64,000 nucleotides of DNA from Hydractinia symbiolongicarpus (Eukaryota; Cnidaria; Hydrozoa; Anthoathecata; Hydractiniidae). The notes below the pieces were generated by a model that saw only the letters and a list, made by a program, of their open reading frames with translations, was not told where the DNA came from and did no database searches. Where the stretch lies: the NCBI RefSeq assembly GCF_029227915.1, contig NC_079888.1, positions 18,146,001 to 18,210,000 of the forward strand, in the 5' to 3' direction. Positions 1 through 64,000 of this stretch are shown here, piece by piece. A program made the translations under genes and the position numbers. The number at the start of each line of letters is the position of its first letter. Position 1 is the stretch's first letter.

Positions 1-748
1 AATTTTTCTTTTATTAATTAAGCGTCACTGCTATGTCTCACTGCCGTACAACTTAACACCTCATACAACCTGTCTTTTACCTTATTCGACAATTGCTAGT
101 CAAAAAAAGAAATACCTCTCTAAACTGCTAGTAACACTTCTTTCAACACTCCTTTGCTACCCAGCATATAACCGATAAGTGAACAGAAGTTTTTCTAAAA
201 GAGCCACTGTTGGACATCATTAACGCTAGAAAACTTGTTGCCTACTATCTCACCTTTGCAACGCTTATGTACAAACTGAATGTAAGCTCTTAACCTTCAT
301 CCAACACCAATGCGCTTCTCATGAACCCATTACTTACAAGTCTGGCAAAAAATTAAGTTACTACAAACCCCTTTCCTTTACAATGTTTAACTATTCAAAT
401 AATTACACCAATCAGACCATACCCCATCGGTTGAAAGTCTTTTATTCATGTAACTCCAATGGGTAAAACATGTTATCTAAAATTACAGGTTGCTCTACGT
501 AGAATTTGGCAGTTTCTATTAAAAGCTCTATATTGATGCAGGGGTAGAATGCTTTGGTGCATCTTGAAGGTTACAGCTTTAATCTTTACCTAATGGCTTT
601 AGTCAAGTTTAGGTATCTCAGAGAATTGTGCACCCGAACGCTAACACTATATATGGAAATATTTTCACATCTGTATGATTTTATTAATAAGGATTCTACT
701 TTCACAGCTTACTTTATTTTAGGCTTGAAAAAATTTTTTTTCTTTTAG
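1..748. other. No gene seen; probable upstream intron
   Basis: AT-rich DNA with no convincing frame. It ends in a T-rich tract and an AG at 747-748 that serves as splice acceptor for the exon beginning at 749, so at least its 3' part is probably an intron of that gene. Confidence 0.4.
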
Positions 749-938
749 AAGTGAACATCGCCACGCTTTACTTTGTCAGCAAAAACAGAAGGAATTGATG
801 AGAAAAGAAGCATTTAAGAGTAAAGTGCAGGAAAGCCAAAATGCTGTAGCGCATGATTTGTCCTACCAAGAAATGGACAGTAAGCAACAACAAGCAAGAC
901 TGCTATATTTACGAACTTTTCGAGATCAAAATAAAATG
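749..938 (+). CDS. Internal exon of a coiled-coil protein gene
   Basis: An open frame starts at the second base after a pyrimidine tract plus AG at 748 and runs to a strong GTAAGT donor at 939. The peptide is charged and rich in Gln, Lys, Glu and Arg (it includes QQKQKELMRKEAF and YLRTFRDQNKM), a pattern typical of a long alpha-helical coiled coil. It joins in phase 0 to the terminal exon at 2092. The combined C-terminus resembles ciliary or centrosomal coiled-coil proteins in composition, but I do not recognise the family. The upstream exons lie outside the window. The 3' end of this exon is repeated in the following intron. Confidence 0.6.
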
Positions 939-1110
939 GTAAGTTAGAGTTTTCGCGTAACGCTATATTTACGAACTTTTCGAGATCAAAATACTATTAT
1001 TTTCGAAGTTTTCCAGATCAAAATGAAATGGTAAGTTAGAAATCTCGTCTAACGCTATATTTACGAATTTTTTGAGATTGAAATAAAATGGTAATTTAGA
1101 GTGATTTCTG
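902..1110. repeat. Three tandem copies of an exon end plus splice donor
   Basis: The last ~35 bases of the exon and the first ~20 of the intron recur at 961-1051 (with a ~30-bp insertion that repeats part of the unit) and again, more diverged, at 1053-1110. Each copy keeps the GATCAAAATAAAATGGTAAG-like junction or a variant (TGAAATGGTAAG, TAAAATGGTAAT). Confidence 0.75.
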
Positions 1111-2091
1111 TTACCTAAAGTGAAATAATTTTCGATAGAACTTATCTATTTTTTTTAAAATTAGAATTTTATTTTCGGAAGAACTAATTTTCGCAAGAAC
1201 TAATTAAGACGTAAAGTCCTTATTTATTACCGTTTTCTAAAGGTCTTTATGTAAGAAGTAGATAAAAATAAAGACTTCTGAAGTTGAAATTCACAATGTA
1301 TTATGTGTAGTTCTCGGTGAATCAGAAAAAAAATTAAAATTCCACGGAAATTAATTTTCACAAATTTTGCGAATAACGTGTTTCTTAATTATTTTCGCCT
1401 AAACTTATTTTCGCGAAATTGACAACTTACGAAAATGAATTTTTGCGAAAATTAAAATTGTATCTGCAGCCTACTCTCATAAACATTAGTGTGCGTCAAA
1501 AGATGTATTATTTTGTTATTGTCAATGTTTGAAATCACGAGTACTAACATGTATACTCCTGTAGCACCACATCGCTGCTCACGTGTCAAGAGAAAAATAA
1601 TAAATTAAAAAATGGTGCAAATTATATAAACATCACAAGATTTACCCCCTTCCCCAACGTCAGATTGACTTTTAGCGTACTCTTCTCGATTTGTAAGCCA
1701 CGCCTAATTTTTAACTCCATATACTGCACAGTTTTCCATAAAAAATTCTAAGTATCGGTGTTTAAACCGTATTGCATTACTGAACCTAACTTCTGGCCAA
1801 TCACTGCTTAAACGTTGAATCACTTGAGTAGTCCTAAAAAGACAATTTAATTCTGTTTTATATGAGAATGGATTTTGATATGGTAAAGTAAAGTTGAGGA
1901 ATTATGGCCAATTGCTTACAGTGTTTATATTACTACCATTTTAACACCGGTATGTGTCACTCGAAATCTAAGGATTAAATGTCTAAACTCACTCCATAAT
2001 AATATATCTGGTGTCACATTTGCTTTTATGGGTGAAAATTTAAAGAAGTGACATTTTCATTTTTTCACATTATTTTTTGTCTATCATTTAG

Positions 2092-2202
2092 TTGATGGAA
2101 AGCAGAGCTGCTCATTTGCGAGAGAAGCAAAATGAAGAAAACAGGAAAGAAAGAGAACTTCTAAAATACAACCCAATCAATTGGAGCAAAACGCTTGTAT
2201 GA
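2092..2202 (+). CDS. Terminal exon of the coiled-coil protein gene
   Basis: A T-rich tract and TTTAG end at 2091. The frame then reads 36 codons to TGA at 2200-2202. The peptide is a basic/acidic helix (AAHLREKQNEENRKERELL) ending in YNPINWSKTLV. The phase-0 junction with the exon ending at 938 gives one continuous helix, which supports the splice. The intron is about 1.15 kb. The conserved-looking C-terminal tail after the helix suggests a genuine protein end. Family not recognised. Confidence 0.6.
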   Translation: MMESRAAHLREKQNEENRKERELLKYNPINWSKTLV

Positions 2203-3625
2203 ATGACTAGATAAAAAAACAAATTCAAACAACAACTTATTTTTTGAGATATTTATTTTTTGAGATATTTATTTTTTGAGATATTTATTTATTTATTTGG
2301 TTATTTTTTTTGTTTTACATTATTTATGGCTGTAATTTTACTTTTCATTGACACGAAAAATACCTCCAACGTGATTTGCTAAGAGAAGGAACAGGTATAA
2401 TATTTTATTTTCTACATGAAAAAAATGGCTGCGCAAAATTTTCAGAAACCTGGGTAGAAAGAGAAAAAATAATGTATAATTTTAATAATACGGGCAAACT
2501 TTAGACAATCTCGCATACGATTTGTTTTTTTAATTTCATCTGTCTGTCTCTGATATGGTAGTGTGATTTTACTGTTCATAATTTTTCTGCGGCGACATCA
2601 ACATTAAAAAAATGACGTATGTATAATTATTTCAACTATATCTAGGAAACCAAGAATTTTTTTTATAAAAAAGGATTGTTAGCGTGTTTTTAAGCTCTAC
2701 ATAAAAGTTTTTTTTTCACGAAAGGTAACCTTTATTTTTGAAACATTTCCAGGACAATAATGTTGCATGAAATAGTTATCTTGAATCTTAAGTAGTTTCT
2801 GCGAAGAAGCAAGTTGGCTTCATATTAAACAGCTTGGAAAGTTGTTAATAAATCTTTTTTTATTTTCTATTTGCAATGTGTTTATTTAAGAGGTTATCAC
2901 GGTATGTGGTGATGTAAGTATGCTTTCACCTATCCAATTTGATATTTTAAACATATTGACATGAATATTATTACTTAGTTATCCTTATCATTCATACCAG
3001 CAATGATCCTGAGTATCTAATCAATGATGTCATAATTCTGCATAATTAGCTCAAGCTGTTTTATATAAAATCAACGTAGGAGGTAACTTTAATAATGATC
3101 ACGAATCTCAGAATAATGATTATTTACTAGTGCGTAGATTTATCAAAGCTTTCAAATAAAATGTTAATTCAACTGTACTGATCCACCCAAAAGTTTATAA
3201 AAATTGATTAGCATTGTGAAAGCTATTTGTAGCAAAGGAGAATGTTTTTATAGTGCAAAAATATAATGTATGCAGTATACATTATACAGTTTGTTTATGG
3301 AGTATATTGTAACAATATTATAATGTTATTGTTTATACTGATGACATTAAGTGGGGAATTATCGTAAATATTTTTATCAAATCAATTGGTGGCATCAATT
3401 ACGTATGTAACACTGCAGGATTTTGTAATATTTGTGTAGTATTGCTTATGAACTGTGGAAAAATGTCATTCAGTTCTACCGTTTGTCTTCTTTTTGTTCG
3501 CTCGTAATTGATATTAAGATCTCGAATGTTTAAGAGGATTTACCAAATAAAACAGACCGCCTGGATTATGGCGAGTGAAAAAGACAGTTTGAGAACAGAG
3601 GAAAACAAATGAACATGTTTCTACA
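2203..3625. other. No gene seen; 3' flank of the coiled-coil gene
   Basis: AT-rich. Holds short tandem copies of TTTTTTGAGATATTTA around 2240-2290 (probably 3' UTR) and an AATAAA at 2849. No coding frame supported. Confidence 0.4.
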
Positions 3626-3833
3626 TTGAATAATATAGATAATCTCTCGTCATGAACAAGCAAGTTTATTATAGGCTACGTTTCGAAAGCTACTCCTCTG
3701 ATCGACGGGCGATGATCGAAATCATTTTTGGCTAAATATAAGTTGAGGAGATAATTAGAGGATCGAAATCAACCAATCAGATTATAACAATTAAAGTCCT
3801 GAACTTTTTACGGACCTGGATGGAAAAACTAGG
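3626..3833. repeat. Left arm of ~205-bp inverted repeat
   Basis: Reverse-complement of 5518-5728 with moderate divergence; shared stretches include GATAATTAGAGGATCGAAAT and CCAATCAGAT. Homology may extend inward to about 3870. The two arms enclose the Penelope-like fragment. Confidence 0.7.
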
Positions 3834-4899
3834 TTAATTAAAATTTTCCATGTTCTAAAAGTTTGCTTTTTTTTACTTTTTGACTCAAACTAATTTGGCA
3901 TTTTCTAAATGTTGAATAAAATGAAATGACAACAACAATTTTAAAAATATTTAGCAAAAGATTTTCGGTATAAAACCATCATCAATAGATGAGAAATCAG
4001 ACATGCTACAAACATAAACAAGTTAATACGCAGTACAAACGATAAAATCGATATTGGCATAAAATATTTCTTATGACTGTGTATATATAGCATGCACACT
4101 GTAGCTACAGGTTCATCCTAAGCGTCAGAGAAAAACAAATGAAAATGTTTTTAAATATGAAACTATTGATTAGCGACAATTTCGACGATCACTTTTTGGA
4201 AGTTTTGAACAAGAAATGGATGTTTAGATTAGTTTTAGTGCCTGCACCGTTTATCAGAATTTACAGAGAAGCAAAATAAAAAGGTAACAAACAATTTTTA
4301 GAAATATTACTATTTACCTCTTTAACTATTATGCAGAAAAGCAGGCAGAGGGAGTAAGGGTGTTTTGTCGTAAGTGGACATCTTTTACAGAGAATTGTTT
4401 TTGTATTTCTTGTTGCTTTAGTTGTCTTTTTGAAGAGAGAAAAGAGCATTAAGGTGAAGTTTCACTTGTCATTTTTTCACGGAAACAGAAACAAAGAAGT
4501 GGTCACGTGAGCATGCGCACTATGTTTTTTCTGCTCCACGTTAAAGGTTTCTTGTTGCTTTTGTTCCCGGAAAAAGGTTGAAGCAAGTTCGACTTAACAA
4601 CGAGTCAATCAAATTAATATTGTTTTAGCAAGGTCAGCATTTTTTGTTTTTTTGATGATTTTTCATGTCCAAACTCTTTAAAAACATCCAGTTCAAGATG
4701 GCGTCGCATTGGCAAGAGACAGTAGCAGACATATGGAACCTTGAAAGAAGTTCTTAGTAGTTGTTTTTGTCTAATAAATTTTTCTGCTATTACTGAGAAG
4801 TTTTAATACTAGAAAATATCACAATGGGGAGAAGAATGTTAAGAAAGACGCGGACAGGTATGGACTTGGGGAGAGATAACGGAAAAAAGCCACAAAATT

Positions 4900-5355
4900 G
4901 TGCGGACGTTCTTTGTGGATGGCTCAGAACCAGCTAATAAGAACGGCGACGGGAAGGAACCGATAGCTACAGTGTGTATGCCATATATACCAGGGATAAG
5001 TAACATATTTCGTCGGGTATTAAAAGATAATAAAATAAAGCCAGTCTTTCATTTTAAAAACACGCTACGTAGTATACTTTTGCACTTAAAAATCAAAATA
5101 CGTCTAGAGAGTCAATGTAATATTGTCTACGAAATCTCGTGTAAAAAATATAATGCTGTTTCTGTCGATAAAACGAAAGAGATGTTCAAACAACGTGCAC
5201 AGCAAGACAAAAGGATTGTACGCGACGCTGATACAGACAAAAATGAGATTTCCACAATAGATGGAAGAATGAATATTATAGAAAGTAACAATAGAAAGAT
5301 CATATACCAAAGGTATGGTTGGACGGCAAGAAAGCTGAAAAAAAACCATACGTAG
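4900..5355 (+). pseudogene. Penelope-like retroelement fragment (RT end plus GIY-YIG-like region)
   Basis: A 151-codon frame. Its middle (about residues 28-75) matches the linker after the reverse transcriptase in Penelope-like elements: PYIPGISNIFRRVLKDNKI, then a TLRS-like motif. It is followed by IVYEISCKK, the usual entry to a GIY-YIG endonuclease, but the YIG-type residues are degenerate (AVSVDKTKE). Most of the RT is missing, so this is a remnant. Annotated starts in the frame are arbitrary; the true frame is an internal fragment. It sits between the inverted repeats at 3626-3833 and 5518-5728, consistent with one ~2.1-kb insertion. Confidence 0.6.
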
Positions 5356-5517
5356 TACAGGCAGATTAACTCAAATTTGCTATAATATGATTAAAATGTG
5401 AAATATGATAACTTACCCTCGGAAAGCGAACATTTAAGAAAAAACGAAAATTAATTTAAAGCAAAAGAACCGGAAATCGGACTTTTAGAAAAAGCAAAGA
5501 TTTTAAATTAATCTGTT

Positions 5518-5728
5518 GTTTTCATCCAGGCCTATAAAAAGTTAAAAAAGAAAATTACTTTAATTGCTATGATCTGATTGGTTAATTTCGATCCTCTAAT
5601 TATCTCCGTAATTAATAAATAGCCAAAGATGATTTCGGTCATTGCCTGTCGATGACAGCTGTAGCTGTCGAAAGGTACGCTAGAACAAGCTTGCTTATTC
5701 ATGACATGATAATATTTATATTATTCAA
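5518..5728. repeat. Right arm of ~205-bp inverted repeat
   Basis: Inverted partner of 3626-3833; ends in TTATATTATTCAA, the complement of the TTGAATAATATAG-type left end. Confidence 0.7.
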
Positions 5729-7813
5729 AGAGGAACAAAAGAGTAACGTTTGACTAACAAACTAAATAATCTCACTTCTTAAAAAGGTTGCTAATTTAAG
5801 AAGAAAAGGACGGTTTTTAGGGTAAACCTTTAGAACAACGTTGTTCCCAGGTCATATTATTTCTTTAATGATTTAACAGCTAAGGGGCAAAAAACAAACA
5901 AGCAGGTTATGTAACTAAGCATCTACGTTAGATTCAAGTCAGCGCATAGCCATAATAAAGAGAAACAATTAAAATCAGGTGCTTATAAATTTAGTTGAAG
6001 TTTAAAGAATAATTTAAAAAATGTTTCTTTACTACGTGCATAAAAAAATTAATAAATGTATATATAAAATAAATACAGTTTTTATACCTTAGCAAATTTG
6101 TTTTTATATTCACCCCACATTTGAGTGTTCTATTAACCGCCTCTTCCCTCACCTTTTCGGACATAAGCCAATTTATTATAGTATTTAGAATATAGCCGTT
6201 TTTTCAGAGAGGGTTAAAACACGTTGACCTCTAATTCTCCCGGCTCCAATGTCACGTGGACAACGTTTGATTACGGGAAAACACGGATGTTTCACGGTGA
6301 AATTCTTTCAGGAGAAACTTTGACTAACCAAGAAGTACAAATATATGAATTACAGTAAAGCTAAGTTGGCGAAAACTGACTTAAAACTACAATACGCCAG
6401 GTTAAAAGTTAGAAAACAATTATTTATTAAAATTTTAACCCTGATTTATGATTTATGATGACTGCGTAAATGGCGTGTTTTCCCCTTAAGCTATAACGGC
6501 ATCTTCCGAAACACTGGCCTGTGATTGGCAAGAGCATGATGTGATATTTGCCCTGGATTTCGAATCACTATTATATTGCATGTCGAACAACCATAAACAC
6601 AACATGTCAACTTTTGAGTGTTTTCGATTTGCAGGCTCATGTACGATAAACAGCTCGCCGCAGGCTTATTTGAGATTTACAATAACACACTTCTACGCAG
6701 ATGATTTTTACAAACCTTAATACAATGTTGTGACGCGACTTGAACAATAAAAACAACCACCACGCAGAAATGCTTTGTGACGTCAAACTGGGGTTGCAAA
6801 AAATTTGTAAACAAACAGAAGTATGTTTTCGTTTCGTCCTGCTTATATTTGCAATACACAAATGTTGACAAAAATTCAGGTAAGGAGTTTTTTTGCTGTA
6901 TTTCTAACTTTTTTTAAATGTATTTTCTACAATTTTGGTTACAACGAATAAATTTTTTTTAGCTTTTACTCAAAATGAGCAAGCATGTTCTGCAATATTT
7001 GCGTTTATGAAAAAATCCACGCTAAGGTCCGAAAAATCAGGAACACAGAGCATGCTGACGTCAGCAAAAAATAATTTTGATTACGATCGACTAGGATTTC
7101 GAATCTGGTGGCGTTTAAAATTGAATATAGTTCATAGTAGATTTGTATTTTAAGGAAATAGTATTGATAATTACTAAACTTTGGCGTTGCTTATAATTTG
7201 GAAAGAGTAGGTCAAATCTAACTCAGATGTTAAGAAGGAAGACTGTTTAATCTGTTGGAGTTAAGTTATTCCATACGTTTGATTTTTTGGGAAAAAAGAA
7301 GGTATCTTGAACTGCCTTGATGTCCAAACACACAACGATGCTTAAGTTACAGTACTTTGATTTCAATCTTATCATTTGTCAGTCATAACTACAAAGAATG
7401 AGAAGGGAAAACATGATCTGGTGTTTTATAAGTAAAAATTTTCATCTTTGCTCTAAAGAGTTTGTCTTTTTTCATTATTTTTTTTATCAATTACAGTCTC
7501 ACCTTAGACAAAGTCGTCAAAAAGTAAAAATGCCAGAGCATTCTCAATAAATTCTCAATAAACACAAGAAGGGGAAACGAAGAAATAAAATCAAAAAACT
7601 TTTAACATTTTTAATCTCGCCTACTTATATTTTATTATAGTATTTATTATTGTTTTTGTAAACAAATGTTGTTTGTGTCTTACAATATAATCAAGTTTAA
7701 AAGTCAACTTGAAGTTGGTTATACAGACACAAATATCTTAGAACAATTCAAGCACATTCAGCCTTATTAAAGAAGGCAAACGTTCTTAACAAAAATTCTG
7801 TTTGTTATTCAGC
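5729..7813. other. No gene seen; 5' flank of cytochrome b561
   Basis: Only short frames without recognisable features. A pyrimidine-rich tract ending in AG at 7812 just precedes the b561 start codon, so a 5' UTR splice acceptor (cis or trans) at that point is possible. Confidence 0.4.
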
Positions 7814-8204
7814 ATGACGTCGAATAGTTACATCGATATTCAATATCAAATGAATCCGTGTTACGACAATCCTGAAACGGAAACAAACGAAAAACAAGCA
7901 ATGCTTACGGATGGAAATTCGGGTTCACGTTACACGGAAGAATATTATAGCCCGGAACCATCCGACACGGAGGATTCTGTTAGTGTTTATAGTGAGATTT
8001 CCTCATCGAAAGAAACACTGAAAAGATTTAATCGTGTTTTTATTGTGTCTATGTTCGTGTTGGAATTATTTGGAATATGTTGTATTGTCATGGTAACATG
8101 TTGGATGGTATATTTTCATGGCGGTCTAGCATGGGACGGTACCAAAAGGGAATTCAACTGGCATCCCATATTCATGGTCGCTGGACTATTTTGCTATGCA
8201 AACG
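7814..8204 (+). CDS. CYB561: Cytochrome b561, exon 1
   Basis: Cytochrome b561 proteins carry electrons from ascorbate across membranes using two hemes held by four histidines in a six-helix protein. This exon gives a ~70-residue acidic, Ser/Glu-rich cytoplasmic N-terminus, transmembrane helix 1 (VFIVSMFVLELFGICCIVMV) and most of helix 2 with the signature NWHPIFM, whose His is the first heme ligand position. The start is the ATG at 7814; an upstream in-frame TTG is not needed. The exon ends CAAACG at 8204 before GTTAGT, phase 1. The four exons total 867 nt (288 residues), a little longer than typical because of the N-terminus. The symbol denotes the family; the exact paralogue is not resolved. 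Confidence 0.85.
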
Positions 8205-8542
8205 GTTAGTATGAAATTTGTTGAAAAAAGTTAGGGTAAGGCGTCCATTGTACGTGGTCTTTCTAACAGAAGCCCTGAAAACTTTATTTTGCGGACAAAC
8301 AAAGATGCTACCTTGTAAGACTTTCCTGCATTCTTTAACCCTTCCCCTTAACTCTTACTTGGGGGTTACTGATCACAGGAAAATAACACGTAACGAAAGT
8401 TCACTACGTTCGAAACATCTGCGTATGTATTTGTTTCACACCCATAGTATCCTAATTTATCTTTTTTACGTATAACTTCAAAAAGCCTTCTTTGCAATAT
8501 TTGTCAAGTATAAACTTTGCACACTTTTTTATAAGCAAAGTC

Positions 8543-8664
8543 TCTTTAACAATAGCCGTATCCCGTCTGTCTGTTCGTCTTCTTGTGTTTTTGTTACGGA
8601 AACACGTAATGCGATATACAAAGCACGTGCGACCCCGTGGTTTTTTCCACGGGTTAACGGCTAG
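8543..8664 (+). mobile_element. Helitron-like non-autonomous repeat, unit 1
   Basis: Begins TCTTTAACAATAGCCGTA and ends with the hairpin CCGTGG-TTTTTT-CCACGG followed by GTTAACGG and CTAG at 8661-8664. A TC start, a 3' hairpin and a terminal CTRR are the Helitron hallmarks. No terminal inverted repeat and no protein coding. Confidence 0.55.
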
Positions 8665-8855
8665 TCTTTAATAATAGCCGTTGTCTATCTGTCGTGCGTC
8701 AAAATGTTACAGAGAGTTGCGAGATAAAATGCGGTAAATTAGTAAGTAAGTAAGTAATTTATTACCGAGCCACCGACAATCGTTTTATAGAAACACGAAA
8801 TGTGATATATAAAGGACAGGCGCATCCGTGATTTTATCCATGGGTTGACGACTAG
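8665..8855 (+). mobile_element. Helitron-like non-autonomous repeat, unit 2
   Basis: Starts immediately after unit 1 with TCTTTAATAATAGCCG and ends CTAG at 8852-8855 behind an imperfect hairpin (CCGTGATTTTATCCATGG). A third start-like sequence (AATAATAGTAGTATTCTGTC) follows at 8864 without a recognisable end. A short GTAA repeat lies near 8740-8755. Confidence 0.5.
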
Positions 8856-10556
8856 TTTTTCAAATAATAGTAGTATTCTGTCTGTTTGTGCGCAACATAG
8901 TACCGAGCTTTTCGCCTTGCCGCGAAGTCCTTGAAAAAGCGGGATTCCCGACGGGTTTTTTACAGCACGGTACAACTTTTAACTCATAGCAACCATAATG
9001 GTAGGTATAAATAAAAATGCCGGAGAATCGCTAAAACATATATACAAATTTAAGAATCAGTCTGCCAGAAAAACGAACAAATGAATGCATGTTGATAATT
9101 TTAAATCCACTGCATTGAGTAACAAGCAGAACGACGTCGAATTTTTGTGATAGACTCTTCTTCTGAAGGAGAATAAACTTTGGTTGAAAAAATGTTTGAA
9201 AAATTTTTATACATACTTATTCGAATGTTTTGTTTTTAATAAATTAAGGCAAAGAAATTTCAAATCGAAGGTTTTCGTGTTTTACCAAAACCTGGTTTTT
9301 AAACCTTGCCACAAGTAAGTCTTTAAAAATAAATCCTAGATTTTTACAAACCCAAACAGAATGGCTATCAGTTAATAAATACAATTTAAACTGTTTCATC
9401 TATCACTTCCTAGAAATATTACCCTCGGTCAGTGTATTGCGGATGTTTCAGCAGGCAATGTTGTGGAAACTCAGCCTGCGCATGTCTAAACTCTTTTCTG
9501 AATTAGGACTGGGGCGAGATGCGTTAAGAATGAAATGAATTTTGCGCTAGCTAATTTTTTTATTTGGGGACAGTTTTATACCCATGAAATAGACTAAAAC
9601 ATCAAAATTTAGGTTTGATAATAAAATGTTTTTCTTTTATCAATAAAATTTTGAAAAAATTATAAATTTGGTAATTAGCTACCACAACAAGCTTGGACTT
9701 TTTGCGTTTTTTTTCAATGAGCTAAAACGTAAAAGTAGCAAAAGCAGCTTGGCTACAACAAAATTTTTATTTAATAATTTTTATTCTAAATGCAGTTAGG
9801 TAGCTAGCTACACCTTGTCGATGAGACAACAGTCTCCATATTTTGCAACGACAAAGTCAAGGATGTGTTTTCATTTAAACTGACAATGAATTTTCCAAAT
9901 TATACGTTTAATTATTCTACAAAAAAAATTAATGACATATTGTTTTACTTATACAGAAGAATAATAGGATGTATTCTGTGTTTAAACTTAGGGCACACAG
10001 ATGCAAGCTCTTCACATGCAGTGTGCGACACGGTTTACCTGTACCAGGCGCCCAGTCTGGTGTCACTATTAAATTTCGAACATTTCAATTAGGATGCAAA
10101 AATAACGATTCAAGAAAATTATGTACAGCAGGAATTTTCCACAGGCTAACGGATAGTCTTTAATACAGTAAACATTGTATTAAAATAGCATAAAAAAAGG
10201 ACTAAGAAATACTGAAATATTGAATTGAAATGCAGTTTCCTTTTGTAGTGACAAAGAAATAGATGCGATTTTAAAAGACAGTTTCGTTTTCTAAATTTTA
10301 TGTAAATATAATTTCATTTAAAAAGCTTCTGCTTTCCTGATTTTGAAAGTTAAACCTCGCCCTTAAAAATAATTCAAAATCTCGATCCTTTTAGCTTAAT
10401 GGTTGCAATTAAGATAACACTTTTCGTGAGCGTGAGAAACCCACATCAGTTGGACGTGCTTCGCAATTTTTTAATTATACCTACCCTTAGATTCAAGGAC
10501 AAAGTTGAAGTTACGGTTACAGTTAAAAGGTCTCATCTGTTTTCTTACTTTTTTAG

Positions 10557-10756
10557 CGGCTTTGACTTCATACGTTCTTCGAGGACATTCAGAAAGCATG
10601 GTTCATTATTTACATTTTCTCGTTTTAATGATGACATTCATTTTTGTCGTATTTGGTATGGTGAGCTCGCTTACTACACATACACGACTGACAGCAAAGT
10701 TTTACAGCTTCCATAGTTGGATGGGAGTGGCAATGCTAGTCTTGTTCGTAATACAG
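10557..10756 (+). CDS. CYB561: Cytochrome b561, exon 2
   Basis: Acceptor TTTTTTAG at 10556; phase 1 in, phase 0 out at ATACAG before GTATGT. Codes for the end of helix 2, helix 3 beginning MVHYLHFLVLMM (second heme-His position within HxxH), the loop, and the start of helix 4 with FYSFHSWMG (third heme-His; the HSW motif is highly conserved in the family). Joining to exon 1 restores CYANAALTSYV with no frame error. Confidence 0.87.
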
Positions 10757-10769
10757 GTATGTTTCTATA

Positions 10770-10890
10770 GTGATAGTCTTCGTCTGCCTGTTTCAATGCA
10801 AAATGGTACTGTAGTAGCGAGACACACAAAATGCGATAAATAAAGGACGGGTGAACCCGTGGATTAATTCGGGTCACCGACTAATTATTA
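10770..10890 (+). repeat. Helitron-like repeat fragment in intron 2
   Basis: Shares ACACAAAATGCGATAAATAAAGGACGGGT-type sequence, a CCCGTGG...TTCGGG 3' hairpin and GTCACCGACTAAT with the 8.5-8.9 kb units. The terminal CTAG has decayed to CTAA. Confidence 0.45.
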
Positions 10891-11654
10891 TAGAAAAGTC
10901 TTGTTGTATTGCAAATTTATTTGTCAATTAGAGATGTCTATGCGTTTGTCAAATTTAAAATAACCATTGTTAAAAATAACAGCCATGGTATTAATTACGG
11001 AAAATAAAAATTACTATTATTTATCAGGAAAGCTCTTCGCACACTAAGTACATCATCAGACTACAAACAAAAAACCAAATTTACATATATACAGATAAAA
11101 AGGTTTTGAGAAAAGCTCAAGGGACCTCATGTTACACGATTTCTGAATGTGCAATAATAATAATATCTAATTCATCGAATAAAGGTGTGAACTATCTAAT
11201 AAAAAATGTCTCTAATATTTTGCGTTTCCTATTATCAGATGCAGCTAACCTAAACACCCCCCAAGAAAAACATGTCCAGCTACAAGCAAAATGTGCTTCG
11301 CTGGCTCAGATTTTCCTTGAAGTTTGTCATGTTTAGCCCATGTAACACGAGAACAGGTTCTCTCATAGATTGTCAGAGATTTATAAGTGACACTATCCTT
11401 CGAAGAAAAAAGTGGCAAAACCAGCCACTTGTGTCCATTAAATTCGTAGTATGTCTATGAAATTTTTGATGGCGATAGAAGAAACATTCCAAATAATAAG
11501 CACTGATAGGGACAAATGCTTATAATAATTATACGTAGAGGAAATGCGAGCTAAAGCTGTTGACTGTATGAAATTCATCGTTATTGAAACAAAGACCTAG
11601 GCACAATAAAAAATTACATTTTAAGTCCTAAAATCTGCAGAATTTCATTTTTAG

Positions 11655-11809
11655 ATCGCCGTTGGGTTTATTGGTTTGTTTCCGAATTGTGAAAATACGA
11701 CGCGGAAGAAATATCTTAAATTTCAAATTTGGATATGTGTCTTGGTATTGTCTATCGGTATTGGTACCAGTCTTCTTGGAAATGCAGAGAAGTTAACTAA
11801 AAATTTTGC
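11655..11809 (+). CDS. CYB561: Cytochrome b561, exon 3
   Basis: Acceptor TTTTTAG at 11654, donor GC|GTAAGA at 11809/11810, phase 2 out. Codes for the second half of helix 4 (IAVGFIGLFP), a short loop and helix 5 (IWICVLVLSIGIGTSLLG) followed by NAEKL. Counting back from the conserved GTSLLG motif, the position that normally holds the fourth heme histidine is Gln (in KFQIW). Reading past the donor would meet a TAA at once and lose helix 6, so the splice to 13562 is preferred. Confidence 0.83.
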
Positions 11810-11969
11810 GTAAGACTTACTTAATATATCCGCCCCTTTTTAATCTTAAAAAGTGGTGATAAATTGTACTTTATTGTGATACAGTTAGAATAAGTTATAT
11901 GACATCCAAAACTATATGACGTCATTCACAGCTATATGACGTCATCAAGTCTACGATGTTATGGCATGT

Positions 11970-12120
11970 GTTAAAATTTGACAAAAATGACTACAACGTT
12001 TAGAGGTAAAAATAAAATAAAATTGCAGGTGACAAAAAATACTAAAAAATAGGTCCAGCAATATTTTTTAGCAAAAATGTTAAAAAGCAAAAAGCATATT
12101 TTAGATTTATTAACCCCACT
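11970..12120. other. Intron 3 of cytochrome b561, 5' portion
   Basis: Intron 3 runs 11810-13561. Near its start TATATGACGTCA-like words recur (11895-11950). No gene is supported apart from the small ORF at 12264. Confidence 0.5.
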
Positions 12121-12660
12121 GTTGAGTATTTTCGAATGTTTACGTTTATTCGAACGTTCTCGGAAAATTTGATTGGTTTTTTTTTTCACGTGACCAGTCT
12201 ATATGACGCCGTATTAACCGACATCAAAACAAAACAAAAACAAAACAAGAAAGTTAATTTTAAATGTCAAACATCTTGAGCTCAAATAATAACCAACTTG
12301 ACGTACATAACCAATCGACAGCTCTTAATACTTCCAGTTCCACGCAGTCTTCAACCCTCTCTTCATTTTTTTCCGGAGGAAATTTTAACAATTGTACATT
12401 TAATTTTAATACGAACACTCCACCAGCGAAACGACAAAGAATTGAATTTTAAAACTGTTTTGAAAATATTCTATTTTTAAAAGTTGTATTGTATTGTTTA
12501 TTTTTGAACGAGTTGTGGATCGAATGTCTGTGTACGTTCGAAATATAAAGAAAGTTACATGGTTTCCACCTAAGCCTTGTTTTTGTTAAAGACCCCTGGA
12601 CTCTAAAACCTTTTTTTCATTAATGGTTATGAAATAATCAGTGGGGTAATAAATGACTTA
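12105..12660. mobile_element. Small putative element with short inverted ends
   Basis: Imperfect inverted ends, TTATTAACCCCACTG at 12108-12122 and CAGTGGGGTAATAA at 12639-12652, flank the 62-codon ORF at 12264. This suggests a short non-autonomous element or gene-bearing insertion. The ends are short and the assignment is tentative. Confidence 0.35.
12264..12452 (+). CDS. Small Ser/Asn-rich protein, unknown
   Basis: A 62-residue frame with a good ATG preceded by an A-rich leader. It is rich in Ser, Asn and Thr, with an NFNNCTFNFN stretch and a basic PPAKRQR tail resembling a nuclear localisation signal, ending IEF. No domain is recognised. It lies in intron 3 of the b561 gene on the same strand and within a possible small element. 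It could be a chance frame, but the orderly composition and bipartite layout (polar head, patterned middle, basic tail) argue for a real small protein. An overlapping 60-codon frame at 12298 is a shadow. Confidence 0.35.
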   Translation: MSNILSSNNNQLDVHNQSTALNTSSSTQSSTLSSFFSGGNFNNCTFNFNTNTPPAKRQRIEF

Positions 12661-12793
12661 TTAACCTTATTAGCCTGTCTATACGGGAAAATATAGACCT
12701 CTGTCACTCGCATGGACCTCACTGCGTTCGGTCCATGACGTCATGACCTCGGTCTATATTTTCCCGTATAGACCGGCTAAACGGTTAATAAGC
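12656..12793. repeat. 138-bp palindrome with nested hairpin
   Basis: The arms contain GTCTATACGGGAAAATATAG at 12677-12696 and its exact complement ending at 12773. Outer parts (CTTATTAACC / GGTTAATAAG) also pair imperfectly. The loop contains a second hairpin, ATGGACC...GGTCCAT. Confidence 0.85.
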
Positions 12794-13561
12794 CATTAGT
12801 AATAACCGTGGTTGATTTGTCCGTGTAGTTATACTTTACAATAAAACACAGTAAAAACATGACCGTGCTTTACAAAACACAGCTGATTTTTTTTGCAGCG
12901 TTTTGTGTAGTTCTGTTCTGCAAATTAATCTTTTACTGCCACGATAAATAAATGATGGCTCACCCAATACTAGATAATGATGTTGTGTTAAGCTCTATAT
13001 CAATCATGTCTTTTGAATCGTTTTCTGCTACATTTTTTTTCGACATCCTTTATTCCTCAAAATTGACTTTTTTAAGGATACTGTTATATTTCTCCCGTGT
13101 GGTGCGAGGATACTATTGAACAGATCTCTTTGTATTTAATTTTTGGACGAAACTTATAATAATAAACTACAAGGTCCTCTAAATCATCGGTTTAGAGGTT
13201 TATACTCTAAACACCATTGAAGGAATATTATGTGATCAACGTCTAATATGTGTCCTGTAAGCAAAATAAAGGACCAGATAACTTTATAAAACGCAGCCGC
13301 ATAATATAACGAAAAGCAGCAAGGAACATGATAAAAATGCGGCTGCATTTTGTAAAGAGTGGCCCCGTTTTATAATTAGCAGCCGCGTTTTATTAAAAAA
13401 TGTATTTTAACGATCAAATCAGCCACGGTATGTTATTACCAAAGAAAAATACTTGAAGCAATTGGTTGAATGTATCTTTTATGTTTGATGTTTTGTATAT
13501 AACCTGCAAAACACTCTATTTTTACACGTCACGTTGAAATTTTATGTTTATGTTTCTTCAG

Positions 13562-13682
13562 GTTATCACTGACGTCATTCAGTTACGAAGGTTTGCTCAC
13601 AAACATGCTCAGTTTGTTTCTCCTCGCGTTTGGCTGTATGGTATCCACAGTATTGTTGCATCCAATATATCGATCAACATAA
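13562..13682 (+). CDS. CYB561: Cytochrome b561, exon 4 (last)
   Basis: Acceptor TTTCTTCAG at 13561; one base completes the split Ala codon, then the frame gives helix 6 (LLTNMLSLFLLAFGCMVSTV) and a short tail ending YRST with TAA at 13680-13682. The EGLLTN motif before helix 6 matches the usual E-G-x-L-x-N region of the family. This frame is offset from a longer overlapping frame at 13544 that has no such features. With this exon the protein has all six predicted helices. Confidence 0.82.
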
Positions 13683-14244
13683 ATTTGGACGCGAGAATTT
13701 TGTCGATGAGGTTAACGAAGTGTATCGTGTAAATAGGAGTAAGGAAACAGACACTTCCGGAATTTCTTTTCTTCCTATACTGCAGCTATTTCTTTAAAGA
13801 TGAAAACAGATAAATTAAAATCCTCATCGAAAGTTAAAAATGTGTAAATTTTTAAAATCATAACACAAATAAATGACTTGTAAAAATGCTATATTAAATA
13901 TTGTTGTATTTCATTTTTGTTTGTAACCAGACCTCATAAAAGAAATGAAAAACTAAGAAGCATTTGGTCGTGGAAATAATATCTCAAGCAATACGACTTT
14001 CTACATCTGATATAAGTTAAAATTTACAATGCATTTATCTATGCTAAACTCAAAGGTGAGAAAATATTACAATCTAAAAGCTTTTAAAAAAACATGAAAT
14101 TCAGGAAGTGTCTAACTGATTTCAATATGTGGTTGATTGTAAATGTTATATTCGTTTGCAAATTAGGGTTTCCTTATTTTCATAAATATAGTAAATAACG
14201 CCAAAATACCTGGTGTTATCGTCACGTAAAAAAATAAAACAAAA

Positions 14245-15185
14245 AGTGATGATAATAGCGATAAAACAAGAAGTAACGATAGTAGCGATAAAAACAAGAA
14301 GTAACGATAGTAGCGATAAAAACAAGAAGTAACGATAATGGCGATAAAAACAAAACGTAACGATAATAGCGATAAAAACAAGAAGTAACGATAATAGCGA
14401 TAAAAACAAGAAGTAACGATAGTAGCGATAAAAACAAAACGTAACGATAATAGCGATAAAACAAGAAGTAACGATAGTAGCGATAAAAACAAGAAGTAAC
14501 GATAGTAGCGATAAAAAACAAGAAGTAACGATAGTAGCGATAAAAACAAGAAGTAACGATAGTAGCGATAAAAACAAGAAGTAACGATGATAGTGATAAA
14601 AACAAGAAGTAACGATAATAGTGATAAAAACAAGAAGTAACGATAATAGCGATAAAAACAAAACATAACAATAGTAGCGATAAAAACAAGAAGTAACGAT
14701 AGTAGCGATAAAAACAAGACGTAACGATAATAGGGATAAAAACAAAAAGTAACAATAATAGCGATAAAACAAGAAGTAACGATAGTAGCGATAAAAACAA
14801 GAAGTAACGATAGTAGCGATAAAAACAAAACGTAAGGATAATAGCGATAAAAACAAGACGTAACGATAATAGCGATAAAAACAAAACGTAACGATAATAG
14901 CGATAAAACAAGACGTAACGATAATAGCGATAAAAACAAGACGTAACGATAATAGCGATAAAAACGAGAAGTAACGATAATAGCGATAAAACAAGAAGTA
15001 ACGATAATAGCGATAAAAACAAAAAGTAACAATAATAGCGATAAAAACAAGAAGTAACGATAATAGCGATAGAACAAGAAGTAATGATAATAGCGATAAA
15101 AACAAGACGTAACGATAATAGCTAGAAAACAAAAAATAACGATAATAGCGATAAAGCAGAAAGTAACGATAATAACGATAAAACC
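14245..15185. repeat. 28-bp minisatellite, about 34 copies
   Basis: Unit AGTAACGATARTAGCGATAA plus AAACAAGA, 27-28 bp, with scattered variants (AACGT for AAGT, lost A). Because 28 is not a multiple of 3 and the complement lacks stops, all three minus frames stay open for 266-328 codons; the predicted peptides are repeats of one pattern and not proteins. Confidence 0.95.
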
Positions 15186-15817
15186 AACCTCGTTGCCAGG
15201 GTATTTTGCCTTGTTGATAAGTTGATAGCGGCGAAAAGGGCCTGGAACAGGCTGGTCACATGATCACAATAAAAAATTTATGAACAGTTCTTGCCCTTCA
15301 AAGATTTATTTCTGCCCTACCCGGGGTTTTAATGCAAATAAGAGTAAAACAAACATAACATGGCGGTCTATTTATTTTGTGGAGTGGATAAAAATACTAG
15401 CTAAGGTTTAGCATCGACTTTTTGAGAAGTATATTAAAAAAAAGATACTATTTTTAGTTTAACATGATGTAAAGCAAATTTTTCTCGATAATTAAATTGA
15501 TATATATATGCGATCTTTGTCTTTTCTTGCAGAACTACTTGTAGTTACTAGCTAGCTAGAGCGTATACCGTCACAATTACGTGAACATTTAACTAATAGC
15601 TAGTGGCCACATATATCGATGTTGTTAAAGTCATTACCCTACTTAGGTACAAAACTCAATGTTGTTAGTCAATGTTTGAGGTTTTTTTTATAAATATTTT
15701 GTTGACAAGCTGGCTGTGTTCTCCTTAAATCTTATGTGGGCAAATTAGCTAAATTATCTGTCACATTTCTAAAAATCATTTTGTTGGCTGAAAATTTTAC
15801 AGCTGACTTTAATCGCA

Positions 15818-16023
15818 AATCGGCAGGCAGAAAATGCAGACGGTAAGCCGTGTGCCAGTCTATTCCAAACTTTTGTTTTCAGGTAGAGACATATTTTGAG
15901 AATAAAATTAAAATATATATATAACTTGCATATAATTTAGATTTAGAACACAAAAAGTACAAAAATTTTTAACCATAATTTGACTTTTTTCACTTAAAGT
16001 CTGCATTTTTTTGCCTGCCGATT
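15818..16023. repeat. ~206-bp element with inverted ends
   Basis: AATCGGCAGGCAGAAAATGC at 15818 is mirrored by GCATTTTTTTGCCTGCCGATT ending at 16023 (one internal change). The ~24-bp arms enclose ~155 bp of AT-rich sequence, MITE-like. Confidence 0.55.
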
Positions 16024-16779
16024 TTCTGATTTTTTTTGGCCATGCACCAGAATCTTTAAAAAATGTAAACATTGGAACTCATGTATATAAGTAGGTAAAT
16101 ATGATGAGCTTATTTGATATATTAACCAGGCAGCTTCAGTTTTATGTTGCTTTTTACATGTAAGCTAATCTTAGTTGTCTTTGCTAAGAATGTGACTGTA
16201 ACTTATAGATAGATAGATAGATGTGCATATTTTACATGGCTAGCCTCACAAATATCGAGGGATATACCCTGTCTATTATTTCCAGGAGGGGCCATGGCGT
16301 AGATGGAGAGTCCTAGAGTATTTAATGCTCATTTTGAGCTACGCAGACCCAATTAGAGCCCGCACTCTACTAGACAACTCCCAGCAACATCCAACGGCCC
16401 ACACAGTGTGCCATCTTCCCAATTTCCCTCACATGGCTTGAGTTAACCCGGGGCTATGGTAACATTCACTCGCCCATGTTGAATCGCCGTCAAGAATTTT
16501 AATTGACATTTTAAGCTTAAATTAACAAGCCACAATAACTTTTAAAAAAGTATTACATAATATTTAAGAAGAGTTTAAGGACTGTTTTTAAGCAAATAAT
16601 GTATTTTTCACAATTTGTGTAACTAAACTTATATACATCGGTTACATGCAATAAGACGAAACAATTTTTATTTAACATGTAGTAATTCTGGTACCTTAAG
16701 TGTAGTGATTTTTGTTGTTCTAGATGTTCTGACTAAAATGTTTTTGTTTATGGCATTTTGTCTCAATTAAGAAAAGTTT

Positions 16780-18180
16780 CAACTTTTTTGAGGGAGTACA
16801 ACACCGAAAAAACTTGTTTTTTTTTATATTTTGTATAAATTCTTACCGGGCAGGACTCTGTACAACAATGACTGATCCCTCTCTATTTATAAATTTGATG
16901 CGTTCCAAATCACAGTTTTTTGAAATTTTGGGTAATATTTATATAATGAGTACAAGATGCAAATACTGATTTTTGTTGAATCAGAAGTATTTCCTACAAC
17001 CATTCTTTTTTTACACTTTTGTGGAGAAAAAGTGTATGCAATATCATCAGAATAACTGATTTTGTTGCAAACTGTTTTTCTTTTTCACATTTTGGATTGA
17101 AATATTGTTATAAAGGGCATATATCAATAGACATATATATATATATACCAAAATAATTAAATTCTGCAAACTTTGATTTTGTCGTTCACCTCTCATCTTT
17201 TATATTTTGATTAAACTTTTGAGGAAAACCATAGGAATTATTTAGAATTTGTATTTTGTGTTGCAAATTTAGTGCAAAAATTTAACTGTTGTGAGGGAGG
17301 ACCATATGCAATTATATATACTAAAAATAATAATTTGATATTTTACAAGTTGTATTTTTGTATGCACTTAAATGACTGCTTTTTCTGAGTTGAATTTGAT
17401 GGGTTTCATATCAATTTTGTGGAAGATTTTATGGCTGAAGACAATATAGAACATGCCAATTGAACTGATTTTTGTTCATATTTTGATTTGCTCCTCATAA
17501 ACCTTTGTGTTCTACATTTATTGTAAACTTTTGTGAGGAAGGACCATATATATATACAATGTTTTCAAAATAATGATTTTTGTTGATTTGAAATTTACTC
17601 CTTGCTCATTGCTTTTTCGACATTTCAGGTTAAAATGTTTGGTAAAGTCAGTACGGATCATTAGACAAAAAATTGTTTTGTTAACCGGTTAATTTTTACA
17701 TTTTGTGCATATTTTTGCGGGAGAGGATAGTATGCAACCGAATAAATGATTTTTCAAAGTTTAACTTTTTGTTTTTAGGTGTTTTGTGTTTGTTTAAGTT
17801 TGGCTTTTTGATATTGTTCAGGTTGTATTGTTGTATAAGCATTTAGGGAAAAGACAATGTTTAAAATGCGTAAAGAACTTATTTCATAGATCTGTGCTTA
17901 CTGTTGCAAGCCTTTCTTTTCGACACTTCAGATTAAAATATTGAAGGTTTTCAACATAATCACATAATAAGATGTATACATATTAGAGATATGTGTTATT
18001 TCTGACATTATTATTATTGTTGTCGTAACTGTCTGGGTTGTGACTGTCAATGTTGTAACTTTCTACTAACTAGATTTTACACCTTGCATGCCATTGTTTT
18101 TCATATTTTGTCTGAAGTTTTGTTGGGAGGATTTCATGCAATTTGACATTTGATATTTTGTGTTAGATTTTAAGAACTTT
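16780..18180. repeat. Diverged repeats around a TTTGTGAGGGAGGACCATATG core
   Basis: Variants of TTTTGTGAGGGAGGACCATA appear near 16788, 17020, 17210, 17285, 17525, 17700 and 18115, commonly next to ATTTTTGTTGA and TTTGATT words. Spacing is 75-400 bp. Probably an old, decayed tandem array. Confidence 0.45.
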
Positions 18181-18354
18181 TTTGTTAAATTATGACTTAT
18201 ATACTTTCTTTTTATGCATTTTCAGATTATTTTTTTTAGTAAAAGGCATATTCAATATACTGAAATATTTGCTGATGTCATCAAAATTCAAATGACAGAA
18301 CTTTTCAATTGTTTTTCTGCCTAAGTGGATTTTTCCACGGGCATAATCGACTAG

Positions 18355-18907
18355 TCTATATAATAATACGGAGCTTCTGTCTGTGACTTTTGCGAAGTGG
18401 ATAAAATTTCTTTGATAAAGTCTATAAAACATCGCCTATAAATTTGTTCTGTAAATTAGCAAACTTTGACGGTAAAGCAATATTGACTTCAAAGGAAAGT
18501 ATATTAAGATTAGTGAAGCCAATGCATTGCACTTTTAAAATTAAGGCTTAACAACCTGGAAACGGGTGGAAATAACTCACGTCATCTCCTGCGTAGGTAA
18601 CTAGGGACCACCTGGGACCAATTTGGGTAAGTTTCCTAAACCTGAGTCCCCGAATCCGTTTCGGAATGGGTTGATGACGTCATCAAAAAACCTTCAAACC
18701 CTAATATCTCTGCAACCGTTTGTCAAAATTACGCGATCCTATACATTTTCTTGATCAGCGTTTCAAGATCAATACGATGAAGGCAACAGGCATACACATT
18801 TCTAAAAAAAAAGTGTTCTGACATGTCTCTGCCGACGTTATCAAAATTTAAATGACGGTTGTTTTTCTCTGTTATCCTGCCTAAGTGTATTTTTCTACGG
18901 GCCTTAT
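18355..18907 (+). mobile_element. Helitron-like unit A
   Basis: Begins TCTATATAATAATACGG directly after a CTAG at 18351-18354 that closes a previous unit (hairpin GTGGATTTTTCCAC then GGGCATAATCGACTAG). The 3' hairpin of this unit is weakened (GTGTATTTTTCTAC) and its CTAG is missing at the junction with unit B. Internal sequence includes TGATGACGTCATCAAAAAAC and CAACCGTTTGTCAAAA words shared with units B-D. Confidence 0.6.
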
Positions 18908-19641
18908 CTATATAATAATACGCCAGTTCCGTGTCTCTGTGACAGGCAAAGTGGATATCGCCATTTTCCTTTGATGTAGCCTAAAATGCGATGTCTAATA
19001 TGTTAAATTTTCTGACATTACGGCGCGACGTCAATATCACTACTTTAACGTCAACATCTTTTATATAATTAATGAAGCCATTACAGTGCACCTAAAACTT
19101 TGAGGGCAAATAACTTGGAAACGAGGTGGTGACGTCAATGATTTTTTACCGCGTGGGTAACTAGGGACCACATGGCACCAATTTGGGTAAGTTTCCCAGA
19201 CTTGGGTCTCCTAATCCGTTTCGGAATTACCGGGTTGATTATGACGTCATGTAAAAACCTTCATAGCCTAGTATCTCTGCAACCGTTTGTCAAAAGTACA
19301 TGATCCTATACATTTTCTTAATCAGCGTTTCAAGATCTATACGATGAAGGCAACAGGTATATAAATTTATAAAAAAATATTTTAGGTTTTTACGAACCAT
19401 TGCTGACGTCAGCATAATTTTTAAACCTTTATATCTTCTTAACCGGTGGTCAATAGCACATGACATTATACTGTTTCTCATCAGCGTTTCAAGCTCTGCA
19501 AGTTACAGGAAACGGATATACAAATTTCGCGAATTTGTTTTGGTTCATGCACTGGCTGATGTCAGCAAAAAACCTAAAACAACCTTTTTTTTATATTATT
19601 CTTCTGCCTAAGTGGATTTTTCCACGGGCCTTATCGACTAG
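18908..19641 (+). mobile_element. Helitron-like unit B
   Basis: Starts TATATAATAATACGCCAG, ends with GTGGATTTTTCCAC, GGGCCTTATCGA and CTAG (19638-19641). The 3' part repeats a ~130-bp module (TCTGCAACCG..., then TATCTTCTTAACCG...). No coding capacity. Confidence 0.65.
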
Positions 19642-20036
19642 TCTCTATAATAATACGCCAGTTCCGTGTCTCTGTGACAGGCAAAGTGAATGTGCTTATT
19701 TTCCTTTGATCTTTTCGAAATTTTCTTTGGAGTAACCCAAAATGCATGTCTAATATGCTAAATTTTCTGACGTTATTTTGTGGGGTTTGACTGGCCATTG
19801 CTGATGTCAGCAAAATTTTGAAACCCTTATATCTCATTAACCGCTCATCAAAAGCACATGATCATAAACATTTTATTGATCAGCAGATTAGGCTCTACGC
19901 AATAGAGGCGACGTGAAAACAAGGTTCTAATTATTTTTTTTGTGAATGGGTTGCTGACTTCATCAAAATTCGAATGACGCTTCTCTTTTATATTTATCCT
20001 GCCTTAGTGGATTTTTCCACGGGCTTTATCGACTAG
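19642..20036 (+). mobile_element. Helitron-like unit C
   Basis: Starts TCTCTATAATAATACGCCAG at the base after the preceding CTAG and ends GTGGATTTTTCCAC-GGGCTTTATCGA-CTAG at 20036. Shortest of the tandem units. Confidence 0.65.
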
Positions 20037-20665
20037 TCTATATAATAATACGCCAGTTCCGTGTCTGTAACAGGCAAAGTTGATATGCTTATTTTTCTTT
20101 GAAATCGCCGAAAAAAGCATGTCTCAAATGTTAAATTTTATGACGTTACGGGGCGACGTCAATAACACTACTTTAAGGTCAATATCCTATATTATAATTT
20201 AATGAAGCCATTACAGTACACCTAAAACTTTGAGGCCAAATAACTTGGAAACGAGGTGGTGACTTTAATGATTTTTCACCGCGTGGGTAACTAGGGACCA
20301 CCTAGGATAAATTTGGGTATGTTTCCCAAACCTGAGTCACCAAATCCGTTTCGGAATAGACGAGTTGATGACGTCATCAAAAAACCTTCAAACCCTAATA
20401 TCTCTGCAACCGTTTGTCAAAATTACGCGATCCTATACATTTTCTTGATCAGCGTTTCAAGATCTATACGATGAGGCAACAGGTATACAAATTTCTAAAA
20501 AAAATTCGGTTTGGACAGGGTCATGGCTGACGTCAGCAAAGTCTTTAAACCCTTATATCTCATTAACCGCTCATCAAAAGCACATGATCATATACATTTT
20601 CTTGATCAGCGCTTTAATTTATTTTAGTGGATTGTTTGCTGATGTCATCAAAAGTTTTATCCTGC
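20037..20665 (+). mobile_element. Helitron-like unit D, 3' end decayed
   Basis: Starts TCTATATAATAATACGCCAG. Internal sequence closely matches units A and B (GAAGCCATTACAGT, GGTAACTAGGGACCACCT, CAACCGTTTGTCAAAATTAC). It ends near ATCCTGCCTGAGT without the hairpin and CTAG. Confidence 0.55.
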
Positions 20666-20700
20666 CTGAGTAAAGTAAAATAAAACACCAATGGCTGCTC

Positions 20701-21524
20701 ACATTATTATTATTGTTATTGTTATTATTATTATTTATCTGAATATTTATACAGGATAGCTACTTTACTGTTGACAACACTGTTACCAATGTGAGTCCTA
20801 TGTTCTGAATGCATACAGTATGTTCACACCGGCATTGCTCATCCAATTTGCCTCACATGGCATGGGTTGAAATGCAACCGCGGTAAGGAGACTTGTTAAA
20901 CCTGCCCGCTTTGTGGACCGAATTACGGAACTTGTGAATACAAAGCGAACTTCATAACTACAAGGTTACTCACCTGGTTACAATGCCAAAATGACTACAA
21001 ATGAAACTTAAGAGGAGGTCTAACTGAAAAAAAACAACACGTTGATAAGACGCTGAATAAAAGAACCAGTCGACTAAATTAGAATGAAAACAAACAAAGG
21101 AACCCGCCGATTAAACTCAATTTCCGTGCAATTTTCAAACTTGCAGTTTTCAAAAATAGTATCATTTTTGATCAGACGCAGAGAAAAAAGCAGTTTAACC
21201 AACAAAAACCGGAAATGTGCTGATTCCCATAAATCCTGGAACAGTTCGCCTAAAGTTTAATTTTAACAAAGAAATTACCCGCTGATTAAACTCACTTTAC
21301 GTGCATATTTCGACATGCGGTTTTCACCAATAAAGGGCTTTTAGTTTTTTTTACAAATAGCATCAGTTTTTATGATTAGGCAAAAGCGGTTTAATCACCG
21401 GAAACCGAAAATCCGCAGATGCCCGTAAGTCCCAGACCAAGCCGCCGAAAGGTGAATGCTTTCTTTGTTTACATTGAACTTTAGTCAGCCGGGTTCGTAA
21501 TTTACTGGAAATTCACGCTTTTAA
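20701..21524. repeat. Left copy of ~0.8-kb direct repeat
   Basis: Starts in an (ATT)n tract and is highly similar to 29784-30558, sharing for example CACTGTTACCAATGTGAGTC and GAAAGGTGAATGCTTTCTTT. This copy has ~60 bp (about 20850-20908) absent from the right copy. Confidence 0.85.
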
Positions 21525-21579
21525 ATTCAGTTGAAGAAACTGCTTTTATTCAGCATCTAATCGAAAATGATACTTTTTG

Positions 21580-22000
21580 TGAAAACTACAAGTTTCATGT
21601 TTTTCAGCGGAGGAAACCACATGCCGAAAAACGCAAAGAAAGGGAGGTAATTTGCGGGTACTTTCTTTGTTTACATTGCATTTGAGACGGCCGGGTCCAG
21701 AACTTATGAAAATGCGCGTATTTTCGGTTTGCGTTGATTTAATTTGCGACAAGGTTTACACCTTCCAGCGATAAAAACCACATGTCATAAAACGAACGAG
21801 AAGTGAGTTTAACCCGTGGGTAATTTTGTTTGTTGACGTTGAAGGCCGTGTGTGGGATTTACAGGAATAAGTGCATCTCTGGTTTTCGTTAATCAAGGTG
21901 CTTTTACTCAGCGGCTAGTAAAAAATGATAACAGTTTCGGAAACTACAAGTTTCCTGCTTTCCAGCGATGAAAACCGCATGTCGAAAAAAAAATTTAAAT
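21580..22000. repeat. Tandem units extending the left direct repeat in inverted sense
   Basis: CAGCG(G/A)(A/T)GAAAACCACATG-like words recur at 21604, 21766 and 21961. They are the complement of CATGCGGTTTTCACCAATAA-type sequence at 21337, so units on the two sides of about 21540 face each other. Confidence 0.5.
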
Positions 22001-22502
22001 GGTCGTTTTTGTTTGCTAGTTTATTTTAAATTTATACTTGTGGGATGATAAACTTTAAAATGCAGTTTTATTATTTGCAAGCGTGCATCCCTACAAAAAC
22101 AGCCTCCACTCCAGTATTATCGTGAACTAAACTAAATACTAGTCATAAAGTCAAGATTGAAAGTGGGAAAAACAAATTCGTAAAAAAAAAGCAGATAACA
22201 TACGCTAGGGCCTGAGCAAAATGTATCCAACATCTTATCCAACATTTTGATTCGAATGTTGGATAAATATTAGATAAAAATTTTAATGTTGGGTAAAATC
22301 GAATTTTGCATTTGAGTTGATTTTTATTCAACCTAGTGTGTTCATTCATTCCACAATTCATAATGGATGATCTTGCAGCTGTCATCGTTTTAAATGAGTT
22401 GGTGATATTTTACAAATATTATTCAGAAACCGATTATTGAAGATAGACATGTTTCCTGCTACTATAATTACAAACATACCCACTCTATTATTTTGACAAC
22501 TA

Positions 22503-23867
22503 TTGCCGGACCAGACTACGAATGTTTTTATTTCTACAAAAAATCAACGTTGGAAGTTGCAGAATTCAACAAAAAGAGCTTCTACGACAAATTTACCTAT
22601 AAAAAAGGTATCATATTTTATACCGGTCGAATATTACCCTTCTGATGAAATCACAGTAATTGGCAAATTTACGGATGCGATGTTAGATCTTTTAACCACG
22701 ACATTTTGCATCCCAGTGGTAGATAAGCATTCTCCGGTAGCTTACAGTATCATAAATGAAGTTCACTGGCATAGCAAAGTTAAGCATTCGGGTGTTGAAA
22801 CTGTGTTGCGTGAGCTGTTGCAATTTCCGTTCATCATTGACGGAAGAGAAATTGTAAAAAGAATTAGGAAATCTTGTCAAAGATGTGGATATTTAAATAA
22901 AAAGTCGATAGAGGTAACGATGGGACTCATTTTAAAATCCAACAGCACCATTGCACCACCCTTCTATATCACGCAAGTTGATTTAGCTGGTCCATTTTCT
23001 GCCTTTTCGCAACATCACAAAAGAACGACAATCAAAGTGTTTTTGATGCACCGTAACATCAATGACGAGGATAAAAATGATGGAGGATTACAGTTCAGAT
23101 GCATTTGTTCAAGCCTTCATTCGTTTATCGTGTTAGGTCGGGTATCCAAAGAAATTGCTCCCGGATGAAGGCAGCCAACTAGTCAAAAGTTATTCAACCA
23201 TGAAATTTAATTTCAAAAATAAAAAACAAGTTATTTGTTGCATCACAGGTAGAGTTTGAAGTATGTCCAGTGAGAGGACATAATATGTATGGAACAGTGG
23301 AGAGGAAAATCCGCAAAATAAAGTCATCTGCGGAGAAAAAATACGGAAATGAGCGATTATCCATCATTCAATGGGAAACTGCAGTAGCATAAATTGCGAA
23401 CTGTATTAATAATATTCCATTAGCTTTAGGCAATATTATTTCAGATTTTGAGTCCATGGATCTTTTTACGCCCAACCGTTGACGACTTGGTAGAAATAAC
23501 GAAAGAAATCCGGATGGAGTCTTAACAATTTCACATAATCTTAAGAAGTTAAACGAGAACATTTTCAACAGATGGTTTGAAAATTGGTTGTTAGTTTATG
23601 CACTAAAGTTGTTGTACCAACCCAAATGGTTTAAAACTAATTACGATTTACAAAAAGGAGATGTTGTTTTATTTTTGAAACAAGATACATATGTCGCATC
23701 AAAATATCAATATGGAATGATAAAATCAGTAATGAAAAATAAGGGCGGAAGGATACGAAAAGTCAACGTAACTTATCGAAACTCTAACGAAGTTTGTTGT
23801 ATATATATTTTTAGTTCAACATGTAAAAAAGTCTTCCTCTCAAACTTAGAGGTGTAGTGAGAGTTGC
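22503..23867 (+). pseudogene. Retrotransposon integrase remnant (BEL/Pao-like)
   Basis: Integrases join element DNA to chromosomes. The remnant spans several frames. The first open stretch (to 23168) has an N-terminal zinc-binding region (HWHSKVKHSG ... CQRC) and the first catalytic Asp in TQVDLAGPF. The second Asp is in LPDEGSQLVK (about 23158-23190) in another frame, and the Glu in YGTVERKIR (about 23290). Downstream frames to 23857 give NPDG-type linker sequence and a C-terminal DLQKGDVVLFL motif like the SH3-like tail of BEL/Pao integrases. At least one stop at the codon after CETAVA-like sequence (23390) and several frame changes make it non-functional. No RT, protease or LTR was found nearby, so it is an isolated piece. 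Confidence 0.65.
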
Positions 23868-24783
23868 ATCAACATCAAGCATCTTTTACTTATTTTCAAA
23901 TTCAAATTCAAATGTTTAAAATTCTCGATTCAAGTTAGTCTTAACAAACAAATTTTATTAGGGCATCCAGCACAATTATTCTGGCAAGCTGGTGAGTTTT
24001 ATTCATGTGGCTTTGTTTTCTCATTTTCAACAGGCTTGCCGTTTTTCCTATCAATTATTTAAATTTAGTTTCATTGTATTTAGTTTGCCGTATTTTGTGC
24101 CCTCATCTGGTTTTGGGTGTTTGGGCGGAAACCCTAACAGCCTGACGGTATATGTTTGTTCAATTTTAGGGTTTACTTTCCCTACGATTTTCTACCGGGA
24201 CAAGTAAACTTTCAAAATAGGCATTATATCGCAAACGGGACCTTGAATTGCTGTTGACCAACCTGATATTTCAACCATTTTTCACTTTCCTTTGGCATCG
24301 TATTTTTAACCGCCTCATGATCTATGCAATAGCTATAGTGCTTTTCACTGGATTCTACATAATTAAAGCCCTGCAAACAATTTTCCTTAGAGTGATCCAT
24401 AGAATTCTAGCTACTCAACAGCCTTGAGAGACTTTTGATGTAGGTGTTTTAGTGCGTCTTTTCTTTATCTGTAATCATTAGTAAATTTATTTGATTTTCA
24501 TGTAATGCGTTGTAGTCAGACCTACGCAAAATATTGATTTTGCTTGTCCCCGATAGATAAAAAACGTTGACCGCAAGATTGTGGTTGTTATTTTCGAATT
24601 TTATTATTTTTTGACGACGAGTGGGAATTCTAACCCGTTCCAGTTATATTTATCAGCAAGGTGTCGTAATTTAGTGACGCGCTCTGGGTGCTGCGAGGAT
24701 TCTTCTTCGGTATGGGAAGTACCATTCCCTGTTATCGACTACTGCGTTGGCTCTATTAATATGCTTTCTGATTTCGTAGAATT
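23868..24783. other. No gene seen between integrase and recombinase remnants
   Basis: Only short frames (24581-24787 at most) with no recognisable motif. Confidence 0.4.
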
Positions 24784-25677
24784 TTGAGAGACCAATGGAA
24801 GGTTGGATTCTTAGAAATAATTGGCTACATGAAAGCTCTTGGGCACATGCTTGATTACAGACGGAGCACATGTACGACTGAAAAAAATTTGTCGGTATTT
24901 GTTGCTGCAGAGATTTATTTGCACCGTGTTAAGAAATTCCTCATTCGTAAAATGAAAGCTGAATGGAAGTGTATCTTAAGTGTTTAATATCTAAACAGTA
25001 TAGACTATTGGGCGACACTATATGATTTACAAAAGGTGATACCATACCATACTGACAAATATAAACAAATTGTGTTAAATGCTAAAAACGCAAGTGCATG
25101 TGTCGCAGCACACGACTTATCATATACTTCCTTCATAGTAGCTGTATTATTTTTAATGGTGGCTTTAAGACCCATGACGTATCAAACTCTTACAGTAACA
25201 ATGATTAAAGGCGTGAAAGAGGATGGTTTTATAGATCAGAATGTTTTTAAAATATCTTTACGACGAAGATTGAACCCCACCAACGATTATCTACTAGTGT
25301 GTCGAAATGGTAAGCAGTTGACGCGTATTTCGGACGTATTCGGTAGAATTGTTTATCAAGCAATTGGTAAGTATATAAATCCTACACGATATAGGCAAAT
25401 CATCGAAACCGAAAGTGTTGCACACTTAGAAACAAAAGAACAAGCAATTCTTTCTCAAGATCAAAAACACACGTCGCAGGTAGCTAAAGTTCATTACCAG
25501 AAGACTGAATCGCGCAATATAGCTGCAAAATCCAGGTTATGTATGGATAAATTACGAGATCAAACAACGTGTACTCTAACTGTAAGCGAAATCAATAGTA
25601 ACACCACAAAAGTGAAAACGTCTGGAAGTACTTTGGAACACGAGACACCTGTTCAAACGAGACAGAAAAAAAGTTAG
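24784..25677 (+). pseudogene. Crypton-like tyrosine recombinase
   Basis: Tyrosine recombinases cut and rejoin DNA through a covalent phosphotyrosine. Residues typical of an N-terminal core-binding segment (VGFLEIIGYMKALGHMLDYR) run from 24784 to a stop at 24985-24987. The frame resumes through YWATLYDLQKVIPYHTDKYK into the catalytic half from about 25036. Candidate catalytic residues are Arg in ALRPMTY, Arg in TRYRQIIETES, His in QKHTSQV and Tyr in KVHYQK. That order and spacing fit Crypton-type enzymes better than DIRS or phage integrases. One stop, an uncertain start, and a frame change into the Myb frame mark it as decaying. It runs convergent to the helicase gene. Confidence 0.6.
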
Positions 25678-25687
25678 TTTTAGTGCC

Positions 25688-25840
25688 ATGGAGGACAAGT
25701 TTATACAAGCTGGGCTACAAAAATATGGCAATGCAAAATGGGCTTCCATTCTCGCAGATCCTAACTACTCCTTTCATTGTAGCCGTAAAGCTAGTACATT
25801 GGCGGTTAGAGCGAAGACAAAAAAATATTTGTATTTATAA
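25688..25840 (+). CDS. Myb/SANT-like DNA-binding domain frame
   Basis: A 50-codon frame starting with ATG. EDKFIQAGLQKYGNAKWASI followed by an F-x3-R-K and a basic helix (RAKTKKYL) matches the three-helix Myb/SANT pattern (acidic helix 1, KYG-x2-KW turn, basic helix 3). The recombinase frame ends at 25677 right after an A7 run (25668-25674); a one-base shift there would fuse this domain to the recombinase C-terminus. So it is either the recombinase's own DNA-binding tail cut off by a frameshift or a tiny separate ORF. Confidence 0.5.
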   Translation: MEDKFIQAGLQKYGNAKWASILADPNYSFHCSRKASTLAVRAKTKKYLYL

Positions 25841-25850
25841 TAAATAAAAT

Positions 25851-26215
25851 TTATAATAATAAAAGTAACTTTGTAAATTTACAAAGATTTTTGAAAACCA
25901 GAATATTCAAATAGTCTTTTAACTTTGTTACAGTCAAAACCGGCGTACACATAAAGGCTTTTTTTCCTCTTACGATTTGGCCAATAATCTGGTGTATTAA
26001 GTACCCTCGTGTGTAAAGGCGGTTCGCGAAAACTTAGTTCTCCCTTCAAAGCCGCTATCGGTATAGTTAGGAAAACTTCATCATCTGATAGGCAAACAAT
26101 TCTTTTCCACGGAAATTGCCAGCGTTGAACAGGAATGTGACAACGGTAAAACCTCCTTAGATTCTGAGCATTCGTTATCCGAAACGTTTACCACAATTGC
26201 CTCTTCATTCACCAT
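25851..26215 (-). pseudogene. Small ORF with acidic SIM-like motif, frameshifted
   Basis: Begins with an ATG at 26215 (minus): an acidic head with AIVVNVSDNE, a hydrophobic run followed by Asp/Glu like a SUMO-interacting motif. After ~30 codons the frame must shift to continue into a longer tail containing KRIVCLSDDEVFL and a basic RKRKK, ending at TAA 25851-25853. Function unknown. It lies between the recombinase and helicase genes, and its SIM-like motifs echo those at the C-terminus of the helicase, which may mean they belong to one element. Confidence 0.35.
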
Positions 26216-26343
26216 TTTAACGTACACATAAGCGTCCACACAATTTAGGTGAAACCTACACGCTGTAAGCCTTTAAGTATGCTAATAATGGCGCAAATGT
26301 GACATTCATTAAACGCACACTCGTCCCCATTCCTATTTAAAAT

Positions 26344-26560
26344 GGCTAGAGTGATTCTTGTGACGCCTTGTAACGCATGGACATGCTAATTGTAACGCCT
26401 TGTAACACGCTGTAACGCTTTGTAACCTATTTCCATAAAGAAATGACTTTGAAATTTTTGGAAATGGCTAGAGTGATTCTTGTAACGCCTTGTAACGCAT
26501 GGACATGCTGATTGTAACACCTTGTAACACGTTGTAACGCTTTGTAACCTATTTCTGTAG
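26344..26560. repeat. Iteron-like array 1 (two 122-bp repeats of GTAAC words)
   Basis: Two copies (26344 and 26466) of a ~122-bp unit, each packed with 9-11-bp spaced TTGTAACGC words: CTTGTAACGCCTTGTAACGC, then three more GTAAC words. Lies just downstream of the minus-strand helicase gene. Confidence 0.85.
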
Positions 26561-26636
26561 AGAAAACCGCTTTTCGCATGTCACTTTAGAAAAGGAGTAT
26601 GTGGTGGGATATGAGGGAAGGAAAAGGCAAAAATGT

Positions 26637-27550
26637 TTATTTTTGAATGTCTTCTTCGTCCGAACTAATGCAGATAACATCACAATCGAGCGAAGTCGTT
26701 GAATTATCTGCGAAAAATAGCTCTAATTTTACTGAAGAAATTTCAGGAACACATTCATCATCTGACACGAGGTCGATAAAAGCAGTACTGTTATTTGCTG
26801 GACAAAACATCATATATTCCTGCTTAACAGTGAAAACAAAAATTGTCACCTGGGCATTGATTTCATGTTCTTCTGTTTCTTCTTCTTCCCTATAACCTTC
26901 CTCCTCTTCGTTTGTTTCCTCTTCTTCTTCCTCGTCCTCTTTGCGGTCGTAGCTACTACCTTCTCCTTCGTCCTTGTCTTGCTCAATTAGTTGTGCTCAA
27001 TCAGGGTAGAGCTCCTTCATTTCTTTCGTCGGGAAGCAATTGCGGCAGGAGTCTGTAGCAAGCAACCACGTGTCGTAGAACGTGTCACTACCCTGCCAGT
27101 TGATCCTTTTCCGGCGTTTGAATGCTACCAAGGTCTCATCGTTATTAATTAATGGGCAGATTTCCTCCCATGCCCCAGCGGCTATTTTGTACATTTTGCG
27201 CATATATTCAGCACTGTCTAGCTTGTTTTCTATGTCAAACAGTTCATGATCAAAGGTAAGCGCATGGTACAAAATGCCATCCCTATCGTCGGCCGCAATA
27301 ATGGCATAGTCGATAGCCTCTTGCGGAACTGCATTCTCAATCTGAACTCGTGTGCTTAGACCACTGCTAGATGCTTCCAATGTTTGCTCTTCGTCCAAGA
27401 AGACCGACGGATTGCAATCAACGTCGTTGTACACAGCGCCTACTTGATTTTTCTTGGCAACATTGTTTTCGCTGGTGAAAAGCGAGATGTCTTTCAACTG
27501 GTTGGCAACGTACACAAATATTTCCATGCAGTGCATTCTCATCGTCACTA
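26637..27550 (-). pseudogene. SF3 helicase gene, last exon (acidic C-terminus)
   Basis: Final exon of the helicase gene read on the minus strand. The acceptor ATTAG gives phase 1 entry and restores ATA-GTG-ACG-ATG. It codes for a ~180-residue C-terminal domain (IFVYVANQLKDISL; AWEEICPLIN), then a TGA at 26998-27000 in the middle of an otherwise continuous frame. The frame continues into a long Glu-rich tract and ends with two hydrophobic-acidic motifs, FIDLVSDDE and DVICISSDEED, that look like SUMO-interacting motifs. The TGA would remove the acidic tract and motifs if real. Confidence 0.6.
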
Positions 27551-27610
27551 CTAATTTTTATGCATATTGATTTACACCATTGTTATCATTTATTCTCATG
27601 AGGTACTTAC

Positions 27611-27817
27611 TTGTTATGCTATTGTCCTTCACTCGAAGTGTCTTAGTTTCGAAAACTTCAAGACGACGCAGGATAGCCTCACCATCTACACCATTTCCGA
27701 AGTCCGCCGTTATGTTAGTTGTTATAAAAAAACCCGAATTGTATTGGAAACGGGCCGGTTCTTTGTGTTTTTGCGGGATCAGAACCAAGCCGCCTATAAG
27801 AGAAAGTGGTATCCCAT
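27611..27817 (-). CDS. SF3 helicase gene, exon with motifs B' and C
   Basis: Acceptor TTTGCAG before ATGGG; donor GTAAGT (plus 27605-27610). Joined to the preceding exon it reads ILQDGIPLSLIGGLVLIPQK. It carries the SF3 B' region (LVLIPQKHKEPA) and motif C (FFITTN), whose Asn senses nucleotide state. The arginine-rich ILRRLEVFE helix follows. SF3 helicases unwind DNA as hexamers and are typical of small DNA viruses and some mobile elements. Confidence 0.65.
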
Positions 27818-27878
27818 CTGCAAATTGCCACATTTTATTCAAAGTAAATGTTCATGTACTGCATCGACATCGACTTAC

Positions 27879-28025
27879 CTTGCAATATTCTTTCTGCATC
27901 TTCACAACATAGACTGTCGCTAGTCCATTCATCCATAAATACGACTTGTGTATTTTTATTTATCAGGTGGCCTGAGAATCGACCATCCCGAACCACGCCA
28001 GCAATGTACATTTCGGGAATAATGC
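27879..28025 (-). CDS. SF3 helicase gene, Walker B exon
   Basis: Acceptor CTTTTAG and donor GTAAGT bracket a 147-nt exon. It contains the Walker B strand VVFMDEW, with the acidic pair that coordinates magnesium, after GVVRDGRFSGHL. Phase 1 in and phase 1 out, consistent with both neighbours. The introns on each side are only ~60-70 nt. Confidence 0.7.
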
Positions 28026-28093
28026 CTAAAAGGACAAATGTATGTCAGTAAGTGCCGTCTAAAAAGAAGTTTTCACGAACTTTATTTAATTAC

Positions 28094-28252
28094 CTTGAAA
28101 TGGAGCAAACCAACTAGTCTTTCCACTATCGGGAGGACCTACCAGCAACAATTTCTTTTCCTTCATGGGATACTGACTGACGAGCAAAATTTGGTACCAT
28201 TTTTGATAGAAGCGCAACCGCACATTTCTATCTGGGAAGCTATTTTCAACAC
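28094..28252 (-). CDS. SF3 helicase gene, Walker A exon
   Basis: Codes for KKLLLVGPPDSGKTSW, a P-loop of the GPxxSGKT type used by SF3 helicases, preceded by a helix with FYQKWYQILL. Enters from a TTTGTAG acceptor, phase 1, and leaves with AAG|GTAATT. The upstream intron (28253-28585) holds the second iteron-like array. Confidence 0.7.
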
Positions 28253-28287
28253 CTACAAATGGAGTTCAGTGCACTTTTTTTAGAACT

Positions 28288-28580
28288 ACGTTACAACAAG
28301 TTACAATACGTTAAAACACGTTCCAACAACCACCTTGATATGTTACAACGCGTTAAAAGAAAAAGAGTCAACATTTTCTTCACTGACAATACGTTACAAC
28401 AAGTTACAATACGTTACAACACGTTACAACTACCACCTTGATATGTTACAACGCGTTAAAAGAAAAAGAGCCAACATTTTTTTTTCACTGAAAATGCGTT
28501 ACAACAAGTTACAATACGTTACAACACGTTACAACTGCCACCTTGATATGCTACAACGCGTTAAAAGAAAAGTAAAAAAA
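28288..28580. repeat. Iteron-like array 2 (three ~104-bp repeats) inside a helicase intron
   Basis: Copies start at 28288, 28391 and 28496. Each has ACGTTACAACAAGTTACAAT then ACGTTACAACACGTTACAAC, a spacer with CCACCTTGATATG, and TTACAACGCGTTAAAAG. The GTTAC words are in the opposite orientation to array 1. Confidence 0.9.
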
Positions 28581-28585
28581 AATAC

Positions 28586-29194
28586 CTTCTATAAATGGCT
28601 TTGGTTTGGGATTTTTTCCTTCACGATGAATTACAGTACGAATGCTCGGGGAGATCCCTTTAAATTTGGCTTGACTTCGAAACATTTTTGGTGATGTTAT
28701 AACAAACTCCATTTGGCAAGCATTCAATGTAATTGTAATCCAGAGTTATTTGATCAATTATTTGACACTCGCCGTCTGACAGCAAAAATACCAACTCTCG
28801 TAAATTTGGCGTAATTTCGTTGGCGATTGCTTTGTTTTTCAACGAGCGATAGAGATAGCTTTTCACCGAAAAAAAGTAAACGTATGTGTATCTGCTTTCT
28901 CCTATTTTTTTATATACACCTCCATTGCAGAGTCCAAAGCTATTCCTCTCCATCATCCTTCAAACTATATCCACGGATTGACAATGTTTGTTAGAATTAG
29001 CTGACAGGGTTTCATCGAGTACTGCTCGCTTTTCATAACAGCAACGTGGTCAAGTTGAACACCTTCATCTCTAGCTGCACTCCTAATCATTGTGCGATGG
29101 GATATCTCAACTATCTGTTTTGCTTCTTCCCTATTGTGGTCTTTCAAGACTTAGTATAACGATCCTGAGAACGCTTGCAATGCACTGGTTTTGC
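28586..29194 (-). pseudogene. SF3 helicase gene, N-terminal region exon
   Basis: Enters from TTTGTAG at 29195. Reads GKTSALQAFSGSLY, a TAA at 29151-29153, then continues in the same frame to a stop near 28966; a frame change leads into a second open stretch (28660-28956) and another change leads to KPKPFIEG and the donor GTATTT at 28585. The peptides (EAKQIVEISHRTMI; ANEITPNLRELVFLLSDGEC) have no domain I can name; no HUH or other nickase motif is evident. At least three lesions make this part broken. Confidence 0.4.
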
Positions 29195-29272
29195 CTACAA
29201 ATATCAAATATGGCGTAAGAGATTCGAAGAACATTGACAGTATTTCAAGTACTGAAAGGTTCAAGTATTTAC

Positions 29273-29512
29273 CTCTTGTCTGTATAGCATTGCACGTTGT
29301 TAAATTCAATCCGGCTTGCATAAAGGACTTCGACAAATTTGTTTCAAATTGACTTAAGGTACAGTTTGGCAAGTCGCACGCGATCAAGAAAGAAATGCCA
29401 GGAAATGTTTCATCACTGCTAGAGTCGGCACCATCACTGCTAGAGTCGGCTCCTTCTTCTTCCCCCCCCCCCTCTCATTCCTCATCGACTTTCTCTTACG
29501 AGGTCTGGCCAT
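29273..29512 (-). pseudogene. SF3 helicase gene, probable first exon
   Basis: Starts at an ATG with the basic peptide MARPRKRKSMRNERGG, then a run of 11 G on the coding strand (29462-29473 region) where one base must be lost to continue into a Ser/Asp-rich repeat (ADSSSDGADSSSDE) and FLIACDLPNCTLSQF...NAIQTRG. Donor GAG|GTAAAT, phase 1, matching the next exon. An upstream in-frame extension reaches an ATG at 29728; whether it belongs to the protein is unclear. Confidence 0.45.
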
Positions 29513-29783
29513 ATAGGTAATACAAGAAAAAAAACAGGATACTTGTTCGTTGCTAAGCAATATGTTCTCCATCTGCATTCTCTTGCCCCAAATGACCTCG
29601 CGGGCATCAACATCACTTCCCCATATCGCACGGACGGCTACTAACTGATATTTTCTTATTAACGGTTGGACGATGCATGCTTTCAGGGCGCGTTTCAAAA
29701 CTTCACTTCGCAGTTGCCTGTTAGCCATGTTCTGCTAAGTAATACAAACGAATGCTGCAGCGGAACAAAAATAATCTCCCATG

Positions 29784-30558
29784 GTTATTATTATTTTTAT
29801 TTTTATTATTATTATTATTATTATTTTTATTGTTATTATTATTGTTATTATTATTTATCTGACTTTAGTGTTGGCAACACTGTTACCAATGTGAGTCCTA
29901 TGTTCTGAATGCATACTGTATGTTTACACCGGCATTGTTCACCCAACTTGCCCGCTTTGTGGACCGAATCACGGAACTTGTAAATACAAAGCGAACTTCA
30001 TAACCACAAGGCTACTTACCTAGTTACATTGCCATAATGACTACAAATGAAATTTAAGAGGACATTTAACTAAACACAACACGTTCATAAGACGCTAAAT
30101 AAAAGAACCAGTCGATTAAAGTAGAATGAAAACAAAGAAAGTACCCGCCGATTAAACTCAATTTCCGTGCATTTTTCAAACTTGCAGTTTTCAAAAACAG
30201 TATCGTTTTTGATTAGACGCAGAGAAAAAAGCAGTTTAACCAACAAAAACCGGAAATGCGGTGATTCCCATAAATCCTGGAACAGTTCGCCTAAAATTTA
30301 ATTTTAACAAAGAAAGTACCTGCTGATTAAACTCAATTTACGTGCATATTTCGACATGCGGCTTTCACCAATAAAGAGCTTGTAGTTTTTTACAAATAGT
30401 ATCAGTTTTCATGATTAGGCAAAAGCGGTTTAATCACCGGAAACCGAAAATCCGCAGATACCTGTAAGTCCCAGACCAAGCCGCCGAAAGGTGAATGCTT
30501 TCTTTGTTTACATTAAACTTTAGTCAGCCGGGTCTGTAATTTAGTAAAAATTCACGTT
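29784..30558. repeat. Right copy of ~0.8-kb direct repeat
   Basis: Same strand and order as 20701-21524, beginning in an (ATT)n tract and ending near AAAAATTCACGTTTTT. Flanks differ after that point. Confidence 0.85.
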
Positions 30559-31250
30559 TTTGTTATTTCCATCTTTTCTTATAGCAATGGCGTATTTGTC
30601 TTCAACAAGTGTCATCAGGGACAATGATAAAATGTTCTCCAATTTGAGCCTTTTAATTAGTTTGATAAATATTGTATTTGACACAGCATGGGACTATAAA
30701 CGATTGCAAATCTCTGTCGACTAATACAGAAATTTGTAAATCTTTGACGAGAAGTGTGTTCAACAATTCAACAATGCATAGTTAAAAAGTGAATCAACCA
30801 TCCTGGTAGAATTCTAAAGTGTAAACTGGTTCTCAATCTCGATCGTTCATTTTTCTAGCAATGCAATGTTCTCTGGGGTAACAATTTCTTGTTGAGCTCG
30901 AGCAAATTTCAATGCAATTTGCTCAAAAAAGGAAACATTCGGACGTCCCAATGTTTATATTACATAAGCTCACACACACTATCCTTTTCTATGTCAAGTA
31001 CATTTGGAAATCCTTGCTGTTAGAAATGAAAACCCAGACAAATTTACTTGGTTACTTTGGTGAAACTATTAGTAAAAAAAAGAAACTTCAATCAGATATT
31101 ACTTTTTTCTTTAATAAGAAGGCTGGTGTGGATGTCAAAGATAATGATGTGATTTACGTCGAAGCTAAATAAGGTATATGAACTTCTGTATAAAAGTAAT
31201 ATATAGATATACAAATAAATTTAAATTTCAGAAGACAGAGTCAATTCTTT
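30559..31250. other. No clear gene; weak coding traces
   Basis: A plus frame at 30912-31172 and minus-strand fragments around 30600-30940 (for example FFEQIALKFARAQQEIV) look protein-like in composition but contain stops and match no family I can name. Confidence 0.3.
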
Positions 31251-31299
31251 AAATCCTCGCCTCTAAACGGCCTGTTGAACAACCTAATTACTATTTTTA

Positions 31300-32465
31300 G
31301 GCACCTCGTCGCGACCTGCCAAAAGACTCATTGGAAAATATCAGAAAACTTTGTTCAGCGAAGAACTTGCATTCATTTTGGAAATGAATCATGATTACAA
31401 CGTTTGGCTAAGAGAGTATGAAAAGTACGATTGTTGCAAACCTTTATCTCAATAACAATAAAGTGGCTTTTGATGGCAATATTAAAGAAAGATTGACTGC
31501 GCAAAGAAAACAAGAAGTTCGAGAGCATTACTTAATAAATGAAACCTACGCTGCAACAGCTAAGGCATTTTCCTTTGAACGAGGATACTGTGAGAACATT
31601 GTTGAGGCCACTATACGCGACGTAAAGCTATCCGATAAGGGAAATCATCATGGAGCTGGTAGACTGCTTACTTATCAAAAGATGTCCAGAGTTGCTTGGA
31701 TATTTCAGATGTTGGACCTACATGCTCCCTTGTCTTCGTTAATGCTGAAAGAGAAGGCCAACAAAGTAATTCAACCTCACAACCCCATATTTAGCACGAG
31801 TAAAGAATGGGTGGAAAAATTCTGCAAGAGGCACTGATTATCCCTAGTCGTACTTCAGTCAGTCAAAAGTTACCTCACCAACTTAAAGTTATTTTAACTA
31901 AATTCTATCAGAATGCTCGTCACTACATGCGTATAGGAAAGTATCCACGTTCACTAACAGGTAATATGGATAAAACACCTGGTTATTTTGACATGGTTCC
32001 GCCAAAAACATTTGTAAAACTGGCTCTAAAGAATGTATTATTCGAACCTCGGGCTTCGAAAAGAAACATTTCACTATTGTTTTGTCAGGTACGGCCCTTG
32101 GTTGTACTTTTAAATGCCAGCCGATGGATGTTTGCATTAAAAAGTCCTTTAAAGCTATTCTAAGAAAATGTTGGGTCCACTATGTTTCGAAGATGATCGA
32201 TGAAGACGACGGTACGATTCCTCCACCCAATCGCCAAGACATAGTGGATTGGGTTAAGAAAGCTTAAAACGCCATTTCATCCGGCGTGAATATGGTAAAG
32301 CAGTCCTTTCTTATCTGTGGCATCACAACCAGCGACACATCAAATGCCTGCAACGGTAGATTTTGCGAAAGTTGTATGGAAGATGCCAAAAAACATTTAG
32401 AAGGCGATTATAACAAGGACGATCCTTTTAATTTGTTGCTTTATTATGTAATTATGTTAGTATGA
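31300..32465 (+). pseudogene. Tigger/pogo-like transposase remnant
   Basis: Pogo/Tigger transposases have CENP-B-like helix-turn-helix domains and a DDE nuclease. The 31418-31837 frame gives REHYLINETYAATAKAFSFE (first HTH) and HHGAGRLLTYQK ... LMLKEKANKVIQPHNP ... STSKEWVEKFCKRH (CENP-B-type domain). The next frame gives TSVSQKLPHQL and GNMDKTPGYFDMVP, the region of the first catalytic Asp, normally followed by Glu rather than Lys. About 100 residues of the DDE core are missing before CIKKSFKAILRKCWVHYV (from about 32085 in a third frame) and a C-terminal tail to 32465. Frameshifts plus the internal deletion make it inactive. Confidence 0.7.
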
Positions 32466-32559
32466 TAAAGAACTGCTAAAGACGAAAATTTGTTAAATTC
32501 ATTTTTTAATCCGCACTATAATTAGAGGGAATTTTGACCATTATTGTACTAAATTAGAA

Positions 32560-33722
32560 GAGAAGTCTTAGTTGCTAAACTGAAGCAACTTGGTATAAAT
32601 GACAAACTGATAAAATGGATTAAATCATTCCTTAAAGACAGAATACAACATGTTTATGTCAATGGTGTAAAATCTATACCCGCTAACGTTGGATCAGGGG
32701 TTCCACAGGGGTCTGTTCTTGGCCCACTGCTTTTTCTAATCATGGTTGATGATGTCAATCAGAACTTAAAATATTCTTTAGCAACCAGCTTTGCAGACGA
32801 CACACGAATTCTGAAAGAGATTAATGGCCTCATGGACACCTTTAAACTCCCAAGTGATCTAAATATAATTTATAAGTGGACAACTGAAAATAATATGAAA
32901 CTCAATGGGTGAAAGTTCGAGCACCTAAGTTATGGAAAGATTGAGTCTTTGAAACCACTCTGTGTATATCTAAGTAACACGTCAGAAAAGATTAACAAAA
33001 AAATCACTGTGAAGGACTTGGGAGTTATAATGTCGTATGATTGCAAATTTAATAAGCATATCTCAAACCTTATATCAAAGGCAAACAGGATAACTGGATG
33101 AATATTACGAACATTCAAGAGCAGAGAAAAAAACGTGATGTTGACTCTTTGGAAATCATTAGTTATTCCCCACCTTGACTATTGTTCCCAGTTATGGTCT
33201 CCACTAATGAAAGGACAAATACAAGACATAAAAATGGTGCAAAGAAACTTTACTAGAAAAATCCTTGGAACTCAAGGTATTTCGTACTGGGACGTACTAA
33301 AAAGATTGAAACTGTATTCTCTGAAGAGAAGAAGAGAACGGTATGCCATAATTTACATCTGGAAAGTGATTGAAAAAATAGTACCAAACTTTGGTCAGGA
33401 AACTGGGAAGGGAGGCATCACATGGTACACGAATGATCGTTTGGGTCGAAAATGTGTTGTTCCTGTAGTGATGAAAGGGACATTTTATAAGATTCGTTGT
33501 GCTAGCTTGGCTGTCCAAGGAGTACGATTGTTTAATGGTCTACCAAAAGCAATACGCAACCTATCTGATTGCAGCATAGACTGTTTCAAGTTGAAGTTGG
33601 ATTGCTTTCTTGCTACTGTTCCTGATGAGCCACTGATACCAAATTATGTTCAGTTTCGAAAGGTTAACACGAACAGCATTATTAACATGATGAGCATTGG
33701 ACTTGCCGAATTGGATGCGTGA
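32560..33722 (+). pseudogene. 5'-truncated LINE reverse transcriptase
   Basis: Opens inside an RT finger/palm (KLKQLGINDKLIKWIKSFL), with the GSGVPQGSVLGPLLFL motif and the catalytic motif as FADDT. Stops at 32910-32912 (TGA) and 33099-33101 interrupt it; from 33135 the frame is open for 195 codons through the thumb and C-terminal region (LWKSLVIPHLDYCSQLWSP, then FKLKLDCFLATVPDEP). This is the CR1/Jockey/L2-like pattern. No endonuclease is present, as expected for 5' truncation. It lies between Tigger-like sequence at 31.3-32.5 kb and a Tigger-like terminal sequence near 33.84 kb, so it probably inserted into that element. Confidence 0.8.
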
Positions 33723-33837
33723 AGATCATACAAAATCTACTTCAAAGTAAAAGTATAAGTGAGAATCGAAAATTCCTTAAAACTCATCCGCATTAATAAA
33801 TAGAGGGGAAAATATTGTTCAATTTTCGGAAAAAAAG

Positions 33838-33886
33838 GACATCCGCACTAATTAGAGGGCGCACTAAATTGGAGGTTTTACGGTAG
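33838..33886. repeat. Possible terminal sequence of the Tigger-like element
   Basis: CCGCACTAATTAGAGGGCGC, then ACTAAATTGGAGGTTTTACG and GTA. A partial copy lies at 32511-32560 (CCGCACTATAATTAGAGGG). The left partner was not found in the window. Confidence 0.35.
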
Positions 33887-34109
33887 ACAGAAATATTTAG
33901 TACAAAAAGCTGCGAGCGGCGCAGACAGCTTCTAAAATTGCTAAATTGATCGTCCGTCCAACATGAGCGGTAACATAAAGAAAAGTTGTATAGATTTGCC
34001 AAATATCAGAATGATGAAGAAACGAAAATATGGAACATTAGAGTAAGAAATGATTTTGTTGGATAATATTAACTTAGAAGTGGTTGGAAGAGAGATTTTG
34101 AAAAGTCCT

Positions 34110-34170
34110 GCCAATGATAGTTTAGAGGGGATCATTTCCCCCTCTATTTCCCCTCTAAACTATCATTGGC
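34110..34170. repeat. Perfect 21-bp inverted repeat with 19-bp loop
   Basis: Left arm CCAATGATAGTTTAGAGGGG (preceded by G) at 34110-34130; right arm is its exact complement at 34150-34170. Confidence 0.95.
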
Positions 34171-34218
34171 ATGATTTTCAGATGAGACCAGAAATTCTTG
34201 TAGTGGGAGCTAAGAAAT

Positions 34219-34782
34219 ATGACTGCCGAGATACTTGGGGAGATATGTGCACATGTTGTTATTGAACCAACGCTCACTCAATTGACAGGTGAAGAACTTG
34301 TACACGTATCAGCAAACACATTAAATGAAGCAAGAGCTGATGTGTCAGCAAGAGGATTCTGGATCAGAGGACAAACGGCTTTTTGCGATGTCAGTGTTTT
34401 CAACCCAATTGCCAAATGTAATTTGAATCAGAGTCTTCCAGCTGCACACAAGAAGAACGAAAATGAAAAGAAAAGACAGTATAACCAACGTATACTGCAG
34501 GTTGAAAACGGGTTTTTCACCCCTCTTGTTTTTACGTGTTTTGGTGGAATGAGTCGGGAATGTAGTCGTTTCTATTCTCAAGCGGCCGAACATCTAGCTG
34601 CAAAAAGAAAGGTTACCAAAAGCATGTCCAGCTTATGGATTAGAACGAGATTAAATTTTGCTTTGTTGAGGAGCCGCCTACTATGTCTTAGAGGCACAAG
34701 AACAGCAACAAATGTGATAATGAGTGACGTTGACCTCCAGAGTATTGTATCAGAATGTAACATCGATTCTGACAATATCTAA
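34219..34782 (+). CDS. Mobile-element-associated domain (possible nuclease fold), partial
   Basis: A 187-codon frame containing ARADVSARGFWIRGQTAFCD followed by VSVFNP, then NEKKRQYNQRILQVENGFFT and PLVFTCFGGMSRECS, ending in a helical segment with LLRSRLLCLRGTR. This motif series is common in multicopy animal mobile-element proteins. The D-x-S-A-R-G-F-W and F-x-D-V-x-V strands hint at a PD-(D/E)XK-like fold, but that is inference. The N-terminal part lies upstream in another frame broken by the palindrome at 34110. No RT is attached here. The exact parent element is unknown. Confidence 0.5.
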   Translation: MTAEILGEICAHVVIEPTLTQLTGEELVHVSANTLNEARADVSARGFWIRGQTAFCDVSVFNPIAKCNLNQSLPAAHKKNENEKKRQYNQRILQVENGFFTPLVFTCFGGMSRECSRFYSQAAEHLAAKRKVTKSMSSLWIRTRLNFALLRSRLLCLRGTRTATNVIMSDVDLQSIVSECNIDSDNI

Positions 34783-34918
34783 ATTTATTAAATCAGTTCT
34801 CTATAAAATATTGTTATTGTCAGTAATTAGGAATGTACAATCTTGTGAAGCGGCGGCCTTTCGCTATATAAACAAGCCAAATGTTATAATTGTTTTTATG
34901 ATGGTTGGAGTAGTGTGA

Positions 34919-35102
34919 ATGAAATTTTCGATAATAGCTAACCTAAATTTCAATCAACGAATATCGGATTTGGAAAATGAAAGAAATGAACTGATAGGGG
35001 ATAAAAAATCTTTTTCTGGTGCAAAAATCGAATGCATGTCAGAGTACATTAAACTATCATTAAAACGGAAGACAGATCACATCATTCTTCATATTGGCAC
35101 TA
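34919..35102 (+). pseudogene. L2/CR1-like ORF1, 5' part (SGNH esterase-like)
   Basis: The frame ends in TDHIILHIGT, the entry to the GTND block of SGNH/GDSL esterase domains found in ORF1 of many L2/CR1-type retrotransposons. It is cut off by the pogo-like element inserted at a TA dinucleotide; the continuation (NVNNKNIANTLA..., VSISAITPKAEQLNYQVKVV) is at 37778-37972. Confidence 0.6.
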
Positions 35103-35342
35103 CCTTAAGGGAACAAATTTTGGCAGAAAGAAATTTTGGCGGACGACCCAAACCGTCAATTTTAGCGTAATTTGGCGGAATTAATTTTGGCGGATGCAGA
35201 AGAAAATAAAATTTGGCGGGAATTAATTTTTGCGGTGGCCTAAGTGACTAATTTTTTGTCATACGATGGAGTTTGTTAAAAAATGGGAATGCAAACTATT
35301 CCATTGACGTATCTTTTCTAAACGTAATCCAAATTTGTTTTA

Positions 35343-35890
35343 CAAATTATGTTGGTCATCAATTATAAAGTCAAATGCGTTTCGGTTGAAGTTTTCATCG
35401 TCGCTACCATCCTCCCACTTAGACTCATTATCTTCGTCGTAATCTAATTGCCCATTAACAAAATCTTCGAATACTTCAGATTAATTCGCTCATCTCTTCT
35501 GTTGGGGTTGGAGGTAATGAAGATAAATCTTGGAAGGGATCGATCGGAGCTAATTCAACCGAACCACGTTGGACAGCTCCTATTATTCCTGAAGCTTTCC
35601 AGCCATTTCGAATGACTTTGATACCTTAATCAGTGGACATATGATTGTAGAAATCCATAATCCAGGAGGCATGAATTGGTTTTATAGTTGTTAGAGGAAA
35701 CTTCATCTCGATTTATTCCACCTTCTTCCCGAGAGACAATTGATTGATAAATTGCCTAGATAGCCATTCTGCAAACGTTTTTCTCAAAAATGACTTGCAA
35801 TGCCCATTAACGGTCAGGTCAAGAGGTTGAAAAACCTGGGTCATGTTAGGGGGGACTTTAACAAAGAAAATTTTATTTCGGAGCTTAATA
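35343..35890 (-). pseudogene. Pogo/jerky-type DDE transposase, C-terminal remnant
   Basis: Read on the minus strand: FVKVPPNMTQVFQPLDLTVN carries the last part of the DDE_1 domain, where the third acidic catalytic residue lies in QPLDLTVN. It continues with CKSFLRKTFAEWLSRQ and ends in an acidic tail (DYDEDNESKWEDGSDDEN). A stop and frame changes occur after YKTNSCLLDYGF. The N-terminal DNA-binding and first catalytic residues are absent, so the element is non-autonomous as it stands. Confidence 0.6.
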
Positions 35891-36374
35891 ACGTGTTTTT
35901 ATCGTTTTTGGGACACATTCTTTAATCTGACAATTCTTGTGCGCATCAAATTTAAATGACCCGACTTCAATTAAGACGTATAATATGTTAATTTATATTT
36001 CTTATTCTAAATAAACAATGATATTTAAAACACATCAAAGAAGATTATTTTTAGATGGGTTTTTTAAATACAGTAGAGCTTCTTTATCCCAAACTTTCAA
36101 GGTATCGAGCAAAAAGTTCGTGATAACAAAATTTTTTTTGACGCAACGTTTTTTTATTCATCAACCCTCGATTACAGTAAGATCTTTTAGAAATGTGACG
36201 TAACCGCCAATAATTTTTTGATTTAAAAGGGCCTATAGTTAAGTTTTTAAAAAAGTACCCTTTAAGAGTTTTTACACTTTCTTTCGTTAATTTCTCATTT
36301 GAAATTAAAAGCTAAGGGGTGCAGTAAATAGAAACCAATAAAACCAATAAAAAGAGTTTTCTGGAACTCCATTA

Positions 36375-36809
36375 GTGTTATTTCTTATATCCAAAAATGT
36401 ACACGCTGCATTAATATTTCCAATCAACATGGAGATATGGCATACAGTAGTGTTTTTGAATTTTCTGCTGCTGTTCGTGGCTTCCATCACTACAGAAAAT
36501 ATTGGGCACCTGAACCTGAACAAGTTTTACAGTGCCATTTTGAAAAAAGGTAAAGTGAAGTTGGGAAAGATAGCGGTAGCGGTAGGTCATTTACCTAAGG
36601 AAATATCGAGAGTTACCAAATTTTTCATCGACCGAGGAGCAACTGTTTCTGCTCAGCTCACAGCAACTAATTACAGGAAGTCTTCGTTAGTTCAAGGTGG
36701 CGTGGAAATACCTTGCAAAATAAAAGCTCAAATCCCGGTGACTATAAACAATCTCTTAGTAATGGAGAGATATAAACAGCTCGTAGCAGAGATGTACATA
36801 GAACCATAG
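36375..36809 (+). CDS. Passenger ORF in the pogo-like element, HIRAN-like fragment
   Basis: 144 codons, opposite in strand to the transposase remnant. After a hydrophobic N-terminus (FLNFLLLFVASI) it reads KIAVAVGHLPKEISRVTKFF, then YRKSSLVQGGVEIPCKIKAQ. The VGHLPxEIS and GG(V/L)EIPC motifs resemble HIRAN-like modules (single-stranded DNA-end binding) seen in multicopy invertebrate proteins. The first half of that module (the FDP-x-AVAV part) is truncated. A basic tail (36810-36970) continues in other frames. Function in the element unknown. Confidence 0.4.
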   Translation: MLFLISKNVHAALIFPINMEIWHTVVFLNFLLLFVASITTENIGHLNLNKFYSAILKKGKVKLGKIAVAVGHLPKEISRVTKFFIDRGATVSAQLTATNYRKSSLVQGGVEIPCKIKAQIPVTINNLLVMERYKQLVAEMYIEP

Positions 36810-37000
36810 GAAGAAATAGTGTTAGGTTCATTTCTAGAATGCGATCCAGAGCATCAATTGGAATTGGAAGAGAAAAGTACCGCCAAACAAACCCCAGTTC
36901 GTCAAAGAAAGAAAGAAACTGGAATGAACGATATATAAAAAACGATGTGAAAGAAAAGACAATGCTGAACAAATTAATTAACGCAAAGAAAGAAAAAAAT

Positions 37001-37846
37001 TGAAAAGTTGTGATTTTTCTGTGTTTTGTTCTTTTCTAGCTTAGAAGGAGTGATTTTGTCACTGTGATCACAAATAGAAGATTTTGGTGATTGAAAATAC
37101 TATTTAAAAACAAAAAATAGCGAGATAAATTTAGCTGCAGTTTATTTAGGCGGAAATCAATTTTGGCGAATGAAAAAATATTAAATTTGGCGGGAATTAA
37201 TTTTGGCGGTTCCTTAAAAGAAAGAATTTAGGCGGAAATTTATTTCGGCAGATGCTTACAAAAAAGAATTTTGGCGGGAATTAATTTTGGCGGATTTTCG
37301 CTCGATCCGCCAAAATTTCTTTCCGCCAAAATTTGTTTCCTTAAGGTAACAATTTGAAAACGAATGTAAATAATGAAAATATCGCTAACACATTAGCAGC
37401 AAATGACATCAAAGTTTCAAAGTTTGAAAAGTTGTGATTTTTCTGTGTTTTGTTCTTTTCTAGCTTAGAAGGAGTGATTTTGTCACTGTGATCACAAATA
37501 GATGATTTTGGTGATTGAAAATACTATTTAAAAACAAAAAATAGCGAGATAAATTTAGCTGCAGTTTATTTAGGCGGAAATCAATTTTGGCGAATGAAAA
37601 AATATTAAATTTGGCGGGAATTAATTTTGGCGGATCCTTAAAAGAAAGAATTTAGGCGGAAATTTATTTCGGCAGATGCTTACAAAAAAGAATTTTGGCG
37701 GGAATTAATTTTGGCGGATTTTCGCTCGATCCGCCTAAATTTCTTTCCGCCAAAATTTGTTTCCTTAAGATAACAATTTGAAAACGAATGTAAACAATAA
37801 AAATATCGCTAACACATTAGCAGTAAATGACATCAAAGTTTCTATT
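37001..37846. repeat. 423-bp tandem duplication spanning the transposon end
   Basis: 37001-37423 is repeated at 37424-37846 with few changes (TAGAAGATTTTGG vs TAGATGATTTTGG; CCTTAAGG vs CTTAAGA). Each copy holds the right 345 bp of the pogo-like element plus ~75 bp of the ORF1 flank. Confidence 0.95.
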
Positions 37847-37972
37847 TCTGCAATAACGCCAAAAGCCGAACAATTAAACTACCAAGTTAAAGTTGTGAAT
37901 GACCATCTCCAAAAACTTTGTGCTGAACGAAATATATGTTTCATGACAACATTGATGAGATTAAACATATAA
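37778..37972 (+). pseudogene. L2/CR1-like ORF1, 3' part (SGNH esterase-like)
   Basis: Continues the SGNH-like domain after the pogo insertion: DIKVSISAITPKAEQLNYQV, then VNDHLQKLCAERNICFM, where family members normally reach the catalytic FID-x-H block; here it is degraded (TTLMRLNI then stop). Confidence 0.6.
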
Positions 37973-38197
37973 ATAGAAGTAAATTGCATCTAAATAAGTC
38001 GGACACAAAGATATTGAGTATAACGTTCTGCAAATACCTCAACAAGTATTGATATCGTTTGCACAATGACGACCTAAATGAGCTTGATACTAGCATTACT
38101 CTATCAGAAATAAACCCAATAAAACGACTCAAATTTAAATATCCAAACAAAGTTATGATGAGCCCACCTAAATATAAACTCATAGGGTAATAAATTT

Positions 38198-39287
38198 ATG
38201 CAATTGGAAAGTATTGTCAAAAAGTATATTGATATTTTATTGGTGTCTGAAACGAAACTTGACATATCTTCTTCTAACGCTATGTTGAGTCTTGATGGAT
38301 TTCATACACCTTTCAGACAGGATCGAAATAAACATGGTGGTGGTTTGATTTTATACATTAACGATTCAACAATTTGTAAAGCACCATGCTGTTTCTCTAC
38401 CTACTGATATCGAAGGAATGTTTGTGGAAATCAACCTTAGAAAACAGAAATGGCTGATCTGTGGTATCTATCGACTTCCTTCTCAAAGCTTGGATTATTT
38501 CACAGACATTATTTGTGCAGCTTTAAAACAGTTGAGATATGATAGCGTAATTCTTCTTGGAGATTTCAATGCACTGGGAACGGACGAATTTATGAAACGT
38601 TGTAACACCGAATTAAATTTATCGAATATTATAAAAGATCATACATGCCTATAAATCGATCACAAACCCATCTTGTGTTGATCACATATGGGTGTCCAAT
38701 AAACGTAGTTTTCAAGATTCATGCACTGTGGAAAGTGGATTATCCGATTTTCACAAAATGACAATATCATTTTTAAATACTAAAATACCAAAAAAGGATC
38801 CGAGGACTATTACATATCGTAGATATAAAAATTTTGATGAGAATCTTTTCAGAAATAGTCTTCAGAAGTTTATACAAAATAACGATATACTGCCATATGC
38901 ATCATTCGATGAAGGACTAAAGCAGCTTATAAATCAACATGCTCCAATAAAGAAGAAGATATTGCGAAATAACCACTCACCATTTATAACAAAACAAATT
39001 TGTAAAGAAATTATGTTGAGACTAAAAAGAGGAACCAATACAATAAAAAAGTATGCCACTTACATCAATCATGTTAATAAACTCTGTAAGAGAGATAATG
39101 TCAAAATTAATGCTTTATCACGAATGACACATTTTATGTCGACTTTTAAAGTAGAACTTCTAAAAATGTTTTTATTGATAGCAATTTTAACTATTGTCCT
39201 CTCATTTGGGGTTTTTCAAGTAGATCTTCTCTCTTCAAAATCAACATTGTTTTCACCAGGACTCGATGCTGTTCTAGAAATGCAGAT
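38198..39287 (+). pseudogene. L2/CR1-like ORF2, AP-endonuclease and linker
   Basis: Opens with an APE-type endonuclease: IDILLVSETKLDISSSNAML (catalytic Glu in SETKLD), DRNKHGGGLILYIN, then GIYRLPSQS and LLGDFNALG (catalytic Asp/Asn). A stop at 38404-38406 and frame changes interrupt it. SVDHIW and SGLSDFHKMTISFL continue into the endonuclease C-terminus and the linker, TYRRYKNFDENLFRNSLQKF. The RT palm is missing: the frame passes into C-terminal-type sequence just before the BEL insertion at 39287. It continues across the BEL element at 48717. Confidence 0.75.
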
Positions 39288-39750
39288 TGTTCCTGCCGTA
39301 TTAAAATTTATATTTGTTATGTAATTTGTGTTGTCCTTGTGTTGTCCCGTTTGTGCTCTGCTGTAGAGTTCGCTCTGCGGTGGAGTACGAGATGCATTAT
39401 ATTCGTTAGTTTTGTGTTGTGATGTCCCGTGTTAATTATGTAAAGAGAATAATTGAATTTTGGTACTATTTTTAGTTAAATTTTCCCCTTGAGTCCGTTT
39501 TGTTTTGCACATCTTGCACATCCTTTTTCTGTGCTAGCAGTCTTCAACATGTAGCGACAGGGTCGAACATACATTATAGTAATAAATTCGCTGTTGAGTG
39601 AAATTAGTCTATCGTACATCACAGGAGTTGTTCTGCATCTGAGCATTATTTTCAGTTGTTTTCTCTCACTTGTAGTTGGCTTGGCTTACGCCACTATATT
39701 TCTACGAGTAAGATTGTTAACTACTCCGTTGGAATCGTGTCTTTAATTTC
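39288..39750 (+). repeat. BEL 5' LTR, part 1 (before DIRS insertion)
   Basis: Matches 48236-48700 with a handful of changes (for example GTAGAGTTC vs GTATAGTTC, GTAGCGACAG vs GTAGCAACAG). Breaks off at CTTTAATTTC. The last ~16 bases lie at 42811-42826. Confidence 0.9.
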
Positions 39751-40104
39751 ATTTCATGAAATCTCCGCCGAGCTAATACTGGATTATCCCCCATCTCGCA
39801 ATAAATCTAGAGGTCATAGCCTCAACCACCTCTTATTCCGATCTCGCTAAAAAAGTCAAGATGTGCAAACAAACAAATGAGTATTTTTAAAATAAGAATC
39901 TGGGTCTATCACCCAACGATTTATTAAAACAATAGTACAAACAATGTTAATAAGTGTTTCTCCTTCAATGTGATAGTGTTTTGATAAGAGTTTATTTTCG
40001 TGTTTATGAATTTCTTTCTAAAGTTGGTGATACTACCAAGACAAACAAACCACTAAACAGTGTGTATCGAACGAGCTCCCACAAGAGGAGACACTAAATA
40101 AGCC

Positions 40105-41370
40105 ATGTTTTCTCGTCTTTCTCGTAGAATGGCGGAGACCGAATCGCATGCACAAGTCGATACGGTCAATACACAAGCCACCCAACAGAGTGTGCCTACA
40201 AACGAGCTCCCACAAGAGGAGACAGTAAACGAACTGTCAACAGACACAGAGGAGAACTGTGAGCCACCCTCCAAAAAGACAAGATTTGAGTTAGATGTTG
40301 TGCCACAAAATAGTTGGCAAATTCAGCAAGACTTAGCTGACTATGCAAATAAATACATGGATATTTTTCAACCAAATGTAGCCCTCGAGGAAGGGATTTT
40401 ATTTGACAACCCAGTACCGGGAAATGTTCAGAACGAAAAGTTGCTTGATGTGCACTTAAAAAAACTTCTTCTCGAGCAAGATAAGAAGATAACGCTTAAT
40501 CAAGACCGCATGGTTACAAACATTCAACAGCGAATAAGCTTTACTATGGGGCCACTGTGTCGCCTTTGGTCACTTATGGAGGGAGAGAAGACTTCCTTAT
40601 CAAACTCGCCAGACGTCGACCAAAATCAACTTGAAAGTATTAACATGATGTCTCAATTATTTGATCAAACTATCCTACTTCTAGGACAGGCATACAATTC
40701 TTGCTCCTATTTGAGAAGGTTCAATGTGCTGATGTCTTTCATACCAGATAAAAAGAAAGTAGAGAGTATGTTAAAGGAAATGTCATCAAGTTTTGTGCCC
40801 TCTGAGAAAACTGAACCAGCTTTGTTTGGTCCTAAATATGAAGACATGGTGTCAAAATTTCTTTCGTCAAAGAACAAATCGAAAGAACTATTTACTTCAT
40901 TCAAAAAGAATAGTAGCAGAGGATCACATTCTGCCAGCCGACCCTTTTTAAGAGGCCCTCTATTTCAGACCAGAGGTAGGGGGCGAGGTTTCTTCACCGC
41001 AGCTGGTAAAAACTACAACAACCGTGGATCTAACCGGGGAAGCAACAGAGGAAGAAGAGGTATGTTTCAATTCAATATTAGAGGTGCCTTTTCTCAGCTT
41101 ATCAGAGATTTTGGACATAAGGGACTTCCCAAATGTACATCCTTTGATAAAAAGGTTATTTCCAATACCTATTCCCCACCTGCCTCCTGCAGGAAGGACT
41201 CAATACTTTGTGGAGAATTGGAAAAAGCTGACAAACGATCAGACAATGTTAAAGATCGTACAGGGATACGAGATACCCTTTCTTTCCAAAACAGAGAATT
41301 GTTCCACCCCCTATTCATATCAGTCACGAAGAGAAATCCCTTGTGGACAAGGAGGTCCAAAGTATGCTGA
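40105..41370 (+). CDS. DIRS-like gag
   Basis: 421-codon frame, structural protein of the DIRS-like element. ATG at 40105 (a second in-frame ATG at 40129). The N-terminus is polar and acidic; a coiled-coil region around residues 110-170 is followed by TILLLGQAYNSCSYLRRFNV, a segment typical of DIRS gag, then a Ser-rich linker and an Arg/Gly-rich C-terminus (RGRGRGFF, NRGSNRGSNRGRRGM) suited to nucleic-acid binding. The last ~100 codons overlap RT sequence in the next frame, as usual for these elements. The frame appears intact. Confidence 0.7.
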   Translation: MFSRLSRRMAETESHAQVDTVNTQATQQSVPTNELPQEETVNELSTDTEENCEPPSKKTRFELDVVPQNSWQIQQDLADYANKYMDIFQPNVALEEGILFDNPVPGNVQNEKLLDVHLKKLLLEQDKKITLNQDRMVTNIQQRISFTMGPLCRLWSLMEGEKTSLSNSPDVDQNQLESINMMSQLFDQTILLLGQAYNSCSYLRRFNVLMSFIPDKKKVESMLKEMSSSFVPSEKTEPALFGPKYEDMVSKFLSSKNKSKELFTSFKKNSSRGSHSASRPFLRGPLFQTRGRGRGFFTAAGKNYNNRGSNRGSNRGRRGMFQFNIRGAFSQLIRDFGHKGLPKCTSFDKKVISNTYSPPASCRKDSILCGELEKADKRSDNVKDRTGIRDTLSFQNRELFHPLFISVTKRNPLWTRRSKVC

Positions 41371-41830
41371 GAAAAGGTGCCATCAAAAGGGCAACTCATG
41401 TACCGGGGGAATTTATCAGTACAATTACAAGGGTGTCGCATCAACTTCAGAGCTACATGTCCTGGAAACTAGACCCATTCAGCAAGGGGAGGGATGCTTT
41501 TCAGATCAAGTGGAAACACCATTACGCATACGCTTTCCCCCCTTTTGCTCTGATAGGCAGGGTTCTCAAAAAAGTTCAAGTAGAACAGGTAGACATGATC
41601 CTAATAACTCCAGCTTGGCAAACACAAGCATGGTTTCCAACAGTCCTAGAAATGTCAGTAAGGCACCCTCTGATCCTTCCAGGGAGAATAGATCTGTTAA
41701 AGAACCCGAGGGGAGAGTGCCATCCACTATTAGTAAACAACAACCTCAAATTACTGGCATGGAACATTTCAGGAAAAGTTTGGAGGCAGAAAAAATATCA
41801 GGAAGGGCTGCCACTCTTATCACGGCTGCC
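41100..41830 (+). pseudogene. DIRS-like RT/RNase H with central deletion
   Basis: Starts in the frame of the long 41024-42739 ORF with LPPAGRTQYFVENWKKLTND and VQGYEIPFLS, the entry to DIRS reverse transcriptases. It shifts into the 41343-41927 frame (VDKEVQSMLRKGAIKR) and then jumps to MSWKLDPFSKGRDAFQIKW and ITPAWQTQAWFPTVLEMSV, which is the end of the RNase H/linker region. The palm with the catalytic aspartates and nearly all of RNase H are missing, about 350 residues by comparison with the usual plan. The element cannot copy itself. Confidence 0.7.
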
Positions 41831-42739
41831 AGAAGGCCAGGAACTGTCAGTCATTACAACTCGTCTTGGCGAAAATGGCATAGCTGGTGTGGTGAAAAAC
41901 AAGTTTGTCCCACTAGATGTCCTATAGAATATATATTGGATTTTTTGGCACATCTTTTTGAGGAAGGGTTACAGTATAGCACCATAGGGTCACATAGGTC
42001 TGCAATATCAGCCTTTCATGAACCTATTGATGGGAAACCCATCGGCGAACACCCTAGAGTGTCATCTCTCATGGCAGGTGTCTTTAATAAAAGACCTCCG
42101 CAACCAAAATCTGTTTTCATTTGGGATATTGAACAGATTCTTAAATATTTAAGGAATATGCCAGACAACGTCTGTTTATCAGACAAGCAGTTAAGTTTAA
42201 AAGTGGCAATGCTACTGTCTTTAACAGCTGCTAGTAGGGTTTCTGAAATAACTTTTTTGAACACTGATACTCTCATAAAACATGAAGACTTTTATATGTT
42301 CCAATTCAAGCAACTAACTAAGGTTTGCCGCCCAGGGAAGAAAAGGCCGCCACTGAAATTCTACAGGTTTAGGAACGATGAAAAACTGTGTGTATGTGTC
42401 ACCCTGGAGGACTACTTAAGTAGAAGAGAAAAGTGGAAAGTCACCGATTCTCAACTTCTTGTAAGCTATATAAGGCCACATAAACGGGTCTCCACTTCAA
42501 CAGTCTCGGGATGGCTAAGACAAATGCTTCAGCTCGGGAACATTGATGTGGACAAATTTAAGGCTCATTCCACAAGATCTGCAGCGACTTCAAAAGCAAA
42601 AGCAATCGGCATCTCTCTATCCGATATTCTCAAGCAGGCACATTGGTCTTGCGAATCCACATTCCAAAGGTTCTATCATAAGCAGGTAGAGGACCCGAGT
42701 CTTACGTTTCAGAAAGCACTGCTCTCTGGTGGGCTTTGA
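41730..42739 (+). CDS. DIRS-like tyrosine recombinase
   Basis: C-terminal ~335 codons of the frame ending at 42739. An N-terminal core-binding region (RRPGTVSHYNSSWRKWHSWC; LQYSTIGSHRSAISAFH) precedes the catalytic domain with Arg in AASRVSEITFL, His and Arg in AHSTRSAATS, His in QAHWSC and Tyr in FQRFYHK. All key residues are present and the frame is open, so the recombinase itself may be intact although its RT is not. This enzyme integrates DIRS cDNA, usually without target duplication. No separate start is evident; it probably came from a polyprotein or its own short ATG. Confidence 0.8.
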
Positions 42740-42810
42740 AGAGAGGTGGTCGAGGCTATGTGAAATCGGGATTACCTTGCGGGGGCTACGCGCCCTTACG
42801 TAATCCTCAA

Positions 42811-42826
42811 TTTCCAAGCACCTACA
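42811..42826 (+). repeat. BEL 5' LTR, part 2 (after DIRS insertion)
   Basis: TTTCCAAGCACCTACA equals the last 16 bases of the 3' LTR (48696-48711). Confidence 0.85.
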
Positions 42827-42877
42827 AAAGTAGAAATATATGTAAAACTGGATTCGTTGGAATCGCTATTCAAAAGG

Positions 42878-44461
42878 ATGTCAGTAACGAAAGAGACCCG
42901 ACCAGAGATTGAAGCATCTCCCGTTAATGATGACGAAGAAAGAAGAGTCGTCAAACTAACAGAAAAGGGAAGATCCTTTAAACTTCAGTGTCTGTTAGAA
43001 ATACGAGAAAGAATATTCAGGCGATTGATGAGAAGGTCGTCCGAAATAGACAACTTAGTGGGCTTCGGGAGCATAACGACGATAGAAGAAACGTTATTAA
43101 GATTCAACGACTTGGTAAAAAGGTTTGAAGATGTTCACGAACAATGAGTCCCACTCTTTACTGATGAAGAGAGGCGCGATGATCAAAATTGGTACGACGA
43201 CAAAGACGAAAAAATATTTGATTTCAAACATCGTGCCATCAACCAAATTAGAGAGTTGAAAGAAAAGCAAGAATGTGAAAGTCTGAAATCGCACGATAGC
43301 CGGAAGGATAGAGCGTCTAGCAAGTCCCACACAAAGGCGTCATCCGAATCGTTTCAAGAACGATTTAATAAGAAAGTGGAGAAAACTGAACGTATGAGTG
43401 AAGGAGATTTCAGAAATGAAAGACAAAGATTTGCTCTGGAATCGGAAGAGTTAAAAAACTTAGAGGAGGTGTCTCAACTCAAAGCACGTTTGGGTGTCCT
43501 GGACCGAAATCTGAAGCGCGTGCAAAGATGTCAACGCAGCCAACCAGATGTAGGGCGGTATCAACGCAGGATAGATGAAGGTATGAATTCGAGAGTTGAT
43601 GATGAAAGTAGTATCTTGTTTAAGTTGTTAAAACTACAATCTGCACCAGAAGTTGTCATTGAGCCATTCAATGGAGACCCACTAAATTTTTTTTATTATT
43701 TTATGGCTATGTTTAAGGAGGTTGTAGAATCAAAGGTAGATGATCCCAGAGGCAGGTTAACCAGACTTATAAAGTTTACAATAGGTGAACCTAGAGAACT
43801 TATTCGACATTGCATACAGCACCCTCCTGAGGTTGGTTATGAAAACGCTATTGAACTTCTGACAAAAAAGTATGGGAATCCCCATATTATTTTAGCTAAT
43901 TACAGAAAGGAAATAAGAGATTGGCCTCAGTTAAAGTTCAACGACGCAAAAGGGTTCAGAGATTTTTTCAGTTTCTTAATAAAGTGCCAGAGCATTGTAA
44001 TTGGGAGGGACTGGAATGTGTTGGATACCCCTGATACCATATGTGCTTTCGTTTCCAAGTTGCCAGGTTCTTTGACGGATCGTTGGAACCGCAAGGTTAT
44101 GATAAAACGTCATAAGCACCTTTCAGAACCTAGTTTAGAGGATTTCATTGACTTTATTGAGCAGGAGTCTACCTTGATAAATGATCCGCTATTTTCAAGG
44201 AACGCACTTAAGCAGTTTACTAACACAAAGGAAAAGTTACCTGATAAGAGGAAATCTTACAAAAGCTTTGCTATGAATACCAACTATAGATCGTCAAATG
44301 ACATTAAAAAGCTGTGCCCTGCTTGTTCTGCTAAGCATGATTTAGATGACTGTAAATTGTTTCTGAGTTATACCATAGAGGACAGAAGCAAATTTCTTGG
44401 ACGAAAAAGATTATGCTATAACCGACGAACACAACGCAAAATCCTGTCCACATCGACGTAA
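42878..44461 (+). pseudogene. BEL gag
   Basis: Begins with ATG at 42878. A TGA at 43145-43147 interrupts it, and the same frame then runs to 44461. The N-terminal half is a charged coiled coil; the central part (VVIEPFNGDPLNFFYYFMAM) is the capsid-like region found in BEL/Pao gag (P-F-x-G-D-P). Zinc knuckles follow: CPACSAKHDLDDC, and after a frameshift near 44430 HNAKSCPHRRKCTICKGNHP, giving the double CCHC/CxxC-H arrangement of this superfamily. One stop and one frameshift. Confidence 0.8.
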
Positions 44462-44602
44462 ATGTACCATTTGTAAAGGAAACCATCCTACTGGCTTGCA
44501 TGGCTTTAGATTTAGGAAAAGAAGTGACTCCAAGGATAAGGAAGAAAACAAAGAAAGCACCGAAGAGAAGGAATCTGTTAAGAGGTTATCAGTCTTTGCA
44601 TA

Positions 44603-45376
44603 GTGCCAGTAAAGGTATCACATAAATCTACTGGTAAGAGTGTGACTACCTTAGCCATGCTGGATAATTGCAGCCAAGCTTCGTTTGTAACGACAGATCT
44701 AGTCAAGAGATTGGACGTTAGTGGTGCTGAAACATCATTAGCCATTAAAACAATTAACGGAACAGAGACTGTTAAATCTGAGGCAATAGAAGATTTGATA
44801 ATTGAAGGCATTAGCACACAATTTGAAAATATCCCGGTCATGTTACCCAAGGAATACACAAGAAGAGAACTGCCCGTAGATAAAGATGATATAGCAACTA
44901 CCGATAAGTTATCTCAATGGAAATAGTTGGAACCGGTTTATCCACACTTTAGAATCCAGAAGTTTGATGTTGACTTGTTGATTGGCGCAAATTGTGCAAA
45001 GGCACTTGAACCAGTGGATGTGCTGCCCAGTCAAGATGGTGGCCCATATGCATACCGAACCATACTTGGATGGTGCATTGTAGGACCAATCAAGTCAGAA
45101 GGTAAAAATAATTATTCTATTAAATCTTGTCATAAAATTGCTGTGAACGACATAGGAAACAACGGAATTGCTAAGCATCATTTTGAATCAAAAAATAGTG
45201 TGAAAGAAACTCATATTAGTAACATGCTTGAAAAGTTGTACCTTTCAGATTTTACGGAGGCAAGATTGTCGCCTCGCAGCAACATAGAATTTAATCTAGA
45301 AGAAATGTCAATAGAAGATAAAACATTTCTATTTCATAATGGAGTCAAAAGCAGGCAAGGTTGGAAGTCATTATGA
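44603..45376 (+). pseudogene. BEL aspartic protease region of pol
   Basis: Retroviral-type protease releases pol products. The active-site motif is AMLDNCSQASFVT (Asp-Asn-Cys where most have D-S/T-G, a known variant pattern in BEL elements). The flap and LLIGANCAKALEP, the second conserved block, follow after a TAG at 44924-44926. The frame continues to YRTILGWCIVGPI and into the RT leader to a stop at 45376. Two frames joined by the stop. Confidence 0.75.
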
Positions 45377-45506
45377 ACTGCCTTTGCCATTCCGAAACGA
45401 AGACTTGTTTGATGCCTGACAACAGAAACGTTGTGCTGAGAAGACTGATGCATTTAAAGGAAAGAATTATACGAAATCCGAAATCCTAGCTGAATACCAG
45501 AGGTTC

Positions 45507-46379
45507 ATGAAGAACATTATGGATAAAGGCTATGCAAGAAAAGCCGTGCTACCTGCATCTCCTGGGAAGTCTTGGTATATCCCCAATCATGCAGTTTATA
45601 ATGAAAAGAAGAATAAGATCAGAGTAGTCTTCGATTGTGGAGCAGAATACCATGGTAGATCATTAAACAAGGAATTGATCCCTGGACCAGACTTTACCAA
45701 CCATCTTATAGGTGTGCTTAACAGATTTAGAGAAGGAACCATAGCAGTCATGGCTGACATCGAATCTATGTACCTCCAGGTGTTTGTAACGGAACACCAA
45801 AGATCGTTTCAGAGAATTCTTTGGTGGGACAAAAGCGATAAAAAAATGACCAAACCGGTCGAATACGAAATGAATGTCCACATCTTTGAAGCGACTTCGT
45901 CTGCGAGTTGTAGCAATTATGCCTTGAAGAAAACTGCCTTAGATAATCAAGGCAAATTTGGAACTGATGCAGCGGAAACGTTATTGAAGAATTTTTATGT
46001 CGATGACATGCTGAAGTCAAAAGATAATCTTGGTGAGACCATTTCGTTAATGAAAAACGTCACTTCTATGTGTAAGGCGGGAGGTTTTAGGTTAACAAAA
46101 TTTGTCAGTAATAATAAAGAAGAGTTATTGTCTATACCTGAAGATGATCGGAAAACGGGGTTTACTGATTGTGAATTATTGTCTGGAGATACGGATCTGC
46201 CGTCCGATAGTACGTTAGGTATCACATGGGATATCGAAATGGATTGCTTCAAATTTAAGATCGACCTAAAAAAGACGCCCTACAGCAGAAGAGGTATGCT
46301 TTCTATGTTGAGCACGTTGTACGATCCTTTGGGATTTTTAGCTCCATTTCTAGTCAGAGGAAAAATAATCCTTCAATAA
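45507..46379 (+). CDS. BEL reverse transcriptase
   Basis: 290-codon open frame covering most of the RT: NKIRVVFDCGAEYHGRSLNK (motif 2 region), IAVMADIESMYLQVFV (motif A, first catalytic Asp), SASCSNYALKKTA (motif B), and FYVDDMLKS (motif C, YVDD catalytic pair), then the thumb ending RRGMLSMLSTLYDPLGFLAP. The N-terminal few dozen residues of the RT lie upstream across a frame change at 45377-45506. All catalytic residues are present. It ends at a TAA at 46377-46379 where the frame shifts into RNase H. Confidence 0.85.
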   Translation: MKNIMDKGYARKAVLPASPGKSWYIPNHAVYNEKKNKIRVVFDCGAEYHGRSLNKELIPGPDFTNHLIGVLNRFREGTIAVMADIESMYLQVFVTEHQRSFQRILWWDKSDKKMTKPVEYEMNVHIFEATSSASCSNYALKKTALDNQGKFGTDAAETLLKNFYVDDMLKSKDNLGETISLMKNVTSMCKAGGFRLTKFVSNNKEELLSIPEDDRKTGFTDCELLSGDTDLPSDSTLGITWDIEMDCFKFKIDLKKTPYSRRGMLSMLSTLYDPLGFLAPFLVRGKIILQ

Positions 46380-46388
46380 CTGTGCAGC

Positions 46389-47138
46389 ATGAGCCTAAAT
46401 TGTGATGACCCAGTTCCTGAAGACAATTGTAATGACTGGAACATATGGAAAGACTGTATCCAGCCTCTTGAAGGATTTAGAATACCGCGATGCTTCAAGC
46501 CCAAAAAATTTGGTAAGATTGTTCATTCCTCGATCCACTACTTTTCTGATGCATCAGAGTTTGCATATGGCCAAGCTACGTACCTAAGAATAGTAAATGA
46601 AAGTGGCAGAGTACATGTTTGCTTGGTTATGGGTAAGGCAAGAGTCGCTCCTTTGAAATTCGTATCTATGCCTCGATTAGAATTAACAGCAGCTACTTTG
46701 TCTGTTAAGATAGCTTCTTTGTTGAGACAAGAATTGCGACTACTATATATTAATGAATATTTTTGGACTGATAGTCAAGTCGTCTTAGGATATCTAAAGA
46801 ATCAAACGAAAAGATTCAAAGTTTTTGTGGCTAATAGGATCGAGATTATCAGAAGCAACAGCAAAATCGACGACTGGAATTATGTACCGTCGAACGAAAA
46901 TCCGGCCGACATAGCGTCAAGAGGATCAGATGCTTCCAAAGACAAACAAGTTAAAATGTGGTTTAGAGGACCAGAGTTCTTGTGGAATGATCAGTCTAGT
47001 TGGAAACTATCCAAACACGCCGCAGAAGTAGACGAAAACGACCCGGAGGTTAAGAGAGTGAAAGTAAACGCTTGCCTAGTCACAAATGATCCGATGAGCA
47101 CGCTTGAAGAACGCATAGTTATGGGATTTGGATCGTGA
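46389..47138 (+). pseudogene. BEL connection and RNase H region
   Basis: Reads IPRCFKPKKFGKI, then YFSDASEFAYGQATYLR (first RNase H Asp), MPRLELTAATLSVKI (catalytic Glu), and YFWTDSQVVLGYLKN (catalytic Asp). YVPSNENPADIASRG closes the domain. RNase H removes the RNA template during cDNA synthesis. The frame continues to ERIVMGFGS and stops at 47138. About 200 residues normally present between here and the integrase core are missing. Confidence 0.8.
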
Positions 47139-47172
47139 ATATAAATGCTTTAACACGAAAGGTTATTCATAA

Positions 47173-48174
47173 GTGACCATATATAGGAGTTTAAGAGGAC
47201 GTGCTGGAGAGCAAAAGATGGCCGATTTGCCAAAAGAAAGGTTCAACGAAGCATCACCATTCAGTTATTGCGGATTAGATTGTTTTGGTCCGTTCTTGAT
47301 CAAGGTAAGGAGAAGCGAGATGAAAAGGTATGGTGTATTGTTTACATGTTTGTCTAGCAGAGCTGTACACATTGAAATCGCAAGCAGTTTAGAAACTGAT
47401 ACGTTTATTTTGGCCCTTCGTCGCTTTGTCGGCAGAAGAGAAAACGTAAGGTATCTAAGATCTGATAATGGGAGTAACTTCGTTGGAAGTGATAATGAAT
47501 TAAAACGAGCTTTTTTAGAAAAGGATCATGAAAAAATCTAGTTTTTTCTAAACGAGTTAAACGCTGATTGGATATGGAACTTCAATCCACCAGCAGCCAG
47601 TCACATGGGAGGAGTTTGGGAGAGGCAGATAAGATCAGCCAGACAAATTCTAACATCATTGCTAAAGACCCACGATTCAAGTTTAGATGATGAATCATTA
47701 AACACCCTCCTCATTGAAACGGAAGCCATATTAAACTCAAGACCCCTAACAGTCGATACCCTCAGTGACGCGAATAGCTTCATACCAATATCTCCATCAA
47801 ATATCTTGACAATGAAGTCAGATGTCGTGTTGCCACCACCGGGAGAGTTTCCGAAACCTGATGTTTATTCGAGGAAAAAAGTTCAACACATAGCAAATGA
47901 ATTCTGGATTAGATGGAGAAAGGAATTTCTTTCAACCCTTCAGGAACGTCGACGTTGGAACACGATTAAACGTAATTTTGAGGTTGGAGACATCGTCATA
48001 TTTAAAGACTCAACCATGTTTACTGTTCGAAATCGATGGCCGTTAGCAAGAATTGTGAGCGTCGTGTCAGATAAGCATGGAATAGTGAGAATTGTGAACA
48101 TTCGAATGAGCGGATCTCGAGTCAAAATGCAACGGCCGATATCAAAAGTAGTTTTGCTTTTGGAAAACGAATAG
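47173..48174 (+). pseudogene. BEL integrase and C-terminal domain
   Basis: Opens after the deletion with YRSLRGRAGEQKMADLPKER (C-terminal edge of the zinc domain; the His/Cys ligands are lost). Catalytic triad: Asp in YCGLDCFGPFLIK, Asp in LRSDNGSNFVG, and, after a TAG at 47539-47541, Glu in MGGVWERQIRSA. The C-terminal part from 47605 is open to 48174 with RTLPLTVDTL-type sequence (NSRPLTVDTLSD), RRRWNTIKRNFEVGDIVIF and a short tail. This domain order is BEL/Pao. The lost zinc domain and stop make it inactive. Confidence 0.82.
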
Positions 48175-48235
48175 TCGGATTCCCGACGAGGAGCCATTAG
48201 GTCATGTTGTATGCACGAACATGAGAGGAGCCATG

Positions 48236-48711
48236 TGTTCCTGCCGTATTAAAATTTATATTTGTTATGTAATTTGTGTTGTCCTTGTGTTGTCCCGTTT
48301 GTGCTCTGCTGTATAGTTCGCTCTGCGGTGGAGTACGAGATGCATTATATTCGTTAGTTTTGTGTTGTGATGTCCCGTGTTAATTATGTAAAAAGAATAA
48401 TTGTAATTTTGGTACTATTTTTAGTTAAATTTTCCCCTTGAGTCCGTTTTGTTTTGCACATCTTGCACATCCTTTTTCTGTGCTAGCAGTCTTCAACATG
48501 TAGCAACAGGGTCGAACATACATTATAGTAATAAATTCGCTGTTGAGTAAAATTAGTCTTTCGTACATCACAGGAGTTGTTCTGCATCTGAGCATTATTT
48601 TCAGTTGTTTTCTCTCACTTGTAGTTGGCTTGACTTACGCCAATATATTTCTACGAGTAAGATTGTTAACTACTCCGTTGGAATCGTGTCTTTAATTTCC
48701 AAGCACCTACA
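48236..48711 (+). repeat. BEL 3' LTR (complete, 476 bp)
   Basis: TGTTCCTGCC...CACCTACA, followed by the target duplication CAGAT (48712-48716). Only about eight to ten differences from the reassembled 5' LTR were seen by eye, so the insertion is fairly recent. Confidence 0.9.
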
Positions 48712-48716
48712 CAGAT

Positions 48717-49052
48717 CAGGAAAACACTTTTCATGTTTACTGCTGCAAGTTATTGTTAAAGGAGGTTGTTTACAATTCCATCAATGGTTTATCTCCTAGA
48801 TACATGAAAAGTGTTTTCCGCCTTAAAAACATTATATACAACTTTAGATCTGCTAGTATTATACAACGTAATAGGATTGTTGCAACGAAGCACGGTTTAC
48901 AAACTGTACCTTACATTGCGGCTCAGTTGTGGGATAAACTGCCCACACCAATAAAGCTTGCCGAAACACTTCAGAAGTTTTCTTTAGGGATGGAGAAGTT
49001 ACCATCTGTAAGTTGCTCTTGTCGTCTTTGGGCTCCTATATTTAAATTTTAA
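48717..49052 (+). pseudogene. L2/CR1-like ORF2, C-terminal end
   Basis: Immediately after the BEL target duplication the frame reads KLLLKEVVYNSINGLSPRYM, then NFRSASIIQRNRIVATKHG, AAQLWDKLPTPIKLAETLQK and a Cys-containing tail. This is the conserved extreme C-terminus of L2/CR1-type ORF2. It restarts what was cut at 39287 and shows that the BEL element inserted into this LINE. Confidence 0.75.
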
Positions 49053-49205
49053 GATTATTATTTATTTTATTTTAATATATACAATATTAAAGTCGATTTA
49101 AATTAGTCTTAGTAAGCTATTATGTATTTTATTTTATTTTTATTTATATCTAAATTACAAAATGTTTTACTATTGTACATTATTGACTATAAATAAATGA
49201 ATAGA

Positions 49206-49229
49206 TTGGTTGATTGATTGATTGATTTA
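49206..49229 (+). repeat. (TTGA)n tail, probable LINE 3' end
   Basis: TTGATTGATTGATTGATTTA after AATAAATGAATAG. L2/CR1-type elements typically end in short tandem repeats, so this probably marks the 3' end of the interrupted LINE. Confidence 0.55.
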
Positions 49230-50426
49230 AGAGTATAATGCCGACACTGGTTTGGCTAGACATTGGCAAATGCAGCATGAGCGTCGAAGTTTAAACTAAG
49301 CATCCTTATCAAAAATTTACTCCGGGCTATTCCAAGTTACAAAATCGTGCCTGCCTAAGAAGAAAAAAAGTCTAAAATATGAGACAAACATGCAGAGTAC
49401 CAATTATTATTAATAAAACTGCCACCAAGCTTAGTCTTTAGCTGGTAATACAACGAACCTAATTTATTAACCTCTTCAACATTACAAACCGAGTCTCAAA
49501 AATTGGTGTTTTTTATGTGGCAGGGTCGTTGTTCACGCGAGTTTTTGGCCCAATGAATGAACACGTTGAGCACCAGACAAATTTCCTGTCTGAAGCAAAA
49601 AAGATAGATTTGGAAAAATGGGGAGACTTTACGAATTGTACATCAAAGCATGCGTTGCAAAGCGTTCAAAGTTTGTCAATATGTGGAATTCTGTTGTTGT
49701 ACAGTTAACAAAAATCAGAAGGTAATTCTGAATTTCTTTTTGTCTTTTTGTACTGATGACTAGCTAAGTATATCGTAGGATTTTTATGTTGAAAAATTGT
49801 GAAATTTTAGGAATGGAAACTAAAAATCAGCAAAATATTGCTTTTGAAGGCTAGGTGAAAAGCAATGTTAAAATAAACAATGACATTTCGGACAAAGTTA
49901 CGTAAGATAACATTGTTTCGTATCTAATTGCCGCGAAAGTCATCAACAAAGTAGATCTGGATAGAGCGATTTCACGAAGGGTCGCCAAAAACAAATATCA
50001 ATTGCTAAACTATCCTTCTCTTGGTTTGACTAACATTCTTTGTGTACCCTTGAAAAAGGTACCATTATATTTAACATATAAAATTAGTGATCCTCTTTGT
50101 TTTCAGTTAATTTTTGCACAACAGATAATTTTTTGTGAAAGCAGGCAAAACGCGTAGTAGTCTATAGTAGTTTTTTATAGTATTATTTGTTATTATTATT
50201 ATCAAGGTTTCTGAGTTTAATTAATCTTTTTTTTTTTTTTTTTTTGGGGGGGGGGGGGGGGGGAGAGGGGGGAATAACCAAAATAAGCACTTAGCAAAAG
50301 TTTCCTAAAATTTTAGAGCTGTACGCAGTTTCTTATATATGTGTTTCTTATAAACTTAGTTTACAACAAAATGCCTGGTATAAGAATTAAGCCATCTCTG
50401 GAAATTTACATGAGAATTTTTTTTAC
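49230..50426. other. No clear gene; homopolymer junction
   Basis: A short frame at 49517-49708 is protein-like but unrecognised. 50228-50264 is a T run followed directly by a G run of about 19, then GAGAGGGGGG. Confidence 0.4.
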
Positions 50427-50609
50427 GTGACTGTAAATCGTGTGTCTGTCGTTGAGAATGTTACAGATGATGATTCTGCATTAGGAAGATTCAGAAGAGT
50501 AGCTACCAGGGATGAACTCTATAAAATTATTGAACGTGTGCATTCTCAGGAACTCATTCAATCAGAGATTCTAAAAACATATGCAAAGGTGATAAAAATT
50601 ATTTATTGA
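50427..50609 (+). pseudogene. Integrase zinc-domain fragment
   Basis: VTDDDSALGRFRRVATRDEL then YKIIERVHSQ...LKTYAKV resembles the start of the H2C2 zinc domain of animal integrase-derived proteins (His in ERVH, then K-T-Y/F-x-K-V). The second His and the Cys pair are not found; the sequence runs into a stop at 50607-50609. Small and isolated. Confidence 0.35.
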
Positions 50610-50929
50610 CTGTGTGTCGCTAAAAGAAATATTGCAATGGTAACAGAACAGAACAGAACGCATGGATAGAAGAAGTTTAACCAAACACCTTTAATTGTTT
50701 CTGTTAACCTTCAGGTTACACAATTTGACAGAAGGATTGACATGGAAAGATAGGGAACGCATGGATGAAGTAAATTTTTATTAGTTGATTTTTTCCTACC
50801 TAAAGGAGTGGTTCATTTAATTCATTAAATTTTTCTTCTTTAAAATTTGTTTTGAATGCTTAATATATTTATAAAAGTATATTTCTTTTTCTTTTTAACG
50901 AAATTTTGTGCAATTAAGGCCTAATAAGC

Positions 50930-51320
50930 ATAAGTATTTTTACAGTGGTTTTAAACTAATTAAGAGAAAATAATTTACAAAGAGGTGGCAAGCCACCGCA
51001 ATGATGAACTGAACCTGTTAGGTCTTTGGAAATAAGCTAGAGGTTGTACACCTCTAGAGAAAATGCCTCTAAAAACACAATTCTCCCTTTTTACAAGGAA
51101 TTAATTAAAAAATATACAAAAAAAATAAAAAGACACACATTTGAAAAGATGAACAGAACTTTAACTAAGGGCAGGTAGGTTTCGACCCATATTTCTGAAC
51201 CTAAGTACCCTGGATGTCTAGCTGGGTCACCTCGAAGAGGTCCGCGGACGGTCAGCAGAAACTACACATCCCTATCTTCCTAAAGTAAACTTTGACTACT
51301 TTCTGTTCAACTGTGCTATT
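50930..51320. other. Hairpin-rich segment, probable 3' UTR of the minus-strand retrotransposon
   Basis: Contains GGTGGCAAGCCACC near 50983, TAGAGGTTGTACACCTCTA near 51039 and ACCTCGAAGAGGT near 51230, each able to fold. It lies directly downstream of the retrotransposon-USP frame on the minus strand. No gene seen. Confidence 0.4.
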
Positions 51321-51515
51321 CTTTGTTTTAAACTGGGGTAATAAGTGGAGTCGTTACTCTCCAAAGACAAGATCATGTGTGATCAAACCCCCTTGCTAAC
51401 TTAATTTTTATGTGATTTTGTTTTATTTTTGACTGGGGTAATAAGTGGAGTCGTCACTCTCGAAATCAAGACTGAATGTAGTCAAGCCCCCTTGCTAACT
51501 CATTCTGGTTAAAAT
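51321..51515. repeat. Two 100-bp tandem repeats after the USP stop codon
   Basis: ACTGGGGTAATAAGTGGAGT at 51332 recurs at 51432; both copies end CCCCCTTGCTAACT. On the minus strand they fall just after the stop of the USP frame (51520). Confidence 0.9.
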
Positions 51516-51519
51516 ATTT

Positions 51520-51924
51520 TTATCTCAGCTCATCTAAAAAGAAAACATATGACTCGTGACTGTTAATAAGGCGGTCATGACAGAAAATTAATGCTCTATT
51601 TTTGCAATGTATCCACCTGTAAACCATTTGGTCGAAGGCTACGGTTGTGTAGTGACCATTATTTAAGTTGCCGCAATGGTTGATAATAGCCCTTAATTGA
51701 AAATTTTTACAAAATTTCACTTCTCCATCTACGGTAAAAGGTATGGAAAGGGTACCTGGGTAAGCAGTAATACGGGAGGCAATTTTTGACACTAGGCCGT
51801 TGGCACTGCCAAAACGTTTTAGCTGTAAAATGAGATGGGAACCGCACGACACTACCTCTTTTTCAACCAGAGCAGTTTGATGAGCGTTGCAAACATGCCA
51901 GAAGTAGGCATTGGTGTCTGACAA
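51520..51924 (-). pseudogene. Ubiquitin-specific protease, C-terminal half (His box)
   Basis: Second part of the USP domain fused to the retrotransposon. It has FWHVCNAHQTALVEKEVVSC at the zinc-finger end, LILQLKRFGSANG (the conserved L-x-L-K-R-F), and the catalytic His box LNNGHYTTVAF, then WIHCKNRALIF and a final SYVFFLDE matching the usual Y-x-L-F/Y-Y tail. Ends at a TGA or equivalent stop at 51520-51522. The region between this frame and 52136 contains further fingers sequence (CNSCHITSSSEVI type) in another frame, so the domain was once continuous. Confidence 0.8.
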
Positions 51925-52135
51925 CTCCTCGTTCCAAAGAAATTATCTAAGGAAGATTGTAACGTAGGGTGCAGAGAAAGTTGGATGCATGGTGCTATAA
52001 CTTCTGAGGAGCTGGTAATATGACATGAATTGCAAGTGGTTGATGTCTTGATGCCAATACTATAAGACTTCCAAGAAATGGAAAGTCTAATGACAGACCA
52101 AGTAGGAGATATTCAAGAACCTCGGGGACGTCGTG

Positions 52136-53344
52136 CTAAGCAAAGATATTAAATGCACTTCCCTTCGCAGCTGAGATATGATGTTTCATAGCACGCAAAA
52201 AATGGGAGGGATCAACTGGACTTCTAGAAACAGCCAAACTTTGAAGAACACCTACAAATGCTTCGCCTAACTTTGAGGTTGTTTTGCTGACAGAAATGGC
52301 TTCTTTAACTTTTGGAAGGTTATAAAAACATTTTAAGATTGAGTTTGCATAACATGTGTTTCCCAAGTTTTTTAGACCGCTATTCCTAAAATCAGGGTTA
52401 GATGGCAATGCAACTGTTGTTTTGGAAGACCTTGTAGCAAGTTTTTTGGGTTTTTTGATTTTACAAGATTTTGTGTGACTTGCGGAAGATTTCTCAGGGG
52501 TTTTTGATTTCTTACATTCCATATTTGTAACAGAAGAAACTTCAGGAATGATTGGGGCCTTTTCAGGCTCAATCCAAGTGGTAGAATTTCGAGACATCCA
52601 AATGTAAAAAGAAGCACTCATGAAGGTAAAAGTTAGGGATTTTAATAGGGAACGTAAAGACTTGTTAGGGAAACCAAGGCGACGAAAACAGGTCCTTACT
52701 GATTCTGAACAGAAACCCCTTGCACCCACCTCAATGGCAAAGAAATGCACGATCAATCCATTGTTCTTCTCAGCATAACAAAGTGAAGAATATTTGTTAA
52801 GCTTTCGTTTGTGCCAATATTCCGTATTCTCTTCACATGGACAAGTCAGTTCTACCATAATTACAGATTTGGAAGAACTGGATATTAATAACACGTCTGG
52901 GCGTAGTTGTGTTATTGCAATGTATGGTGGAACAACTAAAACGGAATCTAAATCTGACAGTACTTTCCAATCGGAAGCAAGGTGAAAAAGGCCTGGACAC
53001 TTTGTATGCCCCTTATTAGATGGTGATTGACCGACCGGAATGAAATTAATTTTGTTGCACTTGGAAACCTTAAGAGGTTCATATGATACCAAAGACTCTT
53101 TTAATGCCTTAACCAAAACTATTAAAACCGAGTCATGACGGTATGTGTATCTACCCTGCGTAAGGGAGGTCCTACAGGCACCCAATATGTGAGAGACATT
53201 TGAGGATGGTTTCTTGCACAGAATGCAACTTTTGTCTTTCTCAATTCCCCATCTCACAAGATTGGTTGGAGAGGGAAGGGTGTCGTAGGTTGCCCCTATA
53301 CAAAAGGAAGTTAGACATTGTGGCAGTGAAGAATTGTTCTCCAA
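52136..53344 (-). CDS. Retrotransposon zinc knuckle + REL endonuclease fused to USP (Cys box)
   Basis: One 402-codon minus-strand frame, no internal stop. Residues 1-60: zinc knuckle CILCKKPSSNVSHILGAC (CCHC) as found after the RT in R2/R4/NeSL-type elements. Residues ~110-200: restriction-like endonuclease core, TQLRPDVLLISSSSKSVIMV ELTCP, i.e. the PD...E-x-T pattern of PD-(D/E)XK enzymes that nick the target. Residues ~270-330: basic Lys/Ser linker. Residues ~335-400: start of a ubiquitin-specific protease, GLKNLGNTCYANSILKCF with the catalytic Cys in the canonical box, then KVKEAISVSKTTS. The frame ends at a TAG (52136-52138) immediately before HDVPEVLEYLL, the expected USP continuation, so a Gln-to-stop change is likely. 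A cysteine protease of USP type joined to a retrotransposon is unusual. Confidence 0.8.
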   Translation of the reverse strand: MENNSSLPQCLTSFCIGATYDTLPSPTNLVRWGIEKDKSCILCKKPSSNVSHILGACRTSLTQGRYTYRHDSVLIVLVKALKESLVSYEPLKVSKCNKINFIPVGQSPSNKGHTKCPGLFHLASDWKVLSDLDSVLVVPPYIAITQLRPDVLLISSSSKSVIMVELTCPCEENTEYWHKRKLNKYSSLCYAEKNNGLIVHFFAIEVGARGFCSESVRTCFRRLGFPNKSLRSLLKSLTFTFMSASFYIWMSRNSTTWIEPEKAPIIPEVSSVTNMECKKSKTPEKSSASHTKSCKIKKPKKLATRSSKTTVALPSNPDFRNSGLKNLGNTCYANSILKCFYNLPKVKEAISVSKTTSKLGEAFVGVLQSLAVSRSPVDPSHFLRAMKHHISAAKGSAFNIFA

Positions 53345-53670
53345 GATAAATCATTTTTCACATAAGAGCACCATTTTGTCCAATTGCCTTGCAAATGCAA
53401 CTGTACAGCTCTGGCATGGTAAATGTCTTCTTCATATTCTTCAATGATATTGGAAACAAGCTTTCGGTAAGTATAAGTGCCTTTTGGTGGTATATTTTTG
53501 TGGTCTAAGAGCCCTAAGCCAGCTCGACCAGTCTGATGCAAACCTAAAATCCTTTTAAAATTGAGCTGACTATCCGCCGAAAGAACTGCCTCACTAACTT
53601 TCCAATTTCCAGCTTTTAAATCTGGTACGCACTTAGACACACAAGGGTCGACAGAATCTCTTAGTAACAA
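53311..53670 (-). pseudogene. Retrotransposon ORF2, post-RT linker
   Basis: Frame upstream of the zinc knuckle: VDPCVSKCVPDLKAGNWKVS, LNFKRILGLHQTGRAGLGLL, then IYHARAVQLHLQGNW. It overlaps the next frame by a frameshift around 53340. The preceding stretch (53670-53811) reads VFIRKWLKLHHSISNISLYC in another frame, a conserved block after the RT thumb in REL-type elements. Confidence 0.65.
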
Positions 53671-53811
53671 ATGTCCACTGATTTTGGCAGATTTGAGAAC
53701 AGATGCAAGACTTTTCAGGGGAAGAGGACAAGGCGATGTCGAGCAATATAAGGAAATGTTGGAAATTGAATGATGCAGTTTTAACCATTTCCTAATGAAA
53801 ACAGAAAATCT

Positions 53812-54183
53812 TTAATTAGCAAATATTTCTTGGGTTTAAGGCAATAAATAACAAATTAAATTTTGATAAATTTTCTCCCTGATCTTTGTCAGAGCATCTT
53901 CAGATCACAAGTAAAAACGTCTTTCAACATGCATGTACAAAATGTTAAAAATTCTCTTGACAAAAATAAAATGTATAAAAATCGTTTATTAACAATAAAA
54001 GTCGTTAAAAATTATAGTATGTTTTCCCAAATTTCAGATAATCGTCTTATTTCATCTTTTTTGTTCAATAAATCCGATTTATGTTGTTTAATCGCTAATG
54101 CCTCTTTAAATTTTCTTTTAATAAAATTGTTTTCCCTGTTTTGTTATTTATTGCCTTAAACCCAAGAAATATTTGCTAATTAA
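53812..54183. mobile_element. ~370-bp MITE with 40-bp perfect inverted ends
   Basis: Left end TTAATTAGCAAATATTTCTT continues with GGGTTTAAGGCAATAAATAA; the right end is the exact complement, ending AATTAA at 54183. TTAA at both edges suggests a TTAA target duplication, though it is also part of the palindrome. It splits the RT thumb region. The plus frame inside (53863-54159) has no recognisable features. Confidence 0.8.
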
Positions 54184-54810
54184 CTATGAAAAGGCAAACC
54201 TATAAAGAATTCAGAAAATCTTTGCTCTAGTTTTGTGATAGTAAATGGAGAAACTTCATAAATTAATAATGGCCAGCGGATTCTGGGAATTAACAGATGG
54301 TGTAAAAACCAAACCTTATGGACCCCTTTATGAAAGGACCTGTCTATAGCTATAAATTTGTCTTCGGCATCATTTAGAAATTCTTGTATTGCAGCAGAAT
54401 CAGACAAGGATGAGTTTATTGTTCTGCCTAAAAACCTAATTGGATTAGAATAAATGGATGGAATTTTTTCTCTGCCAACTGTAAACGGTGAACTTTGGAC
54501 GACTTTTCCCTTATCAATAACAATGCTGCGTGATTTAGAAAGCCTAAAAGACATGCCTACCCAATCAAGAGCTGTTGTACACCTGTTTAATAAATTTTGA
54601 GTACTTGGAATTCACGTGGACATTAAGAATATATCATCCATAAAAGCTTTTATTGGGGGTTGGTCAGGGATTTTGTTTTTATTATCTTCAGTATCAATAA
54701 GGCTGGGCGTAACAAACACATATTCAATAATAACGTTTATAGCTGCAAGAAATAGTATATATTTTAGCAAGCAGCTTAAATTCTCATTAAATTTGGATTT
54801 TTGTTGAGAT
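54180..54810 (-). pseudogene. Retrotransposon RT palm end and thumb (R4/NeSL-like)
   Basis: Minus-strand reading from about 54810: IKAFMDDIFLM carries the catalytic motif C as FMDD, then a frame break, NLLNRCTTALDWVGMSFRLS and KSRSIVIDKGKV (motif D/E), RFLGRTINSSLSDSAA, and the thumb GVHKVWFLHHLLIPRIRWPL. The remainder of the RT and the N-terminus are absent; upstream DNA is non-coding, so the copy is 5'-truncated. The MITE at 53812-54183 interrupts the frame just after EQRFSEFF. Confidence 0.75.
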
Positions 54811-54902
54811 ACTAGTCTGTTCTATTGAGTCAATCACAATTTTGACAAAAAAACAACAACAACAATTATTGGTGGAAATAGTTATAGCTAAATACCCCAA
54901 AA

Positions 54903-56081
54903 TGTCCCATACGTAAACGTGTCCCATTGCAAATCACATTCAAACATTTCTTATTTTTACTGTTCAGGTGTTGTGAATAAATGAAAAGTCAGTGTTTCTA
55001 GTTGTATTAGTTGTTAAGAAAGATTTCTTAGTTTTTTAAGAACATTTTTTTTAACTAGTCAGCTATAATAGCTTCTAGACTGGGTGGTCAGACTTTTGTG
55101 TCCCATACGTAACATTTTTCCAAAAATGCCCATAAAAATTTTCACAAGATGAATTTTAAATTAAATTAGCCATTTAAGTCTCCTCTGCATCTCTGCTAAT
55201 TTGACAATATCAAGATTTTTCTTGTACTTACACTTTGTAAGAAATAGTAATAAGCTATGGAATTGGATTTTAACCACCATAAATGTCCTATACGTAAGAC
55301 CTATATTTGTATTATTTTTTCAAAGCCAGAAAGAGTAAAATTGCATGTGTTATTTTGCCTGTACTTTGTCACCCTTCCCTAAAGACTGATGTTCCATACG
55401 TAACAAAATGTCCCATATGTAATGCTTTTGTTAAAAAAAGGCAAAAAGTGAGCTCTTTTTGACACTGATTTACAGTCACAATCTGACTTATAATTGCTTA
55501 TATCTAAACTAATAAAAAAGGCTATTTAGTTTCGAACCTTATCAATTATTCTACTTTTTTAAAGATCAAACTAATTTGATTTAGCCTTCAACATACAGTA
55601 CTTTGTTCAGCAGTTTTCTAAGCCATTTACTTTTTATCATGACCAGTTAGATTTTCTTTCATTATAACTTTGAGAAAAAGACTTGAAAGCAAAATAAATT
55701 AAAAATGTTACGTATGGGGCAATTTTGGTTCAATAAATTAAGTTATTATTAACCGAGATAACAAAACCTTGATTTAACAAATATATAAGTCTTTCAGTCA
55801 TAAAGTATCTCAAATGTGTGATATTTAGTTAGAAACTTTATATTTTCTGTAGGCCCACTGTTTTGGTTTTTAAGTACATCGGCAGGAGCACCTTGTGGTA
55901 AACATTGTCCCATACGTAACACAAAACTGTGTTGTTCTTCCTCTTGGGTTTTCTTGTAAACAAAATTTATTATATAAAATGTGCCCTAGGGTTCCTGAAA
56001 GTGTTTTCAATTAAGTTTTGGAATGAAAACATTTGTTTAGAGTGATAAGCTTCCAAAGTAAGAGCTGTTATGTATGAGACA
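54903..56081. repeat. Dispersed 15-bp motif TGTCCCATACGTAAC, 8-9 copies
   Basis: Copies or one/two-base variants near 54903, 55099, 55284, 55390, 55409, 55906 on plus; 55707 and 56067 in reverse orientation. Spacer sequences are unrelated. No gene in this stretch. Confidence 0.85.
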
Positions 56082-56260
56082 AAATATTACTACTTTGCAG
56101 GACTAGAGTAACAATATATTGATTCTGGAATAGATCAAAGTGGAAGTCATTTAAATATTGAAAACTGTATATCTGTAGAAGGTTTTACCATAGAAATGAT
56201 GATTAAAAAAATCTTTTTTTTTTCTTTTTTTTGAAAAATTTTGGCTAATTTTTTGGAAAA

Positions 56261-56527
56261 GACCCAGCTAATAATGACCTTGGTGAAATCACTTGTAGCA
56301 GTGACTTAGAAAGCAGTTACACTGAAACTGATTGTGAGTATTTAAATGAAAGTGAATATAGCAGTGATCATGAACATATTATCAACACGAAAAGCAGCTT
56401 TCATGGTATATTGGTAAACATTAATGGTATTTTTTCAAAGATGTTTAACTTGTTCAATGCCTGCTTTCGTGAAATGCTTCAGGACAAAGGGTTCTCAGCT
56501 AATGGTAAAATTGCTCTGTGTGAATAA
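56261..56527 (+). CDS. Acidic open frame, possible exon
   Basis: An 88-codon frame without an initial ATG, behind a T-rich tract, ends at TAA 56525-56527. It is rich in Asp, Glu and Ser (ITCSSDLESSYTETDCEYLN, SEYSSDHEH), then becomes mixed (MFNLFNACFREMLQ). Codon pattern and composition are protein-like. No family recognised; could be the end of an upstream spliced gene or a remnant. Confidence 0.35.
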   Translation, partial: DPANNDLGEITCSSDLESSYTETDCEYLNESEYSSDHEHIINTKSSFHGILVNINGIFSKMFNLFNACFREMLQDKGFSANGKIALCE

Positions 56528-57290
56528 TCACAATAATACCTGAAGGTCTCAACCAATTATCATTCGGTATTCACAGGGAAACTTAACGCAAACAGCACCG
56601 GGGCTTTTTCATAGGCGCAAGGCCTATGAATTATTAGCGGAAATATGGAAAGAGATATCAAGTTACTCCCAACACAAAAATACCACACTCAGTTTGCGAC
56701 GGGTTAGAGAATAGGAGTAACTACATCGCAATGCAGATAAAACTAGCCTTTTAAGACGGAAAGTTTAATTAAAAAAAGGGGGTTTCTCTCCAAAGAATAA
56801 GAAGCTGCTGGAGAACTTCTGCATTCTCCCCTTTACAGGGATAATCGGAAAGTTAATGGATTTCGACTGTACTGAAACAAACACCTATGAATGTGGAAAC
56901 ACGAGGATTGGTGAAATTCACTCATGCTTGGGATCTGGTGCGGGCCCTTGAGTAAGCATCCCCTGCCTCCTGCAAGACACCAGCCACATTCATTGACACC
57001 GTCCGCCAAAACCAATAACTTTTGTTAAACTTTGGAAAAAGAAAAGTCGACAGCTGCAAATCGTATCGTTGTTGCTTTTACCTACTGACACAGAGCCCAG
57101 GACTAAAAGAGGTAGACTTGGTACCCAGCCCTAAGAGAGGTTGTGACAAAGAATAAAAAGCAACAAACCTGGAAACAGAAAAGCTTTCTGACCTTAGACA
57201 TGAATGAACTTAGACATCTTAAAACCGTATGTTGGACAGAAATTTGTTGACAAATCGAGTCAGCTCATAAAAAAAGAGAAGAAATATCCA
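56528..57290. other. No gene seen
   Basis: Slightly less AT-rich than its neighbours. Contains a short hairpin CATAGGCGCAAGGCCTATG near 56610. No coding frame supported on either strand. Confidence 0.4.
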
Positions 57291-57432
57291 CAATGGCAAT
57301 GTGGTGCTTGCAGGAACACCATAAACAACGGAAGCGGGATGATCGGCGATATGTTTAATCTGGCACTATTTTAGATGCCCAATATTGGAGAATAAACCTC
57401 GTGGAAATTGGTGTTGTTCCATGTGCATATAA
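57291..57432 (+). pseudogene. PHD-type zinc finger relic
   Basis: QWQCGACRNTINNGSGMIG opens a Cys4-His-Cys3 PHD pattern. After missing bases the frame changes to WHYFRCPILENKPRGNWCCS followed by MC and a stop. The W-H-Y-x-x-C and P-R-G-N-W-x-C-x-x-C parts are the classic PHD end. The middle Cys pair is damaged. PHD fingers of this form occur in several invertebrate retroelements; the parent here is unknown. Confidence 0.5.
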
Positions 57433-58212
57433 AGTTACAACAGTGAGCTGATTTATTTCAATATAATTTTTACGCTCCTTGTCTAAAAAATAAACCGGAT
57501 AGTAAACAGTTAACAAGTTGACTGTGATTATAAATGCGGAGAAAAATTTAATTTGGATAAATTACGTGACCCCAAATTACACAATATATCGTACAACACA
57601 TCCACAAGTTCAAATACAAGGGAAAATTATTTAATAAGAGATGTATTTTTATTATTGGAAGAGTCATTTCCTGTTTCAAGAGAAATAGAGGATGCCACTT
57701 TACATGTTCTAAAACATAAAATGAAACGATCAACTAATATAAATAACAGCATAGAATTTAGAGGTAGGGGACCTAGGGTATGTATCTTAAAATCTCAGTT
57801 AAAATAAAATGCATATATTTGCAAAAATGACTGATTTACTTATCTATTATTTCACATTCACATATATCCTTGATATTTTAAAAATTAAATAAAATTAAAC
57901 TCACGATTTCAAAACAAATTTACTTTAGCCCTGCATGTTTACCTGAACACCGAAACCGGTTAAAAATAGCAACGAAGTCTGCAAACGGACCATAGAAAAA
58001 AGAAACAAGCTTTAAAGAACCAATTCCTTTTTTCTTCCGGTGGAAATGAAAGTGGGTTCACTGTAAAAACTGAAAAGTAAGGAGTATAAAGACACTGTTT
58101 ATATTTTTATCATAATAAGCATTTATGGAAAATTAATACCTTTAGGAAAGAAAGTGTGTCAGCAGTGTTAGTGAATTAGTACGGAAGCCGATGGGTGCAA
58201 AAAATCTTTTTC
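57433..58212. other. No clear gene
   Basis: A plus frame at 57553-57807 (84 codons, TTG start) is charged but unrecognised; otherwise AT-rich sequence. Confidence 0.3.
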
Positions 58213-58410
58213 GAAATTGTGTGAAAATGTTTTTCAAAATAGTAAAAATGTTATTCGAAATAGTGAAAATGTTATTCGAAATGGTGGAAATGTTTGCCGA
58301 AATAGTAAAAATGTTATTCAAAATAGTAAAAATATTATATGAAATGGTGAAAATGTTTGCCGAGAAATAGTAAAAATGTTTCCCGAGATGGTGAAAATGT
58401 TTCTCTAAAT
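58213..58410. repeat. 21-bp minisatellite, about 9 copies
   Basis: Unit like AATAGTAAAAATGTTATTCGA with G/A variants (AATGGTGAAAATGTTTGCCGA). A multiple of three, so the minus frame stays open as a repeated FTISNNI pattern; not a protein. Confidence 0.9.
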
Positions 58411-58503
58411 AGAACTGGGACGAGTTGAGGTCTGGTGCCGAGTATAATGGCGGTACCCTCAAGTTCCCTTTTTTAGCGGGAAAAGTAAAGTAAAGAGAAT
58501 GAA

Positions 58504-58626
58504 ATGGACAGTCCAGGGAATACTGCTAAAAATAAACTATATAATACTCTTTCTCCTAGTTCAGCTAGCTATTCCAATTACGCAATGCAGGTTAATTGGC
58601 AGTATTCCATGAACATTGTCCTTTAG
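58504..58626 (+). CDS. Small ORF upstream of the zinc-ribbon gene
   Basis: 41 codons from a good ATG (MDSPGNTAKNKLYNTLSPSS, then ASYSNYAMQVNWQYSM). It ends 18 bp before the next ATG at 58645. It may be a leader ORF or the first exon of a spliced transcript of the downstream cluster. No similarity recognised. Confidence 0.25.
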   Translation: MDSPGNTAKNKLYNTLSPSSASYSNYAMQVNWQYSMNIVL

Positions 58627-58644
58627 CTTTATTATATATTCATC

Positions 58645-58863
58645 ATGTTTTGCTCTGAGTGTGGATTGCAGTTGACTGGAAAATTTTGTGGTCATTGTGG
58701 TAACGCAGCTCCTTCTAAAGCTGATCAGCCTGTCAATGACGACAAACCAATGTCATTCAGTGATTTTTTCAAGCGTAAAAAAGATGACAGAGCTAGTAAT
58801 TTCACCTCATTGAAGAAGAAAGGTAAATATAACAAGAGAGAAATAACAGAAGCAACCATATAG
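58645..58863 (+). CDS. Zinc-ribbon N-terminal frame of the HECT-like gene
   Basis: 72 codons. MFCSECGLQLTGKFCGHCGN is a two-knuckle CxxC...CxxC zinc ribbon, followed by a Ser/Lys-rich segment (SFSDFFKRKKDDRASNF) and a stop at 58861-58863. The next frame (58881) continues with a domain normally in the same polypeptide, so an intron or frame error probably lies between. A similar zinc ribbon heads the neighbouring integrase gene. Confidence 0.5.
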   Translation: MFCSECGLQLTGKFCGHCGNAAPSKADQPVNDDKPMSFSDFFKRKKDDRASNFTSLKKKGKYNKREITEATI

Positions 58864-58880
58864 CCTCAATAGTACAGAAT

Positions 58881-59217
58881 GTGAATGGGTATTTAAAACA
58901 GGACAGAGGATCCAGACTACCAGTCAAAGTTGATGTCAATTGGGATAGTTTCCAATTAAAAAAAGCTATATTCGAAAAATTTAAAAGATACAATCCATCA
59001 TTTAAAGACATGGAATTAAATCATTTCAAGCTCGTTTACAAGTCGGGTGAGACAGTTCGTTTTGTGCCAGGCACAAATATCTCATTTACCGTGAAAGAAT
59101 ATAAAAACGATCTCGGTGTTGCCTATTCTGCTGTTTTGCTATACCTTTAATTATATGACGACTTTGAAGACTCTAGTGATGATGATCTTCCAATAACACT
59201 GAAGTAAGTGTCCATGT
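58881..59217 (+). CDS. Ubiquitin-like/PB1-like domain and acidic linker of the HECT-like gene
   Basis: RGSRLPVKVDVNWDSFQLKK, FKLVYKSGETVRFVPGTNIS and FTVKEYKNDLGVAYSAVLLY form a beta-grasp-like domain (PGT...F...YK-x-DLG-x-x-YS). This precedes HECT domains in multicopy G2E3-like animal proteins. After a frame change at about 59150 the sequence reads YDDFEDSSDDDLPITLK up to a GTAAGT donor at about 59213. Confidence 0.45.
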
Positions 59218-59324
59218 TGTTCTAGAATGTACAAGATTCCCACTTTGTTATTCAGACGATGTTATATATTGTTGTATATGTTGATGTTTATAAGTTTATA
59301 TCGATTTTCAATTTTGGTTTTCAG

Positions 59325-59532
59325 CTCAACATCACATGCTGTTTCTCCAGTTGTATCAAAACTTCCAAGATTAAAACTTCCAAGATTAAAACCTCTGCCT
59401 ACAACAACAACCACCACAACTGCTTCTGTAAATAAAAAACTGTCAACCTCTGTCGTAAATAAGAGCACGTCGAGTCCAATGGTTAATGATCATAGGCAGT
59501 GTGAACTAATAAATCAAGCTAGTGACAGTTAA
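59325..59532 (+). CDS. Ser/Thr-rich linker exon of the HECT-like gene
   Basis: Begins after TTTTGGTTTTCAG. Low-complexity PKLPRLKLPRLKPLPTTTTT-like sequence and SVVNKSTSS. Ends at a stop at 59530-59532; the true 3' splice is not clear. Confidence 0.35.
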
Positions 59533-59653
59533 TTTTGAGAGGCATGACCTTAACATGCCAGCTAGTTTCCACACATAGCCGTCCTAACGGGCATCCTTCA
59601 CATTACATCATTGTGCCAATATATATGATATGGATTTTGTTGTTCTCTTATAG

Positions 59654-59942
59654 CTATTCAAAGAGACAGATATGCGCTGTTTGCAATTGCACAATACTTA
59701 TTGGAAATGAGTGTTTGATATGTTCGCAAAAAGCAGCTTACAATGAAAGTCTAACAGAAGATCAGAAAAAAGGTGACATTTCTGTGATGCCAGCTACGTC
59801 TCCCATACCATTGGATGAAATGCGTTCTCGAAGAATTGCTGCTTTATCAAGTGAGTTGTTTTTTCATTATTTTACAATTCTGTTGTGCCCTAAATGTGGA
59901 GATGTAGTCAGGTTGGTCACACAAAATAGAAAATCACAATGA
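59654..59942 (+). CDS. Zinc-binding exon of the HECT-like gene
   Basis: Acceptor TTCTCTTATAG at 59653. ICAVCNCTILIGNECLICSQ has Cys pairs (CAVC...CLIC); then TEDQKKG and IPLDEMRSRRIAALSSE, the segment that leads into the HECT region in related proteins, where a GTGAGT donor near 59852 is possible. Reading on gives LLCPKCGDVV before the stop. Confidence 0.4.
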
Positions 59943-60045
59943 GTAAAGCACATGAAGTTATCATTAGTTTGGAAAAAACAACTTCATGTGGTTTTGTTTG
60001 CGTTGGTCACATATATCTGGAAAATTGATTTGTTGTGTTCTTTTT

Positions 60046-60924
60046 AGCGGACAGGAAGAAACAGGAGTGGGTGAAGGTATCAACAAAGATTTGATTTGCT
60101 CATTTTTCTCAGAGCTTAGTACCTCTCACATGATTGGGTGTTGTGAGAAAGTACCAACCATAAGACATGACATGTCGGCTGAGCATTGGCAAGCAGTTGG
60201 TCGAATACTTCTTTATGCCTTGGATATTGGATACTTTCCATTGTATATCTCACCAGTATTCATCATTGCATGCCTCTACGGTGAAGCAGTGTTGACACAA
60301 GATGAGTTGATATTCTCGTTTAAACAATATGTATCAGTAGAGGAAAAAGACACTATCACTGAGATGATGGAAACATTTGAGGAGAACAATGATGCCCTAA
60401 TGGATATGTTGTGTGCATATAAATGCCACAAAATTGTGAAAAAAGAAAATTTTAAACCTGTTATTCTTGAATTAGCTCATCAAGAACTTATACAAAAACC
60501 TAAATATGTAGCAGGTTGTTTTGCTGAAGTTCTAAAATCATCCAAAAAAGAGATACTGTCATTACAGTGACTGAAAAACATTCATAAAGCAAGAACACCT
60601 TCAGCCAGAAAAGTTATCAAGAACTTAGAACTTCCAAGGGATATGAGTGAACAGCAACATTCAATTGCTTCATATCTGACACAATTCATAAAATCTTTGA
60701 CTGGCAAAGAATTATCAAAGTTTCTTCGCTATGTTACTGGAAGCGATAACTTGTGTGATAATATTGTTTTAACATTTGCAGATCAAGATATAAGAGCCCC
60801 AAGAGCACATGTTTGTATTTCTCAATTGGAACTGGCACAAACTTATTCATGCTACAATGATCTTGCAGAAGAGTTTGCAAATATACTTAATGATGTTAAC
60901 AGCTTTCGTTTTTCTTTTATATAG
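60046..60924 (+). pseudogene. HECT E3 ubiquitin-ligase-like domain
   Basis: HECT ligases take ubiquitin onto a cysteine and pass it to substrates. After a TTTTTAG the frame reads GQEETGVGEGINKDLICSFF (N-lobe start, G-x-G-x-x-R/K-x-l), HWQAVGRILLYALDIGYFPL, YISPVFIIACLYGE, and the C-lobe: KFLRYVTGSDNLCDN, FADQDIRAPRAHVCISQLEL and AQTYSCYNDLAEEF. The Cys in AHVC sits where the catalytic Cys lies (normally A-H-T-C-F-N-x-L-x-L-P). One in-frame TGA at 60568-60570 interrupts it; the same frame resumes. Total ~290 residues, slightly shorter than a standard HECT (~350). It resembles the G2E3-like multicopy families of fish and invertebrates. Confidence 0.65.
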
Positions 60925-61262
60925 AAAATGTATATATGCAGCTAAAATTTCTTTAAGTCAATAAAAGCTGTGCTATTTCACATTTTATCGTGGACGATAA
61001 CTTCGTTATTCTTTGTAAAAAAATTTTGTTCATCCATATTATTCTTTAGATACCTTTCTCTGTGGTAAGGTTCAGGCCAAAAAGGTGTCCTTGTAGGAAA
61101 GTGACAAGGCCGTCAAAGTTTTCTATTTTTACGTTACATTTATATTACATTATATTACGTTATATTATATTTTCAAGTGTTCATTTATAGAGATTTTATA
61201 TTGGTTTTTAACTTTGGTCTGTAATTAATTGATATTTTTATTTGTTTTTTTAGAAGAAAACT
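60925..61262. other. Intergenic gap between HECT-like and integrase genes
   Basis: AT-rich; an AATAAA at 60959 would serve the HECT-like gene. A T8AG at 61245-61252 just before the integrase start codon could be a splice acceptor. Confidence 0.4.
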
Positions 61263-62461
61263 ATGGATAAATGTGTCTTTTGATCATGTACTATATCTGA
61301 TAAATATTGCATAAACTGTGGAGCAAAAGTCTCAACCAATGAACATGATTTGATTATTTCAGAATATTTTCGAAAAGGATACCAATATCGAACATTACTT
61401 AAATATTTGCACTGTCATCATGGATTTAAAATGTCATTGCGAACATTGAAATCACGATTGAAAGCTCTGGGTTTAAAACGCCGAAATTGCTTGACTCATA
61501 AGTCGTTGTCTAGAATGGAAAACGCTATGCGAAATGAACTCAAGGGCCCCACTAGGACAAGCGGTTACAGGACTATGTGGAGCAGGCTAAGACTTTTTCA
61601 TGGCGTTTTCGTCCCAAGAGATGCTGTAATGATTAAACTGAAACAACTTGACCCCCAAGGTTGCATAGAACGTGGGAAACGTAGATTAGTGAGAAGGCGT
61701 TATAATGTACGAGGACCGAACGATATGGTTACGATAAGTTAAAGCCGTATGGATTACCAATTCATGGTTGCATTGACGGATATAGCCGAAAAATTATATG
61801 GCTCAGAGCAGTACATTCGAATAACAATCCAGAAGTCATTGCACGGTTATTTTTAAATGCCGTCCGAGAAATAGGTGGATGTCCAGAGAAAGTGAGGAGT
61901 GATTGTGGTACTGAAAATGTAACTCTAGCTCTTATTCAATGTTATTTGCGGCGTAATCACGGTGATGAGAACGCAGGTACAAAGTCACATATGTACGGTC
62001 CTTCACACAGTAATCAACGGATTGAGGGATGGTGGTCATTTCTTCGCCGAAATAGAAGCTCTTTTATGATAGATTTTCTTAAAGAAATGGTTAATGATGG
62101 ATTATATAATCCTGCTAATGAGCTAGAGTTTTATTGCTTCCAGTACTGTTTTGCCTCCGTGTTACAGAATGATCTTGACGAGGTAACAGAACATTGGAAT
62201 TCTCACCTCATTCGGAAGTCCAGGTATGACACGGTTTCTGGTATTCCTGATGAATTGTTCCATTTCCCAGAAACAATTGAAGGGGAGAGTCGTCTGAAAT
62301 TATGTGATAGTGATGATTTGGATGAAATGGATGATGAGGACGAGAATAATTACTACGAATACTTCAACTACTTGATTGATTTTCTGGGAATGTCGCAACC
62401 TGAGAACTTCCACTCGGCCAAGCATTTGTATACCGTCATGTTATCACATGCGGAAAAATAA
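61263..62461 (+). pseudogene. DDE integrase-like transposase with zinc ribbon and HTH
   Basis: RNase H-fold integrase of a multicopy animal family. Layout: zinc-ribbon head (KCVF-stop-SC, YCINCGAK) with a TGA at 61281-61283; HTH region (GFKMSLRTLKSRLKALGLKR); linker (GPTRTSGYRTMWSRLRL; LVRRRYNVRGPND); catalytic core GLPIHGCIDGYSRKIIWLRA, Asp in VRSDCGTEN, Glu in NQRIEGWWSFLRRN; then a HWNSHLIRKSRYD...PDEL tail and an acidic C-terminus. Between GPND (61730) and GYDKLKPYG the frame shifts and a few residues are gone, including the expected WHID motif with the first catalytic Asp. So it is inactive in this copy. It lies 340 bp downstream of the HECT-like gene, same strand. Confidence 0.7.
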
Positions 62462-62763
62462 AGATTAACTTCTTTTTGTGTTACTTCTTTTTTAGAGTTA
62501 GATAATCTGTAATTTTGCTAAAATAGCTAGTTTCTTATTAATTCACCTATCAAATACCAATTCGGTTGTATTTTCTGGAGATTAAAGAGATGAGGTCTTG
62601 TACCTCCTTACCAAGCCTTTTTTACGCCTTGCGGTCATAGCCTTTCGCTGTGTTCTTGTGTTCGATACAAGATATAAAATACCCCAAGAAGATAAAAAAA
62701 TAATATTTTGCATATAGATGGTTATCAACCTTCAACATACCCATACCATCACAGACAAAATAA
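62462..62763. other. No gene seen
   Basis: Short AT-rich gap between the integrase gene and the next coding traces. Confidence 0.4.
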
Positions 62764-62937
62764 AGAAAAGTGGCTACGGAATGGACTAGTGATCAATTGC
62801 GCTCAGAACTAGCTCCATTCTCATTGGAAGTTAGAGGACCTAAAGGCAAATTTGAAATAAGAAGTGCAGCATTGGTTTATGTTGAAAGCCTGGAATCACA
62901 AGTCAAAACAATGTTCCACTGTCTAAGACATTAGGTT
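62764..62937 (+). CDS. Mobile-family gene, exon 1 (partial)
   Basis: Open from 62764: VATEWTSDQLRSELAPFSLE, VRGPKGKFEIRSAALVYVES and SQVKTMFHCLRH to a TAG at 62932-62934, near a GTTTTTGTG. No ATG at the start. Read as the beginning of a spliced gene whose further exons follow with consistent phases. Confidence 0.35.
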
Positions 62938-63038
62938 TTTGTGTTTACTAACTAGGAGAAAAATACCTATAGTTCAAAAAACTTTAAAAGAAAACAGAAA
63001 TTAAACCTTAAGACAGATGCAATTCTACTTCTATTTAG

Positions 63039-63186
63039 GAATGCACTAATAACTCATTACCCCTTCATGAATAATGAAATACATGTAAAAATAGGAGGAG
63101 ATCATGGTGGTGGTTCGTTCAAACTTTCATTTCAAATTTGTAAAACAAAGAATCCAAATAGCAAGATAAAAGAAAGTCATATATAA
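63039..63186 (+). CDS. Mobile-family gene, exon 2
   Basis: Acceptor CTATTTAG at 63038. Reads NALITHYPFMNNEIHVKIGG then DHGGGSFKLSFQICKTKNPN. The K-I-G-G-D-H/K-G-G-G-S-x-K motif is the signature of a multicopy invertebrate protein family without a firmly named function. Ends at a TAA at 63184-63186; the donor is not clear. Confidence 0.45.
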
Positions 63187-63203
63187 TTTTTACTACCTTT
63201 TAG

Positions 63204-63371
63204 GAAAAAACTATTATTTTCCTATGATTTTTTATAATCAAATACTTGGCCTTCAGTTCTTTGAGGCCAAGGATAAAAGATCAAATTTGAAAATTGGGAC
63301 AAGTCGATTTACAGAGCAAATTGATAGACTACAGTCCAGTAAATTTGGGTTGGCATTTATCACATTTTTGT
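63204..63371 (+). CDS. Mobile-family gene, exon 3
   Basis: Acceptor ACCTTTTAG at 63203; reads FYNQILGLQFFEAKDKRSNL, KIGTSRFTEQIDRLQ. FEAKD-x-x-x-NL is the expected follow-on of exon 2 in the family. The frame ends with TAA at about 63371. Confidence 0.4.
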
Positions 63372-63421
63372 AAGAGTTAGCGCTTTTATATTTAAAATTT
63401 ATACCTATATTCTACAATTAG

Positions 63422-63498
63422 TGACCAGAGAGTACGAGTATTTCTTTCCGGTGATTACGAATTTTTAAGCAGTGCATATGGCATAACCGCAGCTAAAG
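63422..63498 (+). CDS. Mobile-family gene, exon 4
   Basis: Acceptor CTACAATTAG at 63421, donor AAAG|GTATGT at 63498. Reads DQRVRVFLSGDYEFLSSAYG ITAAK, matching the V-x-x-F-x-x-GDYEFL-x-x-x-YG-x-x-x-A motif. Phase 1 out, which agrees with exon 5. Confidence 0.5.
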
Positions 63499-63574
63499 GT
63501 ATGTAAAAATAGTACAACATATAAAAAAAGTACAAAATATAAAATGTTTTTTATTTTTTATTCAAAATATCCAG

Positions 63575-63676
63575 GGAGACACCCATGTTTATATTGCAGA
63601 GCGACCAAAGAAGAAATACAGAAAACTGTGGATATTCGTGGAAAAGGAAACTTTAAGGGAGAATTTAGCAAAATTT
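63575..63676 (+). CDS. Mobile-family gene, exon 5
   Basis: Acceptor ATATCCAG at 63574. With the G carried over from exon 4 it reads GRHPCLYCRATKEEIQKTVD, completing the G-R-H-P-C-L-x-C motif that always follows GDYEFL in the family. The matching split-codon phase across a 76-bp intron supports real splicing. A stop follows at about 63676; another frame stays open further but is degenerate. Confidence 0.5.
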
Positions 63677-64000
63677 AAAGACTTACTGGAAAACATTTAT
63701 TTTTTGTGTCGACTATGATGACAGAAGAAAAGCAGTTGGGCAGAAAAGCAGGCTTTGCATGGACAAAAGTCAAGAATTCAATGACTACGCTTTCAGGTAC
63801 ATCTGTTTAGTGTTAATTCTATTGTTAGGGTAGTTAATTCTATCTTAGAGTAGGATAAAAAAATTGCTTTGTATTGCTGGCTTAGCAAGTGTAAACACAA
63901 AACTGTTTAAAGTTCAATTTCAACAAATTCGGCAGAGCTTTGTGTTGTCTTGGGTGTTTGTTTTATTTAAGTAACAAGACATTTTATAACAACACAATAA
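63677..64000. other. No clear gene at the window end
   Basis: Short basic frames around 63680-63800 may be decayed continuation of the preceding gene; beyond that AT-rich sequence to the window edge. Confidence 0.35.

Follow-up and report, generated by a model that had tools for sequence, protein, structure and literature searches.

A hydroid RLE-type retrotransposon lineage with a fused C-terminal ubiquitin-specific protease predicted to act in cis

Proteases of the ubiquitin and SUMO pathways have been described in several kinds of mobile element. NeSL/Utopia elements are retrotransposons of the restriction-like endonuclease (RLE) type, and some of them possess a cysteine protease related to the ubiquitin and SUMO proteases, which is Ulp1-like and N-terminal (PMC4640811). 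A second paper (PMC2836005) reports that Ginger1 transposases end in an OTU or Ulp1 domain, and the one C19 case that it mentions is a Trichomonas protein combining transposase_11 with peptidase C19. The element described here is RLE-type like NeSL/Utopia, but its protease is a ubiquitin-specific protease (USP) and lies at the C-terminus. Like the Ginger1 and Trichomonas proteins, it joins a mobile-element enzyme to an added deubiquitinase or SUMO-protease domain; it is a retrotransposon, however, whereas they are DNA transposons without a reverse transcriptase (RT) or RLE. R2, known from structures 9nl3, 9nl2, 9dou and 8gh6, lacks the extra C-terminal USP seen here and targets the rRNA genes, whereas no such target was seen for our element in the two stretches searched. 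We found no prior description of a USP in a non-LTR retrotransposon in the open-access literature. The genome of the colonial hydroid Hydractinia symbiolongicarpus consists of 50% repeats, with LINEs at 4%, according to the genome paper (PMC11067881), whose main text contains none of the whole words retrotransposon, non-LTR and ubiquitin.

We analyzed a 64,000-nt stretch of this hydroid's DNA (the window), which hosts a decayed retrotransposon copy on its minus strand. Our main reading, to which we assign a probability of roughly 0.6, is that the copy represents a hydroid RLE-type lineage encoding a protein of ∼1420 aa with the order RT-knuckle-RLE-USP, and that the USP is a predicted active deubiquitinase shielding the element from ubiquitin-dependent degradation in cis. 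The features of the window copy and its 3' end are as follows.

51520..54790, minus strand: retrotransposon coding-region remnant, 5'-truncated within the RT; tblastn with P0122, P0113, P0121, P0001 and P0204 covers 54779 to 51532
54165..54779, minus strand: RT, C-terminal part; an in-frame stop follows AFMDDI; 59% identity to P0122 residues 487-690
54630-54647, minus strand: AFMDDI motif
53812..54183, no strand assigned: MITE-like insert with perfect 44-nt terminal inverted repeats (inverted pair 100% complementary), splitting the RT-linker region
53329..53811, minus strand: RT thumb and linker region; 54-65% identity to P0121, P0122, P0128 and P0131
53174..53227, minus strand: CCHC zinc knuckle CILCKKPSSNVSHILGAC; zf-RVT E=3.8e-5, under the Pfam cut-off
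52802..52906, minus strand: RLE core RPD...VELTCP...K (LRPDVLLI...VELTCP)
52421..52513, minus strand: Lys/Ser-rich linker from RLE to USP, recognized from its sequence; the least conserved region among relatives
52325..52378, minus strand: USP Cys box GLKNLGNTCYANSILKCF; PF00443 E=4.2e-9, best phmmer PDB match USP8
52136..52138, minus strand: stop codon within the USP domain, ending the ORF; the P0001 and P0204 alignments continue beyond it
51520..51942, minus strand: C-terminal half of the USP, with the second half of the zinc ribbon, LQLKRF and the His box; PF00443 E=9e-10
51634-51663, minus strand: His box NNGHYTTVAF
within 51589-51618, minus strand: third catalytic position, substituted in the window copy according to the alignment
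51433..51498, minus strand: 3'UTR motif, first copy, TTAGCAAGGGGG...TTACCCCAG; also in the 3' region of the intact copies L029, L030 and L031
51333..51399, minus strand: 3'UTR motif, second copy; also in the intact copies

An earlier note on this DNA had reported one long minus frame holding a CCHC knuckle, an RLE core and a USP Cys box, with the USP His box beyond its end and an FMDD motif upstream. The frame is real and runs stop to stop over 52136-53350 (404 aa), all three motifs could be located within it, and AFMDDI lies upstream at 54630-54647. Its C-terminal part matches the PF00443 UCH profile at positions 2-78 (E=4.2e-9), and the separate frame 51520-51942, which holds the His box, matches the same profile at 144-253 (E=9e-10); zf-RVT scores 24.7 bits on the long frame versus a Pfam cut-off of 27.5. 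The note's proposal of an in-frame fusion holds from the RLE through the USP Cys box, which share one frame, but not for the whole element, which is broken in the window copy. Its disruptions comprise the stop after the FMDD box, the 372-bp insert, a frame change near 53330, an internal stop in the USP, and frame changes in the middle of that domain; the alignment also shows substitutions at the third catalytic position and at one Cys of the zinc ribbon. Homology judged by eye is lost upstream of CLLKYILFLAAINVIIEY, and since it fades near 54790, inside the RT, the copy is 5'-truncated. The window copy is a dead fossil. We also note that the MITE-like insert (53812-54183, 372 bp) has 44-nt inverted ends that start with TTAA.

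Several features place the element among RLE-type non-LTR retrotransposons. RVT_1 is recognized in P0121 (6.4e-19), and in an alignment of 21 sequences (A1) the catalytic residues D539 and D540 are invariant, as are the CCHC ligands C879, C882, H891 and C896. C-terminal to this RT with its catalytic DD, the CCHC knuckle is followed by a PD-(D/E)XK endonuclease, and the copies are dispersed and recently mobile. The profile-HMM search advised in the earlier note finds UCH together with an RT and a CCHC knuckle in one protein, while the RLE is backed by a structure match. The RT of R2 has another box than the FMDD of the element here. Rfam gave no match, either in the 64-kb window at gathering scores or in L029 at E<=1, and insertion into a 28S rRNA gene, as in R2, was not found in the two copies and flanks examined. 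A Ulp1-like protease, as in NeSL/Utopia, was likewise not found, as neither a Ulp1 nor an OTU family was detected at E<=0.01 in six full-length proteins and 35 relatives without a full USP. We claim neither the NeSL nor the R2 clade name for the element.

The C-terminal domain carries the Cys box, His box and Asn/Asp of peptidase C19 and has a USP fold with a zinc ribbon in the fingers. All 172 of 172 segments retain the catalytic Cys, and among the 123 segments spanning the three sites, 110 have the triad C-H-N/D. The other 13 (seven with Ser at the third position, five gapped and one with Tyr for His) are counted against our main reading. Only 42 of 60 full proteins fit a strict pattern built on the motifs of both active sites; we judge the pattern too narrow, since A1 shows no variation in the active-site columns. 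Among the fold matches are USP2, USP46, USP21, USP1 and USP36, and also USP18 with ISG15 and USP36 with Fubi. Cellular USP2, USP8, USP21 and USP46 share the fold, the Cys box, the His box, the Asn/Asp and the CxxC...CxxC zinc ribbon with the USP here at about 25-29% identity in structural alignments; the USP here differs in being fused to RT-RLE. Top matches in PDB sequence searches were USP8 then USP2, and 6tbm_Q then USP21 (query P0225) or USP2; because the top match varies by search we name no USP donor, and the retro-USPs have no single closest host USP.

In 36 pairs with an RT identity of 70-80%, identity drops to 45.6% in the USP and to 15.0% in the linker. Evolution is faster in the USP than in RT and RLE, which is counted against the main explanation. 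Also counted against it are the pooled dN/dS values of the window family. They come to 0.58 and 0.54 in the two parts of the USP, 0.83 in the RLE and 0.93 in the linker, as computed over 21 copies (19 in the case of the C part of the USP) in non-independent pairs of mostly decayed copies; between families dN/dS is saturated (mean pS 0.75-0.84). At the level of sequence and predicted structure, these comparisons and those described below demonstrate that the USP belongs to the mobile unit, has a USP fold, has preserved the catalytic and zinc residues despite wide divergence and has co-evolved with RT-RLE.

Judging from R2, the element protein would bind its own RNA, the RLE would nick the target and the RT would copy the RNA, with the fused USP sitting at the target site. 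As a fused and putatively active deubiquitinase, the USP would act in cis on its own RNP or on adjacent proteins during target-primed reverse transcription. Its likeliest use would be the removal of host-added ubiquitin from the element protein or RNP, which may then escape degradation long enough for integration. A mouse study reports that TEX19.1, probably via UBR2, promotes polyubiquitylation and degradation of L1 ORF1p (PMC5570191), and a fused deubiquitinase would counter a TEX19.1/UBR2-like defence.

The main rival, which we consider rather unlikely, is that the active fused USP does not protect the element itself but acts on proteins of the host where the element inserts, such as ubiquitinated histones or repair or replication factors, and so eases target cleavage and second-strand synthesis. 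The USP does lie directly behind an endonuclease that by homology to R2 contacts target DNA, the fold matches to USP2, USP46, USP21, USP1 and USP36 are consistent with such a role, and the Ulp1 and OTU domains of transposases have been suggested to act on DNA-repair factors (PMC2836005). However, we found no feature pointing to chromatin substrates, and no single host USP is a specific close match to the retro-USPs. Even less probable is a USP that is specific for a ubiquitin-like modifier, or that serves mainly as a ubiquitin-binding tether, and cleaves no ubiquitin. USP18-ISG15 and USP36-Fubi among the fold matches and the Ser at the third position in 7 of 123 triads would fit this proposal, but none of the 172 segments lacks the catalytic Cys, and 118 of the 123 segments spanning the three sites have the His.

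The element is represented well beyond the window. The hydroid's own genome was searched as 481 Mb in 76 contigs, with the window on contig 14. With the RLE-USP frame of the window as query at least 111 matches were obtained (103 of 1137 candidates scored), and among the matches listed 69, window included, cross the RLE-USP boundary (query from <=200 to >=345), rising to 74 with a looser cut (query from <=250 to >=340). The element copies are dispersed over many contigs. At another locus, P0204 (LOC130628696) equals the window at 391 of 422 residues (93%) across the RLE, the linker and the start of the USP. Twenty fetched copies, picked by a query containing the N-half of the USP, all have tblastn matches covering at least 70% of a USP, a figure that may be inflated by a second copy present at a few of these loci. 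We used an RT-only query to lessen the bias from the USP-containing one, and 17 of its 20 best matches are followed on the same strand by a UCH no more than 5 kb downstream, in 16 cases at 1.65-1.77 kb. The earlier note would have been contradicted by other copies consistently lacking the USP, and these two samples (20 of 20 and 17 of 20) show the opposite. Among the 131 RT matches listed (126 of 2542 candidates scored), at least 40 have a same-strand UCH within 5 kb downstream, seven have one upstream and two on the other strand; since only the listed matches could be paired, the UCH search contributing its best 150 (149 of 1015 candidates scored), the figure of 40 of 131 is a minimum. The 91 RT matches without a listed UCH downstream are counted against our main explanation; listing scope and decay may explain many of them, and others may be RT copies genuinely without a USP. 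That a host USP exon merely adjoins a truncated element in the window, as the different frames of the two USP halves and the truncation might suggest, is already refuted, as the junction recurs in the genome with a second copy 93% identical through it, RT, RLE and USP occur together in single stop-free frames, and proteins from other public sources also combine the three.

Full-length copies with RT, RLE and USP in a single ORF, which the earlier note had advised looking for, exist elsewhere in the genome in stop-free frames. By eye count, ten of the 150 UCH matches listed fall within stop-free frames no shorter than 1345 aa, and in six cases the frame is exactly 1426 aa long. The frames of the fetched intact copies L029, L030 and L031 measure 1426, 1426 and 1423 aa, respectively. 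The L029 protein matches RVT_1 at 339-609 (8.1e-16) and UCH at 1137-1423. L029 and L030 are 99.75% identical in DNA over 5571 bp with differing 3' flanks, and L031 is 99.56% identical to L029 over about 5.5 kb. Such near-identical intact copies indicate that the USP-bearing element moved recently.

Relatives were collected in three protein searches (best 120 each of 126, 128 and 157 matches), the third of which used only the RT+RLE region as query. Among the 282 different proteins listed, 60 cover RT, RLE and USP. The best 120 of the third search include 76 with a USP above 60 bits and 44 without, the latter comprising 20 outgroup proteins that end 1-12 residues past the RLE (one from Branchiostoma), 12 ingroup proteins that end 0-33 residues past it, and 12 that are truncated, partial or relic. 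Named source organisms are Hydractinia, Branchiostoma and a Pseudomonadales MAG, whose two proteins are taken to be contamination. Viral contigs and genome contigs gave 14 and 44 pattern matches, none upheld by tblastn.

In a careful tree of 46 rows the USP-bearing rows fall into one ingroup (100/100), both halves of which carry USPs, and four USP changes suffice, which we read as one gain and three losses. For this tree P0225 was left out, and P0252 (USP start seen by eye, missed by the HMM) and P0261 (24-bit relic) were scored as USP-bearing. A wider fast tree of 104 rows recovers the same ingroup with seven USP changes; it places P0225 outside the ingroup, and P0122, P0128 and P0159, whose ends may be missing, were scored as lacking the USP. 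USP-less lineages inside the clade (eight FMDDV rows, P0242/P0247/P0259, and P0249) are counted against the main explanation and indicate that the USP is not indispensable. When RT-RLE and USP trees of 60 proteins were compared, 27 of 57 splits were common, versus a mean of 0.155 and a maximum of 2 in 200 runs with shuffled labels. Eighteen of 24 strong USP splits are strong in the RT-RLE tree too, and three conflict, which again is counted against. The earlier note had advised a USP phylogeny against host USPs; the tree built, which comprised retro-USPs only, tracks the RT-RLE tree. Of the three checks advised in the note, two thus bear out its interpretation fully and this one in part, and its idea of protection from ubiquitin-dependent disposal is a prediction.

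The intact copies in this genome and the many relatives elsewhere show that the RT-RLE-USP element is a genuine and long-lived type of mobile element. Its clade adds a third ubiquitin-pathway protease of mobile elements to Ulp1 and OTU. We put forward only tentatively, at somewhat below even odds, that a host deubiquitinase was captured once, deep in the history of the lineage, and kept as a cis-acting counter-defence enzyme. If this is true, ubiquitination of LINE RNPs would be an old and general host defence in animals, which the element counters with its own fused eraser. The conserved catalytic residues and young intact copies make it testable whether ubiquitin erasure helps a LINE to integrate, and against which ligase. 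There is also a warning for annotation, as P0089, an RLE piece with a USP, is named a USP17-like host gene in NCBI.

P0225, a public protein of 1266 aa, represents a distant element of the YADD type (28% identity) and likewise has a USP at its end. It sits on a long branch beside P0110 in the fast tree, and its USP is possibly an independent second capture.

At the 3' end, a 50-67-nt UTR motif, TTAGCAAGGGG...TTACCCCAG, is common to copies with far less similar proteins and is present in seven other fetched 8-kb loci besides the intact copies. It could form an outer G-C stem and could be an RNA signal for the RT. L029 (9-492 and 5377-5856), L030 (287-490) and the 5' end of L031 each start with a piece of their own 3' end (∼480, 204 and 115 nt, respectively) with the same joining point, and at three places UCH matches lie ∼5.37 kb apart, head to tail. 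The pieces at the 5' ends look as though transcription had started at a promoter within the 3' end of a copy lying upstream. HeT-A/TART elements are transcribed in this way.

Other features of the window lie outside the element. A motif near TGTCCCATACGTAACA occurs at least six times on both strands within 54896-55921, and these TGTCCCATACGTAACA-like repeats span ∼1 kb adjoining the truncated 5' end of the element. On the plus strand, DUF5641 (PF18701, E=2.4e-23), which we take to be a domain of BEL/Pao-type elements, lies at 47542-48174. A HECT ubiquitin-ligase fragment (PF00632, E=4e-7) at 60571-60924, plus strand, is followed downstream by an integrase-core ORF (PF24764, E=4e-28) at 61706-62461, placing a ubiquitin ligase fragment beside an integrase on the same strand within 60571-62461.
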